From Actinotalea endophytica (GTDB lineage Bacteria; Actinomycetota; Actinomycetes; Actinomycetales; Cellulomonadaceae), in NCBI RefSeq assembly GCF_025717005.1, contig NZ_JAOVZU010000007.1, positions 186,001 through 250,000 of the forward strand: a DNA stretch of 64,000 nucleotides, read 5' to 3'. The number at the start of each line of letters is the position of its first letter. Position 1 is the first letter of the stretch. Under the pieces are notes generated by a model. The model worked only from the letters and a program-made list of their open reading frames with translations, did no database searches and had not been told where the DNA came from. The position numbers were made by a program, and so were the translations under genes. Shown here piece after piece: positions 1-64,000 of this stretch.

Positions 1-1035
1 CAGGACCTTGGCGACGCGCTCGATCTCGGTCAGGTGCTCGACGCCCCAGGCCCGAGCCGAGGTGTGGTCGTGCATCGCGACGTGGTCGGTCACCAGGCTC
101 CAGTCCGTGCACACGATGCCGTCGAACCCGAGGCGCTCGCGCAGGATCCCGGTGACGACCGACCGGTTGAAGCCGAAGCCCACCTCCTCGTACTCGGTGC
201 CCACCGGCATGCCGTAGTACGGCATCACCTGCCGGGCGCCGGCGTCGAGTGCGGCGACGAAGGGTGCGAGATGCGTCTCGAAGCGTCCGCCCGGGTACAC
301 CTGTTCGCGTCCGTAGGGGAAGTGCGGGTCCTCTCCGTCGCGCTGCGGCCCGCCGCCGGGGAAGTGCTTGATCATGGCGGAGACCGAGTCCGGCCCGAAC
401 GCGGACCCCTGGAGCCCGCGCACGTAGGCGCGGGCGAAGCGGGTCACGAGGTCGACGTCCTCGCCGAACGTGGTGAAGATCCGCGGCCACCGGGGCTCGG
501 TGGCCAGGTCGAGCTGCGGGTGCAGGGCGACCGTGAGCCCCACCGCCCGGTACTCCTCCCGCACGATCGACGCGAAGCGCTCCACGAGCTGCTCGTCGCC
601 GATGGCGGCGAGCCCCAGGGTGTCGGGCCAGCGGGAGAAGAAGCCTGCGGGCGACTCGCTCGCCGGGTCGCCGGTGAGGGCGTTGCGCGGATCCGTGGTG
701 ACCGGGTGCCGGGTGTCCGTCGAGAAGGTCACCGGCACCCCGTGCCCGCTGGCCAGGGCGATGCGCTGGACGTGGTTGTGCCACTGCGCGAACTCGCGTG
801 GCGTGGCGGTCGTCCCGAGCAACCCGTAGTGGGTGATGTGCTGCTCGACGATCGTGGGCCGCAGGGCCGGCAGGTCGAACTCCCGGTTCGGGGTGTCCAC
901 GTCCTGAAGCGTCCCCATGGGGTGGAACAGCTGGCCGACCTTCTCCTCGATCGAGAGCCGGGACACCAGGTCCTCGACCCTCGCGCCGACGTCGAGGGCG
1001 GAGTCCTGGAAGGGGAAGCGGGCGTCAGCTGGCAC
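1..1035 (-). CDS. Family 3 glycoside hydrolase, beta-glucosidase-like (C-terminus outside window)
   Basis: The 345 visible residues form the (beta/alpha)8 domain of a GH3 enzyme that removes beta-linked glucose from oligosaccharides. The motif KHFPGGG followed by DGEDPHF and YPGG is typical of GH3 glucan beta-glucosidases. GIVCTDW carries the expected Asp nucleophile. The gene is cut at the window edge, so the later domains are unseen. Start choice: GTG at 1035 has AGGAG four bases upstream; an in-frame ATG at 1047 overlaps that site and has no ribosome binding site of its own. There is no signal peptide, so the enzyme is probably cytosolic. The divergent LacI gene and the palindrome at 1193 suggest sugar-induced expression. 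Exact substrate unknown. Confidence 0.85.
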   Translation of the reverse strand, partial: MPADARFPFQDSALDVGARVEDLVSRLSIEEKVGQLFHPMGTLQDVDTPNREFDLPALRPTIVEQHITHYGLLGTTATPREFAQWHNHVQRIALASGHGVPVTFSTDTRHPVTTDPRNALTGDPASESPAGFFSRWPDTLGLAAIGDEQLVERFASIVREEYRAVGLTVALHPQLDLATEPRWPRIFTTFGEDVDLVTRFARAYVRGLQGSAFGPDSVSAMIKHFPGGGPQRDGEDPHFPYGREQVYPGGRFETHLAPFVAALDAGARQVMPYYGMPVGTEYEEVGFGFNRSVVTGILRERLGFDGIVCTDWSLVTDHVAMHDHTSARAWGVEHLTEIERVAKVL

Positions 1036-1192
1036 GGTGCTCCTCATCGGTGCGTGCTGGACGGGCAGAGAACAGGACCCCGGTACCCCGGCCCTCGTGA
1101 TCGACCGAGCCGAAGCAGTCGCCGTCGATCATGGCCGGCGCATCGGACGCGGCCGACCGGGCAGCCATGTCGATGATCCCCCTGGATTTCGT

Positions 1193-1204
1193 CGAAGCGC
1201 TTCG
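1193..1204. promoter_or_regulatory. Probable LacI-family operator
   Basis: The sequence CGAAGCGCTTCG is a perfect 12-bp palindrome in the gap between the divergent glycosidase and LacI genes. Its AGCGCT core matches the centre of operators bound by the actinobacterial cellobiose regulators CelR and CebR (TGGGAGCGCTCCCA). The site lies about 160 bases upstream of the glycosidase start and 130 upstream of the regulator start, so it could serve both. Binding is an inference from position and symmetry. Confidence 0.6.
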
Positions 1205-1332
1205 CCAACGGCGTCGATGCCGAAGGTACACCGACCGACTGCGTCGCGTCCAGGACCTCCGCCTGACGGCTGAGTACAGTTGGGCGGTCACCGGTGCGGA
1301 GACGCTTGGCAGCCGGCAGATGGGGGTACCCG

Positions 1333-2361
1333 ATGGCGACGATCGCCGACGTGGCGCGCCTCGCTGGGGTCGCGCCGTCGACGGTCAGCTACGTCCTGTC
1401 CGGCAGGCGGTCGATCTCCGACGCGACGCGCCTGCGCGTCGAGAGCGCGATCGCCGAGCTCAACTACCGACCGCACGCGGGTGCGCGGGCGCTGGCCTCT
1501 GCGAGATCGAACACCATCGGGCTCCAGGCTCCCTTCCGCGAGGGCGTCGACGTGAACGTGATCATGCAGTTCGTCGCCGGCGTGACCTCGGGGGCGCACG
1601 ATCACGACTACGACGTCCTGCTCGTCACCCAGGGCGACGGATCGCACCTGGCCAGGGTCTCGGCGTCCTCGATGATCGATGCGCTTGTCGTGATGGACGT
1701 GGAGGACTTCGACGCGCGGCTTCCCGCGCTACGGAACCTGACCATGCCGACCGTGCTCATCGGCCTGCCGATGGAGACCGCCGGCCTCACGTGCATCGAC
1801 CTCGACTTCTACCAGGTCGGCCTGATCACGGCCCGCCACCTGGCCGAACGGGGACACCGGTCGATCGCCCTCCTCGGCTCACCGGTCGAGGTGATCTCCA
1901 GGGGCACGTCCTACGCCATCCGGATCGATGACGGGTTCGCCACGGGCGCGACGCACGCGGCGACCCAGCACGTGATCATCCCGACCGGTGCCTCGGTCAC
2001 CGGAGCGCACGCCGCCGTCGACACCCTGGTCGACAAGCACCCGGACGTCACGGGCATCGTGGTGCACAACGAGGTCGCCCTTCCCCACGTCATCTCCCGC
2101 CTGCGCGAGCACGGCCTCGCGGTACCGGACGACATGTCGCTCGTCGCGGTCTGCCCGAACAACGTGGTGGCGGCGATGCCACTTCCGCTGACAAGTGTCG
2201 AGATCCCGGCGCAGCGCATCGGCGAGATGGCCGTCGAGATGGTGGTGCGGATGATCGGGACCGATCCGCAGACGCGGGACAACGAGGTCCGCCTCCTCGC
2301 GCCCCGGCTGACCGAGCGTGGGTCGACCCGGCACCTGGAGCCCCTCGGCTCCGAGTCCTGA
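1333..2361 (+). CDS. LacI-family transcriptional regulator
   Basis: A 342-residue repressor. Residues 1-55 hold the LacI helix-turn-helix and hinge, with the signature TIADVARLAGVAPSTVS and a following NYRPHAGARAL hinge segment. The rest is a periplasmic-binding-protein-like sugar sensor. The ATG at 1333 was chosen because the LacI signature normally starts within a few residues of the start; an upstream in-frame ATG at 1294 would add an unusual tail. It is divergent from the GH3 gene and presumably represses it, and perhaps itself, through the palindrome at 1193. The effector sugar cannot be told from sequence, but a beta-glucoside is the natural guess. Confidence 0.9.
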   Translation: MATIADVARLAGVAPSTVSYVLSGRRSISDATRLRVESAIAELNYRPHAGARALASARSNTIGLQAPFREGVDVNVIMQFVAGVTSGAHDHDYDVLLVTQGDGSHLARVSASSMIDALVVMDVEDFDARLPALRNLTMPTVLIGLPMETAGLTCIDLDFYQVGLITARHLAERGHRSIALLGSPVEVISRGTSYAIRIDDGFATGATHAATQHVIIPTGASVTGAHAAVDTLVDKHPDVTGIVVHNEVALPHVISRLREHGLAVPDDMSLVAVCPNNVVAAMPLPLTSVEIPAQRIGEMAVEMVVRMIGTDPQTRDNEVRLLAPRLTERGSTRHLEPLGSES

Positions 2362-2423
2362 GCCGCGAGCCCGCAAGGCCGGTCCGCGAGGCCCGGGCCG
2401 GCGGGTCCCCTGCTACCGGACGG

Positions 2424-2744
2424 TCAGCGCCGCCGCCTGGCGGCGCATCCGCCGCCGCCGCCACCGCCGAAGATCGCGGACAGGCCGATCAGGTAGCCGA
2501 AGTTGTACCAGCCGCCGTTGTTGTGGACCTCGTAGATCCCGACCGAGTCGTTGAACAGCGACACGATGAACGCGAACGGCGCGATGAAGCCCTGCCACAG
2601 GCCCCACCAGAAGCCGACCGTGCCGCGCACCTCGCTCGACGTCCCGACGTACTCGTTTCCGCTCGCCGCGCACGCCGCGAGCACCAGAACCAGCACCGCT
2701 CCCAGCGCGACAGCGCGGACGGTGCGTGACCGTGTCGACGTCAT
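2424..2744 (-). CDS. Small membrane lipoprotein of unknown function
   Basis: A 106-residue protein. Residues 1-25 form a lipoprotein signal peptide ending in the lipobox LAAC, so it should be anchored outside the membrane through Cys25 or the neighbouring site. Two hydrophobic stretches follow (WGLWQGFIAPFAFIVSLF and NFGYLIGLSAIF), separated by NNGGWYNFGYLIG, a motif I recall from a widespread small hypothetical family. The tail is a Gly run ending in CAARRRR. GGGAGGA lies nine bases upstream of the ATG. It converges on the LacI gene and has no evident functional partner. Confidence 0.7.
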   Translation of the reverse strand: MTSTRSRTVRAVALGAVLVLVLAACAASGNEYVGTSSEVRGTVGFWWGLWQGFIAPFAFIVSLFNDSVGIYEVHNNGGWYNFGYLIGLSAIFGGGGGGGCAARRRR

Positions 2745-2796
2745 GCCCTGATCCTCCCGCGGGAAGCGGCCGGCGCGGGCCTTGTTTTCGTGCCCG

Positions 2797-3201
2797 CTAC
2801 GCGGTCCGCGGCGGAGGCACGCGATGCACGGTGGCCCTCGCGACGAGCTGCCGCAGCTCCGGGTTCGCGAGATCGGCCGCTGCGCGGATCTTCACGTGCC
2901 GCATCAGACGTCCCATGCCCTCGAGCAGGCCCTCGGGCGCAGGAAGCTCGGCGCCGTAGTAGAACCCGAACACCAGGTGCTTCGAGTGCGGCGCCAGCCA
3001 GACGAACTGCTCGGTCATCTTCTTCGGTCCGGTGCCGTAGCCGGCGACCCCCTGACGGGGCCAGACCACCTCGACGGTCTGCGGAAGGACATCGAAGACG
3101 AGACCGCGGGCCAGCAGCGCGAGCCGGGCGACCGGTTCCGGGCTCTCGGCCAACATCGCCCGGAACTCGGTGTCGCTCGACGTCACGATGCCGTCCGCCA
3201 T
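2797..3201 (-). CDS. DUF1801 family protein
   Basis: A 134-residue single-domain protein resembling the DUF1801 (YdhG-like) fold, a small alpha/beta domain related to the SCP/frataxin-like group. Supporting segments are the central VVWPRQGVAGYGTG and the FGFYYGAELPAPEGLLEG region before a conserved basic MRHVKI. No catalytic residues are known for the family. It is divergent from the ArsR/SRPBCC pair at 3300, and SRPBCC and DUF1801 genes are often found near each other, so a shared role is possible but unproven. Confidence 0.7.
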   Translation of the reverse strand: MADGIVTSSDTEFRAMLAESPEPVARLALLARGLVFDVLPQTVEVVWPRQGVAGYGTGPKKMTEQFVWLAPHSKHLVFGFYYGAELPAPEGLLEGMGRLMRHVKIRAAADLANPELRQLVARATVHRVPPPRTA

Positions 3202-3263
3202 GCCCCGACTCTACGAGTCGCTCGAGCCCCTGTGGCAGCCTGCGGCTCCGGCTCCTTCCTCGG

Positions 3264-3300
3264 TTGACATGTGACCAAATAGTCACCTATTGTCCTCGGG
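3264..3300 (+). promoter_or_regulatory. Promoter and overlapping operator of the ArsR-type gene
   Basis: TTGACA (3264-3269) and TATTGT (3288-3293) sit 18 bases apart, an almost ideal sigma-70-type promoter. Inside the spacer is GTGAC-CAAATA-GTCAC (3271-3286), a 5-bp inverted repeat that an ArsR dimer could bind, which would block RNA polymerase. The expected start of transcription, six to seven bases after the -10 box, falls on 3299-3300. That is the GTG start codon itself, so the mRNA is probably leaderless. Confidence 0.65.
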
Positions 3301-3620
3301 TGGACGGCGACAGCGATCAGGTCTTCAAGGCCCTCGCCGACCCGACCCGTCGACACCTGCTCGACCGGCTCTTCGAACGCGACGGCCGCACGCTGAACGA
3401 GCTGGAGGCCGAGCTGGAGATGACTCGATTCGGAGTGATGAAGCACCTTCGGGTGCTGGAGGACGCCGGGCTCGTCGTCGTCCGGCGGTCCGGACGAGAG
3501 AAGCTGCACTTCCTCAACCCGGTCCCGATCCGGCTGATCCACGACCGGTGGATCGACAAGTTCACCGAGCGCCGAGCCTCGGCGCTCGTAGACCTCAAGA
3601 AGGAGCTGGACGAGTCATGA
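3300..3620 (+). CDS. ArsR-family winged-helix regulator
   Basis: A 106-residue DNA-binding protein with the ArsR pattern FKALADPTRRHLLDRL, then a recognition helix MTRFGVMKHLRVLEDAGLVVVRR. It has no metal-binding Cys pair, as is usual for the subgroup that pairs with SRPBCC proteins. GTG 3300 was chosen because the promoter ends exactly there and no ribosome binding site precedes it; earlier in-frame codons would run through the promoter. Its stop overlaps the start of the next gene (ATGA at 3617), so the two are translated together. Confidence 0.88.
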   Translation: MDGDSDQVFKALADPTRRHLLDRLFERDGRTLNELEAELEMTRFGVMKHLRVLEDAGLVVVRRSGREKLHFLNPVPIRLIHDRWIDKFTERRASALVDLKKELDES

Positions 3621-4087
3621 CGACGACGCGAGCGACGCAGGCCTCGACGGCGCAGGTGTACCAGATCTTCATCAAGGCCTCACCGGACGCGATCTGGGAG
3701 GCGATCACCAAGCCCGAGTTCAGCGCGCGCTACTTCTACGGCTCCCGCGTCGAGACCACCGGCGAGCCGGGCACGCCGTTCCGGTACCACTCACCCGACG
3801 GCACCTCCCTCTGGGGCGACGAGACCGTGCTCGAGTCCGACCCCCCGCGGCGGCTCGTCGTCACGTGGCGCTCGCTGTACGACCCGCGGCTCGCCGACGA
3901 GCCGGCCAGCCGTGTGACGTGGCAGATCGAACCTCAGGACGGCGGGATCTGCCTGCTCACCGTCGTCCACGACCGGCTCGAGGACGCACCCAGGACCGCG
4001 GAGAACGTCTCGGGACCGGGCTGGATGCTCGTGCTGAGCGGTCTGAAGACGATCCTCGAGACCGGCTCGGGCCTCCGCGACAGCTAG
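3617..4087 (+). CDS. SRPBCC (AHSA1-like) domain protein
   Basis: A 156-residue START/Bet v1-fold protein. The opening QIFIKASPDAIWEAITKPEFSARYF is the standard first strand and helix of the AHSA1 group, and the C-terminal helix GWMLVLSGLKTILE closes the hydrophobic cavity. Such proteins bind a hydrophobic ligand or partner, but the ligand is unknown. It overlaps the ArsR gene by four bases. ArsR-SRPBCC pairs are very common in actinobacteria, and the regulator probably controls its own operon. Confidence 0.85.
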   Translation: MTTTRATQASTAQVYQIFIKASPDAIWEAITKPEFSARYFYGSRVETTGEPGTPFRYHSPDGTSLWGDETVLESDPPRRLVVTWRSLYDPRLADEPASRVTWQIEPQDGGICLLTVVHDRLEDAPRTAENVSGPGWMLVLSGLKTILETGSGLRDS

Positions 4088-4144
4088 GCGAAGTCACCCC
4101 GTCCGGGCCGAGGTCTCCCGTCGAGGCAGCCATCGCCACAGCCC

Positions 4145-5656
4145 TCAGAGCGGAGACTCGCCCAACGAGTGATAGGTCCAGCGGCCGGCCAGCATGGTCG
4201 CGGCGACCGGCATCGCGCGCAGCGACCCCGGGTCGCCCAGCGGGTCGGCGTCGAGCACAGCGAGGTCGGCCGGCTGCCCGGCCGCGACGCGCGAGCGGAC
4301 CGAGGACGCGAGCGCGACCCGGGCGGACAGAGCCTGCTCGGGGTGCCAGGGTTCGCGACCGTCCCGGGTGCGGGTGACCGCGACCGAGATCGCGAACCAC
4401 GGCTCGAGCGGCGCCACCGGGGCGTCCGAGCCGAGCATCAGGCGCACGCCCGCCTCGTGCAGCGAGCGGAACGGGTAGCAGCGGTCGGTCCGGTCGCCCC
4501 AGGCGGCGTCGAGCGCGTCCCGGTCGTCGACGACGTGCTCCGGCTGGATGCTCGCCGCGACACCCAGCTCGGCGAACCGCGGCACGTCGGTCCAGGCCAG
4601 GAGCTGCGCGTGCTCGATCGACCCGCGGGCACCGCTGGCCGCGAACGCGTCGAGCGCGAGCCCGTTGGCCTTGTCACCGATCGCGTGGATCGCGGCATGC
4701 ACGCCGTTGCGGGCGGCCTTGGCCATCAGCGGCACGAGCTCGGCCGGCGGCACGTTGAGCACACCGCTCGTGGTGCTGCCGTCCGGGCCGGGGTACGGGT
4801 CGTGGCAGTAGGCCGTCAGGGTGTTCAGCGACCCGTCGCTGATCACCTTGAGCGGGCCCTGGGTCAGCAGCCCGTGCCACTCGGGCTCGCCGGCGATCAC
4901 GTCACCGGTGGCGAGCTCGCGTGCGAGCACACCGTCGAGGTGGTCGCGCCAGACACCCGCCGCGATCCGCAGGTCCCGCGTCCCGGCGGACATCCGGCGC
5001 TGCCAGCTCGCCAGGTTGTCGGCGAGGTCGTAGTCCACGACGCCGACCACTCCCCGGGCCGCCGCAGCCCGCGCCGCGTCCGCGACCCAGGCGTCCAGGG
5101 TGGCCTCGTCCGGGTCGAGCCGGCCCATCGACGCGAACCACGGGTCCTCACGCACCACGCCGCTCGGCACGCCGACCAGACGCGCTGCCGCGGTCGAGAA
5201 CCAGCCGCTGTGCAGGTCACCGCAGACCAGCACCACCGGGGTGTCCGGCAGGCCCGCACGGGCTGCTGCCTCGTCGAGGGCCTCCGCGGTCGGGGCGTCC
5301 GCCCACAGCACGTCGCGGTAGCCGTAGCCGACCAGCAGCGCGCCGGGCTCGGGCGGGTCGGCCACCAGCCTCGCGGTGACGAGCGCGGCGGCCTCGGCGA
5401 CCGAACCGGCCGCGGACACGTCGAGCCGGCGTCGGACCGTCGCCCACTGCCCCACGTGTGCGTGCGCGTCCCACAGTCCGGGGATCACCCACCGGCCGCC
5501 GAGGTCGACCTCGTGCTCGCCCGGCCCTCGGTCGAGCCTGGGCGCGACGTCGCGGATCCGGCCGTCGACCACGCGCAGGTCGACCGGGCCGTCCGGCAGG
5601 GTGGGTGCGGCGTCGTCCAGCGGGACCACCCGGGCACCGCGCAGCAGCAGGTTCAC
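4145..5656 (-). CDS. Amidohydrolase family 3 (YtcJ-like)
   Basis: A 503-residue metal-dependent hydrolase. Residues 1-60 make the small beta domain with VIPGLWDAHAHVGQW, whose HxH binds metal. Later HAIGDKA and GSDAPV give further metal and catalytic residues of the YtcJ/NfdA branch (N-substituted formamide deformylase relatives). GTG 5656 gives the typical opening VNLLLRGARVVPLDD; codons further upstream would add an unlike, Arg-rich tail. It lies 53 bases downstream of purC on the same strand and may be in its transcript. The substrate is unknown. Confidence 0.8.
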   Translation of the reverse strand: MNLLLRGARVVPLDDAAPTLPDGPVDLRVVDGRIRDVAPRLDRGPGEHEVDLGGRWVIPGLWDAHAHVGQWATVRRRLDVSAAGSVAEAAALVTARLVADPPEPGALLVGYGYRDVLWADAPTAEALDEAAARAGLPDTPVVLVCGDLHSGWFSTAAARLVGVPSGVVREDPWFASMGRLDPDEATLDAWVADAARAAAARGVVGVVDYDLADNLASWQRRMSAGTRDLRIAAGVWRDHLDGVLARELATGDVIAGEPEWHGLLTQGPLKVISDGSLNTLTAYCHDPYPGPDGSTTSGVLNVPPAELVPLMAKAARNGVHAAIHAIGDKANGLALDAFAASGARGSIEHAQLLAWTDVPRFAELGVAASIQPEHVVDDRDALDAAWGDRTDRCYPFRSLHEAGVRLMLGSDAPVAPLEPWFAISVAVTRTRDGREPWHPEQALSARVALASSVRSRVAAGQPADLAVLDADPLGDPGSLRAMPVAATMLAGRWTYHSLGESPL

Positions 5657-5709
5657 GTCCGCAGCGTAGGACCGGGACGGCCCGCCGCGTGGCGCGATCC
5701 GACCGGCGG

Positions 5710-6663
5710 TCAGAGGTCGAGGGTCCGCCCGGTCAGCAGGCGGTACGCCTCGAGGTAGCGCTCCTGGGTCCGCGCGACGACGTCGTCCGGGAGCGGCGGC
5801 GGTGGGGTGTCGGACGCGCGGTCCCACCCGGATGCGGGCGACGTGAGCCAGTCCCGGACGTACTGCTTGTCGAAACTCGGCTGGGCGTGGCCGGGCTCCC
5901 AGCCGGATGCGGGCCAGAACCGCGACGAGTCGGGGGTCAGCACCTCGTCGCCGAGCACGATCCGGCCCGCGTCCGGGCCGTCGGCGGGCCGGCCGAACTC
6001 GAGCTTGGTGTCGGCCAGGATCACGCCGCGCTCACGCGCGGCCTGCTCGGCCCGCGAGTAGACCGCGAGCGTCAGGTCCCGCACCGCGATCGCGTCACCC
6101 TCCCCGATCACGCCGGCGACGTGCTCGAACGTGACGTTCTCGTCGTGCTCGCCGAGCTCGGCCTTGGTGGCCGGCGTGAAGATCGCCTCGGGCAGCCGCG
6201 AGCCGTCGACCAGCCCGGCCGGCAGCGGGACGCCGCACACCGCGCCCCCGGCGCGGTACTCCACCAGCCCGGAGCCGGTGAGATACCCGCGGGCCACGCA
6301 CTCGACCGGGATCATCGCCATCCGCCGGCACACCATGGCCCGGCCGGCCACCGCGTCCGGGACGCCGTCCCGACCGGTCTCGGCGGTCACCAGGTGGTTC
6401 GGCAGCAGGTCGGCGAGCAGGTCGAACCACCACAGGCTGAGCTGGGTCAGGACGACGCCCTTGCCGGGCACCGGCGTGGACAGCACGTGGTCGTAGGCGC
6501 TGATCCGGTCGCTGGCGACGACCAGGACGACGTCGCCGGCCGGGTGCGGCGAGGCCGGGACGTACAGGTCCCGCACCTTACCGGAGTAGACGTGGGTCCA
6601 GCCGGAGAGCTCCGGCGCTGTGGACGCGGGGCCGGTCGGCGGTGCGGCGGGTGTGTCGGTCAC
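5710..6663 (-). CDS. purC: Phosphoribosylaminoimidazole-succinocarboxamide (SAICAR) synthase
   Basis: A 317-residue enzyme of purine synthesis that joins CAIR and aspartate using ATP. It begins with a short Pro/Ala-rich extension, then SGKVRDLYVP (ATP loop) near residue 27. RISAYDHVLSTPVPGKG, VECVARGYLTGSG and LADTKLEFG follow in the usual order. The 300-plus length is normal for the longer PurC form. The start is GTG 6663. The purine genes purC, purD, purA and purT are scattered through this window rather than clustered. Confidence 0.95.
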   Translation of the reverse strand: MTDTPAAPPTGPASTAPELSGWTHVYSGKVRDLYVPASPHPAGDVVLVVASDRISAYDHVLSTPVPGKGVVLTQLSLWWFDLLADLLPNHLVTAETGRDGVPDAVAGRAMVCRRMAMIPVECVARGYLTGSGLVEYRAGGAVCGVPLPAGLVDGSRLPEAIFTPATKAELGEHDENVTFEHVAGVIGEGDAIAVRDLTLAVYSRAEQAARERGVILADTKLEFGRPADGPDAGRIVLGDEVLTPDSSRFWPASGWEPGHAQPSFDKQYVRDWLTSPASGWDRASDTPPPPLPDDVVARTQERYLEAYRLLTGRTLDL

Positions 6664-6744
6664 GCCTCACATCCTGGCGCAGCCGACGGCCGGACCGCGC
6701 GGGCCGCTCGCCGCGACCTCCTCGCCATGTCACGCCGGCGTTAA

Positions 6745-6766
6745 ACTTTCATTTCTTACTGAAACT
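6745..6766. promoter_or_regulatory. AT-rich island with inverted repeat upstream of the peptide-uptake operon
   Basis: Within the 282-base gap before the receptor gene lies the only AT-rich stretch nearby (6741-6790). ACTTTCA (6745-6751) and TGAAACT (6760-6766) form a near-perfect inverted repeat, one mismatch in seven, around an 8-base spacer. The layout resembles TTTCA/TGAAA sites bound by RpiR/MurR-type regulators, but a MarR/GbsR regulator in the operon is an equal candidate. TTGACC at 6782 could be part of a promoter; I cannot place a convincing -10 box. The rest of the gap (6664-6740 and 6790-6930) shows nothing I recognise. Confidence 0.4.
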
Positions 6767-6945
6767 TCGGCGACTTCAGTATTGACCAGCACCGTCGCGG
6801 CGGGGTTGCCTGCAAGCACGCTCCACCACCACGACCGATCACCGACCTCGCCGGCGGAGACACCGCACGGTACCGGCGACGGCCACCCCGACCGCCTTCG
6901 TCGCCGCACCCGCACCGACGGCGACCCCACCACGGAGGACGACAC

Positions 6946-8565
6946 GTGAGACTCAGCCTACGGATCACCGTCGGCGCCCTCGCCGCCACGCTGGCCCTCG
7001 CCGCCTGCTCCGGCGGCACCGACCCGGCAGACGACAGCGCCGACACCTCGAGCTCCACCGGCACCGGCGGCGCCATCAGCATCGGCGTCACCGAGCCCGG
7101 CCAGCTCATCCCCGGTCGCCAGACCGTCGCCTACGACTTCTCGATGGCCGTCTGGGCGCCGCTGACCTTCATCGACGACCAGTCCAACCTCACCTACGTC
7201 CAGGCCGAGTCCATCGAGTCCGACGACGCCACCACCTGGACCATCACGCTCAAGGACGGCTGGACGTTCCACGACGGCACCCCGGTGACCGCGCAGTCGT
7301 ACGTCGACGCGTGGAACACCGTCGCCTACGGCCCCAACGCCTTCGAGAACAGCGGCCAGCTCGCGAACGTCGTCGGCTACGGCGACCTCAACCCGGCCGA
7401 GGGCGACCCGACGACCACCGAGATGTCCGGCCTGACCGTCGTCGACGACCTGACCTTCACGGTCGAGCTGGTCGGCCCCGACAGCCAGTTCCCGATGCAG
7501 GTGTCCCAGGCCCAGACCGCGATGTACCCGATGCCGGAGTCCGCGCTCGCCGACCTCGACGCCTACAACACGCACCCGGTCGGCAACGGGGCCTTCGAGC
7601 TGACCGGCGACTACGTCGAGGGATCGCCGCTGGTCGTCACCGCGTACCCGGACTACCAGGGCGACCCGCCGACGGTCTCGCAGATCACCTTCGTGCCCTA
7701 CACCGACACCGGGACGGCCTACACCGACGTGCTCGCCGGCAACCTGGACGTCTCCAGCCTTCCGGCCGACAAGATGGCCCAGGCGGCGACCGACTTCGGC
7801 GACCACGTCTACTCGTTCGAGGCTCCGGGGATCTCGTTCCTCGGCCTGCCGCTGTGGGACGAGCGCTACTCCGACATCCGGGTGCGCGAGGCCATCTCGA
7901 TGGCGATCGACCGCGACACGATCAACCAGGTGATCTACGGCGGGCTGTACACGCCGGCCACCGCATGGACGCCCGGCATCGAGCCCGGCACGCCCGAGGG
8001 GATCTGCGGCGAGTACTGCGAGTACCACCCCGACGAGGCCAAGGCCCTGCTCGAGGAGGCCGGCGGCTTCGAGGGCGACATGGAGATCTACTACCCGGGC
8101 GGCGTCGGCCTCGACGAGTTCTACACGGCCATCGCGAACAACATCCGGCAGAACCTCGGGATCAACGCCTACGCGAGCCCCAGCACCGACTGGGCCGAGT
8201 TCTACCAGACCCGGCTCGACGGCGACGTGCCCGGCCCGTTCTTCTCCCGCTGGGGCGCCCTGTACCCGAGCCAGCAGAACACGCTCCGGGTGTTCTTCGT
8301 CGAGGGCGGCGGCTGCGACATGTGCATCCCGTGGTACGACCCCGAGGTCGCCACGCTGATCGCCCAGGCCGACGCCACCGTGGACTCCGCCGACGCGGCC
8401 GACGCCTACGCGACGGTGCAGCAGCGGATCCAGGACGAGTTCCCGGCACCGCCGCTGTTCTGGGAGGCGTACTCCTACGTCACCTCGGACCGCATCGCGA
8501 AGCTCAACACCTCCGCGGCCGGCAACCCGAACTACTCCCAGACCATCCTCGTGGACGGCGCCTGA
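6946..8565 (+). CDS. Peptide ABC transporter substrate-binding lipoprotein (family 5)
   Basis: A 539-residue extracellular receptor of the DppA/OppA family. The signal peptide ends in the lipobox LAAC near residue 21, followed by a Ser/Thr/Asp-rich linker. The SBP family 5 core includes TWTITLKDGWTFHDGTPVTAQSYVDAW and a later DIRVREAISMAIDRD. The C-lobe has CGEYCEY and GGCDMC, two Cys pairs that could form disulfides. The start GTG has GGAGGAC five bases before it. It opens a seven-gene operon with its permeases, ATPase and two peptidase-like enzymes. Probable ligands are short peptides. Confidence 0.92.
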   Translation: MRLSLRITVGALAATLALAACSGGTDPADDSADTSSSTGTGGAISIGVTEPGQLIPGRQTVAYDFSMAVWAPLTFIDDQSNLTYVQAESIESDDATTWTITLKDGWTFHDGTPVTAQSYVDAWNTVAYGPNAFENSGQLANVVGYGDLNPAEGDPTTTEMSGLTVVDDLTFTVELVGPDSQFPMQVSQAQTAMYPMPESALADLDAYNTHPVGNGAFELTGDYVEGSPLVVTAYPDYQGDPPTVSQITFVPYTDTGTAYTDVLAGNLDVSSLPADKMAQAATDFGDHVYSFEAPGISFLGLPLWDERYSDIRVREAISMAIDRDTINQVIYGGLYTPATAWTPGIEPGTPEGICGEYCEYHPDEAKALLEEAGGFEGDMEIYYPGGVGLDEFYTAIANNIRQNLGINAYASPSTDWAEFYQTRLDGDVPGPFFSRWGALYPSQQNTLRVFFVEGGGCDMCIPWYDPEVATLIAQADATVDSADAADAYATVQQRIQDEFPAPPLFWEAYSYVTSDRIAKLNTSAAGNPNYSQTILVDGA

Positions 8566-8570
8566 GCTCG

Positions 8571-9992
8571 ATGACGTCCACCGACCAGCGCCTGGCGGGC
8601 TCGCTCGAGGACACCCTCGAGCGGGCTCGCCGGGTGCGCCCGCTGCGTGACTTCCCCACCGTCGACGAGCTCCTGGCGTCCTTCGACGCCCTGGCCGAGG
8701 CCCACCCCGGGCTCGTCTCGCGCCGCCGGATCGGCACGTCCAGGCTCGACGAGCCGATCCCGATGTACGTCGTCGGCTCGGGTCCGCGCCACCACCTGCT
8801 GTTCGCCGGCGTGCACCCCAACGAGCCGATCGGGTTCCGCACGCTCCAGCACCTCGCGGAGCAGCTGTGCACCGACCCCGAGCTCCGCGCGACGCACGAC
8901 GCCACCTGGTACCTGGTGCCCTGCATCGACCCGGACGGCACCCGCCTCAACGAGGGCTGGTACGCCGAGCCCGCCGACCGGGTCCACTACGCGCGGGGCT
9001 TCTACCGCCCGGCGCCGGACGAGCAGGTCGAGTGGACCTTCCCGTTCGCCTGGAAGGGCCTCTGGTTCGATCGCGTGCTTCCCGAGACGCAAGCCCTGAT
9101 GCGCGTCATCGACGAGGTGCGACCCCGGCTCATGGTGTCGCTGCACAACGCCGAGCTCGGCGGCGTCTACTACTACGTCAGCGAGGCCCTGCCCGGCCTG
9201 GTCGATGCCCTGCACGCCGTGCCGGAAAGCCTCGGCCTGCCGCTCGAGACCGGCGAGCCGGAGTCACCGTCCCTGACCCGCCTGGCACCGGCCGTTTTCC
9301 GGGCCACGTCACTCGCCGACGACCTCGAGTTCGTCGAAGGGCTCGGGGTCGACCCCGGCCCCCTGCTGTGCGGTGACTCGTCGGCGGCCTACGCAGCCCG
9401 CTACGGCACCTTCAGCCTCATCGCGGAGCTGCCCTACTGGTCGCACCCCGCGGTCGGCGACCAGTCACCCACAGCGGCGACCTACCGCGACACCTTGCTC
9501 GCCAAGGCCGACGCGCTCGCCGGGACCGGACGGCTGCTCGGCGCGATCCTCGACGCGGCCCGCCCCGGGCTCAGCGTCGCCACCCCGTTCCGCCGTGCGT
9601 CCGAGGCGTTCATCCCGGTGCTGAGCCGGATGGCCGAGCAGGAGCGTGCGCGAGCCGCGCGACCCGAGAACGACCGTCCCGCCACGGTGGCCGAGGTGTT
9701 CGACAACGAGGACCTCGTGCGGTGCTTCCGGCTGCGCTACGGCGGCATGCTGCTGCGCGCCCTGGACGCCGAGGTCGACGCCGGGGTCGCACCCGCCGAG
9801 GTCCGCGCGCAGCGGGCCCGGATGCTCGAGGTCTGGCGCGAGTGGACCACGGAGGCGCGCGCGCTCGAGGACCTCACGACGCTGCCGGTGGCCGCGCTCG
9901 TCGGGGTGCAGCTCGGCGCCGTGCTCGCGGCGGCGCACGCGGTGGCCGAGCGGGACCGGCAGGCTGCGGACGGCGGGGAGGCCGCCCGATGA
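8571..9992 (+). CDS. M14-family zinc carboxypeptidase-like enzyme
   Basis: A 473-residue cytosolic peptidase-like protein with no signal peptide. The zinc ligands are His82 and Glu85 in GVHPNEP and His192 in MVSLHNAE; the catalytic Glu is Glu286 in LIAELPYW. These are the M14 set in order, with the long C-terminal helical region seen in larger members. It starts six bases after the receptor gene and its stop overlaps the permease start (ATGA). The likely job is trimming peptides after import. Substrate specificity, including whether D-amino acids or cell-wall peptides are cut, cannot be read. Confidence 0.82.
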   Translation: MTSTDQRLAGSLEDTLERARRVRPLRDFPTVDELLASFDALAEAHPGLVSRRRIGTSRLDEPIPMYVVGSGPRHHLLFAGVHPNEPIGFRTLQHLAEQLCTDPELRATHDATWYLVPCIDPDGTRLNEGWYAEPADRVHYARGFYRPAPDEQVEWTFPFAWKGLWFDRVLPETQALMRVIDEVRPRLMVSLHNAELGGVYYYVSEALPGLVDALHAVPESLGLPLETGEPESPSLTRLAPAVFRATSLADDLEFVEGLGVDPGPLLCGDSSAAYAARYGTFSLIAELPYWSHPAVGDQSPTAATYRDTLLAKADALAGTGRLLGAILDAARPGLSVATPFRRASEAFIPVLSRMAEQERARAARPENDRPATVAEVFDNEDLVRCFRLRYGGMLLRALDAEVDAGVAPAEVRAQRARMLEVWREWTTEARALEDLTTLPVAALVGVQLGAVLAAAHAVAERDRQAADGGEAAR

Positions 9993-10921
9993 CCGCGGCG
10001 CGGCTCGTGACGCGTCGCGTCGTGGAGCTCCTGGTGGTCTTCGTGGGCGTGTCGTTCGTCATCTACGCGATGGTCTTCGCCCTGCCCGGCGACCCGATCG
10101 CCGCGCTCGGCGGGGACCGCCCGCTGCCGGCGAACGTCGTGGCCCAGCTGCGCGAGCAGTTCCACCTCGACGAGCCGGTGTGGCGGCAGTACCTGTACTG
10201 GCTCAGCGCGCTGCTGCACGGCGACCTCGGCACCAACTTCGCCGGGCAGTCGGTCGCCGACAAGCTCGCGCTGCGCTGGCCCGTCACGATCACCCTCGCG
10301 CTCACCGCATGGCTGATCGAGGTCGTCGTCGGTGTGGCCCTCGGCCTGTGGGCCGGCCTGCGTCGCGGTCGCGCCGCGGACAAGGCGGTGCTCGCCGGGA
10401 CGATCCTCGCGTCGTCGATCCCGGTGTTCGTCGTGGCCGTCTCCGCGCAGCTGCTGTTCGGGGTGCGGCTCGGGTGGTTCCCGGTGGCCGGCACGGCGGC
10501 CGGCTGGCCGATGTCCTACCTGCTGCCCGCCGCGTGCGTCGCGCTGTTCGGCCTCGCGTCGGTCGCGCGGCTCATGCGCGGGTCGGTGATCGACACCCTG
10601 CACTCGGACTTCGTCCGGACCCTGCGCGCCAAGGGGCTGCCGAGGAAGGAGATCGTCGGCGTGCACGTGATGCGGAACTCGGCGATCCCCGTGCTGACGT
10701 TCCTCGCCGTGGACCTCGGCTACCTGCTCGGCGGGACCGTGGTCATCGAGGGCGTGTTCAACCTGCCGGGTGTCGGGAACCTGCTCTTCCAGGCGATCCG
10801 CGCGCACGAGGGACCCACCGTCGTGGGCGTCTCCACCGCGCTGATCCTGGTGTTCCTCGTCACCAACGCCCTCGTCGACCTCCTGCACGCCGTGCTCGAC
10901 CCGAGGATCCGCCATGCGTGA
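9989..10921 (+). CDS. Peptide ABC transporter permease, DppB-like
   Basis: A 310-residue inner-membrane protein with six predicted transmembrane segments. It opens with RRVVELLVVFVGVSFVIYAMVFALPGDP, the hallmark start of DppB/OppB subunits. The cytoplasmic coupling loop RTLRAKGLPRKEIVGVHVMRNS contacts the ATPase. The GVFNLPGVG motif lies near the C-terminus. The start ATG overlaps the peptidase stop, and its end overlaps the next permease by eight bases, so these subunits are translationally coupled. Confidence 0.93.
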   Translation: MTAARLVTRRVVELLVVFVGVSFVIYAMVFALPGDPIAALGGDRPLPANVVAQLREQFHLDEPVWRQYLYWLSALLHGDLGTNFAGQSVADKLALRWPVTITLALTAWLIEVVVGVALGLWAGLRRGRAADKAVLAGTILASSIPVFVVAVSAQLLFGVRLGWFPVAGTAAGWPMSYLLPAACVALFGLASVARLMRGSVIDTLHSDFVRTLRAKGLPRKEIVGVHVMRNSAIPVLTFLAVDLGYLLGGTVVIEGVFNLPGVGNLLFQAIRAHEGPTVVGVSTALILVFLVTNALVDLLHAVLDPRIRHA

Positions 10922-11921
10922 CACAGGCACACCCGGCACCGGGCTCGGCGACCCGGGACCCGACACGACTGTGCCCGACACGACTGTGCCCGACACGACT
11001 GTGCCCGACACGACTGTGCCCGACACGACTGGTCTCCCCGCACTCGACGAGAACGTCGAGCACAGCGAGCAGGCCGCCCGGCGCGGCGTGTGGCGCACCC
11101 TGCGGCGCCGCGTCCTGTTCTGGGCGTGCGCCGCGACCCTGGTCGTGCTGGTGGCGGTCGCGCTCGTGCCGTCGTGGTTCGCCGGCTGGTTCGGCCAGCC
11201 CGACCCGCGGGCCTGCGACCTGGCGGCGAGCGCCCAGCCGCCCAGCGCCGAGCATGTGTTCGGCACCGACCTGCAGGGCTGCGACGTGTACGCGAACGTG
11301 ATCTTCGGGACGCGCAACTCGCTCGCGGTCGGGCTGCTCGCCACCGCGCTGGCGTTCGTGGTCGCGCTCGTTCTGGGCACCCTCGCCGGCTACCACGGCG
11401 GCTGGGCGGACCGGCTCGTGTCCCGCCTGACCGACGTGTTCCTCGGCTTCCCGTTCCTGCTCGGCGCGGTCGTCGTGCTGACCAGCATCGGCACCCGGTC
11501 GGCGGTGTCGGTGGCGCTGGTCCTCGCGCTCTTCTCGTGGCCCACGATGGCGCGGCTGATGCGGTCGTCGGTCCGGTCGGTGCGGGTCGCCGAGCACGTG
11601 GAGGCAGCCCGGGCGATGGGCCTGCGCACGGGCCGGATCCTGCTGCACTACGTGCTGCCCAACGCGATCGGCCCGGTGGTGGCGGTCGCGACCATCATGG
11701 TCGGATCGGTGATCGTCGCGGAGTCGACCCTGACCTTCCTCGGTCTCGGCCTGCGCGCCCCCTCCATCTCCTGGGGCCTGCAGCTGGCCAGCGCCCAGTC
11801 CCACTTCCAGACCGCCCCGCACATGCTGGTGTTCCCGAGCATCTTCCTCACCGTGACCGTCCTGGCGATGATCACCCTCGGGGACGTGCTGCGCGACACC
11901 CTCGACCCGCAGAGCCGCTGA
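10914..11921 (+). CDS. Peptide ABC transporter permease, DppC-like, with repeat-bearing N-terminus
   Basis: A 335-residue membrane subunit. Residues 17-40 are a tandem DTTVP repeat encoded by 15-bp DNA repeats, preceding the usual DppC N-terminal anchor RRRVLFWACAATLVVLVAVAL. Then come the extracellular segment with HVFGTDLQGCDVYANVIFGTRNSL, the membrane core, and the coupling motif EAARAMGLRTGRILLHYVLPN. Normal DppC proteins are about 290-300 residues; the excess is the repeat-rich cytoplasmic tail. The ATG at 10914 overlaps the dppB-like stop. Confidence 0.92.
   Translation: MRDTGTPGTGLGDPGPDTTVPDTTVPDTTVPDTTVPDTTGLPALDENVEHSEQAARRGVWRTLRRRVLFWACAATLVVLVAVALVPSWFAGWFGQPDPRACDLAASAQPPSAEHVFGTDLQGCDVYANVIFGTRNSLAVGLLATALAFVVALVLGTLAGYHGGWADRLVSRLTDVFLGFPFLLGAVVVLTSIGTRSAVSVALVLALFSWPTMARLMRSSVRSVRVAEHVEAARAMGLRTGRILLHYVLPNAIGPVVAVATIMVGSVIVAESTLTFLGLGLRAPSISWGLQLASAQSHFQTAPHMLVFPSIFLTVTVLAMITLGDVLRDTLDPQSR
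10961..11031 (+). repeat. 15-bp tandem repeat inside the permease gene
   Basis: CGACACGACTGTGCC is present four times without a mismatch (10961-11020), followed by an 11-base partial fifth copy. Because 15 is a multiple of three, a change in copy number would only lengthen or shorten a DTTVP peptide repeat in the cytoplasmic N-terminus, not shift the frame. Perfect copies suggest recent expansion. Confidence 0.9.
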
Positions 11922-11937
11922 ACCGGAGAGAGACCTG

Positions 11938-13374
11938 ATGAGCAACGACGACGTCAACGCCCGCACCACGACGCTCCGCGCCGCCGCCGGCTACCTGGAG
12001 CAGTGGGTCCGGACCCAGGTGACCCTGTCCCGGGTCCCGGGCGTCCAGGTCGCGGTCCGGTCCGGCGGCGAGCTGGTGCTGGACCTCGCCGTCGGGGTGG
12101 CCGACGTGAGCACCGGCGAGCCGCTGCGCACCGACCACCTGTTCCGGATCGCGTCCCACTCCAAGACCTTCACGGCGACCGCCCTGATGCAGCTGCGCGA
12201 GGCGGGGCGGATCCGGCTGGACGACCCGCTGAGCCAGCACGTTCCCGAGCTCGACGGCACGCCGGTCGGCTCCGCGAGCATCCGCGAGGTGCTCGGCCAC
12301 CAGGCCGGCGTCATCCGGGACGGCGAGCACGCCGACTTCTGGCAGCTCGCGTACCCGTTCCCCGACCGGGCGGCGCTGATCACGGAGGCGACCCAGCGCG
12401 GCCGCGTGTTCGACCGCAACGAGCACTTCAAGTACTCGAACATCGGCTACGGCCTGCTCGGCCTCGTGATCGAGGCGGCCTCAGGCAAGACCTACGGCGA
12501 GTACGTCGACGAGCACATCGTCGCTCCGCTCGGGCTGACCCGGACCGGCGCCGAGTACGTGCCGGCCCGGGCCGCCGAGTACGCCGCCGGGCACACCGGG
12601 CTGCTCCCCGGCGAGCTCGAGCGGCTGCCGATCGAGCACGTCGACACCCAGGCGCTCGCCGCGGCGACCGGCTTCTACTCGACCGCCGCCGAGCTGTCCG
12701 CCTACGGCGCGGCCCACGTCCCGGGCGACGACCGGCTCATCTCCGACGACTCCAAGCGGATCATGCAGCGACTCGAGTCGATCGTCTCGCACGACGGCAC
12801 CGAGCTCGGCCGCTACGGCGTCGGCATGGAGCTGCGCACGGTCGGCGAACGGCAGCTCGTCGGGCACTCGGGCGGGTACCCGGGCCACATCACCCGGACG
12901 TTCGTCGACCCGAAGGACAACCTCGTGGTGAGCGTGCTGACCAACGCCGTCGACGGGCCGGCCTCACCGATCGCGGTGGGTCTGCTCGCGCTCATCGACG
13001 CCGCGCTCGCGCCGTCGACCGCACCCGCGCCACCGGCCGACGCCCCCGATCCGGCCTCGTTCGAAGGACGGTTCGCCGCGCTGTGGGGCGCCGAGGACAT
13101 CGCCCTGCTCGGCGACCGGCTCGTGCTGGTCCGGCCGACCGAGGCCGACCCGCGCCTGAGCATCGAGGAGCTCGAGATCGTCGACTCCCTGCACCTGCGC
13201 CTGCCCGCCCGGCCGAGCTTCGGGCCGTCCGGCGAGGTGGTGCACCTGACCCGGTCCGACGAGGGTCTGGTGACCTCGGTGCGGGTGGGCGGCATGACCG
13301 CCTGGCCGATCGAGGACTTCCTCGCCCGGCGCCCCGCGATGACCCAGGTCGCTCGCCCTAGGGTTGCCCCGTGA
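11938..13374 (+). CDS. Serine hydrolase of the beta-lactamase fold (class C-like)
   Basis: A 478-residue protein with no signal peptide. The catalytic motifs are SHSK (Ser73, Lys76), YSN (166-168) and HSG (310-312). These match the SxxK, YxN and KTG-equivalent box of the class C/D-aminopeptidase/esterase group. A separate C-terminal beta domain (residues 365-470) resembles the lipocalin-like tail of such enzymes. GGAGAGA precedes the ATG. Sitting inside a peptide-import operon next to an M14 peptidase, a D-aminopeptidase or peptide-esterase role is plausible; a true beta-lactamase is unlikely because it lacks export. Confidence 0.85.
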   Translation: MSNDDVNARTTTLRAAAGYLEQWVRTQVTLSRVPGVQVAVRSGGELVLDLAVGVADVSTGEPLRTDHLFRIASHSKTFTATALMQLREAGRIRLDDPLSQHVPELDGTPVGSASIREVLGHQAGVIRDGEHADFWQLAYPFPDRAALITEATQRGRVFDRNEHFKYSNIGYGLLGLVIEAASGKTYGEYVDEHIVAPLGLTRTGAEYVPARAAEYAAGHTGLLPGELERLPIEHVDTQALAAATGFYSTAAELSAYGAAHVPGDDRLISDDSKRIMQRLESIVSHDGTELGRYGVGMELRTVGERQLVGHSGGYPGHITRTFVDPKDNLVVSVLTNAVDGPASPIAVGLLALIDAALAPSTAPAPPADAPDPASFEGRFAALWGAEDIALLGDRLVLVRPTEADPRLSIEELEIVDSLHLRLPARPSFGPSGEVVHLTRSDEGLVTSVRVGGMTAWPIEDFLARRPAMTQVARPRVAP

Positions 13375-13958
13375 CGACGCACGACGAGGTGCCCACCCCC
13401 AGCCCCCGGTCCGATGTGCCCGACGCGCTCGACGACGCCGCCGCGACGTTCGTCGAGGAGTTCGGCCTGGTCTGGGAGTCCGCGAACAACCCCCGGATGG
13501 AAGGTCGGGTCGTCGGTCTGCTGATGATCGTCGACGCGCCGTACCTGTCCTCGGCGCAGATCGCCCGGCTGCTGCACGCGAGCGCCGGCGCGGTCTCGAC
13601 CTCGTGCCGGGCGCTGGTCGAGATGGGGTTCATCAAGCGGCACGTGGTCCCCGGAGACCGCAACCACTACTTCCGCGCCGAGGACGACATCTGGGGCGGG
13701 TTCCTCGCCGCGGAGCGCTCCTACCTGGTGCGCCTCGCCGCCGCGATCTCGCACGGCTTCGACGCCGTCGACGACGACCGCTCGGGACCGGTGCGCCGCC
13801 TGACCAACGCACGCAACTACATGCACTGGCTGGCCGGCTACCACCGCAAGATGCTGGGCGACTGGCAGGCCTACCGCGACGCCGTCGCAGCGGACCCCAG
13901 CCTGGCGCCCACCGGACCGCTGTACCCCGAGCCCGACGACCCGACTGGAGCGCCGTGA
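13371..13958 (+). CDS. MarR/GbsR-like transcriptional regulator
   Basis: A 195-residue winged-helix protein. The region LMIVDAPYLSSAQIARLLHASAGAVSTSCRALVEMGFIKRHVVPGDRNHYF is the helix-turn-helix and wing in the GbsR arrangement. The C-terminal part looks helical and probably dimerises. The start GTG overlaps the hydrolase stop (GTGA), and the stop in turn overlaps the ATPase start. As the only regulator in the operon it is the likely controller of the uptake system. The signal it senses is unknown. Confidence 0.78.
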   Translation: MTTHDEVPTPSPRSDVPDALDDAAATFVEEFGLVWESANNPRMEGRVVGLLMIVDAPYLSSAQIARLLHASAGAVSTSCRALVEMGFIKRHVVPGDRNHYFRAEDDIWGGFLAAERSYLVRLAAAISHGFDAVDDDRSGPVRRLTNARNYMHWLAGYHRKMLGDWQAYRDAVAADPSLAPTGPLYPEPDDPTGAP

Positions 13959-15619
13959 CCGACTCCACCGCCCCCGCGGCGCCCGTCCTGACGGTCCGCG
14001 ACCTGAGCGTGACGTTCCGGGTCGACGGCGGCCGCTCGCCCGACGTGCACGCCGTGCGCGGACTGTCCTACGACCTGCACCGGGGCGAGGTGCTCGCGAT
14101 CGTGGGCGAGTCGGGCTCCGGGAAGTCCGTGAGCTCCATGGCGCTGATGGGCCTGCTCCCGCGCACCGCGACGATCGCCGGCTCGGCCCGGCTCGGCGAC
14201 ATCGACCTGCTGGACCCGCACGCGGACCTCGAGCCCGTGCGCGGTGCGCGGATCGCGATGATCTTCCAGGACCCCGTCGGCGCCCTCGACCCGGTGTTCA
14301 CGATCGGCTACCAGCTGGACGAGATGCTGCGCCGGCACGTTCCGGGCATGGGGCGCGCCGCGCGGCGGGCGCGGGCCGTCGAGCTCCTGCAGATGGTCGA
14401 GCTGCCCGACCCCGAGCAGCGGCTCCGGTTCTACCCGCACCAGCTCTCCGGCGGGCAGTGCCAGCGCGTCATGATCGCCATGGCACTCGCGTGCGACCCC
14501 GAGGTGCTGGTCGCGGACGAGCCGACCACCGCGCTCGACGTCACGGTCCAGCAGGAGGTCCTCGACGTGCTGCGCCGCCTGCGGGCACGCACCTCCGCGG
14601 CGATCGTCCTGATCACGCACGACATGGGGGTGGTCGCCGACCTCGCCGACCGCGTCGTGGTGATGCGGCACGGCGAGGCCGTCGAGCAGGCCCCGGTCGA
14701 GGACCTGTTCGTGCGCCCGACCGCGGCCTACACCCGGCAGCTGCTCGACGCGGTCCCGCGGATCGGTACGGCCGATCGCGTCAGCGACGCCGACCAGCGC
14801 GAACGCCCCGTGCTCGCCGTCCAGGACCTCGTCGTGGAGTACCGGAACCAGCGCGGCCGGCACGTGCGGGCGATCGACGGCGTGACGTTGCACGTGCAGC
14901 CGGGCGAGATGCTCGCGCTGGTCGGCGAGTCCGGCTCCGGCAAGTCCACGCTCGGCCGGTGCGCTCTCGGGCTCGCGCCGCTGACCTCGGGCACGGTCGA
15001 GGTCGTGGGCGTCCGGCTCGGCGAGAGCAGCAGAGCGGCGCTGCGCCGCGCGCGCACCAGCATCGGCGTCGTGTTCCAGAACCCCGGCGGTTCGATGAAC
15101 CCGCGCTACACGATCGGGCAGTCGGTCGGCGAGCCGCTGCGGGTGCACGCCGGCCTGCGTGGTGCGGCGCTCGAGCGGCGCGTCGGTGCGCTCCTCGAGT
15201 CCGTCGAGCTGCCGGCCTCCTGGGCCTCGCGGTACCCGCACGAGCTGTCCGGCGGGCAGCGCCAGCGGGTGTCGATCGCACGTGCCATCGCGCTGGAGCC
15301 CGCCCTGCTCATCGCCGACGAGCCCACGTCCGCGCTGGACGTGTCCGTCCAGGCCACGGTGCTCGAGCTGTTCCGCGAGGTGCAGCAACGCTTCCGGTTC
15401 GCGTGCCTGTTCATCAGCCACGACCTCGCGGTGGTCGACGAGCTGGCCGACCGGGTCGCGGTGATGCACCGCGGCAAGGTCGTCGAGGCGGGTGATCGGC
15501 GGTCGGTGCTCCAGGCCCCCGAGCACGAGTACACCCGGCGCCTGCTCGCCGCAGCGCCGGTGCCGGATCCCGTCGAGCAGTCCGCGCGCCGTCGCCGGCG
15601 GCTGGCCGGAGCGGCCTGA
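13955..15619 (+). CDS. Fused double ATPase of a peptide ABC transporter (DppD-DppF-like)
   Basis: A 554-residue protein carrying two complete nucleotide-binding domains. Each has Walker A GESGSGKS, signature LSGGQ (LSGGQCQRV and LSGGQRQRV), Walker B VADEPT/IADEPT and a switch His. DppD and DppF are separate genes in most bacteria, so this is the fused form seen in part of the actinobacteria. The GTG overlaps the regulator stop. The protein completes the transporter with the two permeases and receptor upstream. The operon ends here. Confidence 0.93.
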   Translation: MTDSTAPAAPVLTVRDLSVTFRVDGGRSPDVHAVRGLSYDLHRGEVLAIVGESGSGKSVSSMALMGLLPRTATIAGSARLGDIDLLDPHADLEPVRGARIAMIFQDPVGALDPVFTIGYQLDEMLRRHVPGMGRAARRARAVELLQMVELPDPEQRLRFYPHQLSGGQCQRVMIAMALACDPEVLVADEPTTALDVTVQQEVLDVLRRLRARTSAAIVLITHDMGVVADLADRVVVMRHGEAVEQAPVEDLFVRPTAAYTRQLLDAVPRIGTADRVSDADQRERPVLAVQDLVVEYRNQRGRHVRAIDGVTLHVQPGEMLALVGESGSGKSTLGRCALGLAPLTSGTVEVVGVRLGESSRAALRRARTSIGVVFQNPGGSMNPRYTIGQSVGEPLRVHAGLRGAALERRVGALLESVELPASWASRYPHELSGGQRQRVSIARAIALEPALLIADEPTSALDVSVQATVLELFREVQQRFRFACLFISHDLAVVDELADRVAVMHRGKVVEAGDRRSVLQAPEHEYTRRLLAAAPVPDPVEQSARRRRRLAGAA

Positions 15620-15681
15620 GGACCGGCGATCGCCGCTCCGGACCGATCCCTCATCCGGCCGGCGGCTGGCACCATGGCGGC

Positions 15682-16191
15682 GTGCGCCCGATCCTCATCT
15701 CCCTCGGCGGGTTGCCGGGGGTCGGCAAGACGACGCTGGCGCGCGAGATCTCACGGAGCCTCGGCGCGACCCACCTGAGAGTCGACAGCGTCGAGCAGGC
15801 GCTCCTGTCCTCCGGGCGCTGGGACCGCCTGGATGACCTCGCCGATCTCGGCTATCGCGCGCTGCACGCGGTGGCGGCCGACCAGCTGCGGCTCGGGCTG
15901 AGCGTGGTGGCCGACACCGTGAACCCGATCCCGCTGACGCGCGACGCGTGGCACTCGGTCGCAGGCGCGACCGACGCCCGACTCCTGGAGGTCGAGGTGG
16001 TCTGCTCGGACCCGGGCGAACACCGCAGGAGGGTCGAACGACGGACCGCGGACATCGCCGGGCATGCGCTGCCGACCTGGGCCGAAGTCGAGGCTCGCAC
16101 CTACCACCCGTGGCCGGGCGCTCTCCGGGTCGACACGGCGGTGCCGGGCGCGGCCGACGACGTGCTCACCGCGGTGCGCGCGCTCGGCTGA
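15682..16191 (+). CDS. Small P-loop kinase-like ATPase (AAA_33 type)
   Basis: A 169-residue protein with Walker A GLPGVGKTT near residue 10, an early HLRVDS and VVADTVNPIPLTRDAW in the place of a lid/Walker B region. This resembles the AAA_33 group of small kinases that phosphorylate small molecules or antibiotics. The start is GTG 15682. It follows the peptide operon by 62 bases and converges on purD. The substrate is unknown; a tiny adenylate-kinase-like or gluconate-kinase-like role cannot be told apart from sequence. Confidence 0.75.
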   Translation: MRPILISLGGLPGVGKTTLAREISRSLGATHLRVDSVEQALLSSGRWDRLDDLADLGYRALHAVAADQLRLGLSVVADTVNPIPLTRDAWHSVAGATDARLLEVEVVCSDPGEHRRRVERRTADIAGHALPTWAEVEARTYHPWPGALRVDTAVPGAADDVLTAVRALG

Positions 16192-16240
16192 GCGAGACCG
16201 GCCCGACGCCCCCGCCGCCCGGTCGGTGCACCGGTTCGCG

Positions 16241-17599
16241 CTAGCGGAGGTCCTCCGTGCTGAGCATCGCCGAGTGGATGTCGTCCTCGGGGTCGTCCGT
16301 CTCGGCGGTCGCGTCGTCCGCGGCGATCGGCTCGGGCATCCGGGCGGCGATGTCCGTGCGGTGGTGCGAGCCGCGCAGGGCGATGGCCTCGACCCCGGCG
16401 TAGGCGCGCTCGCGCGCGGCATCGACGTCGGCGCCGACGCCGACGACCGACAGCACCCGGCCACCGGCCGAGACGAGGGTCCCCTCGCCGTTGCGGGCCG
16501 TGCCGGCGTGCAGCACGTGCACGTCGGCCAAGGCGTCCGCGTCGGCCACCCCCTCGATCTCGTCGCCCGCGCGCACCGTGCCGGGGTAGCCGTGGGCTGC
16601 GACCACCACGGTGACCGCGGCGTCGTCGCGCCAGCGCAGCGGCGGGAGCGTGTCGAGCTCGCCGGTCGCGGCGGCCATCAGCACCTCGCTGAGCGGGGTG
16701 ACGAGCCGGGCGAGCACCACCTGGGTCTCGGGATCGCCGAACCGGGCGTTGAACTCGACCACCCGCACACCGCGTGAGGTCAGCGCGAGGCCGCAGTACA
16801 GCACTCCGGCGAACGGCGTCCCGCGGCGCCGCATCTCGTCGACGGTCGGCTGGGCGACGCGCGTCATCACCTGCTCGACGAGGTCGGCCGGCGCCCAGGT
16901 GAGCGGCGAGTAGGCGCCCATCCCTCCGGTGTTCGGCCCCTCGTCGCCGTCCAGCGCACGCTTGAAGTCCTGCGCCGGGGCGAGCGGCACGACCGTCTGC
17001 CCGTCGCACACGCAGAACAGCGAGACCTCGGGGCCGTCGAGGTACTCCTCGACCACCACGGCGGGACGCTCGCCGGACTGCGAGCGCCGGTCCAGGCAGG
17101 CCAGGCCGTGCGCGAGCGCGGCCGCCCGGTCGGACGTGACGACCACGCCCTTGCCGGCCGCGAGACCGTCGTCCTTGACCACATAGGGTGCGCCGAACGC
17201 GTCGAGCGCCTCGACGAGCTCGGTCTCGGTGGTGCACACGTGGGCCATCGCGGTCGGCACCGCTGCGGCAGCCATGACCTCCTTGGCGAACGCCTTGGAA
17301 CCTTCGAGGGCGGCGCCCTCGGCGCTCGGGCCGAAGCACGCGATGCCGGCGGCGCGCACGGCGTCGGCGACCCCGGCGACCAGCGGCGCCTCGGGGCCGA
17401 CCACCACGAGCTCCGCGCCGACCTCGGCGGCGAGGGCTGCGACGGCCGCACCGTCGGTCGCCTCCACCTCGTGCAGCGTGGCCAGCGCGGCGATCCCCGG
17501 GTTGCCCGGAGCGGCGTGCAGCTCGTGCTCGCCGCCCTGCGCGAGCGACCTGACGATGGCGTGCTCCCGCGCGCCCTGACCGATGACGAGGATCCTCAC
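16241..17599 (-). CDS. purD: Phosphoribosylamine-glycine ligase
   Basis: A 452-residue ATP-grasp enzyme that joins phosphoribosylamine and glycine in purine synthesis. It starts [15 protein letters not shown], the usual N-domain loop, and has [13 protein letters not shown] and the signature [12 protein letters not shown], then [10 protein letters not shown] for metal binding. The last 30 residues after AARMPEPI are an acidic extension absent from most PurD proteins. GTG 17599 was chosen over upstream codons that would add a long unlike tail. It converges on the P-loop gene, with no terminator obvious in the 49-base gap. Confidence 0.95.
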
Positions 17600-17610
17600 G
17601 GGCCGCCAGC

Positions 17611-18204
17611 CTAGCCGCGCGCCGCGGCCGGACCGTCCGGTGGGATCGGGAACGCGTCCAGGTGCACCCGGATCCTGCGCCGCTCGAGCCCGTCGCCGCT
17701 GTCCCGGCGGCGCTTGGCGTCCTCGAAGTGACGCATCATCACGGCCTCGAGCTCCTCGGACATGGCGCGCAGCTCGTCGGCCGTCAGCTGTGTGCTGCCC
17801 TCGTTGGCCATGCCGGCCTCGCGCCACTCCTCGTCCTCGTCGGGAAGGTGCTCGAGCCAGCGCTGGAGCACCGCGGCCCGGATGGCGAACCGCGCGCCGA
17901 GCATGCCGGTGAGCGCGCCGAGCGTCTCGGAGTCGGCGAGGTCGTCGGGCCCGATCTGGAAGCCGACCGGCCGCCACCAACGCTCGCGCCCGCCGGCGTG
18001 CTCGGGGTCGTCCTCGACGAAGCCGTGCTTGGCGAGCTGGCGCAGGTGGTAGCTGGTCTGCCCGGTGCTCTCGTCCATGGCCCGGGCGAGCTGGGTCGCG
18101 GTCGCGGACCCGTGGTCGCGCAGGTACTCGAACATCGCCATGCGCAGGGGGTGCGTGAACGCCTTGAGCGCCTCGGGACCCGGGTGGGGGGTTGCGTCAG
18201 CCAT
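17611..18204 (-). CDS. ArsR-like helix-turn-helix regulator
   Basis: A 197-residue regulator. Residues 10-75 form an HTH_20-type winged helix ([20 protein letters not shown], then [19 protein letters not shown]). The C-terminal half is helical and probably binds a ligand or dimerises. The ATG at 18204 is preferred; another in-frame ATG at 18240 would put the operator repeats inside the gene. It is divergent from an MFS exporter 77 bases away, the normal arrangement for a drug-responsive repressor of that exporter. Confidence 0.85.
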
Positions 18205-18206
18205 GA

Positions 18207-18241
18207 TTGCAGAACTACCTTTGCAGAGGTTCTTTTGCAAA
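18207..18241. promoter_or_regulatory. Operator-like repeats between regulator and MFS exporter
   Basis: TTGCAGA (18207), TTGCAGA (18221) and TTGCAAA (18235) recur exactly every 14 bases. An AGAAC (18211-18215) and GTTCT (18229-18233) pair adds inverted symmetry. The cluster lies in the short divergent region, covering the regulator's upstream sequence, so it is a good candidate for the binding site of the ArsR-like protein acting on both genes. Confidence 0.5.
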
Positions 18242-18280
18242 CAGATCTCTGTCGATACCCGACCACTCTAGTGAGGGACC

Positions 18281-19612
18281 ATGACGACCGACGTCGCGCG
18301 CGCCGACCAGTCCGACCCGACTCCGCACGCCGCCTCCGCCGGCACCCCTGACGCCGCCCACGACGTCCCGGCCGAGGGCGCGCCGCACGCCGCCGCCAAG
18401 GAGCCGCTCGGACCGCGCTTCCGGGCGCTGCTCACCTCCACCGGCCTGGCGAACCTGGCCGACGGGATCGTCCAGGTCGGCCTGCCGCTGTACGCCGTCA
18501 CCCTGACCCGCTCGCCGTCGCAGGTCGCACTGCTCACCGCCGCGTCCTGGCTCCCCTGGCTGCTGCTCGCGCTGGTCGGCGGCATGGCCGTGGACCGCAG
18601 CGACCGCAAGCGCGTGCAGGTCGCGGCGCTCGGCACCCGCGCGGTGCTGCTGACCGGCGCGGCAGCGCTCGTGCTGACCGGGCACATGAGCATGCTGCTG
18701 CTGGTCACCCTCGCGCTCGCCTACGGCGCGACCGACGTGCTCGTCGACCTCGCCGAGACCGCGTTGGTGCCGGACGTGGCACCCCGCTCCCGGCTGCAGG
18801 CCGCGAACGGGCGCGTCCAGGCCGTGCAGATGGTCGCCGGCGCGTTCGTCGGCGCGCCGATCGCCGGGCTCCTGCTCGGCTGGGACGCCACGGCCCTGCT
18901 CGCCGTCCCGGCCGTGCTCGCCGCCGCCGGCGCCGCCGTCCTCGCGACGATCCGCGGCTCCTACCGGCACGCCACGTCCGGGCCACGTGGCCCGCGGGCC
19001 GCGCTCCACGAGATCCGCGAAGGCCTGTCCACCCTGGTCCACCACCCTGTGCTGCGGCCGATGACGATCGCCGGCGCGGTGTTCAACATGGCGAGCACCG
19101 GGTACACCACGCTGCTCGTGCTCTGGGCGGTCGGCGAGGGTTCCGCGCTGGGTCTGGCCCCCGAGCAGTACGCCTGGATCGGCGTCGCGATGGCGGTCGG
19201 CGCCGTGACCGGATCGGTGCTCGTCGAGCCCGCGCTGCGCGTCGTGCCCGAGCTCCGGCTCATCCTCGGCGGCTGGTGGGCCGGCGCGGTGCTGCTCGCC
19301 GTCCCGGTGCTGTTCCCGGTGCCGTGGCTGCTCTACCCCGTGCTGGTCGCGATCGGGATGGCCTCGGCGTCCGCGAACGTGGTCTCCCGGACGCTGCGGC
19401 AACGGCTCGTCGCGCCGCGGCTGATGGGCCGCGTGACCGGCGCGAGCCGGACCCTCGGCTTCGGCCTCATGCCGCTCGGCGCCGTGCTCGCCGGCGTCGC
19501 AGCGGACCGCTGGGGCCTGGCGCCGGTCATGCTCGCCGCGGCCGCCGTGTGCGTCGCGGTGCCCGCCCTGCCCGCCCTCACCGTCCGTCAGCGGATGCTC
19601 GACGAGGCGTGA
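18281..19612 (+). CDS. MFS transporter, probable drug efflux
   Basis: A 443-residue integral membrane protein. A 40-residue Ala/Pro/Asp-rich cytoplasmic tail precedes about twelve transmembrane helices. The loop GGMAVDRSDRKRVQV between helices 2 and 3 is the MFS signature, and LVPDVAPRSRLQAANGRVQAVQMVAGAFVGAPIAGLL is typical of the MFS_3 (enterobactin-exporter-like) group. GAGGG precedes the ATG. It is probably controlled by the divergent ArsR-like repressor. The stop is only six bases from the convergent purA stop. Confidence 0.88.
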   Translation: MTTDVARADQSDPTPHAASAGTPDAAHDVPAEGAPHAAAKEPLGPRFRALLTSTGLANLADGIVQVGLPLYAVTLTRSPSQVALLTAASWLPWLLLALVGGMAVDRSDRKRVQVAALGTRAVLLTGAAALVLTGHMSMLLLVTLALAYGATDVLVDLAETALVPDVAPRSRLQAANGRVQAVQMVAGAFVGAPIAGLLLGWDATALLAVPAVLAAAGAAVLATIRGSYRHATSGPRGPRAALHEIREGLSTLVHHPVLRPMTIAGAVFNMASTGYTTLLVLWAVGEGSALGLAPEQYAWIGVAMAVGAVTGSVLVEPALRVVPELRLILGGWWAGAVLLAVPVLFPVPWLLYPVLVAIGMASASANVVSRTLRQRLVAPRLMGRVTGASRTLGFGLMPLGAVLAGVAADRWGLAPVMLAAAAVCVAVPALPALTVRQRMLDEA

Positions 19613-19618
19613 CTCGCG

Positions 19619-20905
19619 TCAGTCCAGCAGGTCGTGCCGGCTGATCGTCGCCTCACGGCCGGGGCCGACCCCGATCGCCGAGATCCGGCACCCGCTCATC
19701 TGCTCGAGCGCCTCGATGTACCGCTGCGCGTTGACCGGCAGGTCCTCGAACGTCCGGCAGCCGGAGATGTCCTCCCACCAGCCGGGGAGCTCCTCGTAGA
19801 TCGGCTTCGCGTGGTGGAACAGCGTCTGGTCGGTGGGCAGCTCGTCGTACCGCACGCCGTCCACGTCGTACGCCACGCACACCGGGACCGTCTCGCGGCC
19901 GGTGAGCACGTCGAGCTTGGTGACCACCAGGTCGGTCAGGCCGTTGACCCGGGAGGCGTAGCGCGCGACCACGGCGTCGTACCAGCCACAGCGGCGCGGA
20001 CGGCCGGTCGTGGTGCCGTACTCGCCGCCGGTCTTGCGGAGCCACTCGCCGTCGTCGTCGAACAGCTCGGTCGGGAAGGGGCCCTCGCCGACCCGCGTCG
20101 TGTAGGCCTTGATCACGCCGACCACCCGGTCGATCCGGGTGGGACCGACGCCGGACCCGGTGCAGGCCCCGCCCGCGGTCGCCGAGGACGACGTCACGAA
20201 CGGGTAGGTGCCGTGGTCGACGTCGAGCATGGTCGCCTGGCCGGCCTCGAACAGCACCGTCTCGCCCCGGTCCAGCGCGTCGTTGAGCACCACCGCGGTG
20301 TCGGTGACCATCGGGCGCAGCCGGTCCGCGTACCGCAGCAGCTCCTCGACGGTCTCCTCGACCGTGATCGCACGACGGTTGTAGACCTTCACCAGCAGGT
20401 GGTTCTTCTGCGCGAGGGCGCCCTCGACCTTCTGGGTGAGGATGTGCTCGTCGAACAGGTCCCAGACCCGCAGCCCGACCCGGCTGATCTTGTCCGCGTA
20501 CGCCGGGCCGATGCCGCGGCCGGTGGTGCCGATCCGGCGCTTGCCGAGGAACCGCTCGGTGACCTTGTCGATGGTGCGGTGGTAGCCCGCGATCAGGTGC
20601 GCCCCGCCGGAGACCAGCAGCCGCGAGGTGTCCACGCCGCGCGCCTCGATCGCGTCGAGCTCGCCGAACAGGACCTCGAGGTCCACGACCACACCGTTGC
20701 CGATCACCGGGGTCACGCCGGGCGAGAGGATCCCGGACGGCAGCAGGTGCAGCGCGTACTTCTCGCCGTCGATGACCACCGTGTGGCCCGCGTTGTTGCC
20801 GCCGTTGAACTTCACGACGTAGTCGACCCGCGAACCGAGCTGGTCGGTCGCCTTGCCCTTGCCCTCGTCGCCCCACTGGGCACCGAGCACCACGACGGCT
20901 GGCAT
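19619..20905 (-). CDS. purA: Adenylosuccinate synthetase
   Basis: A 428-residue GTP-dependent enzyme that converts IMP and aspartate to adenylosuccinate, the first step from IMP to AMP. It opens with [18 protein letters not shown], the P-loop signature, followed by [30 protein letters not shown] and the GTP-binding TKLDVLTG near the end. The length is standard. GAGGG precedes the ATG. The 147-base upstream gap has a 12-bp palindrome GTGGGTACCCAC (20960-20971) of unknown meaning. Confidence 0.97.
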
Positions 20906-21052
20906 GTTCCCTCGATCCTTCGGCCCGCCCCGGTGATCGGGGCCGTACGAGCGTACAAGGTGGGTACCCACGCACGCGGTGCCCGCTCGCCGTGCGGGCG
21001 GCTACCGCCGCGGTTATCGTCGGCCCGACCGGCTCCACGGGGAAGGCCCACC

Positions 21053-21412
21053 ATGCTCGAGATCTCGATGTCGTCCACCGCGACGACGGTGACGATCTCC
21101 GGCGACCTCGATCTGGCCGAGCGCGAGGAGTTCCCCGAGGTGACCGCACGGGTCACCGGGCTGCGCCGTCAGCTGCTGGTCATCGACATGTGCGGGGTCA
21201 CGTTCATGGACTCCACGGGCGCGGCGTTCCTGATGTCGCTGGCGGACTCCACCCGGCGGCGCGGCGGGGCGACGGTGCTGCGCGGCTGCGCGCAGCGCGA
21301 CCTGTTCGTGCTCGACGTGTGCGGCGCCCTGCCGATGTTCCGGGTCGACAGCACGCACCGTTGCCCCAAGGTCGGCGCCACCGCGGGTGGCGGTTCGCGG
21401 GCTCACCTCTGA
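21053..21412 (+). CDS. STAS-domain anti-sigma factor antagonist
   Basis: A 119-residue protein of the SpoIIAA/RsbV type. The phosphorylation motif is MDSTGAAFL, where the Ser after Asp is the kinase target. The opening TVTISGDLDLAEREEF is the first STAS strand pair. Such proteins bind an anti-sigma kinase when unphosphorylated and release a sigma factor. GGGGAAGG lies upstream of the ATG. It is next to, and convergent with, a PP2C/kinase sensor, so a partner switch is likely. The C-terminal 20 residues are basic and atypical. Confidence 0.88.
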   Translation: MLEISMSSTATTVTISGDLDLAEREEFPEVTARVTGLRRQLLVIDMCGVTFMDSTGAAFLMSLADSTRRRGGATVLRGCAQRDLFVLDVCGALPMFRVDSTHRCPKVGATAGGGSRAHL

Positions 21413-21475
21413 CGCCTGCCGGCCCACCGCCGTCGCGCGGGTCCGCTCGCGAGTGCTCGGGCGGTCGAGCCCGGT

Positions 21476-23566
21476 TCAGCCCACCGGCGGCGTCGGGTGC
21501 ACCACGGCCCAGACCATCTTGCCGGTGTCGGTGACCTCCCAGCCCCAGTCAGCGAGGCGCTCGACGATCCGCATGCCGTAGCCGCCGACCCGCCCCTCGT
21601 GACCGTCCACGCTGACCGGCGGCGACGGGTTCGCGTCCTCCACCTCGATGCGCAGCGCACCACCGACGTCGAACAGCCGGAGCACCACGTGCCCCCACCC
21701 GTGCAGCACCGCGTTCGCGACGAGCTCGGAGACCACGAGCTCGGCACTCTGCTGACCGGGGATGCCCCAGGTCTCGCAGGCCCGCAGCACGGCGTGCCTG
21801 GCCCGGGCGATCGACCCGGGCTCGCTCGGCAGCGACCACCGCCGGCGCCGGCCGTCGGCATCCTCCACGATCAGTCCCGCGTGCGGGTCCGGCACTCGGA
21901 GCACGACCACCGCGACATCGTCCTCGGGCGCGTCCGCCAACCGGGACAGCAGAACCTCGCCGACCCCGGCCGCGTCCACGCTGCCGACGCCACCGGCGAC
22001 CCCCACCAAGGCCTCCAGACCCGCGCGCAGCGGGCGGTCCCGACGCTCGATCAACCCGTCGGTGAACAGCACGAGCAGGTCGCCGGGTCGCAGCTCCTCG
22101 CTGCCGGTGCCGCGGCCGCCGGCCCCGAAGCCGATCATCGTCCCCGACGGTTCGGTGAGGACCCTGGCCTCGCCGCGACGGACCAGCACCGGCGGCAGGT
22201 GCCCGGCCCGCGACCAGCGCAGCAACCAGCCGCCCTCGCCGTGGGTCAGCGAGGCCAGGACGAGGCTCGCCGGACGGGCCAGCCGCACACCGGAGACGTG
22301 CTGGTCGACCCGGTCGAGCACCACGCCGGGCTCGCTGTCGTCGTGCGCGTACGAGCGCACCACCGACCGCAGCTGCCCCATCACCGCCGCGGCCTCGACG
22401 TCGTGACCCACCACGTCGCCGATCACGACGACGACGTGGCCGGGCGTCACCTCGAGCACGTCGTACCAGTCGCCGCCGACCTGGGCGTGGTTGGAGCTCG
22501 GCGCGTAGTAGGTCCACACGTCGAGGTCCGCGACGTGCGCCTGCTCGGGCAGCATGGCGCGCTGCAGGGTCTCGGCGAGCTGGTGCTCGCGCGCGTAGAG
22601 CCGCGCGTTGTCCGCCGCCATGCCGACGCGTCGCACCACCAGGTAGAGCAGCCGGAGCTCGTGCTCGGAGTACCCGGCCAGCCCCGAGCCGTGCCGCGGC
22701 GCGCTGACCAGCACGCCCTGCACCACCCGGCGTCCGGTGATCGGGTGCACGACGACCGCGTCGAGGCCGGGCCGCTCGCGAACCGGGCCGAGCAGGTGGT
22801 CGACCAGGTGCTGCGTGGTCGGACCCATCTCCGTCGCATCGAGCCGCACCTCCAGGGGACCGGCCGTGGATCCGTCCAGCAGGTCCTGCACCGGGTCGGG
22901 TGCCCCCGCGGGCAGCTTCCGCCGGCGACGCAGGTGCTCGGCCCCCGCGTCGATCCCCGTCGTCGCACGCAGCCCGCCGTCGTCGATGAAGAAGCCGGCC
23001 CAGCCGACCGTGTGCTCCTGCAGCAGGTCGGCGATCTCGGCGAGCACGTGCGGGTCGTCCAGGTCGAAGAGCAGGTCCGAGACCCGCGAGACCATCACCA
23101 GGCCCTCGCGGGCCTTGCGCTCCTCGAGGATCGACGCGGCCTGCGCATCGGCGTGCGCCACCTGGTCGGTGACGTCCCGCGCGAGCCCGACCCAGTGCGT
23201 GATCCGGCCGTCGCCGTCCCGCATCGGGGAGATCGAGACCTGGTTCCAGAACTCGCTGCCGTCCTTGCGGTAGTTGAGCGCCGTCATGGTGGCCGGTTCG
23301 CCGCGCCGCACCGCGTCGGCGAGCCGGTGGGTGACGGTGTGGTCGGTGCGCGGTCCGTGCAGCAGGTTGGGGTCCTTGCCGACCGCTTCGGCGAGCGTGT
23401 AGCCGGTGTTCCGGGTGTACGCGTCGTTGACCCACACGATCGGGGTCCCGGTCGGTAGGGCGGCGGTGATCACGACCGCGACGGTGGTCGAACGCAGGGC
23501 CCGGTCACGGGTCTCCGCGAGCACGTCGTCGTCGGCGCGGCGGCCCTCCTTGACCATCACCACCAC
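21476..23566 (-). CDS. PAS-GAF-PP2C(SpoIIE)-HATPase sensor of a partner-switching system
   Basis: A 696-residue soluble protein with four modules. Residues 20-140 are a PAS domain close to LOV (NYRKDGSEFWN retained). Residues 150-325 are GAF-like. Residues 345-545 are a SpoIIE/RsbU PP2C phosphatase (GGDWYDV, GDVVGHDVEAA, FTDGLIE, DDVAVVVLR). Residues 565-690 are an RsbW-type kinase (ELVVSELVANAVLHG, GGYGMRIVERL). It could both dephosphorylate STAS antagonists and phosphorylate them or hold a sigma factor. The LOV cysteine is replaced (GKDPNLLHG), so classic blue-light chemistry is not expected. Start is GTG 23566 or ATG 23557. Confidence 0.9.
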   Translation of the reverse strand: MVVMVKEGRRADDDVLAETRDRALRSTTVAVVITAALPTGTPIVWVNDAYTRNTGYTLAEAVGKDPNLLHGPRTDHTVTHRLADAVRRGEPATMTALNYRKDGSEFWNQVSISPMRDGDGRITHWVGLARDVTDQVAHADAQAASILEERKAREGLVMVSRVSDLLFDLDDPHVLAEIADLLQEHTVGWAGFFIDDGGLRATTGIDAGAEHLRRRRKLPAGAPDPVQDLLDGSTAGPLEVRLDATEMGPTTQHLVDHLLGPVRERPGLDAVVVHPITGRRVVQGVLVSAPRHGSGLAGYSEHELRLLYLVVRRVGMAADNARLYAREHQLAETLQRAMLPEQAHVADLDVWTYYAPSSNHAQVGGDWYDVLEVTPGHVVVVIGDVVGHDVEAAAVMGQLRSVVRSYAHDDSEPGVVLDRVDQHVSGVRLARPASLVLASLTHGEGGWLLRWSRAGHLPPVLVRRGEARVLTEPSGTMIGFGAGGRGTGSEELRPGDLLVLFTDGLIERRDRPLRAGLEALVGVAGGVGSVDAAGVGEVLLSRLADAPEDDVAVVVLRVPDPHAGLIVEDADGRRRRWSLPSEPGSIARARHAVLRACETWGIPGQQSAELVVSELVANAVLHGWGHVVLRLFDVGGALRIEVEDANPSPPVSVDGHEGRVGGYGMRIVERLADWGWEVTDTGKMVWAVVHPTPPVG

Positions 23567-23626
23567 CGATCGTCTAGCGTTCCCCGCAGGCCCACCGGAG
23601 GTGGGTCACGGACGAAGGACACGGAC

Positions 23627-24079
23627 GTGCGAGACGGTAACAGCAGCGGGCCTCGGAAGCCTGGTGAGGCGACGGTTCCGAGCGACCCCGGCGAGCCCGC
23701 CTCGGTGCACGTGATCCTCGACGAGGACCGGACCCGGATCGTGCTCTCCGGGGAGGTCGACGCGGACCTCGCGGCCGACCTGGCGGAGGCGACCTCGGAC
23801 GCCGAGGTGGCCGGCCGGCCGATCGACATCGACGCCGCGCACGTGACGTTCATGGACTCCTCCGGCATCGCGTTCCTCGCGCGGCTCGCCTCGCGCGTGC
23901 CGCAGCCGGTGCGGGTGCTGCGGGCCCCGGAGTCGGTGCGCTTCCTGCTCGAGGTCACCCGGATCCGCGAGCTCCTCGAGGTCGTCGAGGACGACACCGA
24001 GCCCGCCGCGGACGCCGCCCTGCCGCACATCGGCCCGCACGGCCGCGAGCGCCCCGAGCCCCCCGACACCGTGGCCTGA
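23627..24079 (+). CDS. STAS-domain anti-sigma factor antagonist
   Basis: A 150-residue protein with an extended N-terminus (residues 1-25, Pro/Gly-rich), a STAS core with IVLSGEVDADLAADL and the target motif FMDSSGIAFLARL, then an acidic and Pro-rich tail. It is divergent from the PAS-GAF-PP2C-HATPase gene (61 bases between starts), while the first STAS gene lies on that gene's other side. The two are plausibly alternative substrates of the same phosphatase/kinase. The GTG start has GAAGGAC about six bases upstream. Confidence 0.87.
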   Translation: MRDGNSSGPRKPGEATVPSDPGEPASVHVILDEDRTRIVLSGEVDADLAADLAEATSDAEVAGRPIDIDAAHVTFMDSSGIAFLARLASRVPQPVRVLRAPESVRFLLEVTRIRELLEVVEDDTEPAADAALPHIGPHGRERPEPPDTVA

Positions 24080-24111
24080 CCCACACCCCTTCGCCACGAC
24101 CCCCGCACCCC

Positions 24112-24177
24112 GAGTTCGCTGGTTCGCGCCGAGTTCGCTGGCCCTACCCAGCGAACTCACCGACACCCAGCGAACTC
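24112..24177. repeat. Four-copy palindromic repeat cluster
   Basis: GAGTTCGCTGG occurs at 24112-24122 and 24131-24141, and its reverse complement at 24148-24158 and 24167-24177. Both pairs are spaced by exactly 19 bases, so the whole block is symmetrical about the CCCTAC at 24142-24147. It can fold as a nested hairpin or serve as four binding sites. It lies between the STAS gene and the converging fba gene. Function unknown. Confidence 0.85.
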
Positions 24178-24189
24178 GGCAAGCTCGGG

Positions 24190-24221
24190 GGGATCGCGGG
24201 ATCGTGGGATCGCGGGATCGT
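24190..24221. repeat. 8-bp tandem repeat (four copies)
   Basis: GGGATCGC and GGGATCGT alternate twice, giving two perfect 16-bp units. The repeat sits between the palindromic cluster and the terminator hairpin. No function can be assigned; slipped-strand expansion is the simple explanation. Confidence 0.8.
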
Positions 24222-24237
24222 GCTGCGGACGGAGACG

Positions 24238-24271
24238 ACGACGCCCCGCCGAACGATCGGCGGGGCGTCGT
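24238..24271. terminator. Strong hairpin terminator between STAS gene and fba
   Basis: ACGACGCCCCGCCG (24238-24251) pairs perfectly with CGGCGGGGCGTCGT (24258-24271) around a six-base loop AACGAT: a 14-bp GC-rich stem. There is no T-run on either side, which is usual for actinobacterial hairpins. It lies 40 bases past the fba stop and can act for both converging genes. Confidence 0.85.
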
Positions 24272-24310
24272 GTGCGTGGGGGTGCGGTCAGGCACCGTCG
24301 CGCAGGGTCG

Positions 24311-25330
24311 TCACATCTTGGTGCCGGCGGACCGCAGCTGCTGGCAGGCCTCGACGACGCGCGCGGCCATGCCGGCCTCGGCCATCTTGCCCCAGGCACG
24401 CGGGTCGTAGGCCTTCTTGTTGCCGACCTCGCCGTCGACCTTCAGCACGCCGTCGTAGTTCGTGAACATGTGGCCCACGACCGGACGGGTGAACGCGTAC
24501 TGGGTGTCGGTGTCGACGTTCATCTTGATGACGCCGTTGTCGACGGCCTCGGCGATCTCCTCGGCCGTCGAGCCCGAGCCACCGTGGAACACCAGGTCGA
24601 ACGGCTTGTCCTTGCCGACCTCGGCGCCGACGACGTCCTGGATCTCCTTGAGGATCGCCGGACGCAGCTTGACCGCACCCGGCTTGTACACGCCGTGCAC
24701 GTTGCCGAAGGTCAGGGCGGTCAGGTAGCGGCCCTTCTCGCCGGAGCCCAGCGCCTTGACGGTCTTCAGGCCGTCCTCGGGCGTGGTGTACAGCTTCTCG
24801 TTGATCTCCGCCATGTGGCCGTCCTCCTCGCCACCGACGACGCCGATCTCGATCTCGAGGATCGTGCGGGCGGCCTGCGAGAGCTCGAGCAGCTCCTCGG
24901 CGATCACCAGGTTGGGGTCGATCGCGATGGTCGAGCCGTCGAACATGTGGGACTGGAAGAGCGGGTTCTCGCCGCGCTTGACCTGCTCGGCCTCGTACGC
25001 GAGCAGCGGGCGGACCCAGGAGTCGAGGTTGGCCTCAACGCAGTGGTCGGTGTGCAGGACGATGTTCACCGAGTAGTGCTTGGCGACCTCGGTGGCGTAG
25101 GCGGCCAGCGCGAGCGAGCCTGCGACGCGGTTCTTGATGGTCGATCCGGAGGCGTACTCGGCGCCGCCGACCGACACCTGGATGATGCCGTCGCTCTCGG
25201 CCTCGGCGAAGCCCTGGATCGCCGCGGTGACCGTCTGCGAGGACGTGATGTTGATGGCCGGGTAGGCGAACGAGCCAGCCTTGGCCCGGTCGAGCATCTC
25301 GGCGTAGACCTCGGGAGTGGCGATGGGCAT
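24311..25330 (-). CDS. fba: Class II fructose-bisphosphate aldolase
   Basis: A 339-residue zinc-dependent glycolytic enzyme that splits fructose 1,6-bisphosphate into dihydroxyacetone phosphate and glyceraldehyde 3-phosphate. Metal and catalytic motifs seen are NIVLHTDHC, EIEIGVVGGEEDG, NVHGVYKPG and VFHGGSGS, then INMN-like IKMNVDTDTQYAF. The length matches the actinobacterial class IIA form. AGGAG precedes the ATG. A strong hairpin follows the stop. No other glycolytic gene is nearby. Confidence 0.96.
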   Translation of the reverse strand: MPIATPEVYAEMLDRAKAGSFAYPAINITSSQTVTAAIQGFAEAESDGIIQVSVGGAEYASGSTIKNRVAGSLALAAYATEVAKHYSVNIVLHTDHCVEANLDSWVRPLLAYEAEQVKRGENPLFQSHMFDGSTIAIDPNLVIAEELLELSQAARTILEIEIGVVGGEEDGHMAEINEKLYTTPEDGLKTVKALGSGEKGRYLTALTFGNVHGVYKPGAVKLRPAILKEIQDVVGAEVGKDKPFDLVFHGGSGSTAEEIAEAVDNGVIKMNVDTDTQYAFTRPVVGHMFTNYDGVLKVDGEVGNKKAYDPRAWGKMAEAGMAARVVEACQQLRSAGTKM

Positions 25331-25443
25331 GGGGTCTCCTGTGGAACGTGGGTGCCTGTCGGCCCCATCGTGGCACGAAAGTCCCTGGACGGGAGGGGAC
25401 CCTTCGCCTGCCGGTCAGGCCCCCGCGTGTGCTGCGGGACGGG

Positions 25444-26400
25444 TCACTCGGCGAACCGGTCGGTGGCCGTGATCAGGGCGTCCAGGATGCCCGGCTCGTC
25501 GAACGCGTGCCCCGCGTCCGGGACGATCACGAGCTCGGCGCTCGGCAGCGCCCGGTGCAGGTCCCATGCCGTGGTCGCCGGGGTGCACAGGTCGTAGCGG
25601 CCCTGGACGATCACCGTCGGGATGTCGGCGAGCATCGGGGCGTTGGCGATCAGCTGCCCCTCCTCGAACCAGCCGCCGTTGACGAAGTAGTGGTTCTCGA
25701 TCCGGGCGAACGCCAGGGCGTGCGCGGGCTCGGCCATCTCGGCGACCAGCTCGGGGCGCGGCAGGAGCGTGACGGTGGACGCCTCCCAGGTGGACCACGC
25801 GACACCGGCCGGCAGGTGCACGGCCGGGTCGGGGTCGGTGAGCGCCCGGTGGTAGGCCTGCATCATCGAGCGGCGCTGGTCCGGCGGGATCGGCGCGACG
25901 AAGCCCTCCCACAGTTCGGGCATGAGCGCCGCGGCACCGCCCTCGTAGAACCAGTCGAGCTCGGACCGGCGCAGCGTGAAGATGCCGCGCAGCACGAGCT
26001 CGGTGACGCGCCCGGGGTGGGTCTCGGCGTAGGCGAGGGCGAGCGTCGAGCCCCAGGAGCCGCCGAACACCTGCCACCGGTCGATGCCGAGGTGCTCGCG
26101 CAGCAGCTCGAGGTCGGCGACCAGGTGCCACGTGGTGTTCGCGGTCAGGTCGGCGCCGGGCTCGGCCGCGTGCGGGGTCGAGCGGCCGCACATCCGCTGG
26201 TCGAGCAGCACGATCCGGTACCGCTCGGGGTCGAACAGCCGCCGGTGCTTGGGGGAGGTGCCGCCGCCGGGGCCGCCGTGCAGGAAGACCACGGGCTTCC
26301 CGTCGGGGTTGCCGGAGGTCTCCCAGTAGACCTCGTGGCCGTCACCGACCTCGAGCATGCCGGACGCGTACGGTTCGATCTCCGGGTACAGGGTTCGCAC
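25444..26400 (-). CDS. pip: Proline iminopeptidase (S33 alpha/beta hydrolase)
   Basis: A 318-residue cytosolic enzyme that removes N-terminal proline from peptides. It starts LYPEIEPYASGMLEV, typical of Pip, then HGGPGGG (oxyanion loop), the nucleophile in GGSWGS, and the Asp and His of the triad in QGRYDLCTP and DAGHAFDE. The conserved DQRGCGRS reads DQRMCGRS here, with Met for Gly, an odd change in an otherwise invariant turn. The start is GTG 26400. Neighbours are fba and a methyltransferase, with no clear operon. Confidence 0.93.
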   Translation of the reverse strand: MRTLYPEIEPYASGMLEVGDGHEVYWETSGNPDGKPVVFLHGGPGGGTSPKHRRLFDPERYRIVLLDQRMCGRSTPHAAEPGADLTANTTWHLVADLELLREHLGIDRWQVFGGSWGSTLALAYAETHPGRVTELVLRGIFTLRRSELDWFYEGGAAALMPELWEGFVAPIPPDQRRSMMQAYHRALTDPDPAVHLPAGVAWSTWEASTVTLLPRPELVAEMAEPAHALAFARIENHYFVNGGWFEEGQLIANAPMLADIPTVIVQGRYDLCTPATTAWDLHRALPSAELVIVPDAGHAFDEPGILDALITATDRFAE

Positions 26401-26417
26401 CCCCGCAACCTAGCCCC

Positions 26418-27098
26418 TCATCCCATGTCTGCGTGCCGCACGACCCACGTGTGCATCGCGATCGCGGCGGCCGCGCCCGCGTTCAGCGAGCGCGTCGAGC
26501 CGAACTGCCGGATGTGCAGCACGTCGTCGCACGCGGCCACGGCGTCGGGCGAGAGGCCCGCGCCTTCCTGGCCGAGCACCAGCACGCACGCCTCGGGCAG
26601 CGGGTAGCCCTCGAGCGGCACCGACCCCTCGGTGTTGTCGATGCCGAGCAGTGGCAGCGGGCCGCCACCCGGGCCGGCGGTCGCGGCCCAGGCGACCAGG
26701 TCGGCGACCTCGGGGTGGTGGCGGATGTGCTGGTAGCGGTCGGTGACCATCGCGCCACGACGGTTCCACCGGCGGCGGCCGACGATGTGGACCTCGGCGG
26801 CGAGGAACGCGTTCGCGGTGCGCACGACCGACCCGATGTTGAGGTCGTGGGCCCAGTTCTCGATCGCGACGTGGAACGCGTGCCTTCGGGTGTCGAGGTC
26901 CGCGACTATCGCCTCGACCGTCCAGTACCGGTAGGCGTCGACGACGTTGCGGCGGTCGCCGTCGGCCAGGAGCTCGGGGTCGTAGCGCGGGTCCAGCGGC
27001 GCGCGCGGGTTCGCCGCTCCGTCCGACCCCGGCACGCGCGGCCAGGCGTCCGGTCCGCCGGGCCACGGCCCGACCCCGACCTCACGCTCGTCGTCCAC
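26418..27098 (-). CDS. SpoU/TrmH-family RNA 2'-O-methyltransferase
   Basis: A 226-residue SPOUT methyltransferase that would methylate a ribose in tRNA or rRNA using S-adenosylmethionine. Motif 1 is NWAHDLNIGSVVRTANAF, motif 2 LVLGQEGAGLS, and motif 3 IRQFGSTRSLNAGAAAAIAMH, which form the trefoil knot. The N-terminal 50 residues are an unlike acidic extension. GTG 27098 was chosen for its AAGGA site; earlier in-frame codons would overlap the divergent NUDIX gene. The RNA target cannot be told. Confidence 0.88.
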   Translation of the reverse strand: MDDEREVGVGPWPGGPDAWPRVPGSDGAANPRAPLDPRYDPELLADGDRRNVVDAYRYWTVEAIVADLDTRRHAFHVAIENWAHDLNIGSVVRTANAFLAAEVHIVGRRRWNRRGAMVTDRYQHIRHHPEVADLVAWAATAGPGGGPLPLLGIDNTEGSVPLEGYPLPEACVLVLGQEGAGLSPDAVAACDDVLHIRQFGSTRSLNAGAAAAIAMHTWVVRHADMG

Positions 27099-27147
27099 CG
27101 GGCCATCCTTGCGCGCGTCCGGGGGTGCGGCGTGCGAGGCTCGGGCC

Positions 27148-27693
27148 ATGGCCTGGCCCGTGACCTCCTCCCGTGTCCCGTACGAGAACCCGTGGATCAA
27201 GGTCCGCGAGGACCAGGTGGTGCGCCCGGACGGGACGCCGGGCATCTACGGCGTCGTCGAGCTGCGCCACCCCGCGGTCTTCGTCGTCCCGCTGACCGAC
27301 GCCGACGAGGTGGTGCTCGTCGAGGTCGACCGGCACACCGTCGGGCTGTCCCTCGAGGTGCCGGCCGGCGGCGCCGACGGGCAGGACCTGTTGGTCGCCG
27401 CGGCCCGCGAGCTCGCCGAGGAGACCGGTCTGGTCGCCGACGTGCTCGAACCCGTGGGCTCGACCTTCGCGCTGAACGGCGTGTGCGTGGCACCCGAGCA
27501 CGTGGTGCTCGCTCGCGGCCTGCGCCCCGCCGACACCGCCCCGCACGAGGACCAGTGCGAGGAGGGCATCAGCGCGGTCCGCACGGTCCCGTGGCCCGAG
27601 GTCATGGACCTCGTGCGCAGCGGCGCGATCAGCGACGGCGAGACCGTCGCCGCCCTCATGCTCGCCGCGCTGGCCCTGGGCCGGGTGTCCTGA
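27148..27693 (+). CDS. NUDIX hydrolase, ADP-ribose pyrophosphatase-like
   Basis: A 181-residue enzyme. It resembles the ADP-ribose pyrophosphatase subgroup: VVPLTDADEVVLVEVDRHTVGLSLEVPAGG precedes the NUDIX box, and VCVAPEHVVLARGL follows. The core REL-x-EETG of the box is intact, but the earlier conserved Glu appears to be Gln and the loop is one residue short (GADGQDLLVAAARELAEETG). Metal binding mostly depends on the REUxEE part, so activity is still likely. It diverges from the methyltransferase across 49 bases and converges on aspS. Confidence 0.85.
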   Translation: MAWPVTSSRVPYENPWIKVREDQVVRPDGTPGIYGVVELRHPAVFVVPLTDADEVVLVEVDRHTVGLSLEVPAGGADGQDLLVAAARELAEETGLVADVLEPVGSTFALNGVCVAPEHVVLARGLRPADTAPHEDQCEEGISAVRTVPWPEVMDLVRSGAISDGETVAALMLAALALGRVS

Positions 27694-27714
27694 CGGGTCG
27701 CGGGCGCGCGGCTC

Positions 27715-29094
27715 TCACGGCGTGAGCCGATGGAGGTCGCGCGGGAACAGGGTGACCTCGCGGATGTTCGCCGCCCCGGTCAGCCGCGCGACCCAGCGTT
27801 CGAGCCCGATGGCGAAGCCCCCGTGCGGTGGCATTCCGTGCGCGAATGCCTGCAGGTACGCCGCGTACGCCGACGGCCGTTCACCGCGCGCGACGATCGC
27901 GGCCTCGTAGTCGCTCGGCCGGTGCAGACGCTGCCCGCCGGTGGCCAGCTCGAGCCCGCGGAACAGCAGGTCGAAGCTGTTCGACCAGGGCCCGCCGGGC
28001 ACCGGCTCGCCGGTCCAGCCGTGCGTGTAGAACGGTCGCTTCCGCATCGGGTAGCCCTCGACCACCAGCACGTCGCTGTCGAGCTCCTCCGACGCCCACG
28101 CGCCCAGGGCCCGTTCGTGCTCGGGCGCCAGGTCGGGCTCGTCGACGGGCGCCCCGACCCGTCGTAGCGCGTCGGCGAAGTGGATGGTCGGGACCTCGTC
28201 GGGGATCCGCGGCAGGGTCAGGTCGAGGCGCTCGACCGCCGGGCCGGCGTGCTGCCGGATCCCCTCGACCATCCCGGCCAGCACGTCGCGCAGCACCGCG
28301 ACCACGTCGCGATGGTCCCGGATGAAGCCCAGCTCGACGTCGAGCGAGACGTACTCGGCCAGGTGCCGGACCGTGTCGTGCGGCTCGGCACGGAACACCG
28401 GGCCGACCTCGTAGACCCGCTCGAAGACCCCGACCAGCTGTTGCTTGTAGAACTGCGGGCTCTGGGCGAGGTACGCGGGCCGGCCGAAGTAGTCCACCTC
28501 GAAGACGTTGGCGCCGGACTCGGTCGCCTGCTCGACCAGCTTCGGCGAGTGGATCTCGGTGAACCCCCGCGCCGTCAGCACGTCGCGGAAGCCGCGCAGG
28601 CTCGCGGCCGCGAGCTCCCAGGTCGCGCGCTGGGCGGGGTGCCGCCAGGTCACCGGCGCGTGGTCGAGCAGGGCGGGCAGCCCGGCGGTGAGGGACGGGC
28701 GCCAGAGCTCGACCGGCGGGGTCAGCGCGGGCTCGGTCAGCAGCACGACCCGTGGCTCGGTCACCTCGATCCCGCCGGGCGCCTGCGGGTTCGCCGTGGC
28801 GACGCCGGTCACCTCGATGGCGGTCTCCTCCGGGGGCAGGCCGTCGGGCGGCACGTCGCCGGGTCGCAGCACGACCTGCGCCAGTCCCGAGCGGTCGCGC
28901 ACGACGAGGAAGGTCACCGACGCGAGCTCGCGGCGTCGGTGCACGTGCCCCATCAGGGACACGGTGCTGCCGGGCTCCACGGCGGCGAGCTCGGCGGCGA
29001 GGGTGCGGGACGGCGCTGCGCTACCGACCGGTCCGCCGTCGAGTGCGGACACGGCAGCGCGGACAGGTGCGGCGGCAGGTACAGGTGGTCTCAT
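27715..29094 (-). CDS. aspS: Archaeal-type aspartyl-tRNA synthetase
   Basis: A 459-residue class II synthetase that charges tRNA-Asp, and in the non-discriminating form also tRNA-Asn. Residues 40-125 form the OB-fold anticodon domain. Motif 2 is FRAEPHDTVRH (234-244) and motif 3 GFAIGLER (426-433). The flanking AQSPQFYKQQL, GMPPHGG and the ending REVTLFPRDLHRLTP are the archaeal/eukaryotic pattern. The usual bacterial AspRS is about 590 residues with an inserted GAD domain, absent here. GGAGG lies four bases before the ATG and is buried in a leader hairpin, so translation is probably regulated. Confidence 0.88.
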   Translation of the reverse strand: MRPPVPAAAPVRAAVSALDGGPVGSAAPSRTLAAELAAVEPGSTVSLMGHVHRRRELASVTFLVVRDRSGLAQVVLRPGDVPPDGLPPEETAIEVTGVATANPQAPGGIEVTEPRVVLLTEPALTPPVELWRPSLTAGLPALLDHAPVTWRHPAQRATWELAAASLRGFRDVLTARGFTEIHSPKLVEQATESGANVFEVDYFGRPAYLAQSPQFYKQQLVGVFERVYEVGPVFRAEPHDTVRHLAEYVSLDVELGFIRDHRDVVAVLRDVLAGMVEGIRQHAGPAVERLDLTLPRIPDEVPTIHFADALRRVGAPVDEPDLAPEHERALGAWASEELDSDVLVVEGYPMRKRPFYTHGWTGEPVPGGPWSNSFDLLFRGLELATGGQRLHRPSDYEAAIVARGERPSAYAAYLQAFAHGMPPHGGFAIGLERWVARLTGAANIREVTLFPRDLHRLTP

Positions 29095-29098
29095 CGTT

Positions 29099-29268
29099 CC
29101 TCCAGGTGGCGGGAGCCCTGGAGGTGTGGGCGGGGGCCAGGTCGCTGTGCCACCACACCTTCGCCGGCGGTCTCGCCGGCCTCTCGTCGGTCCGCCGTCC
29201 GCGCGGGCGCCGCCTGCCCGGAGAAACCCGGGCCGAGGGTCGTCAGTCCTCGCGGCCGCCGGTCCGAC
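29099..29268 (-). promoter_or_regulatory. Probable translational T-box riboswitch in the aspS leader
   Basis: Read on the minus strand. Antisequestrator: AGGTGTGG (29160-29153), bulge TGGCACA (29152-29146), GCG (29145-29143), a 10-base loop, CGC (29132-29130), then CCACACCT (29129-29122). This is the canonical two-helix T-box fold; the usual bulge TGGNACC differs at one base. Alternative sequestrator: CCTCCAG (29124-29118) with CTGGAGG (29105-29099), which contains the GGAGG ribosome site. The folds share 29122-29124, so only one can form. TGGC would pair with a GCCA tRNA end, as on tRNA-Asp/Asn (G73). A stem III-like hairpin is at 29163-29180, and a 9-bp closing stem (29260-29268 with 29186-29194, one mismatch) encloses a stem I candidate containing GAC. 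Confidence 0.75.
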
Positions 29269-29314
29269 CGTACCTCGCACGCGGGCGCGGGCGCCTCGGC
29301 TGTCGCAAACCCCC

Positions 29315-30175
29315 GTGAGCGCGGACGATGAGGTCGTGGTCACCGGTGATCCGCACGGCGATGCGCCGTCGCTCCCGACCGACAAGGCAGCCAGGCTCCT
29401 GGCCCTGCACGCCGGTCCAGGTTTCGTGCTGCCGAACGCCTGGGACGCCGGGTCCGCCCGGATCCTCGAGCAGGTCGGCTTTCCCGCGGTCGCGACGACG
29501 AGCGCGGGCATCTCGTGGGCCCTCGGCGTCCCGGACGGGGAGTCGGTGGACCGCGACACCATGCTCGAGCACGTCGGTCGGATCGCATCCGCGGTCGACG
29601 TGCCGGTCACGGCAGACCTCGAGGCCGGCTACGGCGAGACCCCGGAGGACGTGGGCCGCACCGTGACGCTCGCCCTGGAGGTCGGGGCGGTGGGCGGGAA
29701 CCTGGAGGACGCCCGATCGGGCGGGCTGTACGGCGTCGACGAGGCGGTCGACCGGGTGCTCGCGGCCCGGGCCGCCGCGCCGCGCGGCACCTTCGTGCTG
29801 AACGCCCGCACCGACACCTACTTCGGCGGGTTGACCGGGGACCCGTTCGACGCGACGGTCGAGCGCGCGGCGAAGTACCTCGAGGCCGGCGCGGACTGCA
29901 TCTTCGTGCCGGGTGTCGTCGAGGCGGAGACGATCCGCCGGCTCGCCGAGGCGATCGGTGGCCCGTTCAACGTGGTCGCCGGACTCGCGAACACGATCGA
30001 CGTGCCCACCCTCTTCTCGTTGGGCGTCCGGCGGGTGAGCCTGGGCGGGAGCCTTGCGCGGGCCACGCTCGGTCTGCTCGAGCGTGCGGGGCGTGAGCTG
30101 CTCGACACCGGCACGCTCGGCTTCCTCGACGGCGCGATCGGGTACGGCGACCTGCAGCGGCACTTCGGCAAGTAG
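29315..30175 (+). CDS. Isocitrate lyase/PEP mutase family protein
   Basis: A 286-residue (beta/alpha)8 enzyme. PNAWDAGSARILEQVGFPAVATTSAGIS and VTADLEAGYGETPEDV are diagnostic of the PEP mutase/2-methylisocitrate lyase superfamily. NLEDARSGGLY and LNARTDTY complete the metal and substrate site. It lacks the KKCGH-type lyase loop of true isocitrate lyase, so it is better seen as a C-C or P-C bond enzyme of unknown substrate, perhaps an oxaloacetate-decarboxylase-like member. GTG 29315 was used. It diverges from the aspS leader. Confidence 0.85.
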   Translation: MSADDEVVVTGDPHGDAPSLPTDKAARLLALHAGPGFVLPNAWDAGSARILEQVGFPAVATTSAGISWALGVPDGESVDRDTMLEHVGRIASAVDVPVTADLEAGYGETPEDVGRTVTLALEVGAVGGNLEDARSGGLYGVDEAVDRVLAARAAAPRGTFVLNARTDTYFGGLTGDPFDATVERAAKYLEAGADCIFVPGVVEAETIRRLAEAIGGPFNVVAGLANTIDVPTLFSLGVRRVSLGGSLARATLGLLERAGRELLDTGTLGFLDGAIGYGDLQRHFGK

Positions 30176-30218
30176 CGGCCTCCGCTGGTCCGCGCGTGAG
30201 CGGGTGCGGTCGCGCACG

Positions 30219-30234
30219 CGGTCGGCACCGACCG
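30219..30234. terminator. Hairpin between two converging genes
   Basis: CGGTCG (30219-30224), loop GCAC and CGACCG (30229-30234) form a compact 6-bp stem in the 81-base gap between the PEP mutase-like and HxlR genes. It could end transcription from both sides. Confidence 0.5.
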
Positions 30235-30256
30235 GGATCGGACGCGCCTGCGCTCG

Positions 30257-30898
30257 TCAGGCCGCCAGGTGGAACGTGCGCGCGAAGCGGTCGAGGAGGT
30301 CGCGGCGTCCGTGCAGCACCTCGACCACGCCGGTCGCGATCGCCAGGTCCGGTGCGAGCTCGCCCGAGATGACCCGGCGGATGTCCGGGCCGGCCGCGAA
30401 CGCCAGGTCGACCGGCCCCTCCTCGCGACTCACGACGAGGTCGGCACCGTCCACCCGGATGAGCAGCTCGGCGGGACCGAGGTGCGCCGCGTACGCAGTG
30501 GCGGGCAGGCCCGCCGCTACCTGCGGTCGGAACGCGGTGCGCAGCGCCATGGTCATCGAGTCGGGCGTGATGATCTGCTCCTCGCGCGGCTCACCCATCG
30601 CCTTGAACCCCCACGCGCCGAGCGCGAGCACGATCGGCTCGAGCTCGCGGCCGTACGGCGTCAGCTCGTAGACGATGACCCGGGACCGGGGTGCCCGCCG
30701 GATGATCCCGGCCTCCTGGAGCTCCTTGAGCCGCGCCGCGAGGATGTTGCTCGGGATCCGGGGGAGCCCGGCGGCGAGCTCCCCGTAACGGCGCGGCCCG
30801 ACCAGCAGGTCGCGGATGATGAGCAGCGCCCAGCGCTCACCGACGAGCTCGAGCGCTCGCGTGACGCCGCAGTACTGCCCGTACTCCCGTGCAGCCAT
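30257..30898 (-). CDS. HxlR-family regulator with C-terminal ligand domain
   Basis: A 213-residue regulator. Residues 1-90 are the HxlR winged helix: a conserved early Cys in YGQYCGVTRALELVGERWALLIIRDLLVGPRRYGEL, then GIPSNIL-like IPSNILAARLKEL. Residues 120-210 look like an SCP2-type small domain that may bind a lipid or other small molecule. The gene follows the VOC gene by five bases and shares its promoter, where an ACTTG/CAAGT palindrome is the likely operator. Confidence 0.9.
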   Translation of the reverse strand: MAAREYGQYCGVTRALELVGERWALLIIRDLLVGPRRYGELAAGLPRIPSNILAARLKELQEAGIIRRAPRSRVIVYELTPYGRELEPIVLALGAWGFKAMGEPREEQIITPDSMTMALRTAFRPQVAAGLPATAYAAHLGPAELLIRVDGADLVVSREEGPVDLAFAAGPDIRRVISGELAPDLAIATGVVEVLHGRRDLLDRFARTFHLAA

Positions 30899-30903
30899 CG
30901 ACC

Positions 30904-31338
30904 TCAGGCCTGCTGGCTCGCGAACGCCTGGGGCCCCTGCTCGGCCGCGACCGGGTCCATCCAGCCGAACTCGAGGATGTTGCCGTCGGGGTCGGTGAGC
31001 TGGCGCTGGTACATGAAGCCGTAGTCGGAGGCGGGCTGCTCCTCGGTGCCGCCCGCGGCAAGACCGTCGGCGACGGTGGCGTCGACCGCCTCGCGGCTGC
31101 CGAGGAAGATCGCGGTCGCCACCGAGGGAGCGACCTTCGGGTCGCCGAGCGGCTTCTCGGTGAAGGTCTGGAAGAACTCGCGGGTCAGGATCATGAACGC
31201 GCTGTGCCCGTCCTCGACGACGACGCAGGCCGCGTTGTGATCCGTGAAGAGCGGGTTGATGGTGAAGCCGAGCGATGTGTAGAAGCCCTTCGCGCGCTCC
31301 AGGTCGGTCACCGGCAGGTTGACGAACATCCAGGTCAT
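30904..31338 (-). CDS. VOC-superfamily (glyoxalase/bleomycin-resistance-like) protein
   Basis: A 144-residue protein with paired beta-alpha-beta-beta-beta units: MTWMFVNLPVTDLERAKGFYTSLGF opens the first and YGFMYQRQLTDPDGNILEFGWM closes the second. The usual metal-binding His at the start (often NLPVxD preceded by His) is not obvious; Glu in LEFGW is present. This type is common beside HxlR genes and may be a binding protein or dioxygenase-like enzyme. It is the first gene of the VOC-HxlR pair. Confidence 0.85.
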   Translation of the reverse strand: MTWMFVNLPVTDLERAKGFYTSLGFTINPLFTDHNAACVVVEDGHSAFMILTREFFQTFTEKPLGDPKVAPSVATAIFLGSREAVDATVADGLAAGGTEEQPASDYGFMYQRQLTDPDGNILEFGWMDPVAAEQGPQAFASQQA

Positions 31339-31382
31339 CGCGGTCTCCCTCTCGTGGATCGATTTGTGACGGCGATTCCCAT

Positions 31383-31399
31383 ACTTGCAAAAAACAAGT
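31383..31399. promoter_or_regulatory. HxlR-type operator
   Basis: ACTTG-CAAAAAA-CAAGT is a 5-bp inverted repeat with a seven-base AT-rich spacer, 45 bases upstream of the VOC start. HxlR/DUF24 regulators bind such ACTT...AAGT palindromes. Autoregulation of the VOC-HxlR operon is the natural reading. Confidence 0.6.
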
Positions 31400-31409
31400 G
31401 GCCCGTCAA

Positions 31410-31467
31410 CGGGTCGTCAGCGCCAGGACCCGCGAGGAGCCTCCTCGGGTCGTCAGCGCCAGAACCC
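31410..31467. repeat. 22-bp direct repeat with hairpin at the end of the patatin gene
   Basis: CGGGTCGTCAGCGCCAGGAC and its two following bases (31410-31431) recur at 31446-31467 with one mismatch. The second copy holds the last codons and stop of the patatin gene, so the first is a duplicated gene end. Between them GAGGA-GCC-TCCTC (31434-31446) forms a hairpin that could terminate transcription. Confidence 0.75.
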
Positions 31468-32475
31468 GCTGAGCCGCTCCGCGACGGCAAGACCCTGGTC
31501 TCGACCGGCTCGGGCGGCCGGTGTGCGGGTCGACGGATCCATCAGGTTGCCGCCGAACGCGTCGAGCGAGCGGCCGTCCGGGAGGATCGTCTCGACCCGG
31601 CTGCCACCCGCCCGTAGCTCGGCGGCCTGCGCGTCGAGGTGCATGCCCCACTCGAGGGCCGTCCGGGTCCGCCCGCCGAGCGGGGACAGCACCAGGACCC
31701 GCCCGTACCCCGCCGCCAGGTCGGCGTTCTCGTTTCGCCGGTAGCCGCCGTCGAGGTACCGCTCGTCGCCGATGCGGTACGGCAGGCCGCTGGACGTGCT
31801 GGCAGCGACCGCGTCGACCAGATCGACCCCCCTGTCCCGGTCGAAGACGACCGGTTCGCCGGTGCGGGCGTCGACCGCGGTGACCAGCAGCGCCCGCTGC
31901 GGCCACTCCTGGTCGGGCAGCCGGGAGGCCACGATGGCGCGCCACCGGACATGTGCCGATCCGTCCGAGGCCGCCTCCAGGTCGAGGGCCGCCGCACCGA
32001 GCCTGCGGCGCATGTCGGCCGGGTCCGCCGCAGCGGCGATGATCCGGCCGGTCCGTTCCAGGTGTTCGGCCACGGACGCGTGCGGAGCGCGGCCGGCACC
32101 GGCCGTGGGACCCGTCCGGGGTGCGGCCGGTGCAGCGAGGATGTCGGCGAACAGGTCGGCCGGGGTGCGGCCCGCGATCTGAGCCGCCGCGGTCGCGCCG
32201 GCCGACGTCCCGACGACCAGGTCCGCGTCGGTCACGTCCAGCCCGGCCTCGCCGAGGCCGGCGATCACGCCGATCAGCCACGCGTTGCCGGCCGATCCCC
32301 CGCCACCGAGCACGAGAGCGCGCTCGCGCGGGGCAGGCGGCCGGTCCGTGGCGGAGGGCAGCGACTGGTGGCCGACGGCCGTCGCGGAGGTGGGACGCGG
32401 CTGGTGGCCGCCCGATGGACGACGGACGGCCGTCGCGGAGGTGGGGCGCGGAGACGCTGAGGGTGTGCTGCTCAT
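31453..32475 (-). CDS. Patatin-like phospholipase
   Basis: A 340-residue lipid acyl hydrolase. After a 50-residue Pro/Ser/Thr-rich tail come the oxyanion loop GGGGSAGNAW, the nucleophile motif GTSAG, and the catalytic Asp in YLDGGYR, which together form the Ser-Asp dyad of patatins. The tail contains a 17-residue near repeat (PRPTSATAV twice, 51 bases apart). There is no signal peptide, so it is probably intracellular. GAAGGG precedes the ATG. The upstream 19-codon open frame at 32521-32580 may be a leader peptide. Confidence 0.87.
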   Translation of the reverse strand: MSSTPSASPRPTSATAVRRPSGGHQPRPTSATAVGHQSLPSATDRPPAPRERALVLGGGGSAGNAWLIGVIAGLGEAGLDVTDADLVVGTSAGATAAAQIAGRTPADLFADILAAPAAPRTGPTAGAGRAPHASVAEHLERTGRIIAAAADPADMRRRLGAAALDLEAASDGSAHVRWRAIVASRLPDQEWPQRALLVTAVDARTGEPVVFDRDRGVDLVDAVAASTSSGLPYRIGDERYLDGGYRRNENADLAAGYGRVLVLSPLGGRTRTALEWGMHLDAQAAELRAGGSRVETILPDGRSLDAFGGNLMDPSTRTPAARAGRDQGLAVAERLSGFWR

Positions 32476-32520
32476 GGGAGTCGCCCTTCGGTGGTTGCCC
32501 GTCGGGCGCTCCGGTCGCGA

Positions 32521-32580
32521 CTACCTCAGCCGCGCGATCGTGGCCTGCAGGGGAGCGCCCTGTGCCGACACTGCGTGCAT
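32521..32580 (-). CDS. Candidate 19-residue leader peptide
   Basis: ATG at 32580 opens MHAVSAQGAPLQATIARLR and stops at 32521. GGGAGGTGAG lies a few bases before the ATG, a far better ribosome binding site than most genes here have. The frame ends 45 bases upstream of the patatin start. It could be an attenuation leader or a small protein. No homolog is recognised, and chance cannot be excluded. Confidence 0.4.
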   Translation of the reverse strand: MHAVSAQGAPLQATIARLR

Positions 32581-32680
32581 GGGTCTCACCTCCCGCGATG
32601 GATCACGATCGGCGCGACGGTAGCCCGCCGGCGCCGCGACCCACAACGGGAGTCCTCCGGGCCACCGTGCAGGTCGCCGG

Positions 32681-33142
32681 TCACGCTCCCCGTGCCGTGA
32701 GCTCCACCGTGAGCGACGCCACCGCACCGTCCTCGCGTGAGTGCCGCCGCAGCTCGGCGATGCTGAGACCCACGACGAGTCCCACGGCGGCCACCGAGAC
32801 CACCCCGAGCGTCAGGTGCGCGTGCCACGCACCTTCCGCCAGCTCAGGGACGGCTGCGTACAGCGCGGCCACCGCGTACGGCACACCCACCGCGAGGTTC
32901 GTGATGGCGCCGGCGCGAGTCGGCAGGAACAGCGCGACCGCCGCCATGACCAGCGGCACCGCGGCCATCGCCGCCATCAGCTGCGCCATTCCCATGGTCA
33001 CCGGGTCGCCCTCCATCACGCCCGCGACCCCCTCTTCGAGCACACCAGGCTCGTAGAAGAACACCGCCATCGCCCCGGCCATCGCGATTCCGGCGAGCCC
33101 CCAGAGCACCCCGAACCGAATCTTCCCGAGTGTGGAGTCCAC
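32681..33142 (-). CDS. Four-helix membrane protein (DUF6326-like)
   Basis: A 153-residue protein with four hydrophobic helices: FGVLWGLAGIAMAGAMAVFF, MAQLMAAMAAVPLVMAAVALFL, AITNLAVGVPYAVAALYAAV and HLTLGVVSVAAVGLVVGL. The arrangement, with a polar EGDPVTMG loop before helix 2, resembles the DUF6326 family; this match is from memory and weak. GAAGGTG precedes the GTG at 33142. It lies 140 bases downstream of the PadR-PASTA pair, on the same strand, beyond a near-perfect 10-bp hairpin (33195-33230). Confidence 0.6.
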   Translation of the reverse strand: MDSTLGKIRFGVLWGLAGIAMAGAMAVFFYEPGVLEEGVAGVMEGDPVTMGMAQLMAAMAAVPLVMAAVALFLPTRAGAITNLAVGVPYAVAALYAAVPELAEGAWHAHLTLGVVSVAAVGLVVGLSIAELRRHSREDGAVASLTVELTARGA

Positions 33143-33282
33143 GCTGATCACCTTCTCGTCCCGACTCCACGGGGGACTGACGTACCCCCTTCCAGGGTCC
33201 CACCGGAGCACGGCGCTCGTGGTGGGTCCCGGCGTCGGGCACGGCGGTCGGACCGTAGCCGCGCGTGGCTTGATGCCGTCGA

Positions 33283-33855
33283 TCAGGGGGTCAGCAGGAG
33301 GATCACCGTGGACCCTCGGTCGACGGGTGTGCCGTTGGCGGGGTCCTGGTCCGCGACGACGTCCCTGGGCAGGGAGCTCGTCCCGGGGAGGGAGGCGCCG
33401 TCGTCCAGCGTCTGGAGCTCGGCAGTCAGGCCGGTCGCCTCGAGCCTGGCAACGGCGTCGGCGCTGCTGAGGCCGCGGACGTTGGGGACGTAGACCTGAG
33501 CGGCGCCTGTTGACGCGGTAGGTTCCGGCGCTGCCTGGGGCGACTCCCAGCGGGTGAACCCGGCCCATGCGCCGATCGCAACGAGCACGGCCAGGACAAC
33601 AGCGCCGACGAGGGTGCGGGACCGGCGGTGGGACGCGTGGTCGACGGTCGGTGCGGAAGCTCCCAGCAGCTCTGCGGCGTAGGCGTCGGGGTCGAGGTCC
33701 TCGTCGATCAGACGATGCCCGTCATCGCCACGCTCGAGCAGGTGATCGGCCAGGCCGTCGGTGAGCTCGGCCCGGGTCGCTGAACCGACACCGACCATCG
33801 CGGTCTCGACCCTGCGCACGAAGGCTTCGGCCCGGTCCTGGGCGTCGTCGTTCAT
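33283..33855 (-). CDS. Membrane protein with HAAS-like N-terminus and a PASTA domain
   Basis: A 190-residue protein. Residues 1-70 are an acidic helical region like the HAAS/DUF1700 cytoplasmic domains that partner PadR regulators. A single transmembrane helix (LVGAVVLAVLVAIGAWAGF) follows, then an outside PASTA domain VYVPNVRGLSSADAVARLEATGL ending VILLLTP. PASTA domains bind peptidoglycan fragments or beta-lactams in other proteins, so a cell-wall sensor is plausible. GGAGG precedes the ATG, which overlaps the PadR stop (ATGA). Confidence 0.8.
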   Translation of the reverse strand: MNDDAQDRAEAFVRRVETAMVGVGSATRAELTDGLADHLLERGDDGHRLIDEDLDPDAYAAELLGASAPTVDHASHRRSRTLVGAVVLAVLVAIGAWAGFTRWESPQAAPEPTASTGAAQVYVPNVRGLSSADAVARLEATGLTAELQTLDDGASLPGTSSLPRDVVADQDPANGTPVDRGSTVILLLTP

Positions 33856-34187
33856 GTCGTTGCCTCCGATCGGTCCAGGACCAGTTCGTCGATGGCGTCG
33901 CGGAAGGATGACCAGATCGCGGCTCCCGCGTCCAAGGTCGCCTCCCCGGCGGCCGTGAGGGTGTAGCACTTGCGGGCCGGGCCCCGTTCGGACGGCTCCA
34001 GGTGGGTGGAGACCAAACCCTCCCCGTAGAGCCGCTGCAGCGTGCCGTACACCGAGGCGTCACCGACCTGGGTCAGGCCGGCACCCCGCAACGTGCGCAC
34101 GATGCTGTACCCGTGGGCGTCGCCGCCCGAGACCGCCGCGAGCACCGCGGTCGGCAGGACCCCGCGCAGTAGCTGGCTTGTATCCAC
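33852..34187 (-). CDS. PadR-family transcriptional regulator
   Basis: A 111-residue winged-helix protein of the short PadR class: LRGVLPTAVLAAVSGGDAHGYSIVRTL, then the recognition region DASVYGTLQRLYGEGLVS and wing. It starts at GTG 34187 with the ideal AAGGAGAT site. It is translationally coupled to the PASTA membrane protein and probably controls the pair through the TACTC/GAGTA palindrome just upstream. Confidence 0.9.
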   Translation of the reverse strand: MDTSQLLRGVLPTAVLAAVSGGDAHGYSIVRTLRGAGLTQVGDASVYGTLQRLYGEGLVSTHLEPSERGPARKCYTLTAAGEATLDAGAAIWSSFRDAIDELVLDRSEATT

Positions 34188-34200
34188 GCCATCTCCTTAA

Positions 34201-34219
34201 TACTCCGCGCAACAGAGTA
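34201..34219. promoter_or_regulatory. PadR-type operator
   Basis: TACTC (34201-34205) and GAGTA (34215-34219) form an inverted repeat with a nine-base spacer, immediately upstream of the PadR ribosome binding site. PadR proteins commonly bind such sites in their own promoters. Confidence 0.5.
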
Positions 34220-34461
34220 GTACCTGGAACGGACCTATGGAAGACCGCGGCGAGAAGCCACCCGGCCATGGCGGCTCCAGACGGAACCGCACCGATCGAC
34301 GCGTCCTCCGGCGGCCATGTGAGCCACTGCCTGTCCGACGCCGGGAACCGGCAGACCAACCGGGTGCTGCACATCATGGCCACCGCCCAGCTATGCAACC
34401 CGAGCGTCGGCCACGACCACCACGACCACCGACCGACGCAGGCCGGTCTACGGTCGAGAGT
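34220..34461. other. Gap between PadR and acetyltransferase genes
   Basis: About 240 bases between divergent genes. An open frame on the plus strand (34178-34468) crosses it, but it has His/Asp repeats, no ribosome binding site and no recognisable family, so I do not call it. No clear promoter or structured RNA is visible. Confidence 0.5.
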
Positions 34462-34977
34462 GTGCTGAGCATCCATGCGCCGACCATCGAGGAGTTCGGT
34501 ATCCGGCAGGCGTGGCTGGCAGATCCGGTGATGATGTCCTACAACGCCGACTGGGACATCACCTACCCCGGCTACGACCGGACCACCGGCTGCATCGACT
34601 GGCCCGAGAGCGACTGGCCGACGTTCCAGACCCGGCTCGCCCTGCCACCCGCACGGCAGGGCTACTACTACGTCCTCGACACCGACATGGACCAGTTCAT
34701 CGGACACATCCACTACCTCGTGGGCCCGGACGGGGTCGCCGAGATCGGGTTCAACGTCATCCCCGAGCGACGCGGCCAGGGGCTCGGCGCCCAGTTCCTG
34801 CGGCTGCTCCTGGACCGGGTCTGGGAGGACACCCCGGCTCAGGTCATCGTCCAGGAGTTCGAGGACCAACGGATCGCCGCCGTCAAGGTCCACCAACAGT
34901 GCGGCTTCACCCCCGAGCGGGAAACCGCCACACGCCATGGCAGGCCTACCCGCACCTGGCGGCTCGCCCGTCCGTAG
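34462..34977 (+). CDS. GNAT-family N-acetyltransferase
   Basis: A 171-residue acetyl-CoA-dependent transferase. VAEIGFNVIPERRGQGLGAQFLRLLLDRV carries the acetyl-CoA pyrophosphate loop (RRGQGLG), and AVKVHQQCGFTPERE is the usual C-terminal strand. The N-terminal half (FGIRQAWLADPVMMSYNADWDITYPGY) is unlike standard GNATs and probably sets substrate choice. The start is GTG 34462 with a weak ribosome site. The substrate is unknown. It converges on purT, with about 140 bases of unremarkable sequence between. Confidence 0.8.
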   Translation: MLSIHAPTIEEFGIRQAWLADPVMMSYNADWDITYPGYDRTTGCIDWPESDWPTFQTRLALPPARQGYYYVLDTDMDQFIGHIHYLVGPDGVAEIGFNVIPERRGQGLGAQFLRLLLDRVWEDTPAQVIVQEFEDQRIAAVKVHQQCGFTPERETATRHGRPTRTWRLARP

Positions 34978-35117
34978 CCCAGCCTGCAACGGCGCTCCGC
35001 CGTCGACACACCTGCCGGCCCGATCGCGGCCAGATGCGGTCGCGAACCTCGCCGGCATCGGCAGGTGCGGGCATACGCGCGCGGACGCTCACCTCGCGCC
35101 CGGGCCGCCCGCCCGAC

Positions 35118-36329
35118 TCAGTCGAGCCCGACCCGCATCGCCGTTGCCGCCTCGACCGCTCGTGCTCGCGCCTCGTCCACGTCCGCACCGCGTGCCAACG
35201 TGACCGCCACCCGGCGCCGCCCGCTCACGCTCGGCTTCCCGAACAGCCGGACCTGGGCCGTCGGCACCGCGAGCGCGGCGTCGACCCCGTCGAACACCGG
35301 CACACCCTCGCCCTCGGCGAGCACCGCGCACGACGCCGCCGCCGCCTGGTCCCGGCCGCCGAGGCGCAGCACCTCACCGGCGGGCAGCCCGAGCAGCGCG
35401 CGGGCGTGCAGGGCGAACTCGGACAGGTCCTGCGAGACCAGGGTCACCAGGCCGGTGTCGTGCGGGCGCGGGGACACCTCGGAGAACAGCACCTGGTCCC
35501 CCACCACGAACAGCTCGACACCGAACACGCCCCAGCCGCCGAGCGCGTCGGTCACCGAGCGCGCGACGTCCTGGGCGGTCTCGAGCACTCCGGGCGGCAG
35601 CGCGGCGGGCTGCCAGGACTCGCGGTAGTCGCCGTCCACCTGCACGTGCCCGATGGGGTCGCAGAACGTGGTGCCGCCGCTGTGCCGCACGGTGAGCAGG
35701 GTGATCTCGGTGTCGAACGCGACGAAGCCCTCGACGATCACCCGCACGTCGCCCGCGGCGGCTGCCCGGCCCCCGGTCTGCGCATAGCGCCAGGCGGGCT
35801 CGACGTCCTCGCGAGTCCGGACCACCGACTGGCCCTTGCCGGACGAGGACATCACGGGCTTGACCACGCACGGCAGCCCGACGGCGTCGACCGCGGCGGC
35901 CAGCTCATCGACCGAGTCGACGAACCGGTAGGGCGAGGTCGGCAGCCCGAGCTCCTCGGCGGCGAGCCGGCGGATCCCCTCGCGGTCCATCGTGAGCCGG
36001 GTGGCGCGCGCGGTCGGCACCACGCGGGTCCCGGCCTGCTCGGACTCGAGCAGCACGTGCGTCGCGATCGCCTCGATCTCGGGCACCACGACGTGCGGAC
36101 GCTCGGCGGCGAGCACGGCGCGCAGCGCGTCCGCGTCGAGCATGTCGATCACGTGCGAGCGGTGGGCGACCTGCATGGCGGGGGCGTTCGGGTAGCGGTC
36201 GGCCACGACCACCTCGGCGCCGAGGCGCTGCAGCTCGATCGCGACCTCCTTGCCGAGCTCGCCGCCGCCGAGCAGCAGCACCCGCGTCGCACCGTCGGAC
36301 AGCGGCGTGCCGAGCCGGACCCCGCTCAC
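35118..36329 (-). CDS. purT: Formate-dependent phosphoribosylglycinamide formyltransferase
   Basis: A 403-residue ATP-grasp enzyme that makes formyl-GAR from GAR, formate and ATP, the folate-free alternative to PurN. It has [58 protein letters not shown] and [16 protein letters not shown], all diagnostic of PurT. Its GTG overlaps the stop of an ABC exporter permease (GTGA), so it is translated with that operon, an unusual place for a purine gene. Confidence 0.95.
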
Positions 36330-37630
36330 CGCGTGCCCCGCCACGCCTGCTTCACGCTGCTGCGCGCCGAGGTGTGCATCAGCGACCCCTCGTACAGCCG
36401 GGCCCCGATGATCACGAAGAGCACGCCCGTGGCGAGCACCAGCAGCGCGGACAGCGGCGGCTCCCACGGCGCCGCGTTGCCGAGCACCACCCGTGCAGGC
36501 ATCAGCAACGGTGCGGTGAACGGCACGTAGGACAGCAGACGCTGGAGCGGCCCGGGGTCCATCGCGAACAGCGCCGCGAAGAACGGCACGATCACCAGCA
36601 CCTGCATCACCACGGTCGTGGCCTGCAGGTCCTCGATCCGCGACGCGAGCGACCCCGCCACGGCCCACAGGCAGGCCAGCATCACGAACCCGAGGAGGAA
36701 GAACACGATGAACCAGCCGGACGCCGCGAGCACCTGGCTGACCAGCTCGCCCTGGCCCGCCGCGGTCGCGCCGAGCAGCCCCGCCCCGAGGATCACCACG
36801 ATCTGCCCGAGCGCCATGAGGGTGTTGCCGAGCACCTTGCCGGCCAGCAGCCACCGCACCGGCAGCGCCGCCACCAGCAGCTCGATCACCCGCGACTGCT
36901 TCTCCTCGACCACGCTCTGCGCGATCGACATGCCGAAGGTCAGCACCGACAGGTAGAAGAGGAACGCGAACACCAGCACCAGGAGCTCGGGCGGCACGAC
37001 CCCGGTCGGGCTGGCCGCGAGCAGCTCGATCTCCGGCATGACCGGGCTGGTCAGGCTGGCCATCTGCTCGGCCGTGAGCCCGGCCTCGTCCGCCGCGCGC
37101 TGCACCTGGAGCTGCGAGCTCGCGGCCCGCAGCAGCACGTCGAGCTCGTCCGGGACGCCTTCGGCACCGAGCACCGTGAGCTGCGCGATGTCGTCGCCGA
37201 CCACTGCGGCGTCCACGTCCCCGTCGAGCACGAGCCGCTCGACGTCGCCGCCGGGCTCGACCTCGACGCTCGTGATGTCGGCCGCGGGCAGCCCGCCGAC
37301 GCCGAACACCGCGAGCGCGGGCGGCAGCGCCGTCCCGGACTCCTGCGCGTCACGCCCGAGCACTGCTGCGGCGTCGACCACCTCGGCGGCACCCGCGCCC
37401 TGCACCGCGACCCGCACCGACGGGGTCTGCTGCTGCAGCAGGATCGGGATCAGCGTCGCGGCCGTGACCAGGAGCAGCATGAACACGGTCGAGCCGATGA
37501 AGGCCTTGTCCCGCAGCTTGACCGCGATCTCGCGGCCCGCGACCACGCCGATCGAACGCCAGGCACCCGCCTGGGAGCGGACGGGCTCCGCCGTCGGCTC
37601 CGCCGTGGGCTTCGTCGTCGGGGCGCTCAC
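36326..37630 (-). CDS. ABC-2 type export permease (NatB-like)
   Basis: A 434-residue membrane protein. After a Pro/Thr-rich tail, a first helix ([22 protein letters not shown]) leads to a large outside domain (residues 65-230), then five or six more helices. [30 protein letters not shown] is the conserved NatB/ABC-2 coupling motif. With the ATPase upstream it makes an exporter, perhaps for sodium, a drug or a peptide. It overlaps both neighbours (GTGA junctions). Confidence 0.88.
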
Positions 37631-38535
37631 CGGACCACCTCCCGGAAGATCTCGGCCAGCGTGGGTCGGACCCGGGCGAGCTCGCGCAGGGTCCCGAGCC
37701 GTTGCGCTGCGGCGAGCAGCACCTGGTCGTCGGCGGAGTCGTCGAGCTCCACGAGCACCGTGGCGCCGTCGACGGACACCAGCCGCGCACCGGGCACCGC
37801 GTCGACCAGCGTCGCGAGGTCCGTACCGGGCGGGACGTCGACCTCGACCCGGTACCGTCGCCCGCCTCGCCGCGCGCGAAGCTCGTCGGCCGAGCCGGCC
37901 GCGACCACCCGGCCGTCGTCGATGATCACCACGTCGTCGCACAGCTGCTCGACGAGCTCGAGCTGGTGCGAGGAGAACAGCACCGGAACACCGCTCGCCG
38001 CACGTTCCCGAAGCTGCTCGCCCATGGCGTCGATCGCCAGCGGGTCGAGCCCGGAGAACGGCTCGTCGAGCACCAGGAGCACCGGGTCGTGCATGAGCGC
38101 CGCAGCGACCTGCACGCGCTGCTGGTTGCCGAGCGACAACGTCTGCAGCAGGTCGTGCCCGCGCTCGCTCAGGCCGAGCCGCTCGAGCATCTCCTCCGAG
38201 TGCGCGCGGGCCTGGGACGCGCTGAGCCCGTAGACCCGGCCCAGGTAGACGAGCTGGTCGAGCACACGCATCCGCGGGTACAGGCCACGCTCCTCGGGCA
38301 TGTAGCCGAACGTCCGGCGGACCTCGCGGGTGAGCGGGCGTCCGCCGAGGGTCACCTCGCCGGCCGTCGCCGCGAGCACCCCCATCACGATCCGCATCGC
38401 GGTGGTCTTGCCGGCACCGTTCGCGCCGACGAACCCGGTGGTGCGACCGGGCCGGACCTCGAAGGAGACCTCGTCCAGTGCGCGCCGGTCACCGAAGTCC
38501 CGCGTCACCCGCTCGAGCGCGAGCACCCCCGTCAC
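37627..38535 (-). CDS. ABC transporter ATPase (NatA-like)
   Basis: A 302-residue ATPase: Walker A GANGAGKTTAM near residue 41, FGYMPEERGLYPRM, signature LSLGNQQRV (a common NatA variant of LSGGQ), Walker B LVLDEPFSGLD and SSHQLELVEQLCD. The C-terminal 90 residues form the beta-rich extra domain of this group. GGAGGTG lies upstream of the GTG. First gene of the exporter-purT operon. Confidence 0.9.
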   Translation of the reverse strand: MTGVLALERVTRDFGDRRALDEVSFEVRPGRTTGFVGANGAGKTTAMRIVMGVLAATAGEVTLGGRPLTREVRRTFGYMPEERGLYPRMRVLDQLVYLGRVYGLSASQARAHSEEMLERLGLSERGHDLLQTLSLGNQQRVQVAAALMHDPVLLVLDEPFSGLDPLAIDAMGEQLRERAASGVPVLFSSHQLELVEQLCDDVVIIDDGRVVAAGSADELRARRGGRRYRVEVDVPPGTDLATLVDAVPGARLVSVDGATVLVELDDSADDQVLLAAAQRLGTLRELARVRPTLAEIFREVVR

Positions 38536-38755
38536 CCAGCCACCTCCCGTTGACCCGTTTCGACCGCACGACCCTACCCAGCCGGGACGTCCTGCGGGAT
38601 CCACTCGCCACCCCAGCCTCTCCCCGGTGCCGCGCCGGCCGGCCCGTCGCCGGTCCGCCCGCGCCGACGATCCCGCCCACACCTGCACCGTCCCCGCACA
38701 GCGCGTGCACAGTCCCGACCGGGCCGCCTCCAGGCTCGGCCCGTAGGCTTGCCCG
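38536..38755. other. Divergent gap between ABC ATPase and DedA genes
   Basis: This 220-base region is Cys/Pro-codon-like and GC-rich. GGGAGGTG at the left edge is the ATPase ribosome site. TTGACCC at 38572 resembles a -35 box, but no -10 box is clear. Promoters for both genes must lie here; none is convincing. Confidence 0.4.
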
Positions 38756-39490
38756 GTGATCCCGACGCTTCTGACCACCGGTGCCGCGATGTCCCCCGTC
38801 GCCACGCTCGGCCCGGACTGGCTGAACGCCGAGTACCTGATCGAGTCCTTCGGCACCTACGCGATCATCGGCGTGGTGGTGGTGGTCTTCATCGAGACCG
38901 GCCTGTTCTTCCCGCTCCTGCCGGGCGACTCGCTGCTGTTCACCGCGGGCGCCCTGGTGGCCCAGGAGCAGCTCGACTTCCCGCTCTGGCTGCTGTGCCT
39001 GCTGGTCTTCCTCGCCGCGTTCGCGGGGGACCAGAACGCCTACTGGATCGGCCGCAAGGCCGGACCCAGGATCTTCAACCGGCCCGACTCCCGGTTCTTC
39101 AAGCGCGAGCACATCGACGAGACCTACCGGTACTTCGACAAGTACGGCGGCGGCACGATCATCGTCGCGCGGTTCGTGCCGTTCGTGCGGACCTACTCCG
39201 CGGCCGCGGCCGGGATCGGCCGGATGCGCTACGGCAAGTTCGTCGCCTTCGACCTGGTCGGCGCTCTGCTGTGGGGCGTGGGCGTCACGGTCCTCGGCTA
39301 CCTGCTCGGCAACATCCCGTTCGTCCGCAACAACATCGAGTACCTGCTGGTCGCCGTCGTCGCGGTCTCCGTGCTCCCGGTCGGGCTCGCCTGGCTGCGG
39401 GCGCGCCGCGCCCGCAAGGCCGACCCGGACCTGGAACGCTATGAGGACCCGGCCGAGCGGGAGCGGGTGGAACGAGAGGACATGGCCTGA
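38756..39490 (+). CDS. DedA-family membrane protein
   Basis: A 244-residue member of the DedA/SNARE-associated superfamily, which flips lipids such as undecaprenyl phosphate or phosphatidylethanolamine. Diagnostic pieces are FIETGLFFPLLPGDSLLFTAGAL, GDQNAYWIGRKAGPRIF, and RFVPFVRTYSAAAAGIGRMRYGKF. The C-terminus is charged (DPAERERVEREDMA). Start GTG 38756. Its stop overlaps the next start in TGATG. Confidence 0.92.
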   Translation: MIPTLLTTGAAMSPVATLGPDWLNAEYLIESFGTYAIIGVVVVVFIETGLFFPLLPGDSLLFTAGALVAQEQLDFPLWLLCLLVFLAAFAGDQNAYWIGRKAGPRIFNRPDSRFFKREHIDETYRYFDKYGGGTIIVARFVPFVRTYSAAAAGIGRMRYGKFVAFDLVGALLWGVGVTVLGYLLGNIPFVRNNIEYLLVAVVAVSVLPVGLAWLRARRARKADPDLERYEDPAERERVEREDMA

Positions 39491-40266
39491 TGACCGAGCG
39501 CGCGATCCACTCGTGGCTGACGGACATGGACGGCGTCCTGGTCCACGAGGGGACCGCACTCCCCGGTGCGGCCGACTTCATCCGCGCGCTGCGGGACAAC
39601 GGCCGGCCGTTCCTCGTCCTGACGAACAACTCGATCTACACCCCGCGGGACCTGGCCGCCCGGCTGCGCGGCTCGGGACTCGAGGTGCCCGAGGAGTCGA
39701 TCTGGACCTCCGCGCTGGCCACCGCGACCTTCCTGGCCGAGCAGGCACCCGGCGGCTCGGCGTACGCGATCGGCGAGGCCGGCCTGACCACGGCCCTGCA
39801 CGAGGCCGGCTACACGCTGACCGACGCGGACCCGGACTACGTGGTGCTCGGCGAGACCCGCACCTACTCGTTCGAGGCGATCACCAAGGCGATCCGGCTG
39901 ATCCAGGGCGGCTCGAAGTTCATCGCGACCAACCCCGACGTGACCGGCCCGAGCACCGAGGGCGACCTGCCCGCGACCGGCGCTGTCGCCGCGATGATCA
40001 GCGCCGCAGCCCAGCGCAAGCCCTACTACGTGGGCAAGCCCAACCCGATGATGTTCCGCTCGGCGCTCAACCGGATCGAGGCGCACTCGGAGACCACGGC
40101 GATGATCGGCGACCGGATGGACACCGACGTCGTCGCCGGGATGGAGGCCGGGATGCGGACGTTCCTGGTGCTGTCCGGCTCCACCACTGCGAGCGACCTG
40201 GGTCGCTTCCCGTTCCGCCCGACCCGGGTGGTGGACGGGGTCGGCGACCTCGTCGAGCTGGTCTGA
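39490..40266 (+). CDS. HAD-IIA family sugar phosphatase (NagD-like)
   Basis: A 258-residue haloacid dehalogenase-like phosphatase. The nucleophile Asp is in TDMDGVL (residues 11-17); LTNNS is motif II; GKPNPMMF and MIGDRMDTDVVAGMEAGM complete the site. The IIA cap lies between (residues 70-180). It probably removes phosphate from small sugar phosphates or pNP-like substrates. TGATG junction with DedA indicates co-translation. Confidence 0.92.
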   Translation: MTERAIHSWLTDMDGVLVHEGTALPGAADFIRALRDNGRPFLVLTNNSIYTPRDLAARLRGSGLEVPEESIWTSALATATFLAEQAPGGSAYAIGEAGLTTALHEAGYTLTDADPDYVVLGETRTYSFEAITKAIRLIQGGSKFIATNPDVTGPSTEGDLPATGAVAAMISAAAQRKPYYVGKPNPMMFRSALNRIEAHSETTAMIGDRMDTDVVAGMEAGMRTFLVLSGSTTASDLGRFPFRPTRVVDGVGDLVELV

Positions 40267-40275
40267 CCGTCCCGC

Positions 40276-41094
40276 GTGACCGCGACGCACGTTCCGGCCG
40301 CGCGGCGACGCCGGAGCCCCGGCTGGGTTCCGCAGCAGCACGGCGCGTGGGCGATGCTCGTGGTCCCGCCGCTGGTCGGCATCGCGCACGCCGGTCCGCA
40401 ACCCTGGCAGGCGCTGCTCGTCGCGACGTGGCTGGCCGGCTACCTCGCGTTCCAGGCGTCGGCGCTGCTGCTCAAGGCGCGCGGCAAGGCCCGCTACCGG
40501 CGGCCGGTGCAGGTCTACGGGCTCGGTGCCGTGGTTCTCGGCGCGACGCTGCTCGCACTGCGGCCGAGCCTGACGTGGTGGGCGGCGGTCTTCGTGCCGC
40601 TGCTGGCGATCTCGCTCGCGGCCTCCTGGCGGCGTGCGGAGCGGTCCTGGCTCAACGACGTCGTCACAGTGACCGCCGCTTGCCTGCTGGCCGCGGTGGC
40701 GCACACGCCGCAGGCCGCGACGTCCCCGAGCCCTGCCGCCCTGGTGGGTGGCTCCGTCGGGGCATGGCAGCTCGTCGCGGTGCTCGCGCTGTACTTCCTC
40801 GGCACGGTCGCCTACGTGAAGTCGATGATCCGCGAGCGCGGCAATCGGGCGGTGCTCGCGGCGTCCGTGCTCTGGCATGCGGCGGCCGTCGGCGTCGTCC
40901 CGGTGGTCCTCGGGGCGGTGGGTCCCGGACGGCTCGACCCGTGGCTGACGGCGCCGCTCATGGTGCTGTTCGCGGCGCTCGCCGCCCGAGCGTGGCTCGT
41001 CCCGATGCGCCGGCCGGGTGCCGCCCCGATGGCGATCGGACTCGGCGAGATCGCCGCGAGCGTCGTGCTGACGGCGCTCCTGCTCGCGGCCTGA
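40276..41094 (+). CDS. YwiC-like membrane protein
   Basis: A 272-residue protein with about eight transmembrane segments. It opens GWVPQQHGAWAMLVVPPLVGI, the hallmark PxxHGAW motif of the YwiC-like family, and contains YLFQ-like YLAFQASALLLKARGKARYRRP. YwiC lies near nitrate respiration genes in Bacillus; its function is unproven. It follows the HAD gene by nine bases. Confidence 0.85.
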   Translation: MTATHVPAARRRRSPGWVPQQHGAWAMLVVPPLVGIAHAGPQPWQALLVATWLAGYLAFQASALLLKARGKARYRRPVQVYGLGAVVLGATLLALRPSLTWWAAVFVPLLAISLAASWRRAERSWLNDVVTVTAACLLAAVAHTPQAATSPSPAALVGGSVGAWQLVAVLALYFLGTVAYVKSMIRERGNRAVLAASVLWHAAAVGVVPVVLGAVGPGRLDPWLTAPLMVLFAALAARAWLVPMRRPGAAPMAIGLGEIAASVVLTALLLAA

Positions 41095-41107
41095 ACCGCG
41101 GTGCGGT

Positions 41108-41683
41108 TCAGGCGCCGAAGTCGACCTGCGGGGCCTGGCGCACCTGGGGGTCGGTGACCTCGAAGTACTCGGCGCGCTGGAACCCGAACATGCCGGCGAT
41201 GACGTTCGCCGGGAAGGTCTCGACCTTGGTGTTCAGCGCACGCACGTTCGCGTTGTAGAACCGGCGGCCCGCGGCGATCCGGTCCTCGGTGGTGGCGAGC
41301 TCGGTCTGCAGCTGGGAGAAGTTCTCGCTGGCCCGCAGCACGGGGTAGTTCTCGGCGACCGCGAAGAGCCGGCCGAGCGCGGCGGTGAGCGCGTTCTCCT
41401 GGGCGGCCTGCTCGGCGACCCCCGAGCCGGGCGCCGCGGCCATCGCACGCGCCTTGGTGACCTCGTCGAACACCCCGCGCTCGTGCGCGGCGTAGCCCTT
41501 GACCGTCTCGACGAGGTTCGGGATCAGGTCGTGCCGCCGGTGCAGCTCGACGTCGATCTGCCGCCAGGACTCCTGCACCAGGTTCCGCAACCTGACGAAC
41601 CCGTTGTACGTGGCCACGGCCCACAGGCCGACGAGCACGACGAGGACGACGAGCACGAGCAGGACGATGCCTAGGGCGTCCAT
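41108..41683 (-). CDS. LemA family protein
   Basis: A 191-residue membrane-anchored helical protein. The N-terminal helix (LGIVLLVLVVLVVLVGLWAV) is followed by ATYNGFVRLRNLVQESWRQIDVELHRRHDLIPNLVETVKGYAAHE, the conserved LemA core. YNANVRALNTKVETFPANVIAGMFGF is the other conserved end. The C-terminus has a short tail. Function is unknown; the partner upstream is a DUF3137-like protein, as in other genomes. Confidence 0.93.
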   Translation of the reverse strand: MDALGIVLLVLVVLVVLVGLWAVATYNGFVRLRNLVQESWRQIDVELHRRHDLIPNLVETVKGYAAHERGVFDEVTKARAMAAAPGSGVAEQAAQENALTAALGRLFAVAENYPVLRASENFSQLQTELATTEDRIAAGRRFYNANVRALNTKVETFPANVIAGMFGFQRAEYFEVTDPQVRQAPQVDFGA

Positions 41684-42471
41684 GGTTCTCCAAGGTCGGT
41701 TCGGATCTGCTCAGGATCGTAGCCGTGGTCGAGCCACACGTACCGGGGTACTCCGTCGACCATCGCGCGCATCACACCCAGGCGGGCGGCGAGCCGGTCG
41801 AGGTCGGGCAGCTCCTGGCTCCAGCAGAGCACGTCCGCGCCCTCCATCCGCAGGCTCAGGCCGCGGGCGTCGCCGCGGACCAGCCGCTCGAGCATCCGCG
41901 GGTGAAGGATGTCGTGGGCGAACTTCGCGTCGCGGGCCTCGACCCGCCACGCTCGGTTGAAGTCCTCCGACTCGAACTCGATGTCCTGCCCGCCGAGCGC
42001 GGTGACGATCCGGGCGCCGAACCCCTGCGGCGTGAGCTGGAGGGTCGGCAGCCAGGTGGGCATGGACACCGCGCACACCCAGTAGTGGTGCGTCGTGCGG
42101 TTCTTGCCCGACCCCGTGGTGTACCGGTAGGCGAACGACATCGCGGGGAGCCCGCCCCACCTGCCGACCACGAGCTCGCTCACCCGGCGCGAGCTCCCGT
42201 GCCCGAAGGGCGTTCCACGCCACCGCGAGACCAGGCTCTGGTCCGTGCCGTAGTACGTCCAGCCGTTCCGCGCGGCCCACTGCTGGAGCGCCTTCTGGCG
42301 CTGCAGCGAGTACCACCAGCCGAAGGCCAGCGACCCGAGCACCAGGACGACCATGAGCGCGAACGCCAGGCCGCCGTTGTCGCCTCCGCCGAACCTGCCG
42401 CCCGCAGCCACGAGGCCGACGACGACCATCACGACGACGGGCACGGCTGCGGCGAGTCTGCGATCAGGCAT
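41671..42471 (-). CDS. Membrane protein of unknown function, LemA partner
   Basis: A 266-residue protein with two N-terminal helices (VPVVVMVVVGLVAAGG and LAFALMVVLVLGSLAFGWW), then a soluble domain of about 200 residues with AARNGWTYYGTD and RVSELVVGRW. Its stop overlaps the LemA start by 13 bases. It is likely co-translated with LemA. Similar membrane-plus-soluble proteins next to LemA belong to the DUF3137 type, a tentative match. Confidence 0.65.
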   Translation of the reverse strand: MPDRRLAAAVPVVVMVVVGLVAAGGRFGGGDNGGLAFALMVVLVLGSLAFGWWYSLQRQKALQQWAARNGWTYYGTDQSLVSRWRGTPFGHGSSRRVSELVVGRWGGLPAMSFAYRYTTGSGKNRTTHHYWVCAVSMPTWLPTLQLTPQGFGARIVTALGGQDIEFESEDFNRAWRVEARDAKFAHDILHPRMLERLVRGDARGLSLRMEGADVLCWSQELPDLDRLAARLGVMRAMVDGVPRYVWLDHGYDPEQIRTDLGEPWTP

Positions 42472-42538
42472 CTCCGGGACATCGGCAGACCGGCGCCCGA
42501 CCTCAAGGGTCGGACGCCGGTCGCTCGTCCTGGAGGGG

Positions 42539-43306
42539 TCAGGCGCGCGGGGTCGCGCGCCGCAGGATGGCGAAGCCGAGCAGGCCGCAGAGCAGGCTGA
42601 CCGGAAGCGTCCAGGACACGATCGCCGCCGGCTCGTGGGTCGTCAGGTAGCGGCCGAGGCTCCCCCACGACTCGGACACCGTGAGCGACCACCCTGTGGC
42701 CACGAGGATCACCGCGAACGCACCGAAGAAGGTGTAGAGCCCCAGGGCCTTCCACCGGACCCACATCGTCGCGACGACGGTCCCGATCATGGCGAGCATC
42801 AGTCCGACCGCGGCGTTCAGGTACCACAGCTGCCACGCCGGCAGGTCGGCGAGGAACCAGGGCGCGAAGAACCGGCCGCCGAGACCCCAGCCGTCGGTCG
42901 CGCGCTCCACCTGGGCGAGCACCGCGATCCCGACCGCGTACATCGCCGCGAGCCCCGCGAGGTAGGCGACCGTTCCGACGTAGTAGTCCCGCCTGGTCAT
43001 GCCGAGCCCGAGCGCGAACCGGAACGTCAGGCTCATCGCTTGCACGGCCATGGCCACCAGGAAGAACAGCACCCAGGTGACGCCACCGTTGTAGTCGAAC
43101 GCGTCGGCGTCCAGGTTCTGCGTGCCGCCGGCGGCGATGGAGATGATCTGCCAGATGGCCAGGTTGAGGCCGAAGATCGCCGCGAAGATGAACCACGGCA
43201 GGATCAGGGTCGGCCACGGGTTGGCGACGTGCAGGCGCACGGCGTTCCAGAGGCGGCGCCCGATCGGCGGCGCGGGCGGTGCGGTGGGCAGGGCGACGAC
43301 GGTCAC
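42539..43306 (-). CDS. ABC transporter membrane subunit (YtrC/D-like)
   Basis: A 255-residue protein with six hydrophobic helices: LILPWFIFAAIFGLNLAIW, VTWVLFFLVAMAVQAMSL, YYVGTVAYLAGLAAMYAVGIAVL, and three more. No coupling motif is clear, which fits the YtrC/YtrD-type permeases. The GTG overlaps the ATPase stop (GTGA), and GGAGG lies seven bases before it. It is the third gene of the GntR-ATPase-permease operon. Confidence 0.82.
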   Translation of the reverse strand: MTVVALPTAPPAPPIGRRLWNAVRLHVANPWPTLILPWFIFAAIFGLNLAIWQIISIAAGGTQNLDADAFDYNGGVTWVLFFLVAMAVQAMSLTFRFALGLGMTRRDYYVGTVAYLAGLAAMYAVGIAVLAQVERATDGWGLGGRFFAPWFLADLPAWQLWYLNAAVGLMLAMIGTVVATMWVRWKALGLYTFFGAFAVILVATGWSLTVSESWGSLGRYLTTHEPAAIVSWTLPVSLLCGLLGFAILRRATPRA

Positions 43307-44190
43307 GATGCGACCTCCTGACGAGCGGTGCCGCGGGTGCGGCCGATGACGAGCTGCTGGAGCGAGACCGGGCCGACCTCGAGCCCGGCGGCGGCTGCCG
43401 CGGCGCGCTCGGCCGGCGTGAGCCCGGCGACGGTGACGGAGGCGAAGGCGCCGAGGGAGTCGGCGTCCAGCACGTCCCGCCCGCGGGAGAAGGCCTCGAC
43501 GTCGGCGTGCTTGCCGGCGATCGTGGTGGCGGAGCCGCGCAGCTCCTCGGCGGGTGCGTCGATGATCAGCCGGCCCTCGTCGATCACCAGGACGTGCTCG
43601 AGGAGGTCCGCGACCTCGTCGATGAGGTGGGTCGACATGACGATCGTGCGGGGGTGCTCGGCGTAGTCCGCGAGCAGCCGGTCGTAGAACGCCTGCCGCG
43701 CGACCGCGTCCAGGCCGGCGTAGGGCTCGTCGAAGATGGTCAGCTCGGCGCGTGAGGCGATGCCGACCACGACGCCGATCGCGGACGCCTGGCCGCGGGA
43801 GAGCTTCTTCATCCTGCGGTCCAGCGGCACCCGGAACTCGTCGACGAGCTCGCGGGCGAGCTGCTCGTCCCAGTGCGGGAACACCCACGACGCGACCTTG
43901 AGGACGTGCTCGCCCTTGAAGCCGTCGGGGTAGGTCTGCGACTCCTTGATGAAGCACGTGCGGCTCAGCACGGCGGCGTTCTCCAGCGGGTGCTGGCCGA
44001 ACAGCCGGATCTCGCCGGACGTGGCGAGCTCCTGCCCGGTGATGAGCTGCATGAGCGTGGTCTTGCCGGCGCCGTTGCGGCCGAGCAGACCCGTGATCGC
44101 GTGCTCGCGGACGACGAACGAGGCGTCGTCGACCGCGGCGAGCGATCCGTAGCGCTTGGTGAGGTCCGTGACCTCGACGATGGCGGTCAT
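43303..44190 (-). CDS. ABC transporter ATPase (YtrB-like)
   Basis: A 295-residue ATPase. Walker A GRNGAGKTTLM near residue 38, signature LSRGQASAI, Walker B LTIFDEPYAGLDA and STHLIDEVADLLEHV. The conserved FIKESQTYP stretch and the SRGQ signature are like YtrB of the antibiotic-responsive ytr operon. The C-terminal region is a variable regulatory domain. Directly downstream of the GntR regulator and coupled to the permease. Confidence 0.9.
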   Translation of the reverse strand: MTAIVEVTDLTKRYGSLAAVDDASFVVREHAITGLLGRNGAGKTTLMQLITGQELATSGEIRLFGQHPLENAAVLSRTCFIKESQTYPDGFKGEHVLKVASWVFPHWDEQLARELVDEFRVPLDRRMKKLSRGQASAIGVVVGIASRAELTIFDEPYAGLDAVARQAFYDRLLADYAEHPRTIVMSTHLIDEVADLLEHVLVIDEGRLIIDAPAEELRGSATTIAGKHADVEAFSRGRDVLDADSLGAFASVTVAGLTPAERAAAAAAGLEVGPVSLQQLVIGRTRGTARQEVAS

Positions 44191-44225
44191 CGACCGGCCC
44201 CCTTCTGGGACGTTCCGTGGTGCTT

Positions 44226-44255
44226 GTCGTGTCGAGCTGTGTCGTGTCGAGCTGT
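44226..44255. repeat. 15-bp tandem duplication between GntR and ATPase genes
   Basis: GTCGTGTCGAGCTGT occurs twice without a mismatch in the 70-base gap between the GntR stop and the ATPase start. It is non-coding and may alter the spacing of the two genes. Confidence 0.85.
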
Positions 44256-44260
44256 GGTGG

Positions 44261-44659
44261 TCAGACGTGCGGTGCGGTGCCGACGACTCCGGCCGGGCCC
44301 GCCGCCGACCCGGCTTCCTGCCGGACCATCTCGGCGAGCTCCGCCGGGCCGATCGAGAGCTTCGCGGCCTCGGCGAGCAGCGGACGCAGGTACTGCTCCG
44401 CGAACGCCTCACGGCGCTGCCCGAGCAGCCGGGCCCGAGCCCCAGGGCTGACGAACATGCCGATCCCGCGCTGCTTGTGCACCAGCCCGGCGTCCACCAG
44501 GCGGTTGACGCCCTTGAGCGCGGTCGCCGGGTTGATCCGGTGGAATGCGGCGAGCTCGTTGATCGACGGCACCTGGGCCCCCTCGGGCATCGAGCCGTCG
44601 ACGATCTGGTTCTCGATCAGCTCGGCGACCTGGAGGAAGATCGGGCGCTCGTCGTCCAT
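44261..44659 (-). CDS. GntR-family regulator (YtrA type)
   Basis: A 132-residue regulator. Residues 1-70 carry the GntR winged helix (FLQVAELIENQIVDGSMPEGAQVPSINELAAFHRINPATALKGVNRLVDAGLVHKQRGIGMFV). The short C-terminal part is a helical dimer arm, as in YtrA. It is the first gene of an ABC operon, and its target is probably the GTTAC/GTAAC palindrome ahead of it. The signal may be a cell-wall antibiotic, by analogy only. Confidence 0.92.
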   Translation of the reverse strand: MDDERPIFLQVAELIENQIVDGSMPEGAQVPSINELAAFHRINPATALKGVNRLVDAGLVHKQRGIGMFVSPGARARLLGQRREAFAEQYLRPLLAEAAKLSIGPAELAEMVRQEAGSAAGPAGVVGTAPHV

Positions 44660-44677
44660 CGGCCCCTCTGGTTCATG

Positions 44678-44701
44678 GGTTACTTACTGATGTAACTAAC
44701 C
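44678..44701. promoter_or_regulatory. YtrA-type operator
   Basis: GTTAC (44679-44683) and GTAAC (44692-44696) form an inverted repeat inside GGTTACTTACTGATGTAACTAACC, an AT-rich island just upstream of the GntR start. GGTTA and TAACC at the outer edges extend the symmetry. Autorepression is likely. Confidence 0.6.
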
Positions 44702-44759
44702 AACCAGGCGCGGAGGCCGTTGTCAAGCCTTGGAGTGGTGAAGGGGCGCCAGTGGCGCG

Positions 44760-45320
44760 TCAGGCGAGCCCGAGGTCCGGCAGCCCGAAGAGGTGGTGAT
44801 AGGGAAGGCCCTCGGCCTCGATCCGCTCGCGCGCGCCGGTGTTGCGGTCCACGATCACCGCGACGGCGACCACCTCGGCGCCCGCCTCGCGCAGCGCGTC
44901 GACCGCGGTCATGACCGAACCGCCGGTGGTCGAGGTGTCCTCGACCGCGACGACCCGGCGCCCCGCGACGTCCGGGCCCTCGATGCGGCGCTGCAGGCCG
45001 TGGGCCTTGCCCTCCTTGCGGACCACGAACGCGTCGAGATCCTGCCCGCGCGACGCCGCCGCGTGCATGATCGCGGTGGCGACGGGGTCCGCGCCCAGCG
45101 TGAGACCGCCGACCGCGTCGATCTCGCCCGGGCCCAGGCCCTGCTCCTCGAGCAGGTCGAGCATCAGGTGGCCGATCAGCGGGGCCGCCCGGTGGTGCAG
45201 CGTCACGCGCCGCAGGTCGACGTAGTAGTCGGCCTCCTTGCCCGAGGCCAGGGTCACCTTGCCGTGCACCACGGCGAGGTCGCTGATGAGGGTGCGGAGT
45301 TGCTCACGCGTGTCGGTCAC
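44760..45320 (-). CDS. pyrE: Orotate phosphoribosyltransferase
   Basis: A 186-residue enzyme of pyrimidine synthesis that makes OMP from orotate and PRPP. Seen are TLASGKEADYYVDLRRV, GLTLGADPVATAI, VRKEGKAHGLQRRIEG and the PRPP loop VVAVEDTSTTGGS. GTG 45320 was chosen; the upstream 12 codons have no ribosome site. The gene stands alone, without other pyr genes. Confidence 0.95.
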   Translation of the reverse strand: MTDTREQLRTLISDLAVVHGKVTLASGKEADYYVDLRRVTLHHRAAPLIGHLMLDLLEEQGLGPGEIDAVGGLTLGADPVATAIMHAAASRGQDLDAFVVRKEGKAHGLQRRIEGPDVAGRRVVAVEDTSTTGGSVMTAVDALREAGAEVVAVAVIVDRNTGARERIEAEGLPYHHLFGLPDLGLA

Positions 45321-45419
45321 GCGGTCAGGGTAGTGCGGGGTCCGCTCGCGGCCCACGGTGGGTCCACGATCGATCGGCAGGCACAGCGCACCCGGCCACC
45401 GGGCGGTTGAGGCTTCGCG

Positions 45420-46196
45420 TCAGGCGATCGTCTCGTCCGGTGCGCCGCGCATCTCCGAGAGCTTGCGGATGGCCGAGCGAGGCAGCAGGCGGGCGACCTC
45501 GGAGACCACGCCGTAGCGCAGGCTGGGCGTGGAGACCACGACACCGCGCCGCACGTCGGCCAGAGCCGCGGCGACCACCGCATCCGCGTTGAGCCAGGCC
45601 ACGTCGGGGAAACGGCTACGGTCCACGCCGGCCCGCTCGTGGAACTCGGTGTGGACCAGGCCCGGGCACAGGGCGGTCGCGGTCACGCCGGTGCCGCGGA
45701 GCTCGGTCGCGAGCCCCTCGGTGAACACCTTCACCCACGCCTTGTGAGCCGAGTACGGGCCGAAGGCGGTGAGCGCCGCGATCGAGGAGACATTGAGGAT
45801 CGCGCCCCGGCCCCGTTCGATCATGGAGCCCGCGGCAGCGTGCGAGAGCACCAGGACGGCCCGGACCATGACGTCGAGCCCTCTCTCCTGCGCAGTGAGG
45901 TCGGACCCGACGAACGTGTCGCCGGTCGAGAAGCCGGCGTTGTTCACCAGCAACCCGACCGGGTTCTCGGCCTGGCGCAGGCGCTCGGCGACCCGCTCGA
46001 CCTGGTCGCGGTCGGCCAGGTCGGCCGGCAGGACCTCGGCGCGCACCCCGGCGGCGGCGCGGAGCTGGCCCGCGAGCCGTTCCAGCCGTTCGACGTCGCG
46101 TGCGACGAGAACCACGTCGTGGCGCGCAGTGGCGAGCTGCCAGGCGAACTCCAGACCGAGACCGGCGCTGGCCCCCGTGACGAGTGCGGTACCCAT
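45420..46196 (-). CDS. Short-chain dehydrogenase/reductase
   Basis: A 258-residue NAD(P)-dependent enzyme. TGASAGLGLEFA is the nucleotide-binding Rossmann loop, NNAG follows, and YSAHK with an upstream Ser (NVSSIAA) makes the catalytic triad. LCPGLVHTEF is typical. The C-terminal 30 residues (SLRYGVVSEVARLLPRSAIRKL) match the DltE-like SDR subgroup. The substrate is unknown. It diverges from the exonuclease gene. Confidence 0.92.
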   Translation of the reverse strand: MGTALVTGASAGLGLEFAWQLATARHDVVLVARDVERLERLAGQLRAAAGVRAEVLPADLADRDQVERVAERLRQAENPVGLLVNNAGFSTGDTFVGSDLTAQERGLDVMVRAVLVLSHAAAGSMIERGRGAILNVSSIAALTAFGPYSAHKAWVKVFTEGLATELRGTGVTATALCPGLVHTEFHERAGVDRSRFPDVAWLNADAVVAAALADVRRGVVVSTPSLRYGVVSEVARLLPRSAIRKLSEMRGAPDETIA

Positions 46197-46306
46197 GGCG
46201 TCAGACTACGGCCCACGGCACGGCGGGCACGGGCGCATGCCGGGGAACGCTCGATTAACGCGTGCGGCGGACACTCGCGTCCCCGTCGGCCGGTAGCGTT
46301 CGAGCC

Positions 46307-47101
46307 ATGCGGATCGCGACCTGGAACATCAACTCCGTCCGCGCACGCGCCGACCGCGCGGTGGCCTGGCTCGAGCAGAGCGGCACCGACGTGCTCGCGC
46401 TGCAGGAGACCAAGTGCTCGGACGACAAGTTCCCCTACTCGGTGTTCGAGGCCGCCGGGTACGAGGTCGCACACGTCGGCTACCACCAGTGGAACGGTGT
46501 TGCGATCGTCTCCCGGGTGGGGATCGAGGACGTCCAGGCCGGTTTCGACGGGCAGCCCGGCTTCGGCGAGGAGCCCTCGGTCGAGGCCCGGGCGATCGGC
46601 GCCACGTGCGGCGGGGTGCGGGTCTGGAGCCTCTACGTGCCCCACGGCCGGGCCGTCGACGACCCGCACTACGCCTACAAGCTCGACTGGCTCGCCCGGC
46701 TCCGCGAGCAGGCCGCCGGCTGGGTCGCGGCGGACCCGGACGCCCAGATCGCCCTGGTGGGCGACTGGAACGTCATCCCGCTGGACACCGACGTGTACGA
46801 CGTCGCCGACTTCGCCGGGCACACGCACGTCACGCCTGCCGAGCGGGAGGCGTTCTTCGCGTTCGAGCGGGCCGGGTACACCGAGGTGTCCCGCGTACAC
46901 CTGCCCGCCGAGCACACCTACACCTACTGGGACTACCAGCAGCTCGCGTTCCCGAAGAACAAGGGCCTGCGGATCGACTTCGCCTGGGTGACCGCGCCGC
47001 TCGCGGATCGCGTGTCGTCGGTGCTGATCGACCGCGAGGCGCGCAAGGGCAAGGGCGCGTCCGACCACGTCCCCGTGGTGCTCGAGGTGGAGGAGCGATG
47101 A
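46307..47101 (+). CDS. xthA: Exodeoxyribonuclease III
   Basis: A 264-residue DNA repair nuclease that removes nucleotides at abasic sites. Seen are IATWNINSVRAR, LQETKCSDDKFP, YHQWNGVAIVSR, GDWNVIPLD (metal site) and GASDHVPVV at the end. AGLDYILVS-like LRIDFAWVT is present. The length is normal. The stop overlaps the next gene's ATG (ATGA). Confidence 0.95.
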   Translation: MRIATWNINSVRARADRAVAWLEQSGTDVLALQETKCSDDKFPYSVFEAAGYEVAHVGYHQWNGVAIVSRVGIEDVQAGFDGQPGFGEEPSVEARAIGATCGGVRVWSLYVPHGRAVDDPHYAYKLDWLARLREQAAGWVAADPDAQIALVGDWNVIPLDTDVYDVADFAGHTHVTPAEREAFFAFERAGYTEVSRVHLPAEHTYTYWDYQQLAFPKNKGLRIDFAWVTAPLADRVSSVLIDREARKGKGASDHVPVVLEVEER

Positions 47102-48093
47102 GCGACCAGGACGGCGGCTGGACGTCTCCGGGCTGGCGGCCGGGGCGCCCGGACCAGCAGGGGCAGCAGGGGCAGCAGGGGCAGCCTCAGCAAGGCACGC
47201 CTCCGCAGGGTCAGCCACCGCAGGGTCAGCCACCGCAGGGTCAGCCCGCTCCGGGCTATCCACAACCCGGGTACCCGCCCCAAGGGACCCCGCCACAGGG
47301 CACGCCACCGCCCCAGGGGTACCCGCCTGCTCAGCAGTACCCACAGGGCACGCCACCGCCCCAGGGGTACCCGCCTGCTCAGCAGTACCCACCGGGCACG
47401 CCACCGCCCCAGGCGTACCCGCCTGCTCAGCAGTACCCACCGCAGGGCTACCCACCACAGCAGTACCCACCCCAGGGCTATCCCCCGCCCGGGTACCCGC
47501 CGCAGGTGCAGCCCCCGCAGGGGCAGCAGGGCACGCAGCTGCCCGGCGGCTACGCGGCGCCGTACTACGCCCCGGGTTGGCAGGCTCCCGTCAGCCCTCC
47601 GCCGGCCAAGCGAGACGGCGCTCGGATCGCGCTGCGGGTGATCGCGATCGCCGCCGCGGTGGTCCTGGTCGTCGGGTCCGTCGCCGCCGCACGGTTCTGG
47701 CTGGGCACGCGCCCGCTCGGCGACGTCACCTCGCCCGCCACCGTCGCGGCTGGGCGCCTGAGCACCGGGCACTGCATCGAGCAGCTGCCGGTCGACGGCC
47801 AGGTCTCCTCGGTGCGGGTGGTGCCGTGCGACCAGCCCCACGATGCCGAGGTGGTCGGCGTCCTGCCGTTCACCGAGCAGGACTGGCCGGGCGCGACCGA
47901 CGTCACCGACCGACTCGTCGCCTGGTGCGAGATGGACAACGCCGAAGTGGCCCTCGGGATGCAGCCGGTGGTCTGGGCGCCGACCCAGCGCAGCTGGTCG
48001 CAGGGCGACCGCTCGGGGCTGTGCCTGGCCTGGCAGCCGACCGGCACCGTGACCGGCTCGTTCACCGCCGGGGACGACGTCGCCACCCGCTGA
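47098..48093 (+). CDS. Septum_form domain membrane protein with Pro/Gln/Gly repeat tail
   Basis: A 331-residue protein. Residues 1-165 are a low-complexity cytoplasmic tail of PQG, YPP and AQQYP units. A transmembrane helix (VIAIAAAVVLVVGSVAAARFWL) follows. The outside domain has GHCIEQLPV, VVPCDQPHDAEVVGV and WCEMDN, the pattern of the septum-formation (Septum_form) family. The exact function is unknown; in actinobacteria such proteins are tied to cell division. Within the tail, a 48-bp unit repeats three times. Confidence 0.82.
   Translation: MSDQDGGWTSPGWRPGRPDQQGQQGQQGQPQQGTPPQGQPPQGQPPQGQPAPGYPQPGYPPQGTPPQGTPPPQGYPPAQQYPQGTPPPQGYPPAQQYPPGTPPPQAYPPAQQYPPQGYPPQQYPPQGYPPPGYPPQVQPPQGQQGTQLPGGYAAPYYAPGWQAPVSPPPAKRDGARIALRVIAIAAAVVLVVGSVAAARFWLGTRPLGDVTSPATVAAGRLSTGHCIEQLPVDGQVSSVRVVPCDQPHDAEVVGVLPFTEQDWPGATDVTDRLVAWCEMDNAEVALGMQPVVWAPTQRSWSQGDRSGLCLAWQPTGTVTGSFTAGDDVATR
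47299..47442 (+). repeat. 48-bp tandem repeat (three copies)
   Basis: Three consecutive 48-bp units (47299, 47347, 47395) encode a 16-residue unit around GTPPPQGYPPAQQYP. The copies differ by only a few bases. Copy number could vary without a frame shift. Confidence 0.85.
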
Positions 48094-48131
48094 GCTCGCA
48101 GCAAGCCATGCTCGGCTGAGTCAGGGGTTCT

Positions 48132-48188
48132 GCGCCCAGGCAGGGGCGTGCTCGCCCCTGTCTCGGGCCGAACCCCCTGCCTGGGCGC
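48132..48188. terminator. Nested hairpin downstream of the Septum_form gene
   Basis: GCGCCCAGGCAGGGG (48132-48146) pairs perfectly with 48174-48188 (15 bp). A competing 8-bp stem CAGGGGCG (48141-48148) with CGCCCCTG (48153-48160) shares part of it. It lies 38 bases past the stop and is the likely terminator. Confidence 0.7.
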
Positions 48189-48251
48189 CGAACCACCTGT
48201 CTCGGGCCGAACCCCCGGTCTCGGCCGAACCGCCTGTCTCGGGCCGACACC
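48157..48251. repeat. Degenerate repeat of CCTGTCTCGGGCCGAACC
   Basis: The 18-base unit is perfect at 48157-48174 and 48196-48213, near-perfect at 48233-48250, and degraded at 48217-48231. It lies between the Septum_form gene and groES. No function is recognised. Confidence 0.75.
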
Positions 48252-48366
48252 TGGTCCCGTTGACCGCGGGCAGGGACTGTGGACCTCTTGGCGTACTGGA
48301 GTGTCCGCTCATGGCACCGACACGTCCCGACCGCGCGCGCCGGGCCCCCGCCGCACCGGCCCAAGA

Positions 48367-48425
48367 CACCGGAACCGCTCCGCACCAGCCCGTCGCGGGG
48401 TCGCTGGTGCGGAGCGGTTCCGGTG
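48367..48425. terminator. Very long hairpin downstream of groES
   Basis: Bases 48367-48389 and 48403-48425 are perfectly complementary over 23 bp around a 13-base loop. This is the longest perfect stem in the window. It lies about 80 bases past the groES stop on the minus strand and is its likely terminator. A transcript crossing it would also make a very stable RNA hairpin. Confidence 0.8.
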
Positions 48426-48435
48426 CTGTCGCGGG

Positions 48436-48495
48436 GTCGCGCCTCGCGAAGTCGCGCCTCGCGGGGTCGCGCCTCGTGAGGTCGCGCCTCGCGGG
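48436..48495. repeat. 15-bp tandem repeat downstream of groES
   Basis: Four consecutive copies of GTCGCGCCTCGCGGG-like units (48436, 48451, 48466, 48481), differing mainly in the last three bases. They lie between the groES stop and the 23-bp hairpin. Confidence 0.85.
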
Positions 48496-48502
48496 CCGGC
48501 CG

Positions 48503-48778
48503 TTAGCGGCCGAGCACGGCCAGCAGGTCGTTCGCGTCGATCACCAGGTAGTCGGCGCCGTCCATGCTCAGCTCGGTGCCGGAGTACTTCGGGAACAGCA
48601 CGCGCTCGCCGACCTTGACCGTGATGGTCTCCTCGTCGTCGCCGATCGCGACGATGACGCCCTTCTGCTGCTTCTCCTTGGCAGTGTCGGGGATGACCAG
48701 GCCGGACGCGGTCATCGAGTCCTCGGTGAGGATCTCGACGAGGACTCGGCTGCCCAGCGGGGTCACGGACTCGGACAT
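48503..48778 (-). CDS. groES: Co-chaperonin GroES (orphan copy)
   Basis: A 91-residue cpn10 protein that caps GroEL. The mobile loop is TEDSMTASGLVIPDTAKEK, and the fold continues KGVIVAIGDDEETITVKVGERVLFPKYSGTEL...YLVIDANDLLAVL. It is a little shorter than usual (95-100), and the roof loop differs. No groEL follows: the downstream side is a hairpin and repeats, and the partner gene must be elsewhere. A nine-copy 16-bp repeat lies in front of it, with no CIRCE (TTAGCACTC) sequence seen there. Confidence 0.9.
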   Translation of the reverse strand: MSESVTPLGSRVLVEILTEDSMTASGLVIPDTAKEKQQKGVIVAIGDDEETITVKVGERVLFPKYSGTELSMDGADYLVIDANDLLAVLGR

Positions 48779-48798
48779 GGGGTTCCTTTCGATCGGTA

Positions 48799-48942
48799 CT
48801 GCGGTGGGTCAGAGCTGCGGTGGGTCAGAGCTGCGGTGGGTCAGAGCTGCGGTGGGTCAGAGCTGCGGTGGGTCAGGGCTGCGGTTGGTCAGGGCTGCGG
48901 TGGGTCAGAGCTGCGGTGGGTCAGGGCCGCGGTGGGTCAGGC
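48799..48942. repeat. 16-bp tandem repeat, nine copies, upstream of groES
   Basis: CTGCGGTGGGTCAGAG recurs every 16 bases at 48799, 48815, 48831, 48847, 48863, 48879, 48895, 48911 and 48927, with small changes in later copies. Because 16 is not a multiple of three it is non-coding; long open frames that run through it are artefacts. It lies 20 bases before the groES start and after the glutaredoxin stop, so it occupies the groES promoter or leader. Copy number may vary between strains. Confidence 0.95.
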
Positions 48943-48980
48943 TGTCGTCGATCACGGGGTGTGCGTCGGCGATCCAACGG

Positions 48981-49238
48981 TCAGCGCGAGGTCAGCCCGA
49001 GCAGCCGGTCGATCTTCGGCCGGTCGAACCCGACGATCGGCTTGTTGTCGATGACGATCACCGGCACGCCCATCTGCCCGGTCCGGCGCTGCACGTCGCG
49101 TGCCGCGGACGTGTCCCGCGAGACGTCGACCTCGCGGAAGGGCACCCGGCGCTCCCGCAGGTACGCCTTCAGCCGGTTGCACCACGAGCACGTGGGCGTC
49201 GTGAAGACCAGGACCTTGTGTGCGGTCGTCGCGGGCAT
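48981..49238 (-). CDS. Glutaredoxin-like protein
   Basis: An 85-residue thiol-redox protein. The active site is CSWC (FTTPTCSWCNRLKAYL). QMGVPVIVIDNKPIVGFDRPKIDRLL holds the cis-Pro and GF site of glutaredoxins. AAGGAGG lies four bases from the ATG. The promoter carries a perfect CsoR-type palindrome. It may reduce disulfides or persulfides under copper or sulfide stress. Confidence 0.87.
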   Translation of the reverse strand: MPATTAHKVLVFTTPTCSWCNRLKAYLRERRVPFREVDVSRDTSAARDVQRRTGQMGVPVIVIDNKPIVGFDRPKIDRLLGLTSR

Positions 49239-49263
49239 GGGGCCTCCTTACGGCGGAGAACAC

Positions 49264-49281
49264 TATACCCCCCGGGGTATA
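49264..49281. promoter_or_regulatory. CsoR/CstR-type operator over the glutaredoxin promoter
   Basis: TATACCCC-CC-GGGGTATA is a perfect 18-base palindrome. CsoR-family copper and persulfide repressors bind such GC-core, TA-flanked sites. TATAGT on the minus strand (49267-49262) at one edge is a good -10 box, so binding would block transcription. Confidence 0.65.
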
Positions 49282-49320
49282 TTCCAGCCGCCTCCGGCAC
49301 CCGCGGGCCGGCCCCGTCCG

Positions 49321-51828
49321 CTACCGGTTGCGTCCCGAGTGGTGCGGCACGGAGGCCGTGATGACCGTGCCGTCGGCACGCAGCGTGCCGCGCAACGCCG
49401 TCGCCTCCGGCATCCCGTCGATCCGCGGACCCTGGTTCTGCAGCGCGACCGTGACCGGGTGCACCGAGGTGACCGTGACCGGCTTGCCGAGCACCGCGAC
49501 CGTGATCTCCTCGCCCACCTCGACCGTGAGGTCCATGGTGTCCTGCCGCACCACGACCTTGAGCCTCGTGGGCCCGTCCGCGACCCGGAAGGTCAGCGAT
49601 GGCCAGCTCATCGGCAGACGCGGCGCGAAGGTCAGCTGGTCGCCGTGGTGACGCATGCCGCCGAACCCGTAGACCAGCGCGCTCCACACCCCACCCGCGG
49701 ACGCGACGTGCACCCCGTCGGCGGTGTTCTCGTGCAGATCCGCCAGGTCCACGAACAACGCGTCGTGGAAGTAGCGCAGCGCGAGGTCGTGGTAGCCGAC
49801 CTCCGCCGCGATGATCGCCTGGACCACGCCGGACAGCGTCGAGTCACCGGTCGTGATCGCGTCGTAGTAGGCGAAGTCGGCGCGCTTCTCCTCCAGCGTG
49901 AAGTGTTCCCCCTGCAGGAACAGCGCCAGCACGACGTCTGCCTGCTTCAGCACCTGGAAGCGGTAGATCACCAGCGGGTGGTAGTGCAGCAGCAGCGGCA
50001 GCTCGTCCGGTGGCGTGCTCGGCAGGTCCCACACCTCGCGCTCGAGGAACAGCGAGTCCTGCGGGTGGATGCCGAGCCGCGCGTCGTACGGGATCTCCAT
50101 GGCGTCCGCGGCCCGCCGCCACTCCAGCACCTCGTCCGCCGAGAGCCCGAGGCGTTGCACCATCCGCTCGTAGTGCACCGGCCAGCGCGCCGCGACCTCG
50201 CCGACCGCGTCGGCGGCGCGCCACAGGTTGAACCGAGCCATGACGTTGGTGAACAGGTTGTCGTTCACCACGGTGGTGTACTCGTCCGGGCCGGTCACAC
50301 CGTGCACGTGGAACGAGTCCTCGCCGTTGCCGCGCCAGAAGCCCAGGTCCGCCCACATCCGCGCGGTCTCGACGAGGATGTCGATCCCCTCGCGCGCCAG
50401 GAACTCCTCGTCCCCGGTGGCCTTGACGTACGTGCTGAGCGCGAAGGAGATGTCCGCGTTGATGTGGTACTGCGCGGTGCCGGCCGCGTAGTAGGCCGAC
50501 GCCTCCTCGCCGTTGATCGTGCGCCACGGGTACAGCGCGCCGCGCTGGGTCAGGTCGACGGCCCGCCGCCGCGCAGCGGGCAGCATCGTCGCGCGGAACC
50601 GCAGCGCGTTCCGCGCGAACGACGGCGAGGGGTAGACGAGGTACGGCCCCGCGTAGGTCTCGGTGTCCCAGAAGTAGTGCCCCGAGTACCCCGAACCCGT
50701 GACCCCCTTGGCCGGGATGCCCTGCCCCTCGGCGCGGGCCGACGCCTGCGCGACCTGGTACAGGCACCACCGGATCGCCTGCTGGATCTCGGGCTGGTCC
50801 TCGACCTCGACGTCCGAGCGGGCCCAGTAGTCCTCGAGCCACGCCCGCTGGTCGGCCAGCTGCTGCTCGACGCCCTGCGCCCGCACCCGGTCCAGGGTGC
50901 GGCGCACCCGGGTGATCAGCTCACCGGCGGGCTCGCCACGCGACGAGTGGTAGGCCACGACCTTCGTCACCGTGATCGGCACGAACGGCATGGCGAGACC
51001 GCGGTACACGTGCCGCGACCGGTCCGGGGTGACCTCGTAGACGGTCTCCAGCTCGTTCTCGGTCTCCAGGATGTGGTCCACGCCGACCGCGATGGTGTTG
51101 CCGGAGTTCTCGCAGCGGTATCCGAGGAGCACCCGGTCCTCGTCGCCCCAGTGCACCTCGGGGTGCAGCACCCGCCCGACGACCTCCTCGCCACGCCGCG
51201 GGTCCACCGTGCCACCGCGTTCGTCGGCCGCGGTCCGGTGCTCGCCGTCCTCGCGGTTGACCACGCGCGCGGAGATCGCGATCGGGACCTCGTCGTCGAG
51301 CGCGGTGACCTCGTAGGTGAGCACCGCGAGGTGCCGCTGCACGAACGACGTCATCCGCTGCGAGCGCACCTGCACCCGGTGCCCGCTCGGGGTCCGCCAG
51401 ATCAGCTCGCGGCGCAGCAGGCCGTCGGTGAAGTCGAGGCTGCGCCGGTAGTCGATCAGGTCCGCGACGGAGAGCACGAGCGGCTCGTCGTCGACGTACA
51501 GCTCGAACAGCGTCGCGTCCGGCGCGCTGACGATCGTCTGGCCGACCTCCGCGAGGCCGTACGCCTGCTCGGCGTGCTGGATCCGCCAGGTCTCGTGGAC
51601 GCCGTTGACGAACGTGCCGTGGTTGACCGCGTCGCGGCCTTCCTCGAACGTGCCACGCATGCCGACGTAGCCGTTGCCGACCGCGAACAGCGTCTCGGCC
51701 ACGCCCAGGTCGACCGGGCTGAAGAACTCTTCGGTCAGCCGCCACGGGTCGACCGGGAACCGGGTGCGGTCGAGGTAGTCCGGCATGCCTCCGCCCGCGG
51801 CGTGCGCGCCGCGATGCCCGCGCTTCAC
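49321..51828 (-). CDS. Family 65 disaccharide phosphorylase
   Basis: An 835-residue enzyme of the maltose/trehalose/kojibiose phosphorylase family, which uses phosphate to split a disaccharide into beta-glucose 1-phosphate and glucose. The catalytic Glu lies in VTGPDEYTTVVNDN near residue 515. YFWDTETY and KQADVVLAL are further signature segments. Beta-phosphoglucomutase overlaps its start (ATGA at 51828), so the product goes to glucose 6-phosphate. The exact disaccharide is not readable. No transporter gene is adjacent. Confidence 0.9.
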   Translation of the reverse strand: MKRGHRGAHAAGGGMPDYLDRTRFPVDPWRLTEEFFSPVDLGVAETLFAVGNGYVGMRGTFEEGRDAVNHGTFVNGVHETWRIQHAEQAYGLAEVGQTIVSAPDATLFELYVDDEPLVLSVADLIDYRRSLDFTDGLLRRELIWRTPSGHRVQVRSQRMTSFVQRHLAVLTYEVTALDDEVPIAISARVVNREDGEHRTAADERGGTVDPRRGEEVVGRVLHPEVHWGDEDRVLLGYRCENSGNTIAVGVDHILETENELETVYEVTPDRSRHVYRGLAMPFVPITVTKVVAYHSSRGEPAGELITRVRRTLDRVRAQGVEQQLADQRAWLEDYWARSDVEVEDQPEIQQAIRWCLYQVAQASARAEGQGIPAKGVTGSGYSGHYFWDTETYAGPYLVYPSPSFARNALRFRATMLPAARRRAVDLTQRGALYPWRTINGEEASAYYAAGTAQYHINADISFALSTYVKATGDEEFLAREGIDILVETARMWADLGFWRGNGEDSFHVHGVTGPDEYTTVVNDNLFTNVMARFNLWRAADAVGEVAARWPVHYERMVQRLGLSADEVLEWRRAADAMEIPYDARLGIHPQDSLFLEREVWDLPSTPPDELPLLLHYHPLVIYRFQVLKQADVVLALFLQGEHFTLEEKRADFAYYDAITTGDSTLSGVVQAIIAAEVGYHDLALRYFHDALFVDLADLHENTADGVHVASAGGVWSALVYGFGGMRHHGDQLTFAPRLPMSWPSLTFRVADGPTRLKVVVRQDTMDLTVEVGEEITVAVLGKPVTVTSVHPVTVALQNQGPRIDGMPEATALRGTLRADGTVITASVPHHSGRNR

Positions 51829-52535
51829 GTCAGCTCCTCGAGGTCGTTCACCACCACGTCGGCCCCGGACCGGAGCAGGGCCTCGGCACCCACCCCGCGG
51901 TCCACGCCGATCACGAGCCCGAAGCTGCCGGCCCGCCCGGCCGCGACACCGGAGACGGCGTCCTCCACCACCACGGCCCGCGCGGCCGGCACGCCCAGGT
52001 CCTCGGCGGCACGCAGGTAGGTGTCCGGCTTCGGCTTGCCGGGCAGGTGCTCCTCGGCGGCCCGCACCCCGTCGACGATCGAGCCGAACCGGTCCGTCAG
52101 CCGGGCTGCGGCCAGGACGGTGCGGGTGTTCCTCGAGCTCGAGACGACGGCGACCGGGATGCCGCGCTCGGCGAGCAGGTCGAGCAGGTGGATCGAGCCC
52201 GGGTAAGGCTGTACACCGTCGGTCGCCAGGATCCGGTTCACCTCGGCGTCCTTGGAGTTGCCGAGGCCGCAGACGGTCAGGGCGTCCGGCGGGTCGCTCG
52301 GCTCACCCTCGGGTATCTGGACGCCGCGCGAGGCCAGGCACTCCCGCACGCCCTCGTAGCGCGGGCGCCCGTCGACGTGCGCGAAGTAGTCGTCCTCGGT
52401 GTAGGGCGGCGTGACGCCGTGCGCATCGAAGTAGCCGGTGAACAGGGCGTGCCAGGCACGCTTGTGGATCTCGACAGTCGGGGTCAGGACCCCGTCCATG
52501 TCGAACAGCACTGCACCGAACCGGTCCCAGTCCAC
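51825..52535 (-). CDS. pgmB: Beta-phosphoglucomutase (HAD)
   Basis: A 236-residue HAD-fold enzyme that turns beta-glucose 1-phosphate into glucose 6-phosphate. FDMDGVLTPTVEIH has the nucleophile Asp; SSSRNT is motif II; GKPKPDTYL and VVEDAVSGVAAGRAG complete the site. GTG 52535 was used. The stop overlaps the phosphorylase start, the classic pairing. Confidence 0.93.
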   Translation of the reverse strand: MDWDRFGAVLFDMDGVLTPTVEIHKRAWHALFTGYFDAHGVTPPYTEDDYFAHVDGRPRYEGVRECLASRGVQIPEGEPSDPPDALTVCGLGNSKDAEVNRILATDGVQPYPGSIHLLDLLAERGIPVAVVSSSRNTRTVLAAARLTDRFGSIVDGVRAAEEHLPGKPKPDTYLRAAEDLGVPAARAVVVEDAVSGVAAGRAGSFGLVIGVDRGVGAEALLRSGADVVVNDLEELT

Positions 52536-52614
52536 GTGTCGACGCTAGCGCCGGGCACACGGGCTCGCCCAGCGTTGTCACGGCGATTCACCCGCTTCGT
52601 GACCGGACCGTGGC

Positions 52615-55209
52615 TCAGCCGAGCCCGAGCACGAGTCCGCCGGCGTCGGCGTCGGCGTTCACGTCGACCTGGACCGTGGATCCGTCCGGCACCGCACCGG
52701 ACAGCAGCATGGTCGCCAGCCGGTCGCCGATCTCGCGCTGCACCAGCCGGCGCAGCGGGCGGGCGCCGTACGCGACGTCGTAGCCCTCGGCGGCGAGCCA
52801 GTGCTTGGCGTCGTCGGTGACCTCGAGCGTGATCCGCCGATCGGCGAGCCGCCCGGCGAGCATCCGCACCTGGAGCTCGACGATCCGGCTGAGCTCCTCC
52901 GGCGTGAGCGCGTCGAAGAGCACGATCTCGTCGAGGCGGTTCAGGAACTCCGGCTTGAACGCCTGGCGGACCGCGGCCATCACCCGCTCGCGCTTGTCGC
53001 GGCCGGTCAGGGTCGGGTCCACCAGGTGCTGGGAGCCGAGGTTCGAGGTGAGCACCAGGATCACGTTGCGGAAGTCGACGGTGCGCCCCTGGCCGTCGGT
53101 CAGCCGACCGTCGTCGAGGACCTGGAGCAGGATGTCGAAGACCTCGGGGTGGGCCTTCTCGACCTCGTCGAGCAGGATCACCGAGTAGGGCCGGCGGCGC
53201 ACGGCCTCGGTGAGCTGACCGCCCTCCTCGTAGCCGACGTACCCGGGAGGCGCACCGACCAGGCGCGCGACAGAGTGCCGCTCGGAGTACTCCGACATGT
53301 CGATCCGCACCATGGCGCGCTCGTCGTCGAACAGGAAGTCGGCGAGCGCCTTGGCGAGCTCGGTCTTGCCGACGCCCGTGGGACCGAGGAACAGGAACGA
53401 CCCGGTCGGCCGGTCCGGGTCGGACAGGCCGGCCCGCGCGCGGCGCACCGCGTCCGAGACCACCTGCACGGCCTTCGCCTGACCGATCAGCCGGGCACCG
53501 ATGACCTCCTCCATCCGGAGCAGCTTCGCGGTCTCGCCCTCGAGCAGGCGCCCGGTCGGGATACCCGTCCAGGACGAGACCACCTCGGCGATCTCGTCCG
53601 GGCCGACCTTCTCCGAGATCATCGGCGGCTCGGTGGACTCCTCGACGCGCTCCTCGGCCACCTCGGCCTCGGCGATCGCGGACTCGACGGCCGGGATCTC
53701 GCCGTAGAGCAGCTGCGAGGCGGCCGCCAGGTCGCCGTCGCGCTGGAACCGGTCCGCGGCGATCCGCAGCTCGTCCAGGCGCGCGCGCAGCTCGCCGAGC
53801 CGGTTGTGCCCGGCCTTCTCCGACTCCCAGCGCACGGTGAGGCCGGCGAGCTCCTCGCGGCGGTCGGCCAGCTCGGCGCGCAGCCGCTCGAGGCGGTCGC
53901 GGGACGCGTCGTCGTCCGCCTCGGCGAGGTAGGCCTCCTCCATCTCGAGCCGGGTCACGGCGCGCTGCAGCGCGTCGATCTCGATCGGCGAGGAGTCCAT
54001 CTCCATGCGCAGCCGGGAGGCCGCCTCGTCGACCAGGTCGATCGCCTTGTCGGGCAGCTGGCGGCCGGTGATGTACCGGTCGGACAGGGTCGCCGCGGCG
54101 ACCAGGGCCGCGTCCGAGATGGTGACCTGGTGGTGGGCCTCGTACTTGGGCGCGATGCCGCGCAGGATGGCGACGGTGTCCTCCACGGACGGCTCGCCGA
54201 CGAAGACCTGCTGGAACCTGCGCTCGAGCGCGGGGTCCTTCTCGATCCGCTCGCGGAACTCGTCCAGGGTGGTGGCACCCACCAGGCGCAGCTCACCGCG
54301 GGCGAGCATGGGCTTGAGCATGTTCCCCGCGTCCATGCTGCCCTCCGCGGCGCCCGCGCCGACCACGGTGTGCAGCTCGTCGATGAAGGTGACGACCTGG
54401 CCGTCGGAGTCCTTGATCTCGTTGAGCACGGCCTTGAGCCGCTCCTCGAACTCGCCGCGGTACTTCGCGCCGGCGACCATCGACGCCAGGTCGAGCGCGA
54501 TCAGCCGCTTGTCGCGCAACGACTCGGGCACGTCGCCGTTGACGATCCGCTGGGCCAGGCCCTCGACGACGGCGGTCTTGCCGACACCGGGCTCGCCGAT
54601 CAGCACGGGGTTGTTCTTGGTCCGCCGGGACAGCACCTGGATCACGCGCCGGATCTCGGCGTCGCGACCGATCACCGGGTCCAGGCGCCCCTCCCGGGCG
54701 GCGGCGGTGAGGTCGACGCCGTACTGCTCGAGCGCCTTGTAGGTGCCCTCCGGGTCGGGGGACGTGACCCTCGCCGAGCCGCGGACGCCGGGCAGCGCAC
54801 CGGCGAGCGCGTCGCGGGTCGCGCCGGCGGCCTTGAGCGCCTGCCCCGCGGACGAGTCGCCCGCGGCGATCCCCATCAGCAGGTGCTCGGCCGAGACGTA
54901 CTGGTCGCCCAGCGCCTGGGCCTCGGACCCGGCCGCGCTCAACGCCACGCTGAGCGCACGCGAGACGCTCGGCTGGGCGGTCTGACCCGACGCGCTGGGC
55001 AGCGTGGCGCGCGCGGCGGCCAGCCGCTCGGCCAGCGAAGCGCGGTCGACACCGACCGCGTCGAGCAGCGCGCCCGCCACACCGCCCGGCTGGGCGAGCA
55101 GGGCCTCGAGCACGTGCACCGGCTCGAGCTGGGGGTTGCCGGCCGCGGTCGCGGCCTGCAGCGCCGCGGCGAGCGCCTCGGTCGACTTGGTCGTGAACTG
55201 CGGGTCCAT
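52615..55209 (-). CDS. clpB: ClpB disaggregase
   Basis: An 864-residue AAA+ chaperone that rescues aggregated proteins with DnaK. N-domain repeats (1-145), first ATPase with [13 protein letters not shown] near residue 206, the coiled-coil middle domain (about 400-520), second ATPase with [13 protein letters not shown] near residue 610, and the C-terminal sensor region. The starting [17 protein letters not shown] is typical. AGGAGG precedes the ATG. A HAIR-like palindrome upstream suggests HspR control. Confidence 0.96.
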
Positions 55210-55260
55210 GTGGTCCGTGCCTCCTGGTGGGGTACGACTCTCTTCTGCCGAAACCAACTC

Positions 55261-55295
55261 ACGCAGAGTTGAGTCTATTCCGCTCAACTCTGCGT
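55261..55295. promoter_or_regulatory. HspR (HAIR-like) operator upstream of clpB
   Basis: ACGCAGAGTTGAG (55261-55273) and its perfect complement (55283-55295) flank a nine-base centre. The core GTTGAGT-N7-GCTCAAC is close to the HAIR consensus CTTGAGT-N7-ACTCAAG bound by HspR. It lies 52 bases upstream of the clpB ATG, in the divergent gap shared with the LppM-like gene. Confidence 0.7.
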
Positions 55296-55391
55296 CTTCC
55301 AGGTGAACGCGGATGCTCGCAGATGCGAGGATTCACCATCCCGATCATCAAAGGGCTCCCGGCGCCGCCGCCGGGTCGGCAGGATGTCTGC

Positions 55392-56591
55392 ATGACCGTC
55401 ACCGACACCACCGGCACCGCGCGCCGGTCGATCGCCCGGCGCCGCGTCGTCGCGATCGGCGTGGCTGCGGCCAGCGTCCTCGCGCTGAGCGGGTGCATGA
55501 AGACCCAGTACGACATCGCGCTCAACCCGGACGACACCGCGTCGCTGTCCGTCGTCCTGGCGATCTCCGACGAGTTCGCCGAGTCCATGGACACCGACCC
55601 GCAGGACATGTTCGACGAGTACGACCTCGGTTCCGACGCACCGGAGGGTGCCAGCTCCGAGCCGTACGCCGAGGACGGCTACACGGGCATGCGGTACACC
55701 GTCGAGAACGCGCCGCTGTCGGCCGTCTCGAACGAGGAGCTCACCATCGAGCGGGACGGCGACGAGTTCGTCGTGTCCGGCTCGGTGGACCTCACCGACG
55801 AAGAGGGCATGGACACCACGGACACGTCCGACCCGATGACCCAGATGTTCCTCGACACGTTCGTCATGGAGTACTCGGTCACGTTCCCCGGAGCGGTCAG
55901 CGACCACAACGGCACGCTCGACGGCACCACCGTGACCTGGACCCCGCCGTATGGCGAGGTCACCGAGCTCAGCGCGCGCGGCTCGGCGATCGCCGGCGGC
56001 GAGGCGTCGCCGACCGAGGAGGCCACCGCGGAGCCGACCGACGAGGTCACCGCAGAGCCCGCCGAGGAGGTCACCGCAGAGCCGATCGACGCCGGGGACG
56101 ACGCGACGTCCTCGGGCTCCGGCTTCCCGTGGTGGATCCTCATCGTCGCCGCCGTGGTGCTCGCCGCCGCGGTGACCGGGATCGTCCTGCTCGCCCGCCG
56201 CGGCGGGAGCGGGACCGCTGGCCCGACCACGTCGCTCCCGCCGGCCGGTGCCGCACCGGAGGGCCAGTGGCAGGCCGCACCCGCGCCGGGCTACGCACCC
56301 CCGCCCCCGCCGCCCGGGGCACAGCCGATGGCGCCGCCACCTCCGCCGGTGGCCGAGCAGCCGACCGCCGTGCTCCCGACGCCGGTGGCCGAGCAGCCGA
56401 CGATCGAGGTCCCGACCTCGGGCGCGGAGCAGCCGACCGCCGAGGTCCCGGCACCCCCGCCCCCGCCGCCCGCACAGCCGCCGGCCGCAGAACCGACGGC
56501 CGCAGAACCGACGGCTCCGCCCGCCCCGGCGGCCCCGGAGACCCCGGAGACCCCGCCGCCGGCCGATCCGGAGGAGCCGCCGCGGCCATGA
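55392..56591 (+). CDS. LppM-like lipoprotein with Pro-rich cytoplasmic tail
   Basis: A 399-residue protein. The signal ends in the lipobox LSGC near residue 37. Residues 38-200 form the LppM-like outside domain (MKTQYDIALNPDDTASLSVVLAIS). A Glu/Thr/Ala repeat follows (TAEPTDEV). A second hydrophobic helix (WWILIVAAVVLAAAVTGIVLLA) is then followed by a Pro-rich tail. LppM in mycobacteria affects phagosome traffic. ATG 55392 was chosen. The stop overlaps the UspA ATG. Confidence 0.82.
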   Translation: MTVTDTTGTARRSIARRRVVAIGVAAASVLALSGCMKTQYDIALNPDDTASLSVVLAISDEFAESMDTDPQDMFDEYDLGSDAPEGASSEPYAEDGYTGMRYTVENAPLSAVSNEELTIERDGDEFVVSGSVDLTDEEGMDTTDTSDPMTQMFLDTFVMEYSVTFPGAVSDHNGTLDGTTVTWTPPYGEVTELSARGSAIAGGEASPTEEATAEPTDEVTAEPAEEVTAEPIDAGDDATSSGSGFPWWILIVAAVVLAAAVTGIVLLARRGGSGTAGPTTSLPPAGAAPEGQWQAAPAPGYAPPPPPPGAQPMAPPPPPVAEQPTAVLPTPVAEQPTIEVPTSGAEQPTAEVPAPPPPPPAQPPAAEPTAAEPTAPPAPAAPETPETPPPADPEEPPRP

Positions 56592-56983
56592 TCATCATCG
56601 TGGGCTACACGCCCACCCCGCAGGGTGAGGCGGCTCTCGACCACGGCATCGCCGAGGCGCGCCACCACGGCGACGACCTGCTGGTCGTGAACGTCTCGGC
56701 CAGCAGCGACCCGCACGACGACACGTTCGCCACGGACACCGAGCTGGTGGACCTCGAGCATCGCCTCTCCGCCGAGGGCGTCGGGTTCCAGGTCCGCCAG
56801 CTGGTGCGCGGGCACGACGCTGCCGAGGAGATCCTCGCGCTCGAGAAGGACCAGCACGTCCGCGGGATCGTGATCGGCGTGCGGCGGCGCACACCCGTCG
56901 GCAAGCTGCTGCTCGGTTCGACGTCGCAGCGCATCCTGCTCGACGCGGACAGCCCGGTGATCGCGGTCAAGGCGGAGCACTGA
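56588..56983 (+). CDS. Universal stress protein (UspA)
   Basis: A 131-residue single Usp domain. IVGYTPTPQGEAALDHGIAEA opens, and GIVIGVRRRTPVGKLLLGSTSQRILLDADSPVIAVK carries the ATP-binding loop G-2x-G-9x-G(S/T). ATG overlaps the LppM-like stop (ATGA), so the two are co-translated. It probably binds ATP or AMP. Confidence 0.92.
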   Translation: MIIIVGYTPTPQGEAALDHGIAEARHHGDDLLVVNVSASSDPHDDTFATDTELVDLEHRLSAEGVGFQVRQLVRGHDAAEEILALEKDQHVRGIVIGVRRRTPVGKLLLGSTSQRILLDADSPVIAVKAEH

Positions 56984-56984
56984 C

Positions 56985-57944
56985 GTGTGGCGGACCGACG
57001 TCCTCGGTCCCGGCTGGCAGGCACGGGACCTGCCGCTGCGGCCGGACGCGTACGGTGAGGCGCTCGCGACTCTGGTCCGTCCCGAGCCGGACGGAACGGC
57101 CCGCCGCGGGGCCGCGCTGTACGTGCACGGCTTCGTCGACTACTTCTTCCACCCGCACCTCGCCGACCTGTGGCACGGCCTCGGCCGCGAGCTGTACGCG
57201 ATCGACCTGCGGGGCTACGGGCGGTCGATCCGACCGGGTCGTCCGCCGAACGTGGTGGCCGACATCTCCGTGCACGCCGAAGAGCTCGACGCCGCCGTAC
57301 GCGTGCTGCGCGAGGAGCTCGGGCACGACGAGATCGTGGTCATGGGCCACTCCACGGGCGGCCTGATCGCCGCACTGTGGGCGCACGCCCGCGCCGCCCG
57401 GCCCGCCGGGCCGGCCCTGGACGCTCTCGTGCTGAACAGCCCATGGCTCGACCTCAACCGCGGCTGGTTCGACCGGACCGTCACCACGAGGGCGCTCGCG
57501 CCGCTGGCCCGGGTGGCCCCGGACCTCGAGGTCGGGCAGCTGGCACCGCACTACGGCGGGTGGCTGCACGACCCGGCCGGCGGCGGGTGGACCTACGACC
57601 TCGCCTGGAAGCCCGACGAGGGCTTCGGCGTGCGGGCCCGCTGGATGCGCTCGGTCCGCCGGGCGCAGAAGGCGGTCGCGCGGGGGCTGACGATCGACGT
57701 GCCGGTACTGGTCCTCACGTCGGACGCGTCCGGCCCGGCCGACCGGTGGCACGACGCGCTCGACCGCACCGACTCGGTGCTCTCGGTCGAGCAGACCCGG
57801 CGGCTCGCACCGCGGCTGGGCCACGACGTCACCCTGGTCACCGTGCCCGGCGGGGTGCACGACCTCGCGCTGTCCCCCGAGCCGGCCCGCACCGCCTACC
57901 TCGACGCCGTGGCGAGCTGGGTGGCCGAGCGGCTCGACGCGTGA
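56985..57944 (+). CDS. Alpha/beta hydrolase (lysophospholipase-like)
   Basis: A 319-residue cytosolic hydrolase. The nucleophile is in VMGHSTGG, the oxyanion loop in VHGFVDYFF, and the triad Asp and His in LTSDASGPADRW and VPGGVHDLALS. It resembles the S33/hydrolase_4 (monoacylglycerol lipase) group. The substrate is unknown. GTG 56985 was used, one base past the Usp stop. Its own stop overlaps the next GTG. Confidence 0.85.
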   Translation: MWRTDVLGPGWQARDLPLRPDAYGEALATLVRPEPDGTARRGAALYVHGFVDYFFHPHLADLWHGLGRELYAIDLRGYGRSIRPGRPPNVVADISVHAEELDAAVRVLREELGHDEIVVMGHSTGGLIAALWAHARAARPAGPALDALVLNSPWLDLNRGWFDRTVTTRALAPLARVAPDLEVGQLAPHYGGWLHDPAGGGWTYDLAWKPDEGFGVRARWMRSVRRAQKAVARGLTIDVPVLVLTSDASGPADRWHDALDRTDSVLSVEQTRRLAPRLGHDVTLVTVPGGVHDLALSPEPARTAYLDAVASWVAERLDA

Positions 57945-58708
57945 ACGACGTCGGCGCACGGTTCAGCCACGTGCGCGGCGAGCGCGGCGGCCCGGTGCGC
58001 ACGTTCCACCCGCGCCGCAGCCCGCTCGGACCGGAACGGACCCGCGCGCTCGAGGAGCTGTGGCCGCGGTTCGGCTTCTCGGTGCACGACGAGGCGCTGG
58101 GCACCGGGCCGGTGGACGCCGCCGGTCACCTCGACACGACCGCCCTCTTCGGCCGCACCGCGCCGGTGGTGCTGGAGATCGGGTCGGGCATGGGTGAGGC
58201 GACGGTCGCGATGGCGGCTGCCGACCCGGACCGGGACTACCTCGCGGTCGAGGCCCACCTGCCGGGAGTGGCGAACCTGCTCGGCCTGATCGAGCGCACC
58301 GGCCTCAGCACGGTCCGGGTGGCGTACGGCGACGCGCTGGACCTCGTGGCCCGCATCGCGCCGGACGGTCTCGACGCGGTGCACGTGTTCTTCCCGGACC
58401 CGTGGCCCAAGGCGCGTCACCACAAGCGGCGGATCATCGCTCCGGACCGCGTGGCCCTGATCCGGTCCCGCCTGCGGCCCGGCGGTGTGCTGCACTGCGC
58501 GACCGACTGGGAGCCGTACGCCGAGGTGATGCTCGAGGTCCTGGCTGCCGACCCGGAGCTGGTGCACGACGGCCCGATGCCGCGCCCGCCGCACCGGCCG
58601 GTCACCGCGTTCGAGCGCCGCGGGATCGAGGCAGGCCACCACGTCACCGACGTCGTCGCGACCCGGGTGAGCACGACCGGCCGCCATTCCGGTGACGAGG
58701 CCGGGTGA
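57941..58708 (+). CDS. trmB: tRNA (guanine-N7-)-methyltransferase
   Basis: A 255-residue SAM-dependent enzyme that makes m7G46 in tRNA. VVLEIGSGMGEATVAMA is the SAM loop and VHVFFPDPWPKARHHKRRI is the TrmB signature; the Asp and Pro residues line the site. The N-terminal 60 residues include a Pro/Arg-rich segment. GTGA overlap with the hydrolase indicates coupling. The function is well supported. Confidence 0.95.
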   Translation: MNDVGARFSHVRGERGGPVRTFHPRRSPLGPERTRALEELWPRFGFSVHDEALGTGPVDAAGHLDTTALFGRTAPVVLEIGSGMGEATVAMAAADPDRDYLAVEAHLPGVANLLGLIERTGLSTVRVAYGDALDLVARIAPDGLDAVHVFFPDPWPKARHHKRRIIAPDRVALIRSRLRPGGVLHCATDWEPYAEVMLEVLAADPELVHDGPMPRPPHRPVTAFERRGIEAGHHVTDVVATRVSTTGRHSGDEAG

Positions 58709-58760
58709 AAACCGGGTTGCACCGGAGCGCACGCGGACAATCCGGACATACCGTCGCTCC

Positions 58761-59231
58761 ATGGAGCACATCGACATGTCCCCCCAGGCCGTGGCCGAGG
58801 CAATCGAGCGGTCCCGGATCGAGCTCCTCAACCAGGGTCCCTGGTCGGAGCTCCGCGAGTCGGAGCGCACCGTCCGCCTGGACGTGCTGATGCGCGCGAT
58901 GGCGGCCGGCGGTGTCACCGCAGGTCTCGCCCAGCTGCGCGCCCGCGCCGATGCGGTCGACGATCTCAGCGCGCGGCTCGCCGAGCTCCGCGAGACGTCC
59001 GCACGGGAGCGGATCGAGCACGAGCAGCGGGTCGCCACGCTGAACGACCGGGTCGCCGAGCTGCGGCGCAAGGTCGAGCAGGCCGAGGCTCAGCGGGCGG
59101 CGGCGCAGGAGTACATCGACGAGCTGGAGACGGTGATGAAGGGCGCCGAGCGCGCGCCGGTGTCGCCCGACGCGGACGGCACTGCACCGCGTGGCCTGCT
59201 CGGCCGGATGCGCACCGGCGCGAAGCGCTGA
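58761..59231 (+). CDS. Coiled-coil protein of unknown function
   Basis: A 156-residue hydrophilic protein. Residues 60-130 show heptad-like spacing (LRARADAVDDLSARLAELRETSARERIEHEQRVATLNDRVAELRRKVEQAEAQ), giving a long coiled coil. There is no signal peptide or known motif. ATG 58761 was preferred over a GTG-type extension. It ends one base before the convergent Septum_form gene stop. A scaffolding role is a guess. Confidence 0.7.
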   Translation: MEHIDMSPQAVAEAIERSRIELLNQGPWSELRESERTVRLDVLMRAMAAGGVTAGLAQLRARADAVDDLSARLAELRETSARERIEHEQRVATLNDRVAELRRKVEQAEAQRAAAQEYIDELETVMKGAERAPVSPDADGTAPRGLLGRMRTGAKR

Positions 59232-59720
59232 TCAGCGTCCGGCGTCGCGCAGGGTGCTGGTGACCCCGTCGATGTCGGACGCGATGCACAGGACCTCACG
59301 GTCGCCGAGGTCGTTCCAGCCGTCCTCGACGGGGTACATCGGGAACATGTCGATCACCGACTCCTCGTAGGTCACGCCCACGAAGCTCGCGAACTCCTCC
59401 TCGCAGTACGTCCACGCCTGCTCGCTCACGACGTCCTCGCCCGGGTACTCCTCGCCGGTCAGCTGCGTGCTCGCGTACACCTCGGCGTCGTGCTCCTCGC
59501 CGCACGGCACGAACGGGATCTCCTCGACGTACTCGGTGAGGCCGGTCGAGTCGAAGCAGTCGCCGACCTCGAGCGAGAACGCACCCTCGGTCGACGCCTC
59601 GGTCACCTGGCCGCTCTCGTCCCGCTGCGGCTCGTCGGAGAACAGCCCGCTGACGGCGGAGCAACCGCCGAGGCTGACCGCACCGAGCACGAGCGCAGCG
59701 GACAGGACGGTGTGACGCAT
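59232..59720 (-). CDS. Septum_form domain lipoprotein
   Basis: A 162-residue lipoprotein. The lipobox is LGGC near residue 20. The outside domain has VGDCFDSTG, VPCGEEHDAEVYAS and CEEEFASFVGV, like the Septum_form pattern in the 47098 gene, without the repeat tail. The two may share a fold. It abuts the coiled-coil gene stop, with no bases between. Confidence 0.82.
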   Translation of the reverse strand: MRHTVLSAALVLGAVSLGGCSAVSGLFSDEPQRDESGQVTEASTEGAFSLEVGDCFDSTGLTEYVEEIPFVPCGEEHDAEVYASTQLTGEEYPGEDVVSEQAWTYCEEEFASFVGVTYEESVIDMFPMYPVEDGWNDLGDREVLCIASDIDGVTSTLRDAGR

Positions 59721-59823
59721 GGATTCCCCCAGGTGGCCGGCGGCGACGCCGCGACGAGCGCACCCGCGGACTCCGGGTGCGCAGTCGAACCTAGCGGGCC
59801 GGCACCCGCTCGTGCTGGGACGG

Positions 59824-60225
59824 TCAGGCCTCGACGACCTCGCCGTCCACGACCTTGACCGCGACCGACGGCAGCGGCGTGATCGCCGGCCCGCGAAGGA
59901 CGTCGCCGGTGGCGGCGTCGAAGGCCGACCCGTGGCACGGACAGTCCAGCTCGTCGCCGTTGGCCTGCACCTGGCAGCCGGCGTGCGTGCAGATCGCGCT
60001 GAACGCCACGACGGTGCCCTCGGTGGGCTGGGCGACCATGATCGCGTCGCCGGCCGCCGTGGTCGCGGGAGCCGCGCCGCCGACCGGCACGTCGGACAGT
60101 GCGAGGAGCGCGCTGCCCGGTGACGCCGGGCTGCCGACGGTGGGCTGCTTCGGCGCGCAGGCGGCGACGACGCCGGCCGCGCCCACGGCAGCGGTCCCGA
60201 CCAGGAAGTGTCGACGGTTGATCAT
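59824..60225 (-). CDS. Rieske [2Fe-2S] lipoprotein
   Basis: A 133-residue protein with a twin-arginine signal (NRRHFLVG) and lipobox VAAC, so it is folded in the cytosol, then exported and anchored. The cluster is bound by CTHAGC and CPCHGS, the two Rieske boxes. The domain is small, with no partner oxidase nearby; the electron partner is unknown. Confidence 0.9.
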   Translation of the reverse strand: MINRRHFLVGTAAVGAAGVVAACAPKQPTVGSPASPGSALLALSDVPVGGAAPATTAAGDAIMVAQPTEGTVVAFSAICTHAGCQVQANGDELDCPCHGSAFDAATGDVLRGPAITPLPSVAVKVVDGEVVEA

Positions 60226-60308
60226 CCAGTCTCCTCGGTGCTCGCGGAGCGAGGGGGTCGGGACCCATCGTGCCCGCTCGGGCCGCGAACGTCCCGCGCA
60301 GCGGCGGC

Positions 60309-60755
60309 TCAGACCCCGCCGACCGCCTCCGCGGCCATCAGCGACTCCGACTCGGCGTCGGTGAACAGCCGCGAGCGGATCAGGAACCGCTTGCCCTCGG
60401 GCGCCTCGAGCGAGAAGCCCGCGCCGCGACCGTCGACCACGTCGATGGTCAGGTGGGTGTGCTTCCAGTACTCGAACTGCGCACGACTCATCCAGACCGG
60501 CACCGCCTGGTCCGCGTCGACCGAGCCCGGCTCGGCCGGGACGCGCAGGTCACCGAGGTGCACGTCCGCGTCGCCGACCAGGAAGTCGCCGTCCGGGTAG
60601 CACATCGGCGAGGAGCCGTCGCAGCACCCGCCGGACTGGTGCACCATCAGTGGCCCGTGCCGACGGGCGAGGGCTCGCAGCAGCGCCGCGGCCTCCGAGG
60701 TGACCGCGACGCGGTCCACGCCGGCTCGCCTCGCCACGGCAGAAGGCTGATCCAT
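60309..60755 (-). CDS. DUF779 protein, partner of aldehyde dehydrogenase
   Basis: A 148-residue protein. HQSGGCCDGSSPMC is the hallmark Cys-rich motif of DUF779, which likely binds a metal or cluster, followed by YPDGDFLVGDADVHLG. DUF779 genes nearly always lie next to an ExaC-type aldehyde dehydrogenase, as here. GAGGAGGAACG precedes ATG. A 13-bp hairpin separates it from the dehydrogenase. Confidence 0.9.
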   Translation of the reverse strand: MDQPSAVARRAGVDRVAVTSEAAALLRALARRHGPLMVHQSGGCCDGSSPMCYPDGDFLVGDADVHLGDLRVPAEPGSVDADQAVPVWMSRAQFEYWKHTHLTIDVVDGRGAGFSLEAPEGKRFLIRSRLFTDAESESLMAAEAVGGV

Positions 60756-60777
60756 CGTTCCTCCTCCTCGCGGCGCA

Positions 60778-60823
60778 CGGCCGGCCGGGTGAGCACCCTC
60801 GGGCACCACGACCCGGCCGGCCG
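60778..60823. terminator. Hairpin between dehydrogenase and DUF779 genes
   Basis: CGGCCGGCCGGGT (60778-60790) pairs perfectly with ACCCGGCCGGCCG (60811-60823) around a 20-base loop. Sitting inside the operon, it could reduce read-through or protect the upstream mRNA. Confidence 0.6.
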
Positions 60824-60837
60824 CCGCCGCGTGCCGA

Positions 60838-62361
<1,524 letters not shown>

Positions 62362-62489
62362 GGCTGAACCTCCGTAGCCGGTGGGACGTGGCCGCAGGCC
62401 CGCCCCGCGCCGCCTCGTCGCGACGCGCGGGCACGGTAGGTCGCGCGGGGTTGCAGGACCGTTGCACGCCCGCCGGACCGGCCGCGGGG

Positions 62490-62512
62490 CTCGGCGCCGT
62501 CGCGGCGCCGAG
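62490..62512. terminator. Hairpin downstream of the GAF regulator
   Basis: CTCGGCGCCG (62490-62499), loop TCG and CGGCGCCGAG (62503-62512): a perfect 10-bp stem, 17 bases past the stop of the regulator. It could end its transcript before the dehydrogenase. The remaining gap 62362-62489 holds a GTTGCA direct repeat (62450 and 62461) but no clear promoter. Confidence 0.75.
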
Positions 62513-62528
62513 GGCGGGGCGCGCGGCG

Positions 62529-63809
62529 TCAGGCCAGGTCGTCGTCGAGCATGCGCAGCCGCGCCCGGGCCCGTGCCGCGCCGGGCGACCCCGGGGGCAG
62601 CAGCGCGACGAGCCGCTCGGCGGCCGCGAAGTCGTCGGCACCGGCCGGGCTGAGCGACCACGCGAGCACCGCGGCGACATCGTCGGTCTCCTCGACCGCT
62701 GCCCGCACGTCCACGTCGAGCTCGGTGCGCAGGCGCGCGACGCCCGGTGCGTCCGAGCGTGGCAGGACCGGGCCCTTGTAGAGGCGCACCGCGTCACCGA
62801 CGGCGCCGCGGTCGAGCAGCTCCCGGACCTGGCCGCCGTCCCAGACCAACCCGTCCGCCGGCCGGTACGGGCGCGACCCCGCGACGAGCTCCTCGGAGAC
62901 CCGCCTCAGCCGGGACACCTCGGCGCGTACCGTGACGTCGCTCAGCCCGTCGGGGTGCAGCAGGGCGCCGAGCTCGTCGGCGCCGAGTCCGCGCGGGTGC
63001 GCGGCCAGGAGCACGAGGATCTCCGAGTGGCGCAGCGTGAGGCTCCCGCCCGGCACGCCCGGACCGGTCAGCGCACCGGTCGACCTGCCGAGCGCGTCGA
63101 GCCGGAGGCCCGGGCCGACCAGCGCCCCCGCGTCGCGGTGCCAGCCCTGGTGGAACGCACGCACCGCGAGCTCCGCCTCCATCGCGGCCACCGTCGCGCG
63201 CACCAGTGGGAGCATGTGCGGCGCGGCCGCCCCGTCACGGCCGGTGACGTCGAGCACCCCGAGCTGGTGCCCGAACGCGTCGTGCACGGGCGCCGCGGAG
63301 CAGCTGAACGGCTGCACCGGGAGCGCGAAGTGCTCCGCGGAGAACACCTGGACCTCGTGGTCGGTGGCCAGGGCGATGCCCGGCGCGTTGGTCCCGGCCC
63401 GGTCCTCGGCCCAGAGCGCGCCCTCGACGAAGCCCGCGGACTCGACCGCGCGGCGCACCGCACGGTCCCCCTCGACCCAGAGCAGCCGGCCGCCGGCGTC
63501 GGCGAGCGCGACGACCAGGCCCTCCTGCGACCCGTCCAGCAGGATCCGGCGGGCCAGCGGCAGCAGCGCGGCGAGCGGGTGGTCCCGGCGGTAGGCGGCC
63601 AGCTCGGCGGCCGGCATGCTCGCGTCGACCTCGGGGCGTTCCGGGTCCACCCCGCAGCGTCGGCTGCGCTGCCAGGAGTCCAGCACCACGCGTCGGACCG
63701 CGCCGGGTCGTCGCCCGGAGAGGAACTCCTCGTGCGCGTGGCGCAGCCGGCTCTCCAGCTGCACCGTGTCGGTACCGGCGGGCAACGCCGCCCACGGACT
63801 GGTGACCAT
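62529..63809 (-). CDS. GAF-domain regulator (AcoR-like N-terminus, no AAA+ domain)
   Basis: A 426-residue protein. Residues 40-60 ([17 protein letters not shown]) and the following GAF domain (about 75-220) match the sensor half of AcoR-type enhancer-binding proteins. The sigma-54 ATPase module is absent. Residues 255-330 are a winged-helix ([46 protein letters not shown]) like BTAD/SARP output domains, then a helical end. It precedes the aldehyde dehydrogenase and probably activates it on sensing alcohol or aldehyde. Confidence 0.8.
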
Positions 63810-63861
63810 GCGGTCCTCTCGACCCCGTCGTCGGTGGGGTGAGGGTAACCCGGCCCGGGTC

Positions 63862-64000
63862 TCAGCGCTCCTGCGGCGCGGTGACGTGCTCGGCCGCCCA
63901 GCGCTCGGCCCAGGCGAGCACGTCCGCCTCGGGCATCGGCCGGGCGACGTGGAAACCCTGGACGTGGTCACAGCCGGTCGCGCGCAGCGCGCTCATCGTC
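63862..64000 (-). CDS. EAL-domain protein, C-terminal end (cut by window)
   Basis: The last 45 or so residues of a cyclic-di-GMP phosphodiesterase-like protein. The end of the EAL domain reads GCDHVQGFHVARPMPEADVLAWA, where QGF-RP is a well-known motif. The rest lies outside, so domains before it and activity cannot be judged. Confidence 0.82.
   Translation of the reverse strand, partial: TMSALRATGCDHVQGFHVARPMPEADVLAWAERWAAEHVTAPQER

Follow-up and report, generated by a model that had tools for sequence, protein, structure and literature searches.

A short leader upstream of an archaeal-type aspartyl-tRNA synthetase gene of Actinotalea endophytica is a predicted translational T-box riboswitch for tRNA-Asp

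The leader of an archaeal-type aspartyl-tRNA synthetase (AspRS) gene, aspS, in a 64,000-nucleotide stretch of Actinotalea endophytica DNA (hereafter the window, at its full length) is predicted to be a translational T-box riboswitch that reads tRNA-Asp, a reading to which we assign a probability of roughly 0.88. Several traits of the T-box family are present in it, e.g., a UGGN bulge between helices A1 and A2, a specifier in Stem I, and a competing hairpin. An initial annotation of the window had proposed a translational T-box in front of this gene, and the proposal is now supported by covariation, by the presence of the element at 64/66 loci, and by Rfam matches of orthologous leaders below the gathering score.

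The locus and the parts of the leader

The aspS gene of the window is solitary, being flanked by a divergent gene of the PEP-mutase family (start 29315, plus strand) and a convergent NUDIX gene. Its product matches the profile NF003483, “aspartate--tRNA(Asn) ligase,” above the cut-off with 496.8 bits and the profile TIGR00458 with 308 bits, below its cut-off of 368.4; the Pfam matches are PF00152 and PF01336. The whole T-box element covers 29095-29272 on the minus strand, and its pieces all lie inside the 220-nt gap upstream of aspS. The features are as follows.

27715..29094 (including the stop), minus strand: archaeal-type aspartyl-tRNA synthetase, 459 amino acids, ATG at 29094-29092
29267..29272, minus strand: −10-like box TACGGT; the transcript would start about 7 nt downstream, putting Stem I near the 5′ end
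29234..29252, minus strand: predicted ultrashort Stem I, 5 bp (29252-29248 with 29238-29234) with a 9-nt loop (covariation)
29242..29244, minus strand: putative specifier GAC (Asp), followed by the purine G29241, in the loop of the 5-bp hairpin
29216..29233, minus strand: plain hairpin GCCCGGG-TTTC-TCCGGGC at the place of Stem II, no S-turn seen
29185..29205, minus strand: conserved segment resembling Stem IIA/B, with hairpin 29201-29196/29189-29185
29205-29203 with 29195-29193, minus strand: possible pseudoknot of 3 bp in the Stem IIA/B-like segment
29181..29185, minus strand: purine string GAGAG (RRRxG) ahead of Stem III, in conserved columns
29163..29180, minus strand: Stem III (29180-29176 with 29167-29163), then GAA at 29162-29160 (covariation)
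29122..29160, minus strand: antisequestrator, made of helix A1, the T-box bulge, and helix A2 (RNAalifold, covariation)
29160-29153/29129-29122, minus strand: helix A1, AGGTGTGG/CCACACCT
29152-29146, minus strand: T-box bulge TGGCACA, 7 nt
29145-29143/29132-29130, minus strand: helix A2, GCG/CGC
29124-29117/29106-29099, minus strand: sequestrator hairpin CCTCCAGG/CCTGGAGG, which pairs the Shine-Dalgarno (SD) sequence
29103-29099, minus strand: SD sequence GGAGG inside the sequestrator, with the ATG (29094-29092) next

The TGGCACA bulge between two helices on the minus strand, as first described, was recovered with all of its pieces in place. The alternative hairpin, which had been called exclusive, does hide GGAGG, but it is exclusive only in part, because the antisequestrator and the sequestrator share just 3 nt (CCT, 29124-29122). 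The codon-reading loop offered as a candidate at 29239-29244 turned out to be in the right place, the specifier being the GAC at 29244-29242 in the loop of the 5-bp hairpin.

Conservation and covariation among relatives

The window alone cannot prove the element: the folding energy of its leader is unremarkable (z of −0.92 over 241 nt and −1.50 over 81 nt), and the 12-mer GGTGGNACNGCG is not enriched, occurring 55 times in the genome as against 63 for a reversed control pattern. We therefore collected relatives of the AspRS protein, namely, 39 loci from a contig search (38 used) and 28 Cellulomonadaceae genomes including that of A. endophytica, the other 27 being the positives among 221. The 66 loci analyzed exclude L069, which is partial and 33% identical, and L002-L030, which are other than archaeal-type aspS. 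When the leaders were scanned for TGGNNCN enclosed by a 7-bp helix with at least 6 pairs, the element was found upstream of 63/66 archaeal-type aspS genes, and the covariance model R1 adds L064 with 172 bits, giving 64/66. The exceptions are L057, where the contig has 237 nt ahead of the match, and L066, which is 41% identical and comes from another phylum. A T-box on an archaeal-type AspRS, which had been expected to be unusual, is nearly universal for this gene.

Removal of exact copies (L072 and L075) and of loci with no scan match (L057, L064, and L066) left an alignment of 61 distinct leaders. In the antisequestrator state (Stem I, Stem III, A1, and A2; 21 pairs), 96.8% of the cells are paired, as against 38.5-45.8% for slid controls, and 11/21 pairs are altered on both sides; one such change, U-A to A-U, is seen in 19 sequences. 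The observed value is matched by 0/500 shuffles for four of the five measures and by 6/500 for the number of pair types. The sequestrator state (18 pairs) is paired in 92.5% of the cells (slid controls, 28.7-55.7%), with 12/18 pairs altered on both sides; in the sequestrator hairpin itself, 4/8 pairs are altered on both sides and 89.9% of the cells are paired. When run on the 61-leader alignment with no structure supplied, RNAalifold returns Stem III and the A1/7-nt bulge/A2 arrangement. In Stem III, 5/5 pairs are altered on both sides (98-100% paired), and its flanks, GAGAG and GAA, agree with the RRRxG and AA that the relevant portion of a review (PMC7583486) gives as a T-box motif.

In 52/61 leaders, the specifier lies in the loop of a 5-bp hairpin, with a span to the end of A1 of 101-156 nt. 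A second alignment, restricted to such short leaders, was obtained by removing the 9/61 that are not of the short type, leaving out L052 and L055 (short type), and trying 7 leaders from a class-wide survey, among which L163 failed the filter, to give 56 rows. Here, 4/5 pairs of Stem I are altered on both sides and 93.5% of its cells are paired; the AGAG of the purine string (columns 90-93) is invariant in the 56 rows, and the preceding G is present in 55/56. In the Stem IIA/B-like segment, the hairpin and the pseudoknot are paired in 98.2% and 96.7% of the cells, respectively, with a both-side change at one pair, in 2 sequences; these figures weakly support pairing in this near-invariant segment.

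Among the checks that the initial annotation had named for its proposal are covariation of the two competing stems and the Rfam T-box model. The former is present in both the antisequestrator and the sequestrator of the 61 distinct leaders; the latter leaves the window unmatched and matches orthologous aspS leaders below its gathering score. Chance hairpins in a leader of 77% G+C would be in keeping with the ordinary folding energy and the lack of enrichment of the bare motif, but they are ruled out by the covariation relative to slid and shuffled controls, and the Rfam matches in orthologous leaders also speak against them; we give this explanation practically no weight.

The bulge has UGG in 61/61 leaders, a fourth base C in 60/61 (U in L060), and a fifth base A in 60/61, and it ends in C in 53/61 and in A in 8/61, the window being among the 8. 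The A in place of the last C, at first noted as a mismatch, is indeed there, but it is a recurrent variant, occurring in several genera, and not a one-off. This bears on the possibility that the window copy is a decayed T-box, which has lost switching through the C-to-A change in the bulge and the partial overlap of its hairpins. Such decay could draw on the A at the end of the bulge and on G29199 opposite A29187 in the Stem IIA/B-like hairpin (unpaired in 4/55 distinct rows); however, we consider it improbable, given the recurrence of the same A in other genera, the 167.2 bits that the window copy scores with the family model (the window being included in the build), and its antisequestrator helices, which are all intact.

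Several of the collected loci have peculiarities of their own. The bulge of L060 (2539-2773; Actinospica) reads TGGTACC, which would wobble with a G discriminator, and that of L063 (2800-3020; Nocardioides sp. B-3) reads TGGCGCC. In L070 (1315-1549; genome G159), at 156 nt the longest leader of the short type, the segment with the purine string and Stem III, GGCGTACCGACGAGAGGCCGG, is tandemly duplicated. L051 (2750-2984; an uncultured Nocardioides) has about 100 extra nt between the 5′ arm of the sequestrator and the SD sequence, and hence it must have another expression platform. In Nocardioides gansuensis, positions 5633-5700 of L031, some 1.3 kb downstream of aspS, match the Rfam ASdes small RNA with 80.8 bits, above the gathering score.

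Relationship to the Rfam T-box model

The Rfam T-box model RF00230 does not match the window at any reported E-value, finds nothing in the A. endophytica genome, and matches 0/20 relatives at the gathering score. At a relaxed threshold, it matches 10/16 orthologous loci with E-values of 2.9e-4 to 6.4e-12, all under the gathering score of 93. These comprise L160, L161, L164, L169, L170, and L175 (6/6; 38.6-56.9 bits; E-values of 1.4e-5 to 2.7e-10) and L067, L159, L058, and L050 (4/10; 35.5-65.3 bits; E-values of 2.9e-4 to 6.4e-12), and all ten matches cover model positions 1-219. At the same threshold, L053, L060, L061, L163, L055, and L052 are without a match. The failure of the window to match is not decisive, because the ileS leader of its own genome (L139), identified by eye, is likewise missed by Rfam, as it is by R1. 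This leader is T-box-like, with TGGTACC, a 6-pair A1, and, by eye, a CCGGCC-ATC-ACCGG loop, and its being missed suggests that short actinobacterial T-boxes fall outside RF00230. The ileS leader (L139, about 1280-1600; contig C3 of the same genome, at about 52865) also carries AGTAGAAC.

Specificity for tRNA-Asp

Among the 61 leaders, the specifier columns hold G in 54, A in 60, and C in 59, in an alignment whose rows were chosen by the bulge and whose long leaders are poorly aligned at these columns. When hairpins are picked by their pairing and their distance from the TANNNT box, GAC is the commonest triplet (51/54 loops). All 56 short leaders have TGAC, followed by G in 42 and A in 14, counts that are partly by construction because the rows were picked with a TGAC(G/A) pattern; according to a portion of PMC7583486, T-box specifiers are known to be followed by a purine. 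The tRNA-Asp of the same genome has the anticodon GTC and a G discriminator, with CCA not encoded, and its tRNA-Asn has the anticodon GTT and a G discriminator. The GAC specifier and the UGGC bulge would therefore fit tRNA-Asp. Both tRNA-Asp and tRNA-Asn had been suggested as ligands; the discriminator G does fit, but the ligand is best called tRNA-Asp in view of the GAC and the GTC anticodon.

A leader that reads both tRNAs through two specifiers would be another possibility. A two-tRNA T-box is known on a gatCAB-aspS2 operon, the discriminator of tRNA-Asn is G as well, and the triplet after GAC is AAC in some leaders. This second triplet, however, is unconserved (GAC, GAA, AAC, AAA, ATC, GCC, and others), whereas GAC is conserved, and its variation is evidence against a second, Asn specifier. 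Further, GAC is followed by a purine, which is what a specifier would have behind it, and in two genomes a leader with GAC is also found on a bacterial-type aspS. We rejected the two-specifier reading because its second triplet is unconserved, and it strikes us as very unlikely; tRNA-Asp is retained as the predicted ligand.

Genes that carry the element

In a protein search at an E-value of 1e-70, the archaeal-type aspS was found in 0/18 other Actinotalea genomes, pointing to a patchy gene; second archaeal-type AspRSs in bacteria are described as rare in a portion of PMC4206432. A class-wide survey of 394 genomes with a 20-mer pattern, which finds just leaders close to that pattern, matched 21 genomes, as against 6 with the reversed pattern. 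Eighteen of the 21 matches lie before an archaeal-type aspS, 2 before a bacterial-type aspS (L156 and L157), and 1, inside a coding region, is due to chance (L162).

The bacterial-type AspRS is present in 32/32 genomes examined, which are 25/27 of the other genomes of the family (not G123 and G186) and 7 from the class survey, out of 34 with the element. At the bacterial aspS loci of genomes with two AspRSs, the leader is absent in 31/31 according to R1, which would miss an ileS-like T-box, and a scan that should not miss one finds the TGGNAC bulge with A1 absent at 31/31 (three matches had other bulges). In G348 and G524, the bacterial-type enzyme is the only AspRS seen, in a search that did not use the archaeal-type query, and its gene carries the T-box (118.3 and 112.8 bits, respectively). 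Since the bacterial aspS loci of two-AspRS genomes are free of the leader, the switch sits on the second AspRS in two-AspRS genomes and on the only one found in two genomes. L156 (1427-1656, minus strand) and L157 (1358-1606, plus strand), from another family, have the GAC T-box ahead of a bacterial-type aspS, but the hairpin that pairs the SD sequence is another one (in L156, CTTTCGGGT/ACCCGAAAG by eye), which suggests that the expression platform was exchanged.

The enzyme encoded in the window is itself probably nondiscriminating. In a phmmer alignment, its H52 and P106 (protein P0001) correspond to H and P in the AspRS2 of T. thermophilus (1n9w/3kfu), which carries the label nondiscriminating in the PDB, and to W and K in the AspRS of T. 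kodakarensis (3nel). Among relatives, H52 is conserved in 74/76 and P106 in 73/76. It is the agreement with T. thermophilus AspRS2 at these positions, which we take to govern discrimination, that argues for this assignment.

A minimal architecture and its possible origin

The T-boxes are divided into four classes, and in the portion of PMC10482949 that treats them, class III has a short Stem I with a 5-6-nt loop and requires Stem II, and class II is free of Stem II, has a long Stem I, and is specific for glycine. According to a portion of PMC7583486, a truncated Stem I hardly binds tRNA without Stem II. The window-type leaders have no recognizable S-turn Stem II and at most a plain hairpin in its place, with a stem of at least 4 bp in 45/56 short leaders (absent in 11/56; 54% in shuffles) and of at least 6 bp in 23/56 (12% in shuffles). 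The distance from Stem I to the near-invariant segment CCGCGCGUnCGGCG..ACCGACGAGAGG has a median of 25 nt and is 10-13 nt in 11/56 leaders. The specifier loop has 9 nt in the window and occupies the same 9 columns (8-16) in the 56-row alignment, unlike the 5-6-nt loop of class III; the short leaders also lack the S-turn Stem II of that class, for which a cryptic substitute is possible. AGTA is found in 0/58 short leaders, which is a weak test because among the long leaders just L160 and L161 have AGTAGA.

At the 5′ end, a TANNNT box is present 19-22 nt ahead of Stem I in 50/52 short leaders, as against 0/52 in a control window and 8.2% in shuffles. Transcription would probably start about 8-10 nt ahead of the specifier hairpin, and there would therefore be no room for a longer Stem I. 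The features of class I (a long Stem I, a K-turn, the AGUA specifier loop, and a distal IDTM) are absent from the window type, and the Rfam alignments place them in distant orthologous leaders. Judged by its sequence, the window type fits none of the four described classes, and its architecture, with a 5-bp Stem I and no recognizable S-turn Stem II, is apparently new. The leader differs in build from the actinobacterial ileS type, as it has no S-turn Stem II that could be recognized.

Among the orthologous leaders, L067, L058, L170, L175, and others keep a long Stem I along with Stem II and IIA/B, and L050 and L159 keep the long Stem I and skip the Stem II positions in the RF00230 alignment; L053 was grouped with these Stem-II-less long leaders by eye only. 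An assignment of the distant leaders to class IV was dropped, as the Rfam alignments show a long Stem I, AGUA, and distal-loop positions and hence a class I-like form. When mapped onto a tree of 73 AspRS proteins, Stem II presence amounts to one change, on a branch with an SH-aLRT of 100 joining 59 rows, a count that cannot separate gain from loss and that uses Stem II labels set by eye on a quick tree with a very long outgroup branch. The tree leaves out L063, L064, L159, and L171-L174 (unusable) and L072, L075, L155, and L165 (copies). Loss is the direction we infer because the long form is a widespread class, and its retention in distant orthologues suggests a reductive series.

Taking these findings together, we lean toward the proposal that these leaders represent a fifth T-box architecture, Asp-specific and spanning about 100-156 nt between the start of Stem I and the end of A1, without an elbow-binding Stem I, an S-turn Stem II, or a K-turn. 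These parts would have been shed stepwise from a full class I form (Amycolatopsis and Nonomuraea) via a Stem-II-less stage with a long Stem I (Segeticoccus), and the near-invariant CCGCGCG(U)nCGGCG..ACCGACGAGAGG would act as a new kind of clamp, holding either the codon-anticodon helix or the tRNA. A possible but rather doubtful alternative is that the leader is an ordinary class III (ileS-type) T-box with a reduced Stem II, the work of which is done by the plain hairpin at 29233-29216 and the IIA/B-like segment. The hairpin of at least 4 bp in 45/56 short leaders, the window included, and its reaching 6 bp in 23/56 as against 12% of shuffles accord with this alternative, as does the short plain Stem II already present in the long-type leaders L067, L062, and L170, with 90 nt from specifier to bulge. 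It is at odds with the 11/56 leaders in which Stem I and the IIA/B-like segment are only 10-13 nt apart and the hairpin is missing, with the 9-nt specifier loop (5-6 nt for class III in the cited portion of PMC10482949), and, as a weak test, with the absence of AGTA from the 58 short leaders.

Proposed mechanism and role

In the T-box that we propose, the GUC anticodon of tRNA-Asp would pair with the GAC specifier, and the GCCA end of the uncharged tRNA would pair with the UGGC bulge, stabilizing A1/A2. Helix A1 would thereby take CCU from the sequestrator, weakening it from 8 bp to 5 bp and letting ribosomes start on aspS; a charged tRNA could not hold the bulge, and the SD sequence would stay paired. 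The computed energies are −14.6 kcal/mol for the full sequestrator, −6.8 for the 5-bp remnant after A1 takes CCU, and −13.0 for A1 plus A2. In minimum-free-energy folds, at most 1/5 SD nucleotides is free in 57/60 leaders, and forcing A1 frees at least 3/5 in just 7/60. Because forced A1 rarely frees the SD sequence and a 5-bp remnant stays, the ON state in these models would be a weakened, not a dissolved, sequestrator, and the competition between antisequestrator and sequestrator is partial.

The regulated enzyme would be a second, probably nondiscriminating AspRS, and hence its likely role would be that of an inducible reserve for times of aspartate shortage or of overload or inhibition of the housekeeping AspRS. 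We infer tRNA binding, switching, and this reserve role alike. The arrangement points to an inducible enzyme that would respond to AspRS inhibitors or to a lack of aspartate.

Comparison with known T-box systems

A search of the open-licence literature found no aspS or Asp T-boxes in actinobacteria and no short T-boxes free of Stem II, and TBDB, which scanned Actinobacteria using its own short-T-box model according to a portion of PMC7778990, may catalogue some. The portion of PMC1262725 concerned with Actinobacteria reports just ileS T-boxes there; the present leaders would extend the translational T-boxes of actinobacteria beyond ileS to aspS, and they illustrate that Rfam misses short forms. 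A 2020 review asks, in a passage of PMC7583486, whether any T-box works without a K-turn. The orthologous aspS leaders range from the full form to a form of about 100 nt without Stem II or a K-turn, and the need for these parts is therefore testable with natural RNAs of one specificity.

Among known systems, the ileS T-boxes of Actinobacteria (the class III type of Nocardia farcinica and the class IV type of Actinomyces odontolyticus) are also translational, and their class features are given in portions of PMC10482949 and PMC1262725. Shared with them are the apical-loop specifier in a short Stem I (class III), the bulge, Stem III, the antisequestrator that competes with an SD sequestrator, and the placement on a synthetase gene. 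The window type differs in having GAC rather than AUC, a 9-nt rather than a 5-6-nt loop, no recognizable S-turn Stem II, and another gene.

With class I (the Bacillus subtilis tyrS type, RF00230), the likeness is that of the distant aspS leaders: L067, L170, and L175 match positions 1-219, and AGUA, AGAGA, and the distal-loop positions are present. The window type, in contrast, has lost Stem I beyond the specifier hairpin as well as the S-turn Stem II, and the model leaves it unmatched. Class II (glyQS) is without Stem II, as are L050 and L159 with their long Stem I, whereas the window type has neither a long Stem I nor Stem II, and class II is specific for glycine in the cited portion of PMC10482949. 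Finally, in the Firmicutes, one of three aspS genes of Clostridium acetobutylicum carries a T-box according to a portion of PMC2494555; the Firmicute T-boxes covered by that portion of the survey act by antitermination and have long leaders, whereas the window type is predicted to be translational, with a minimal leader.
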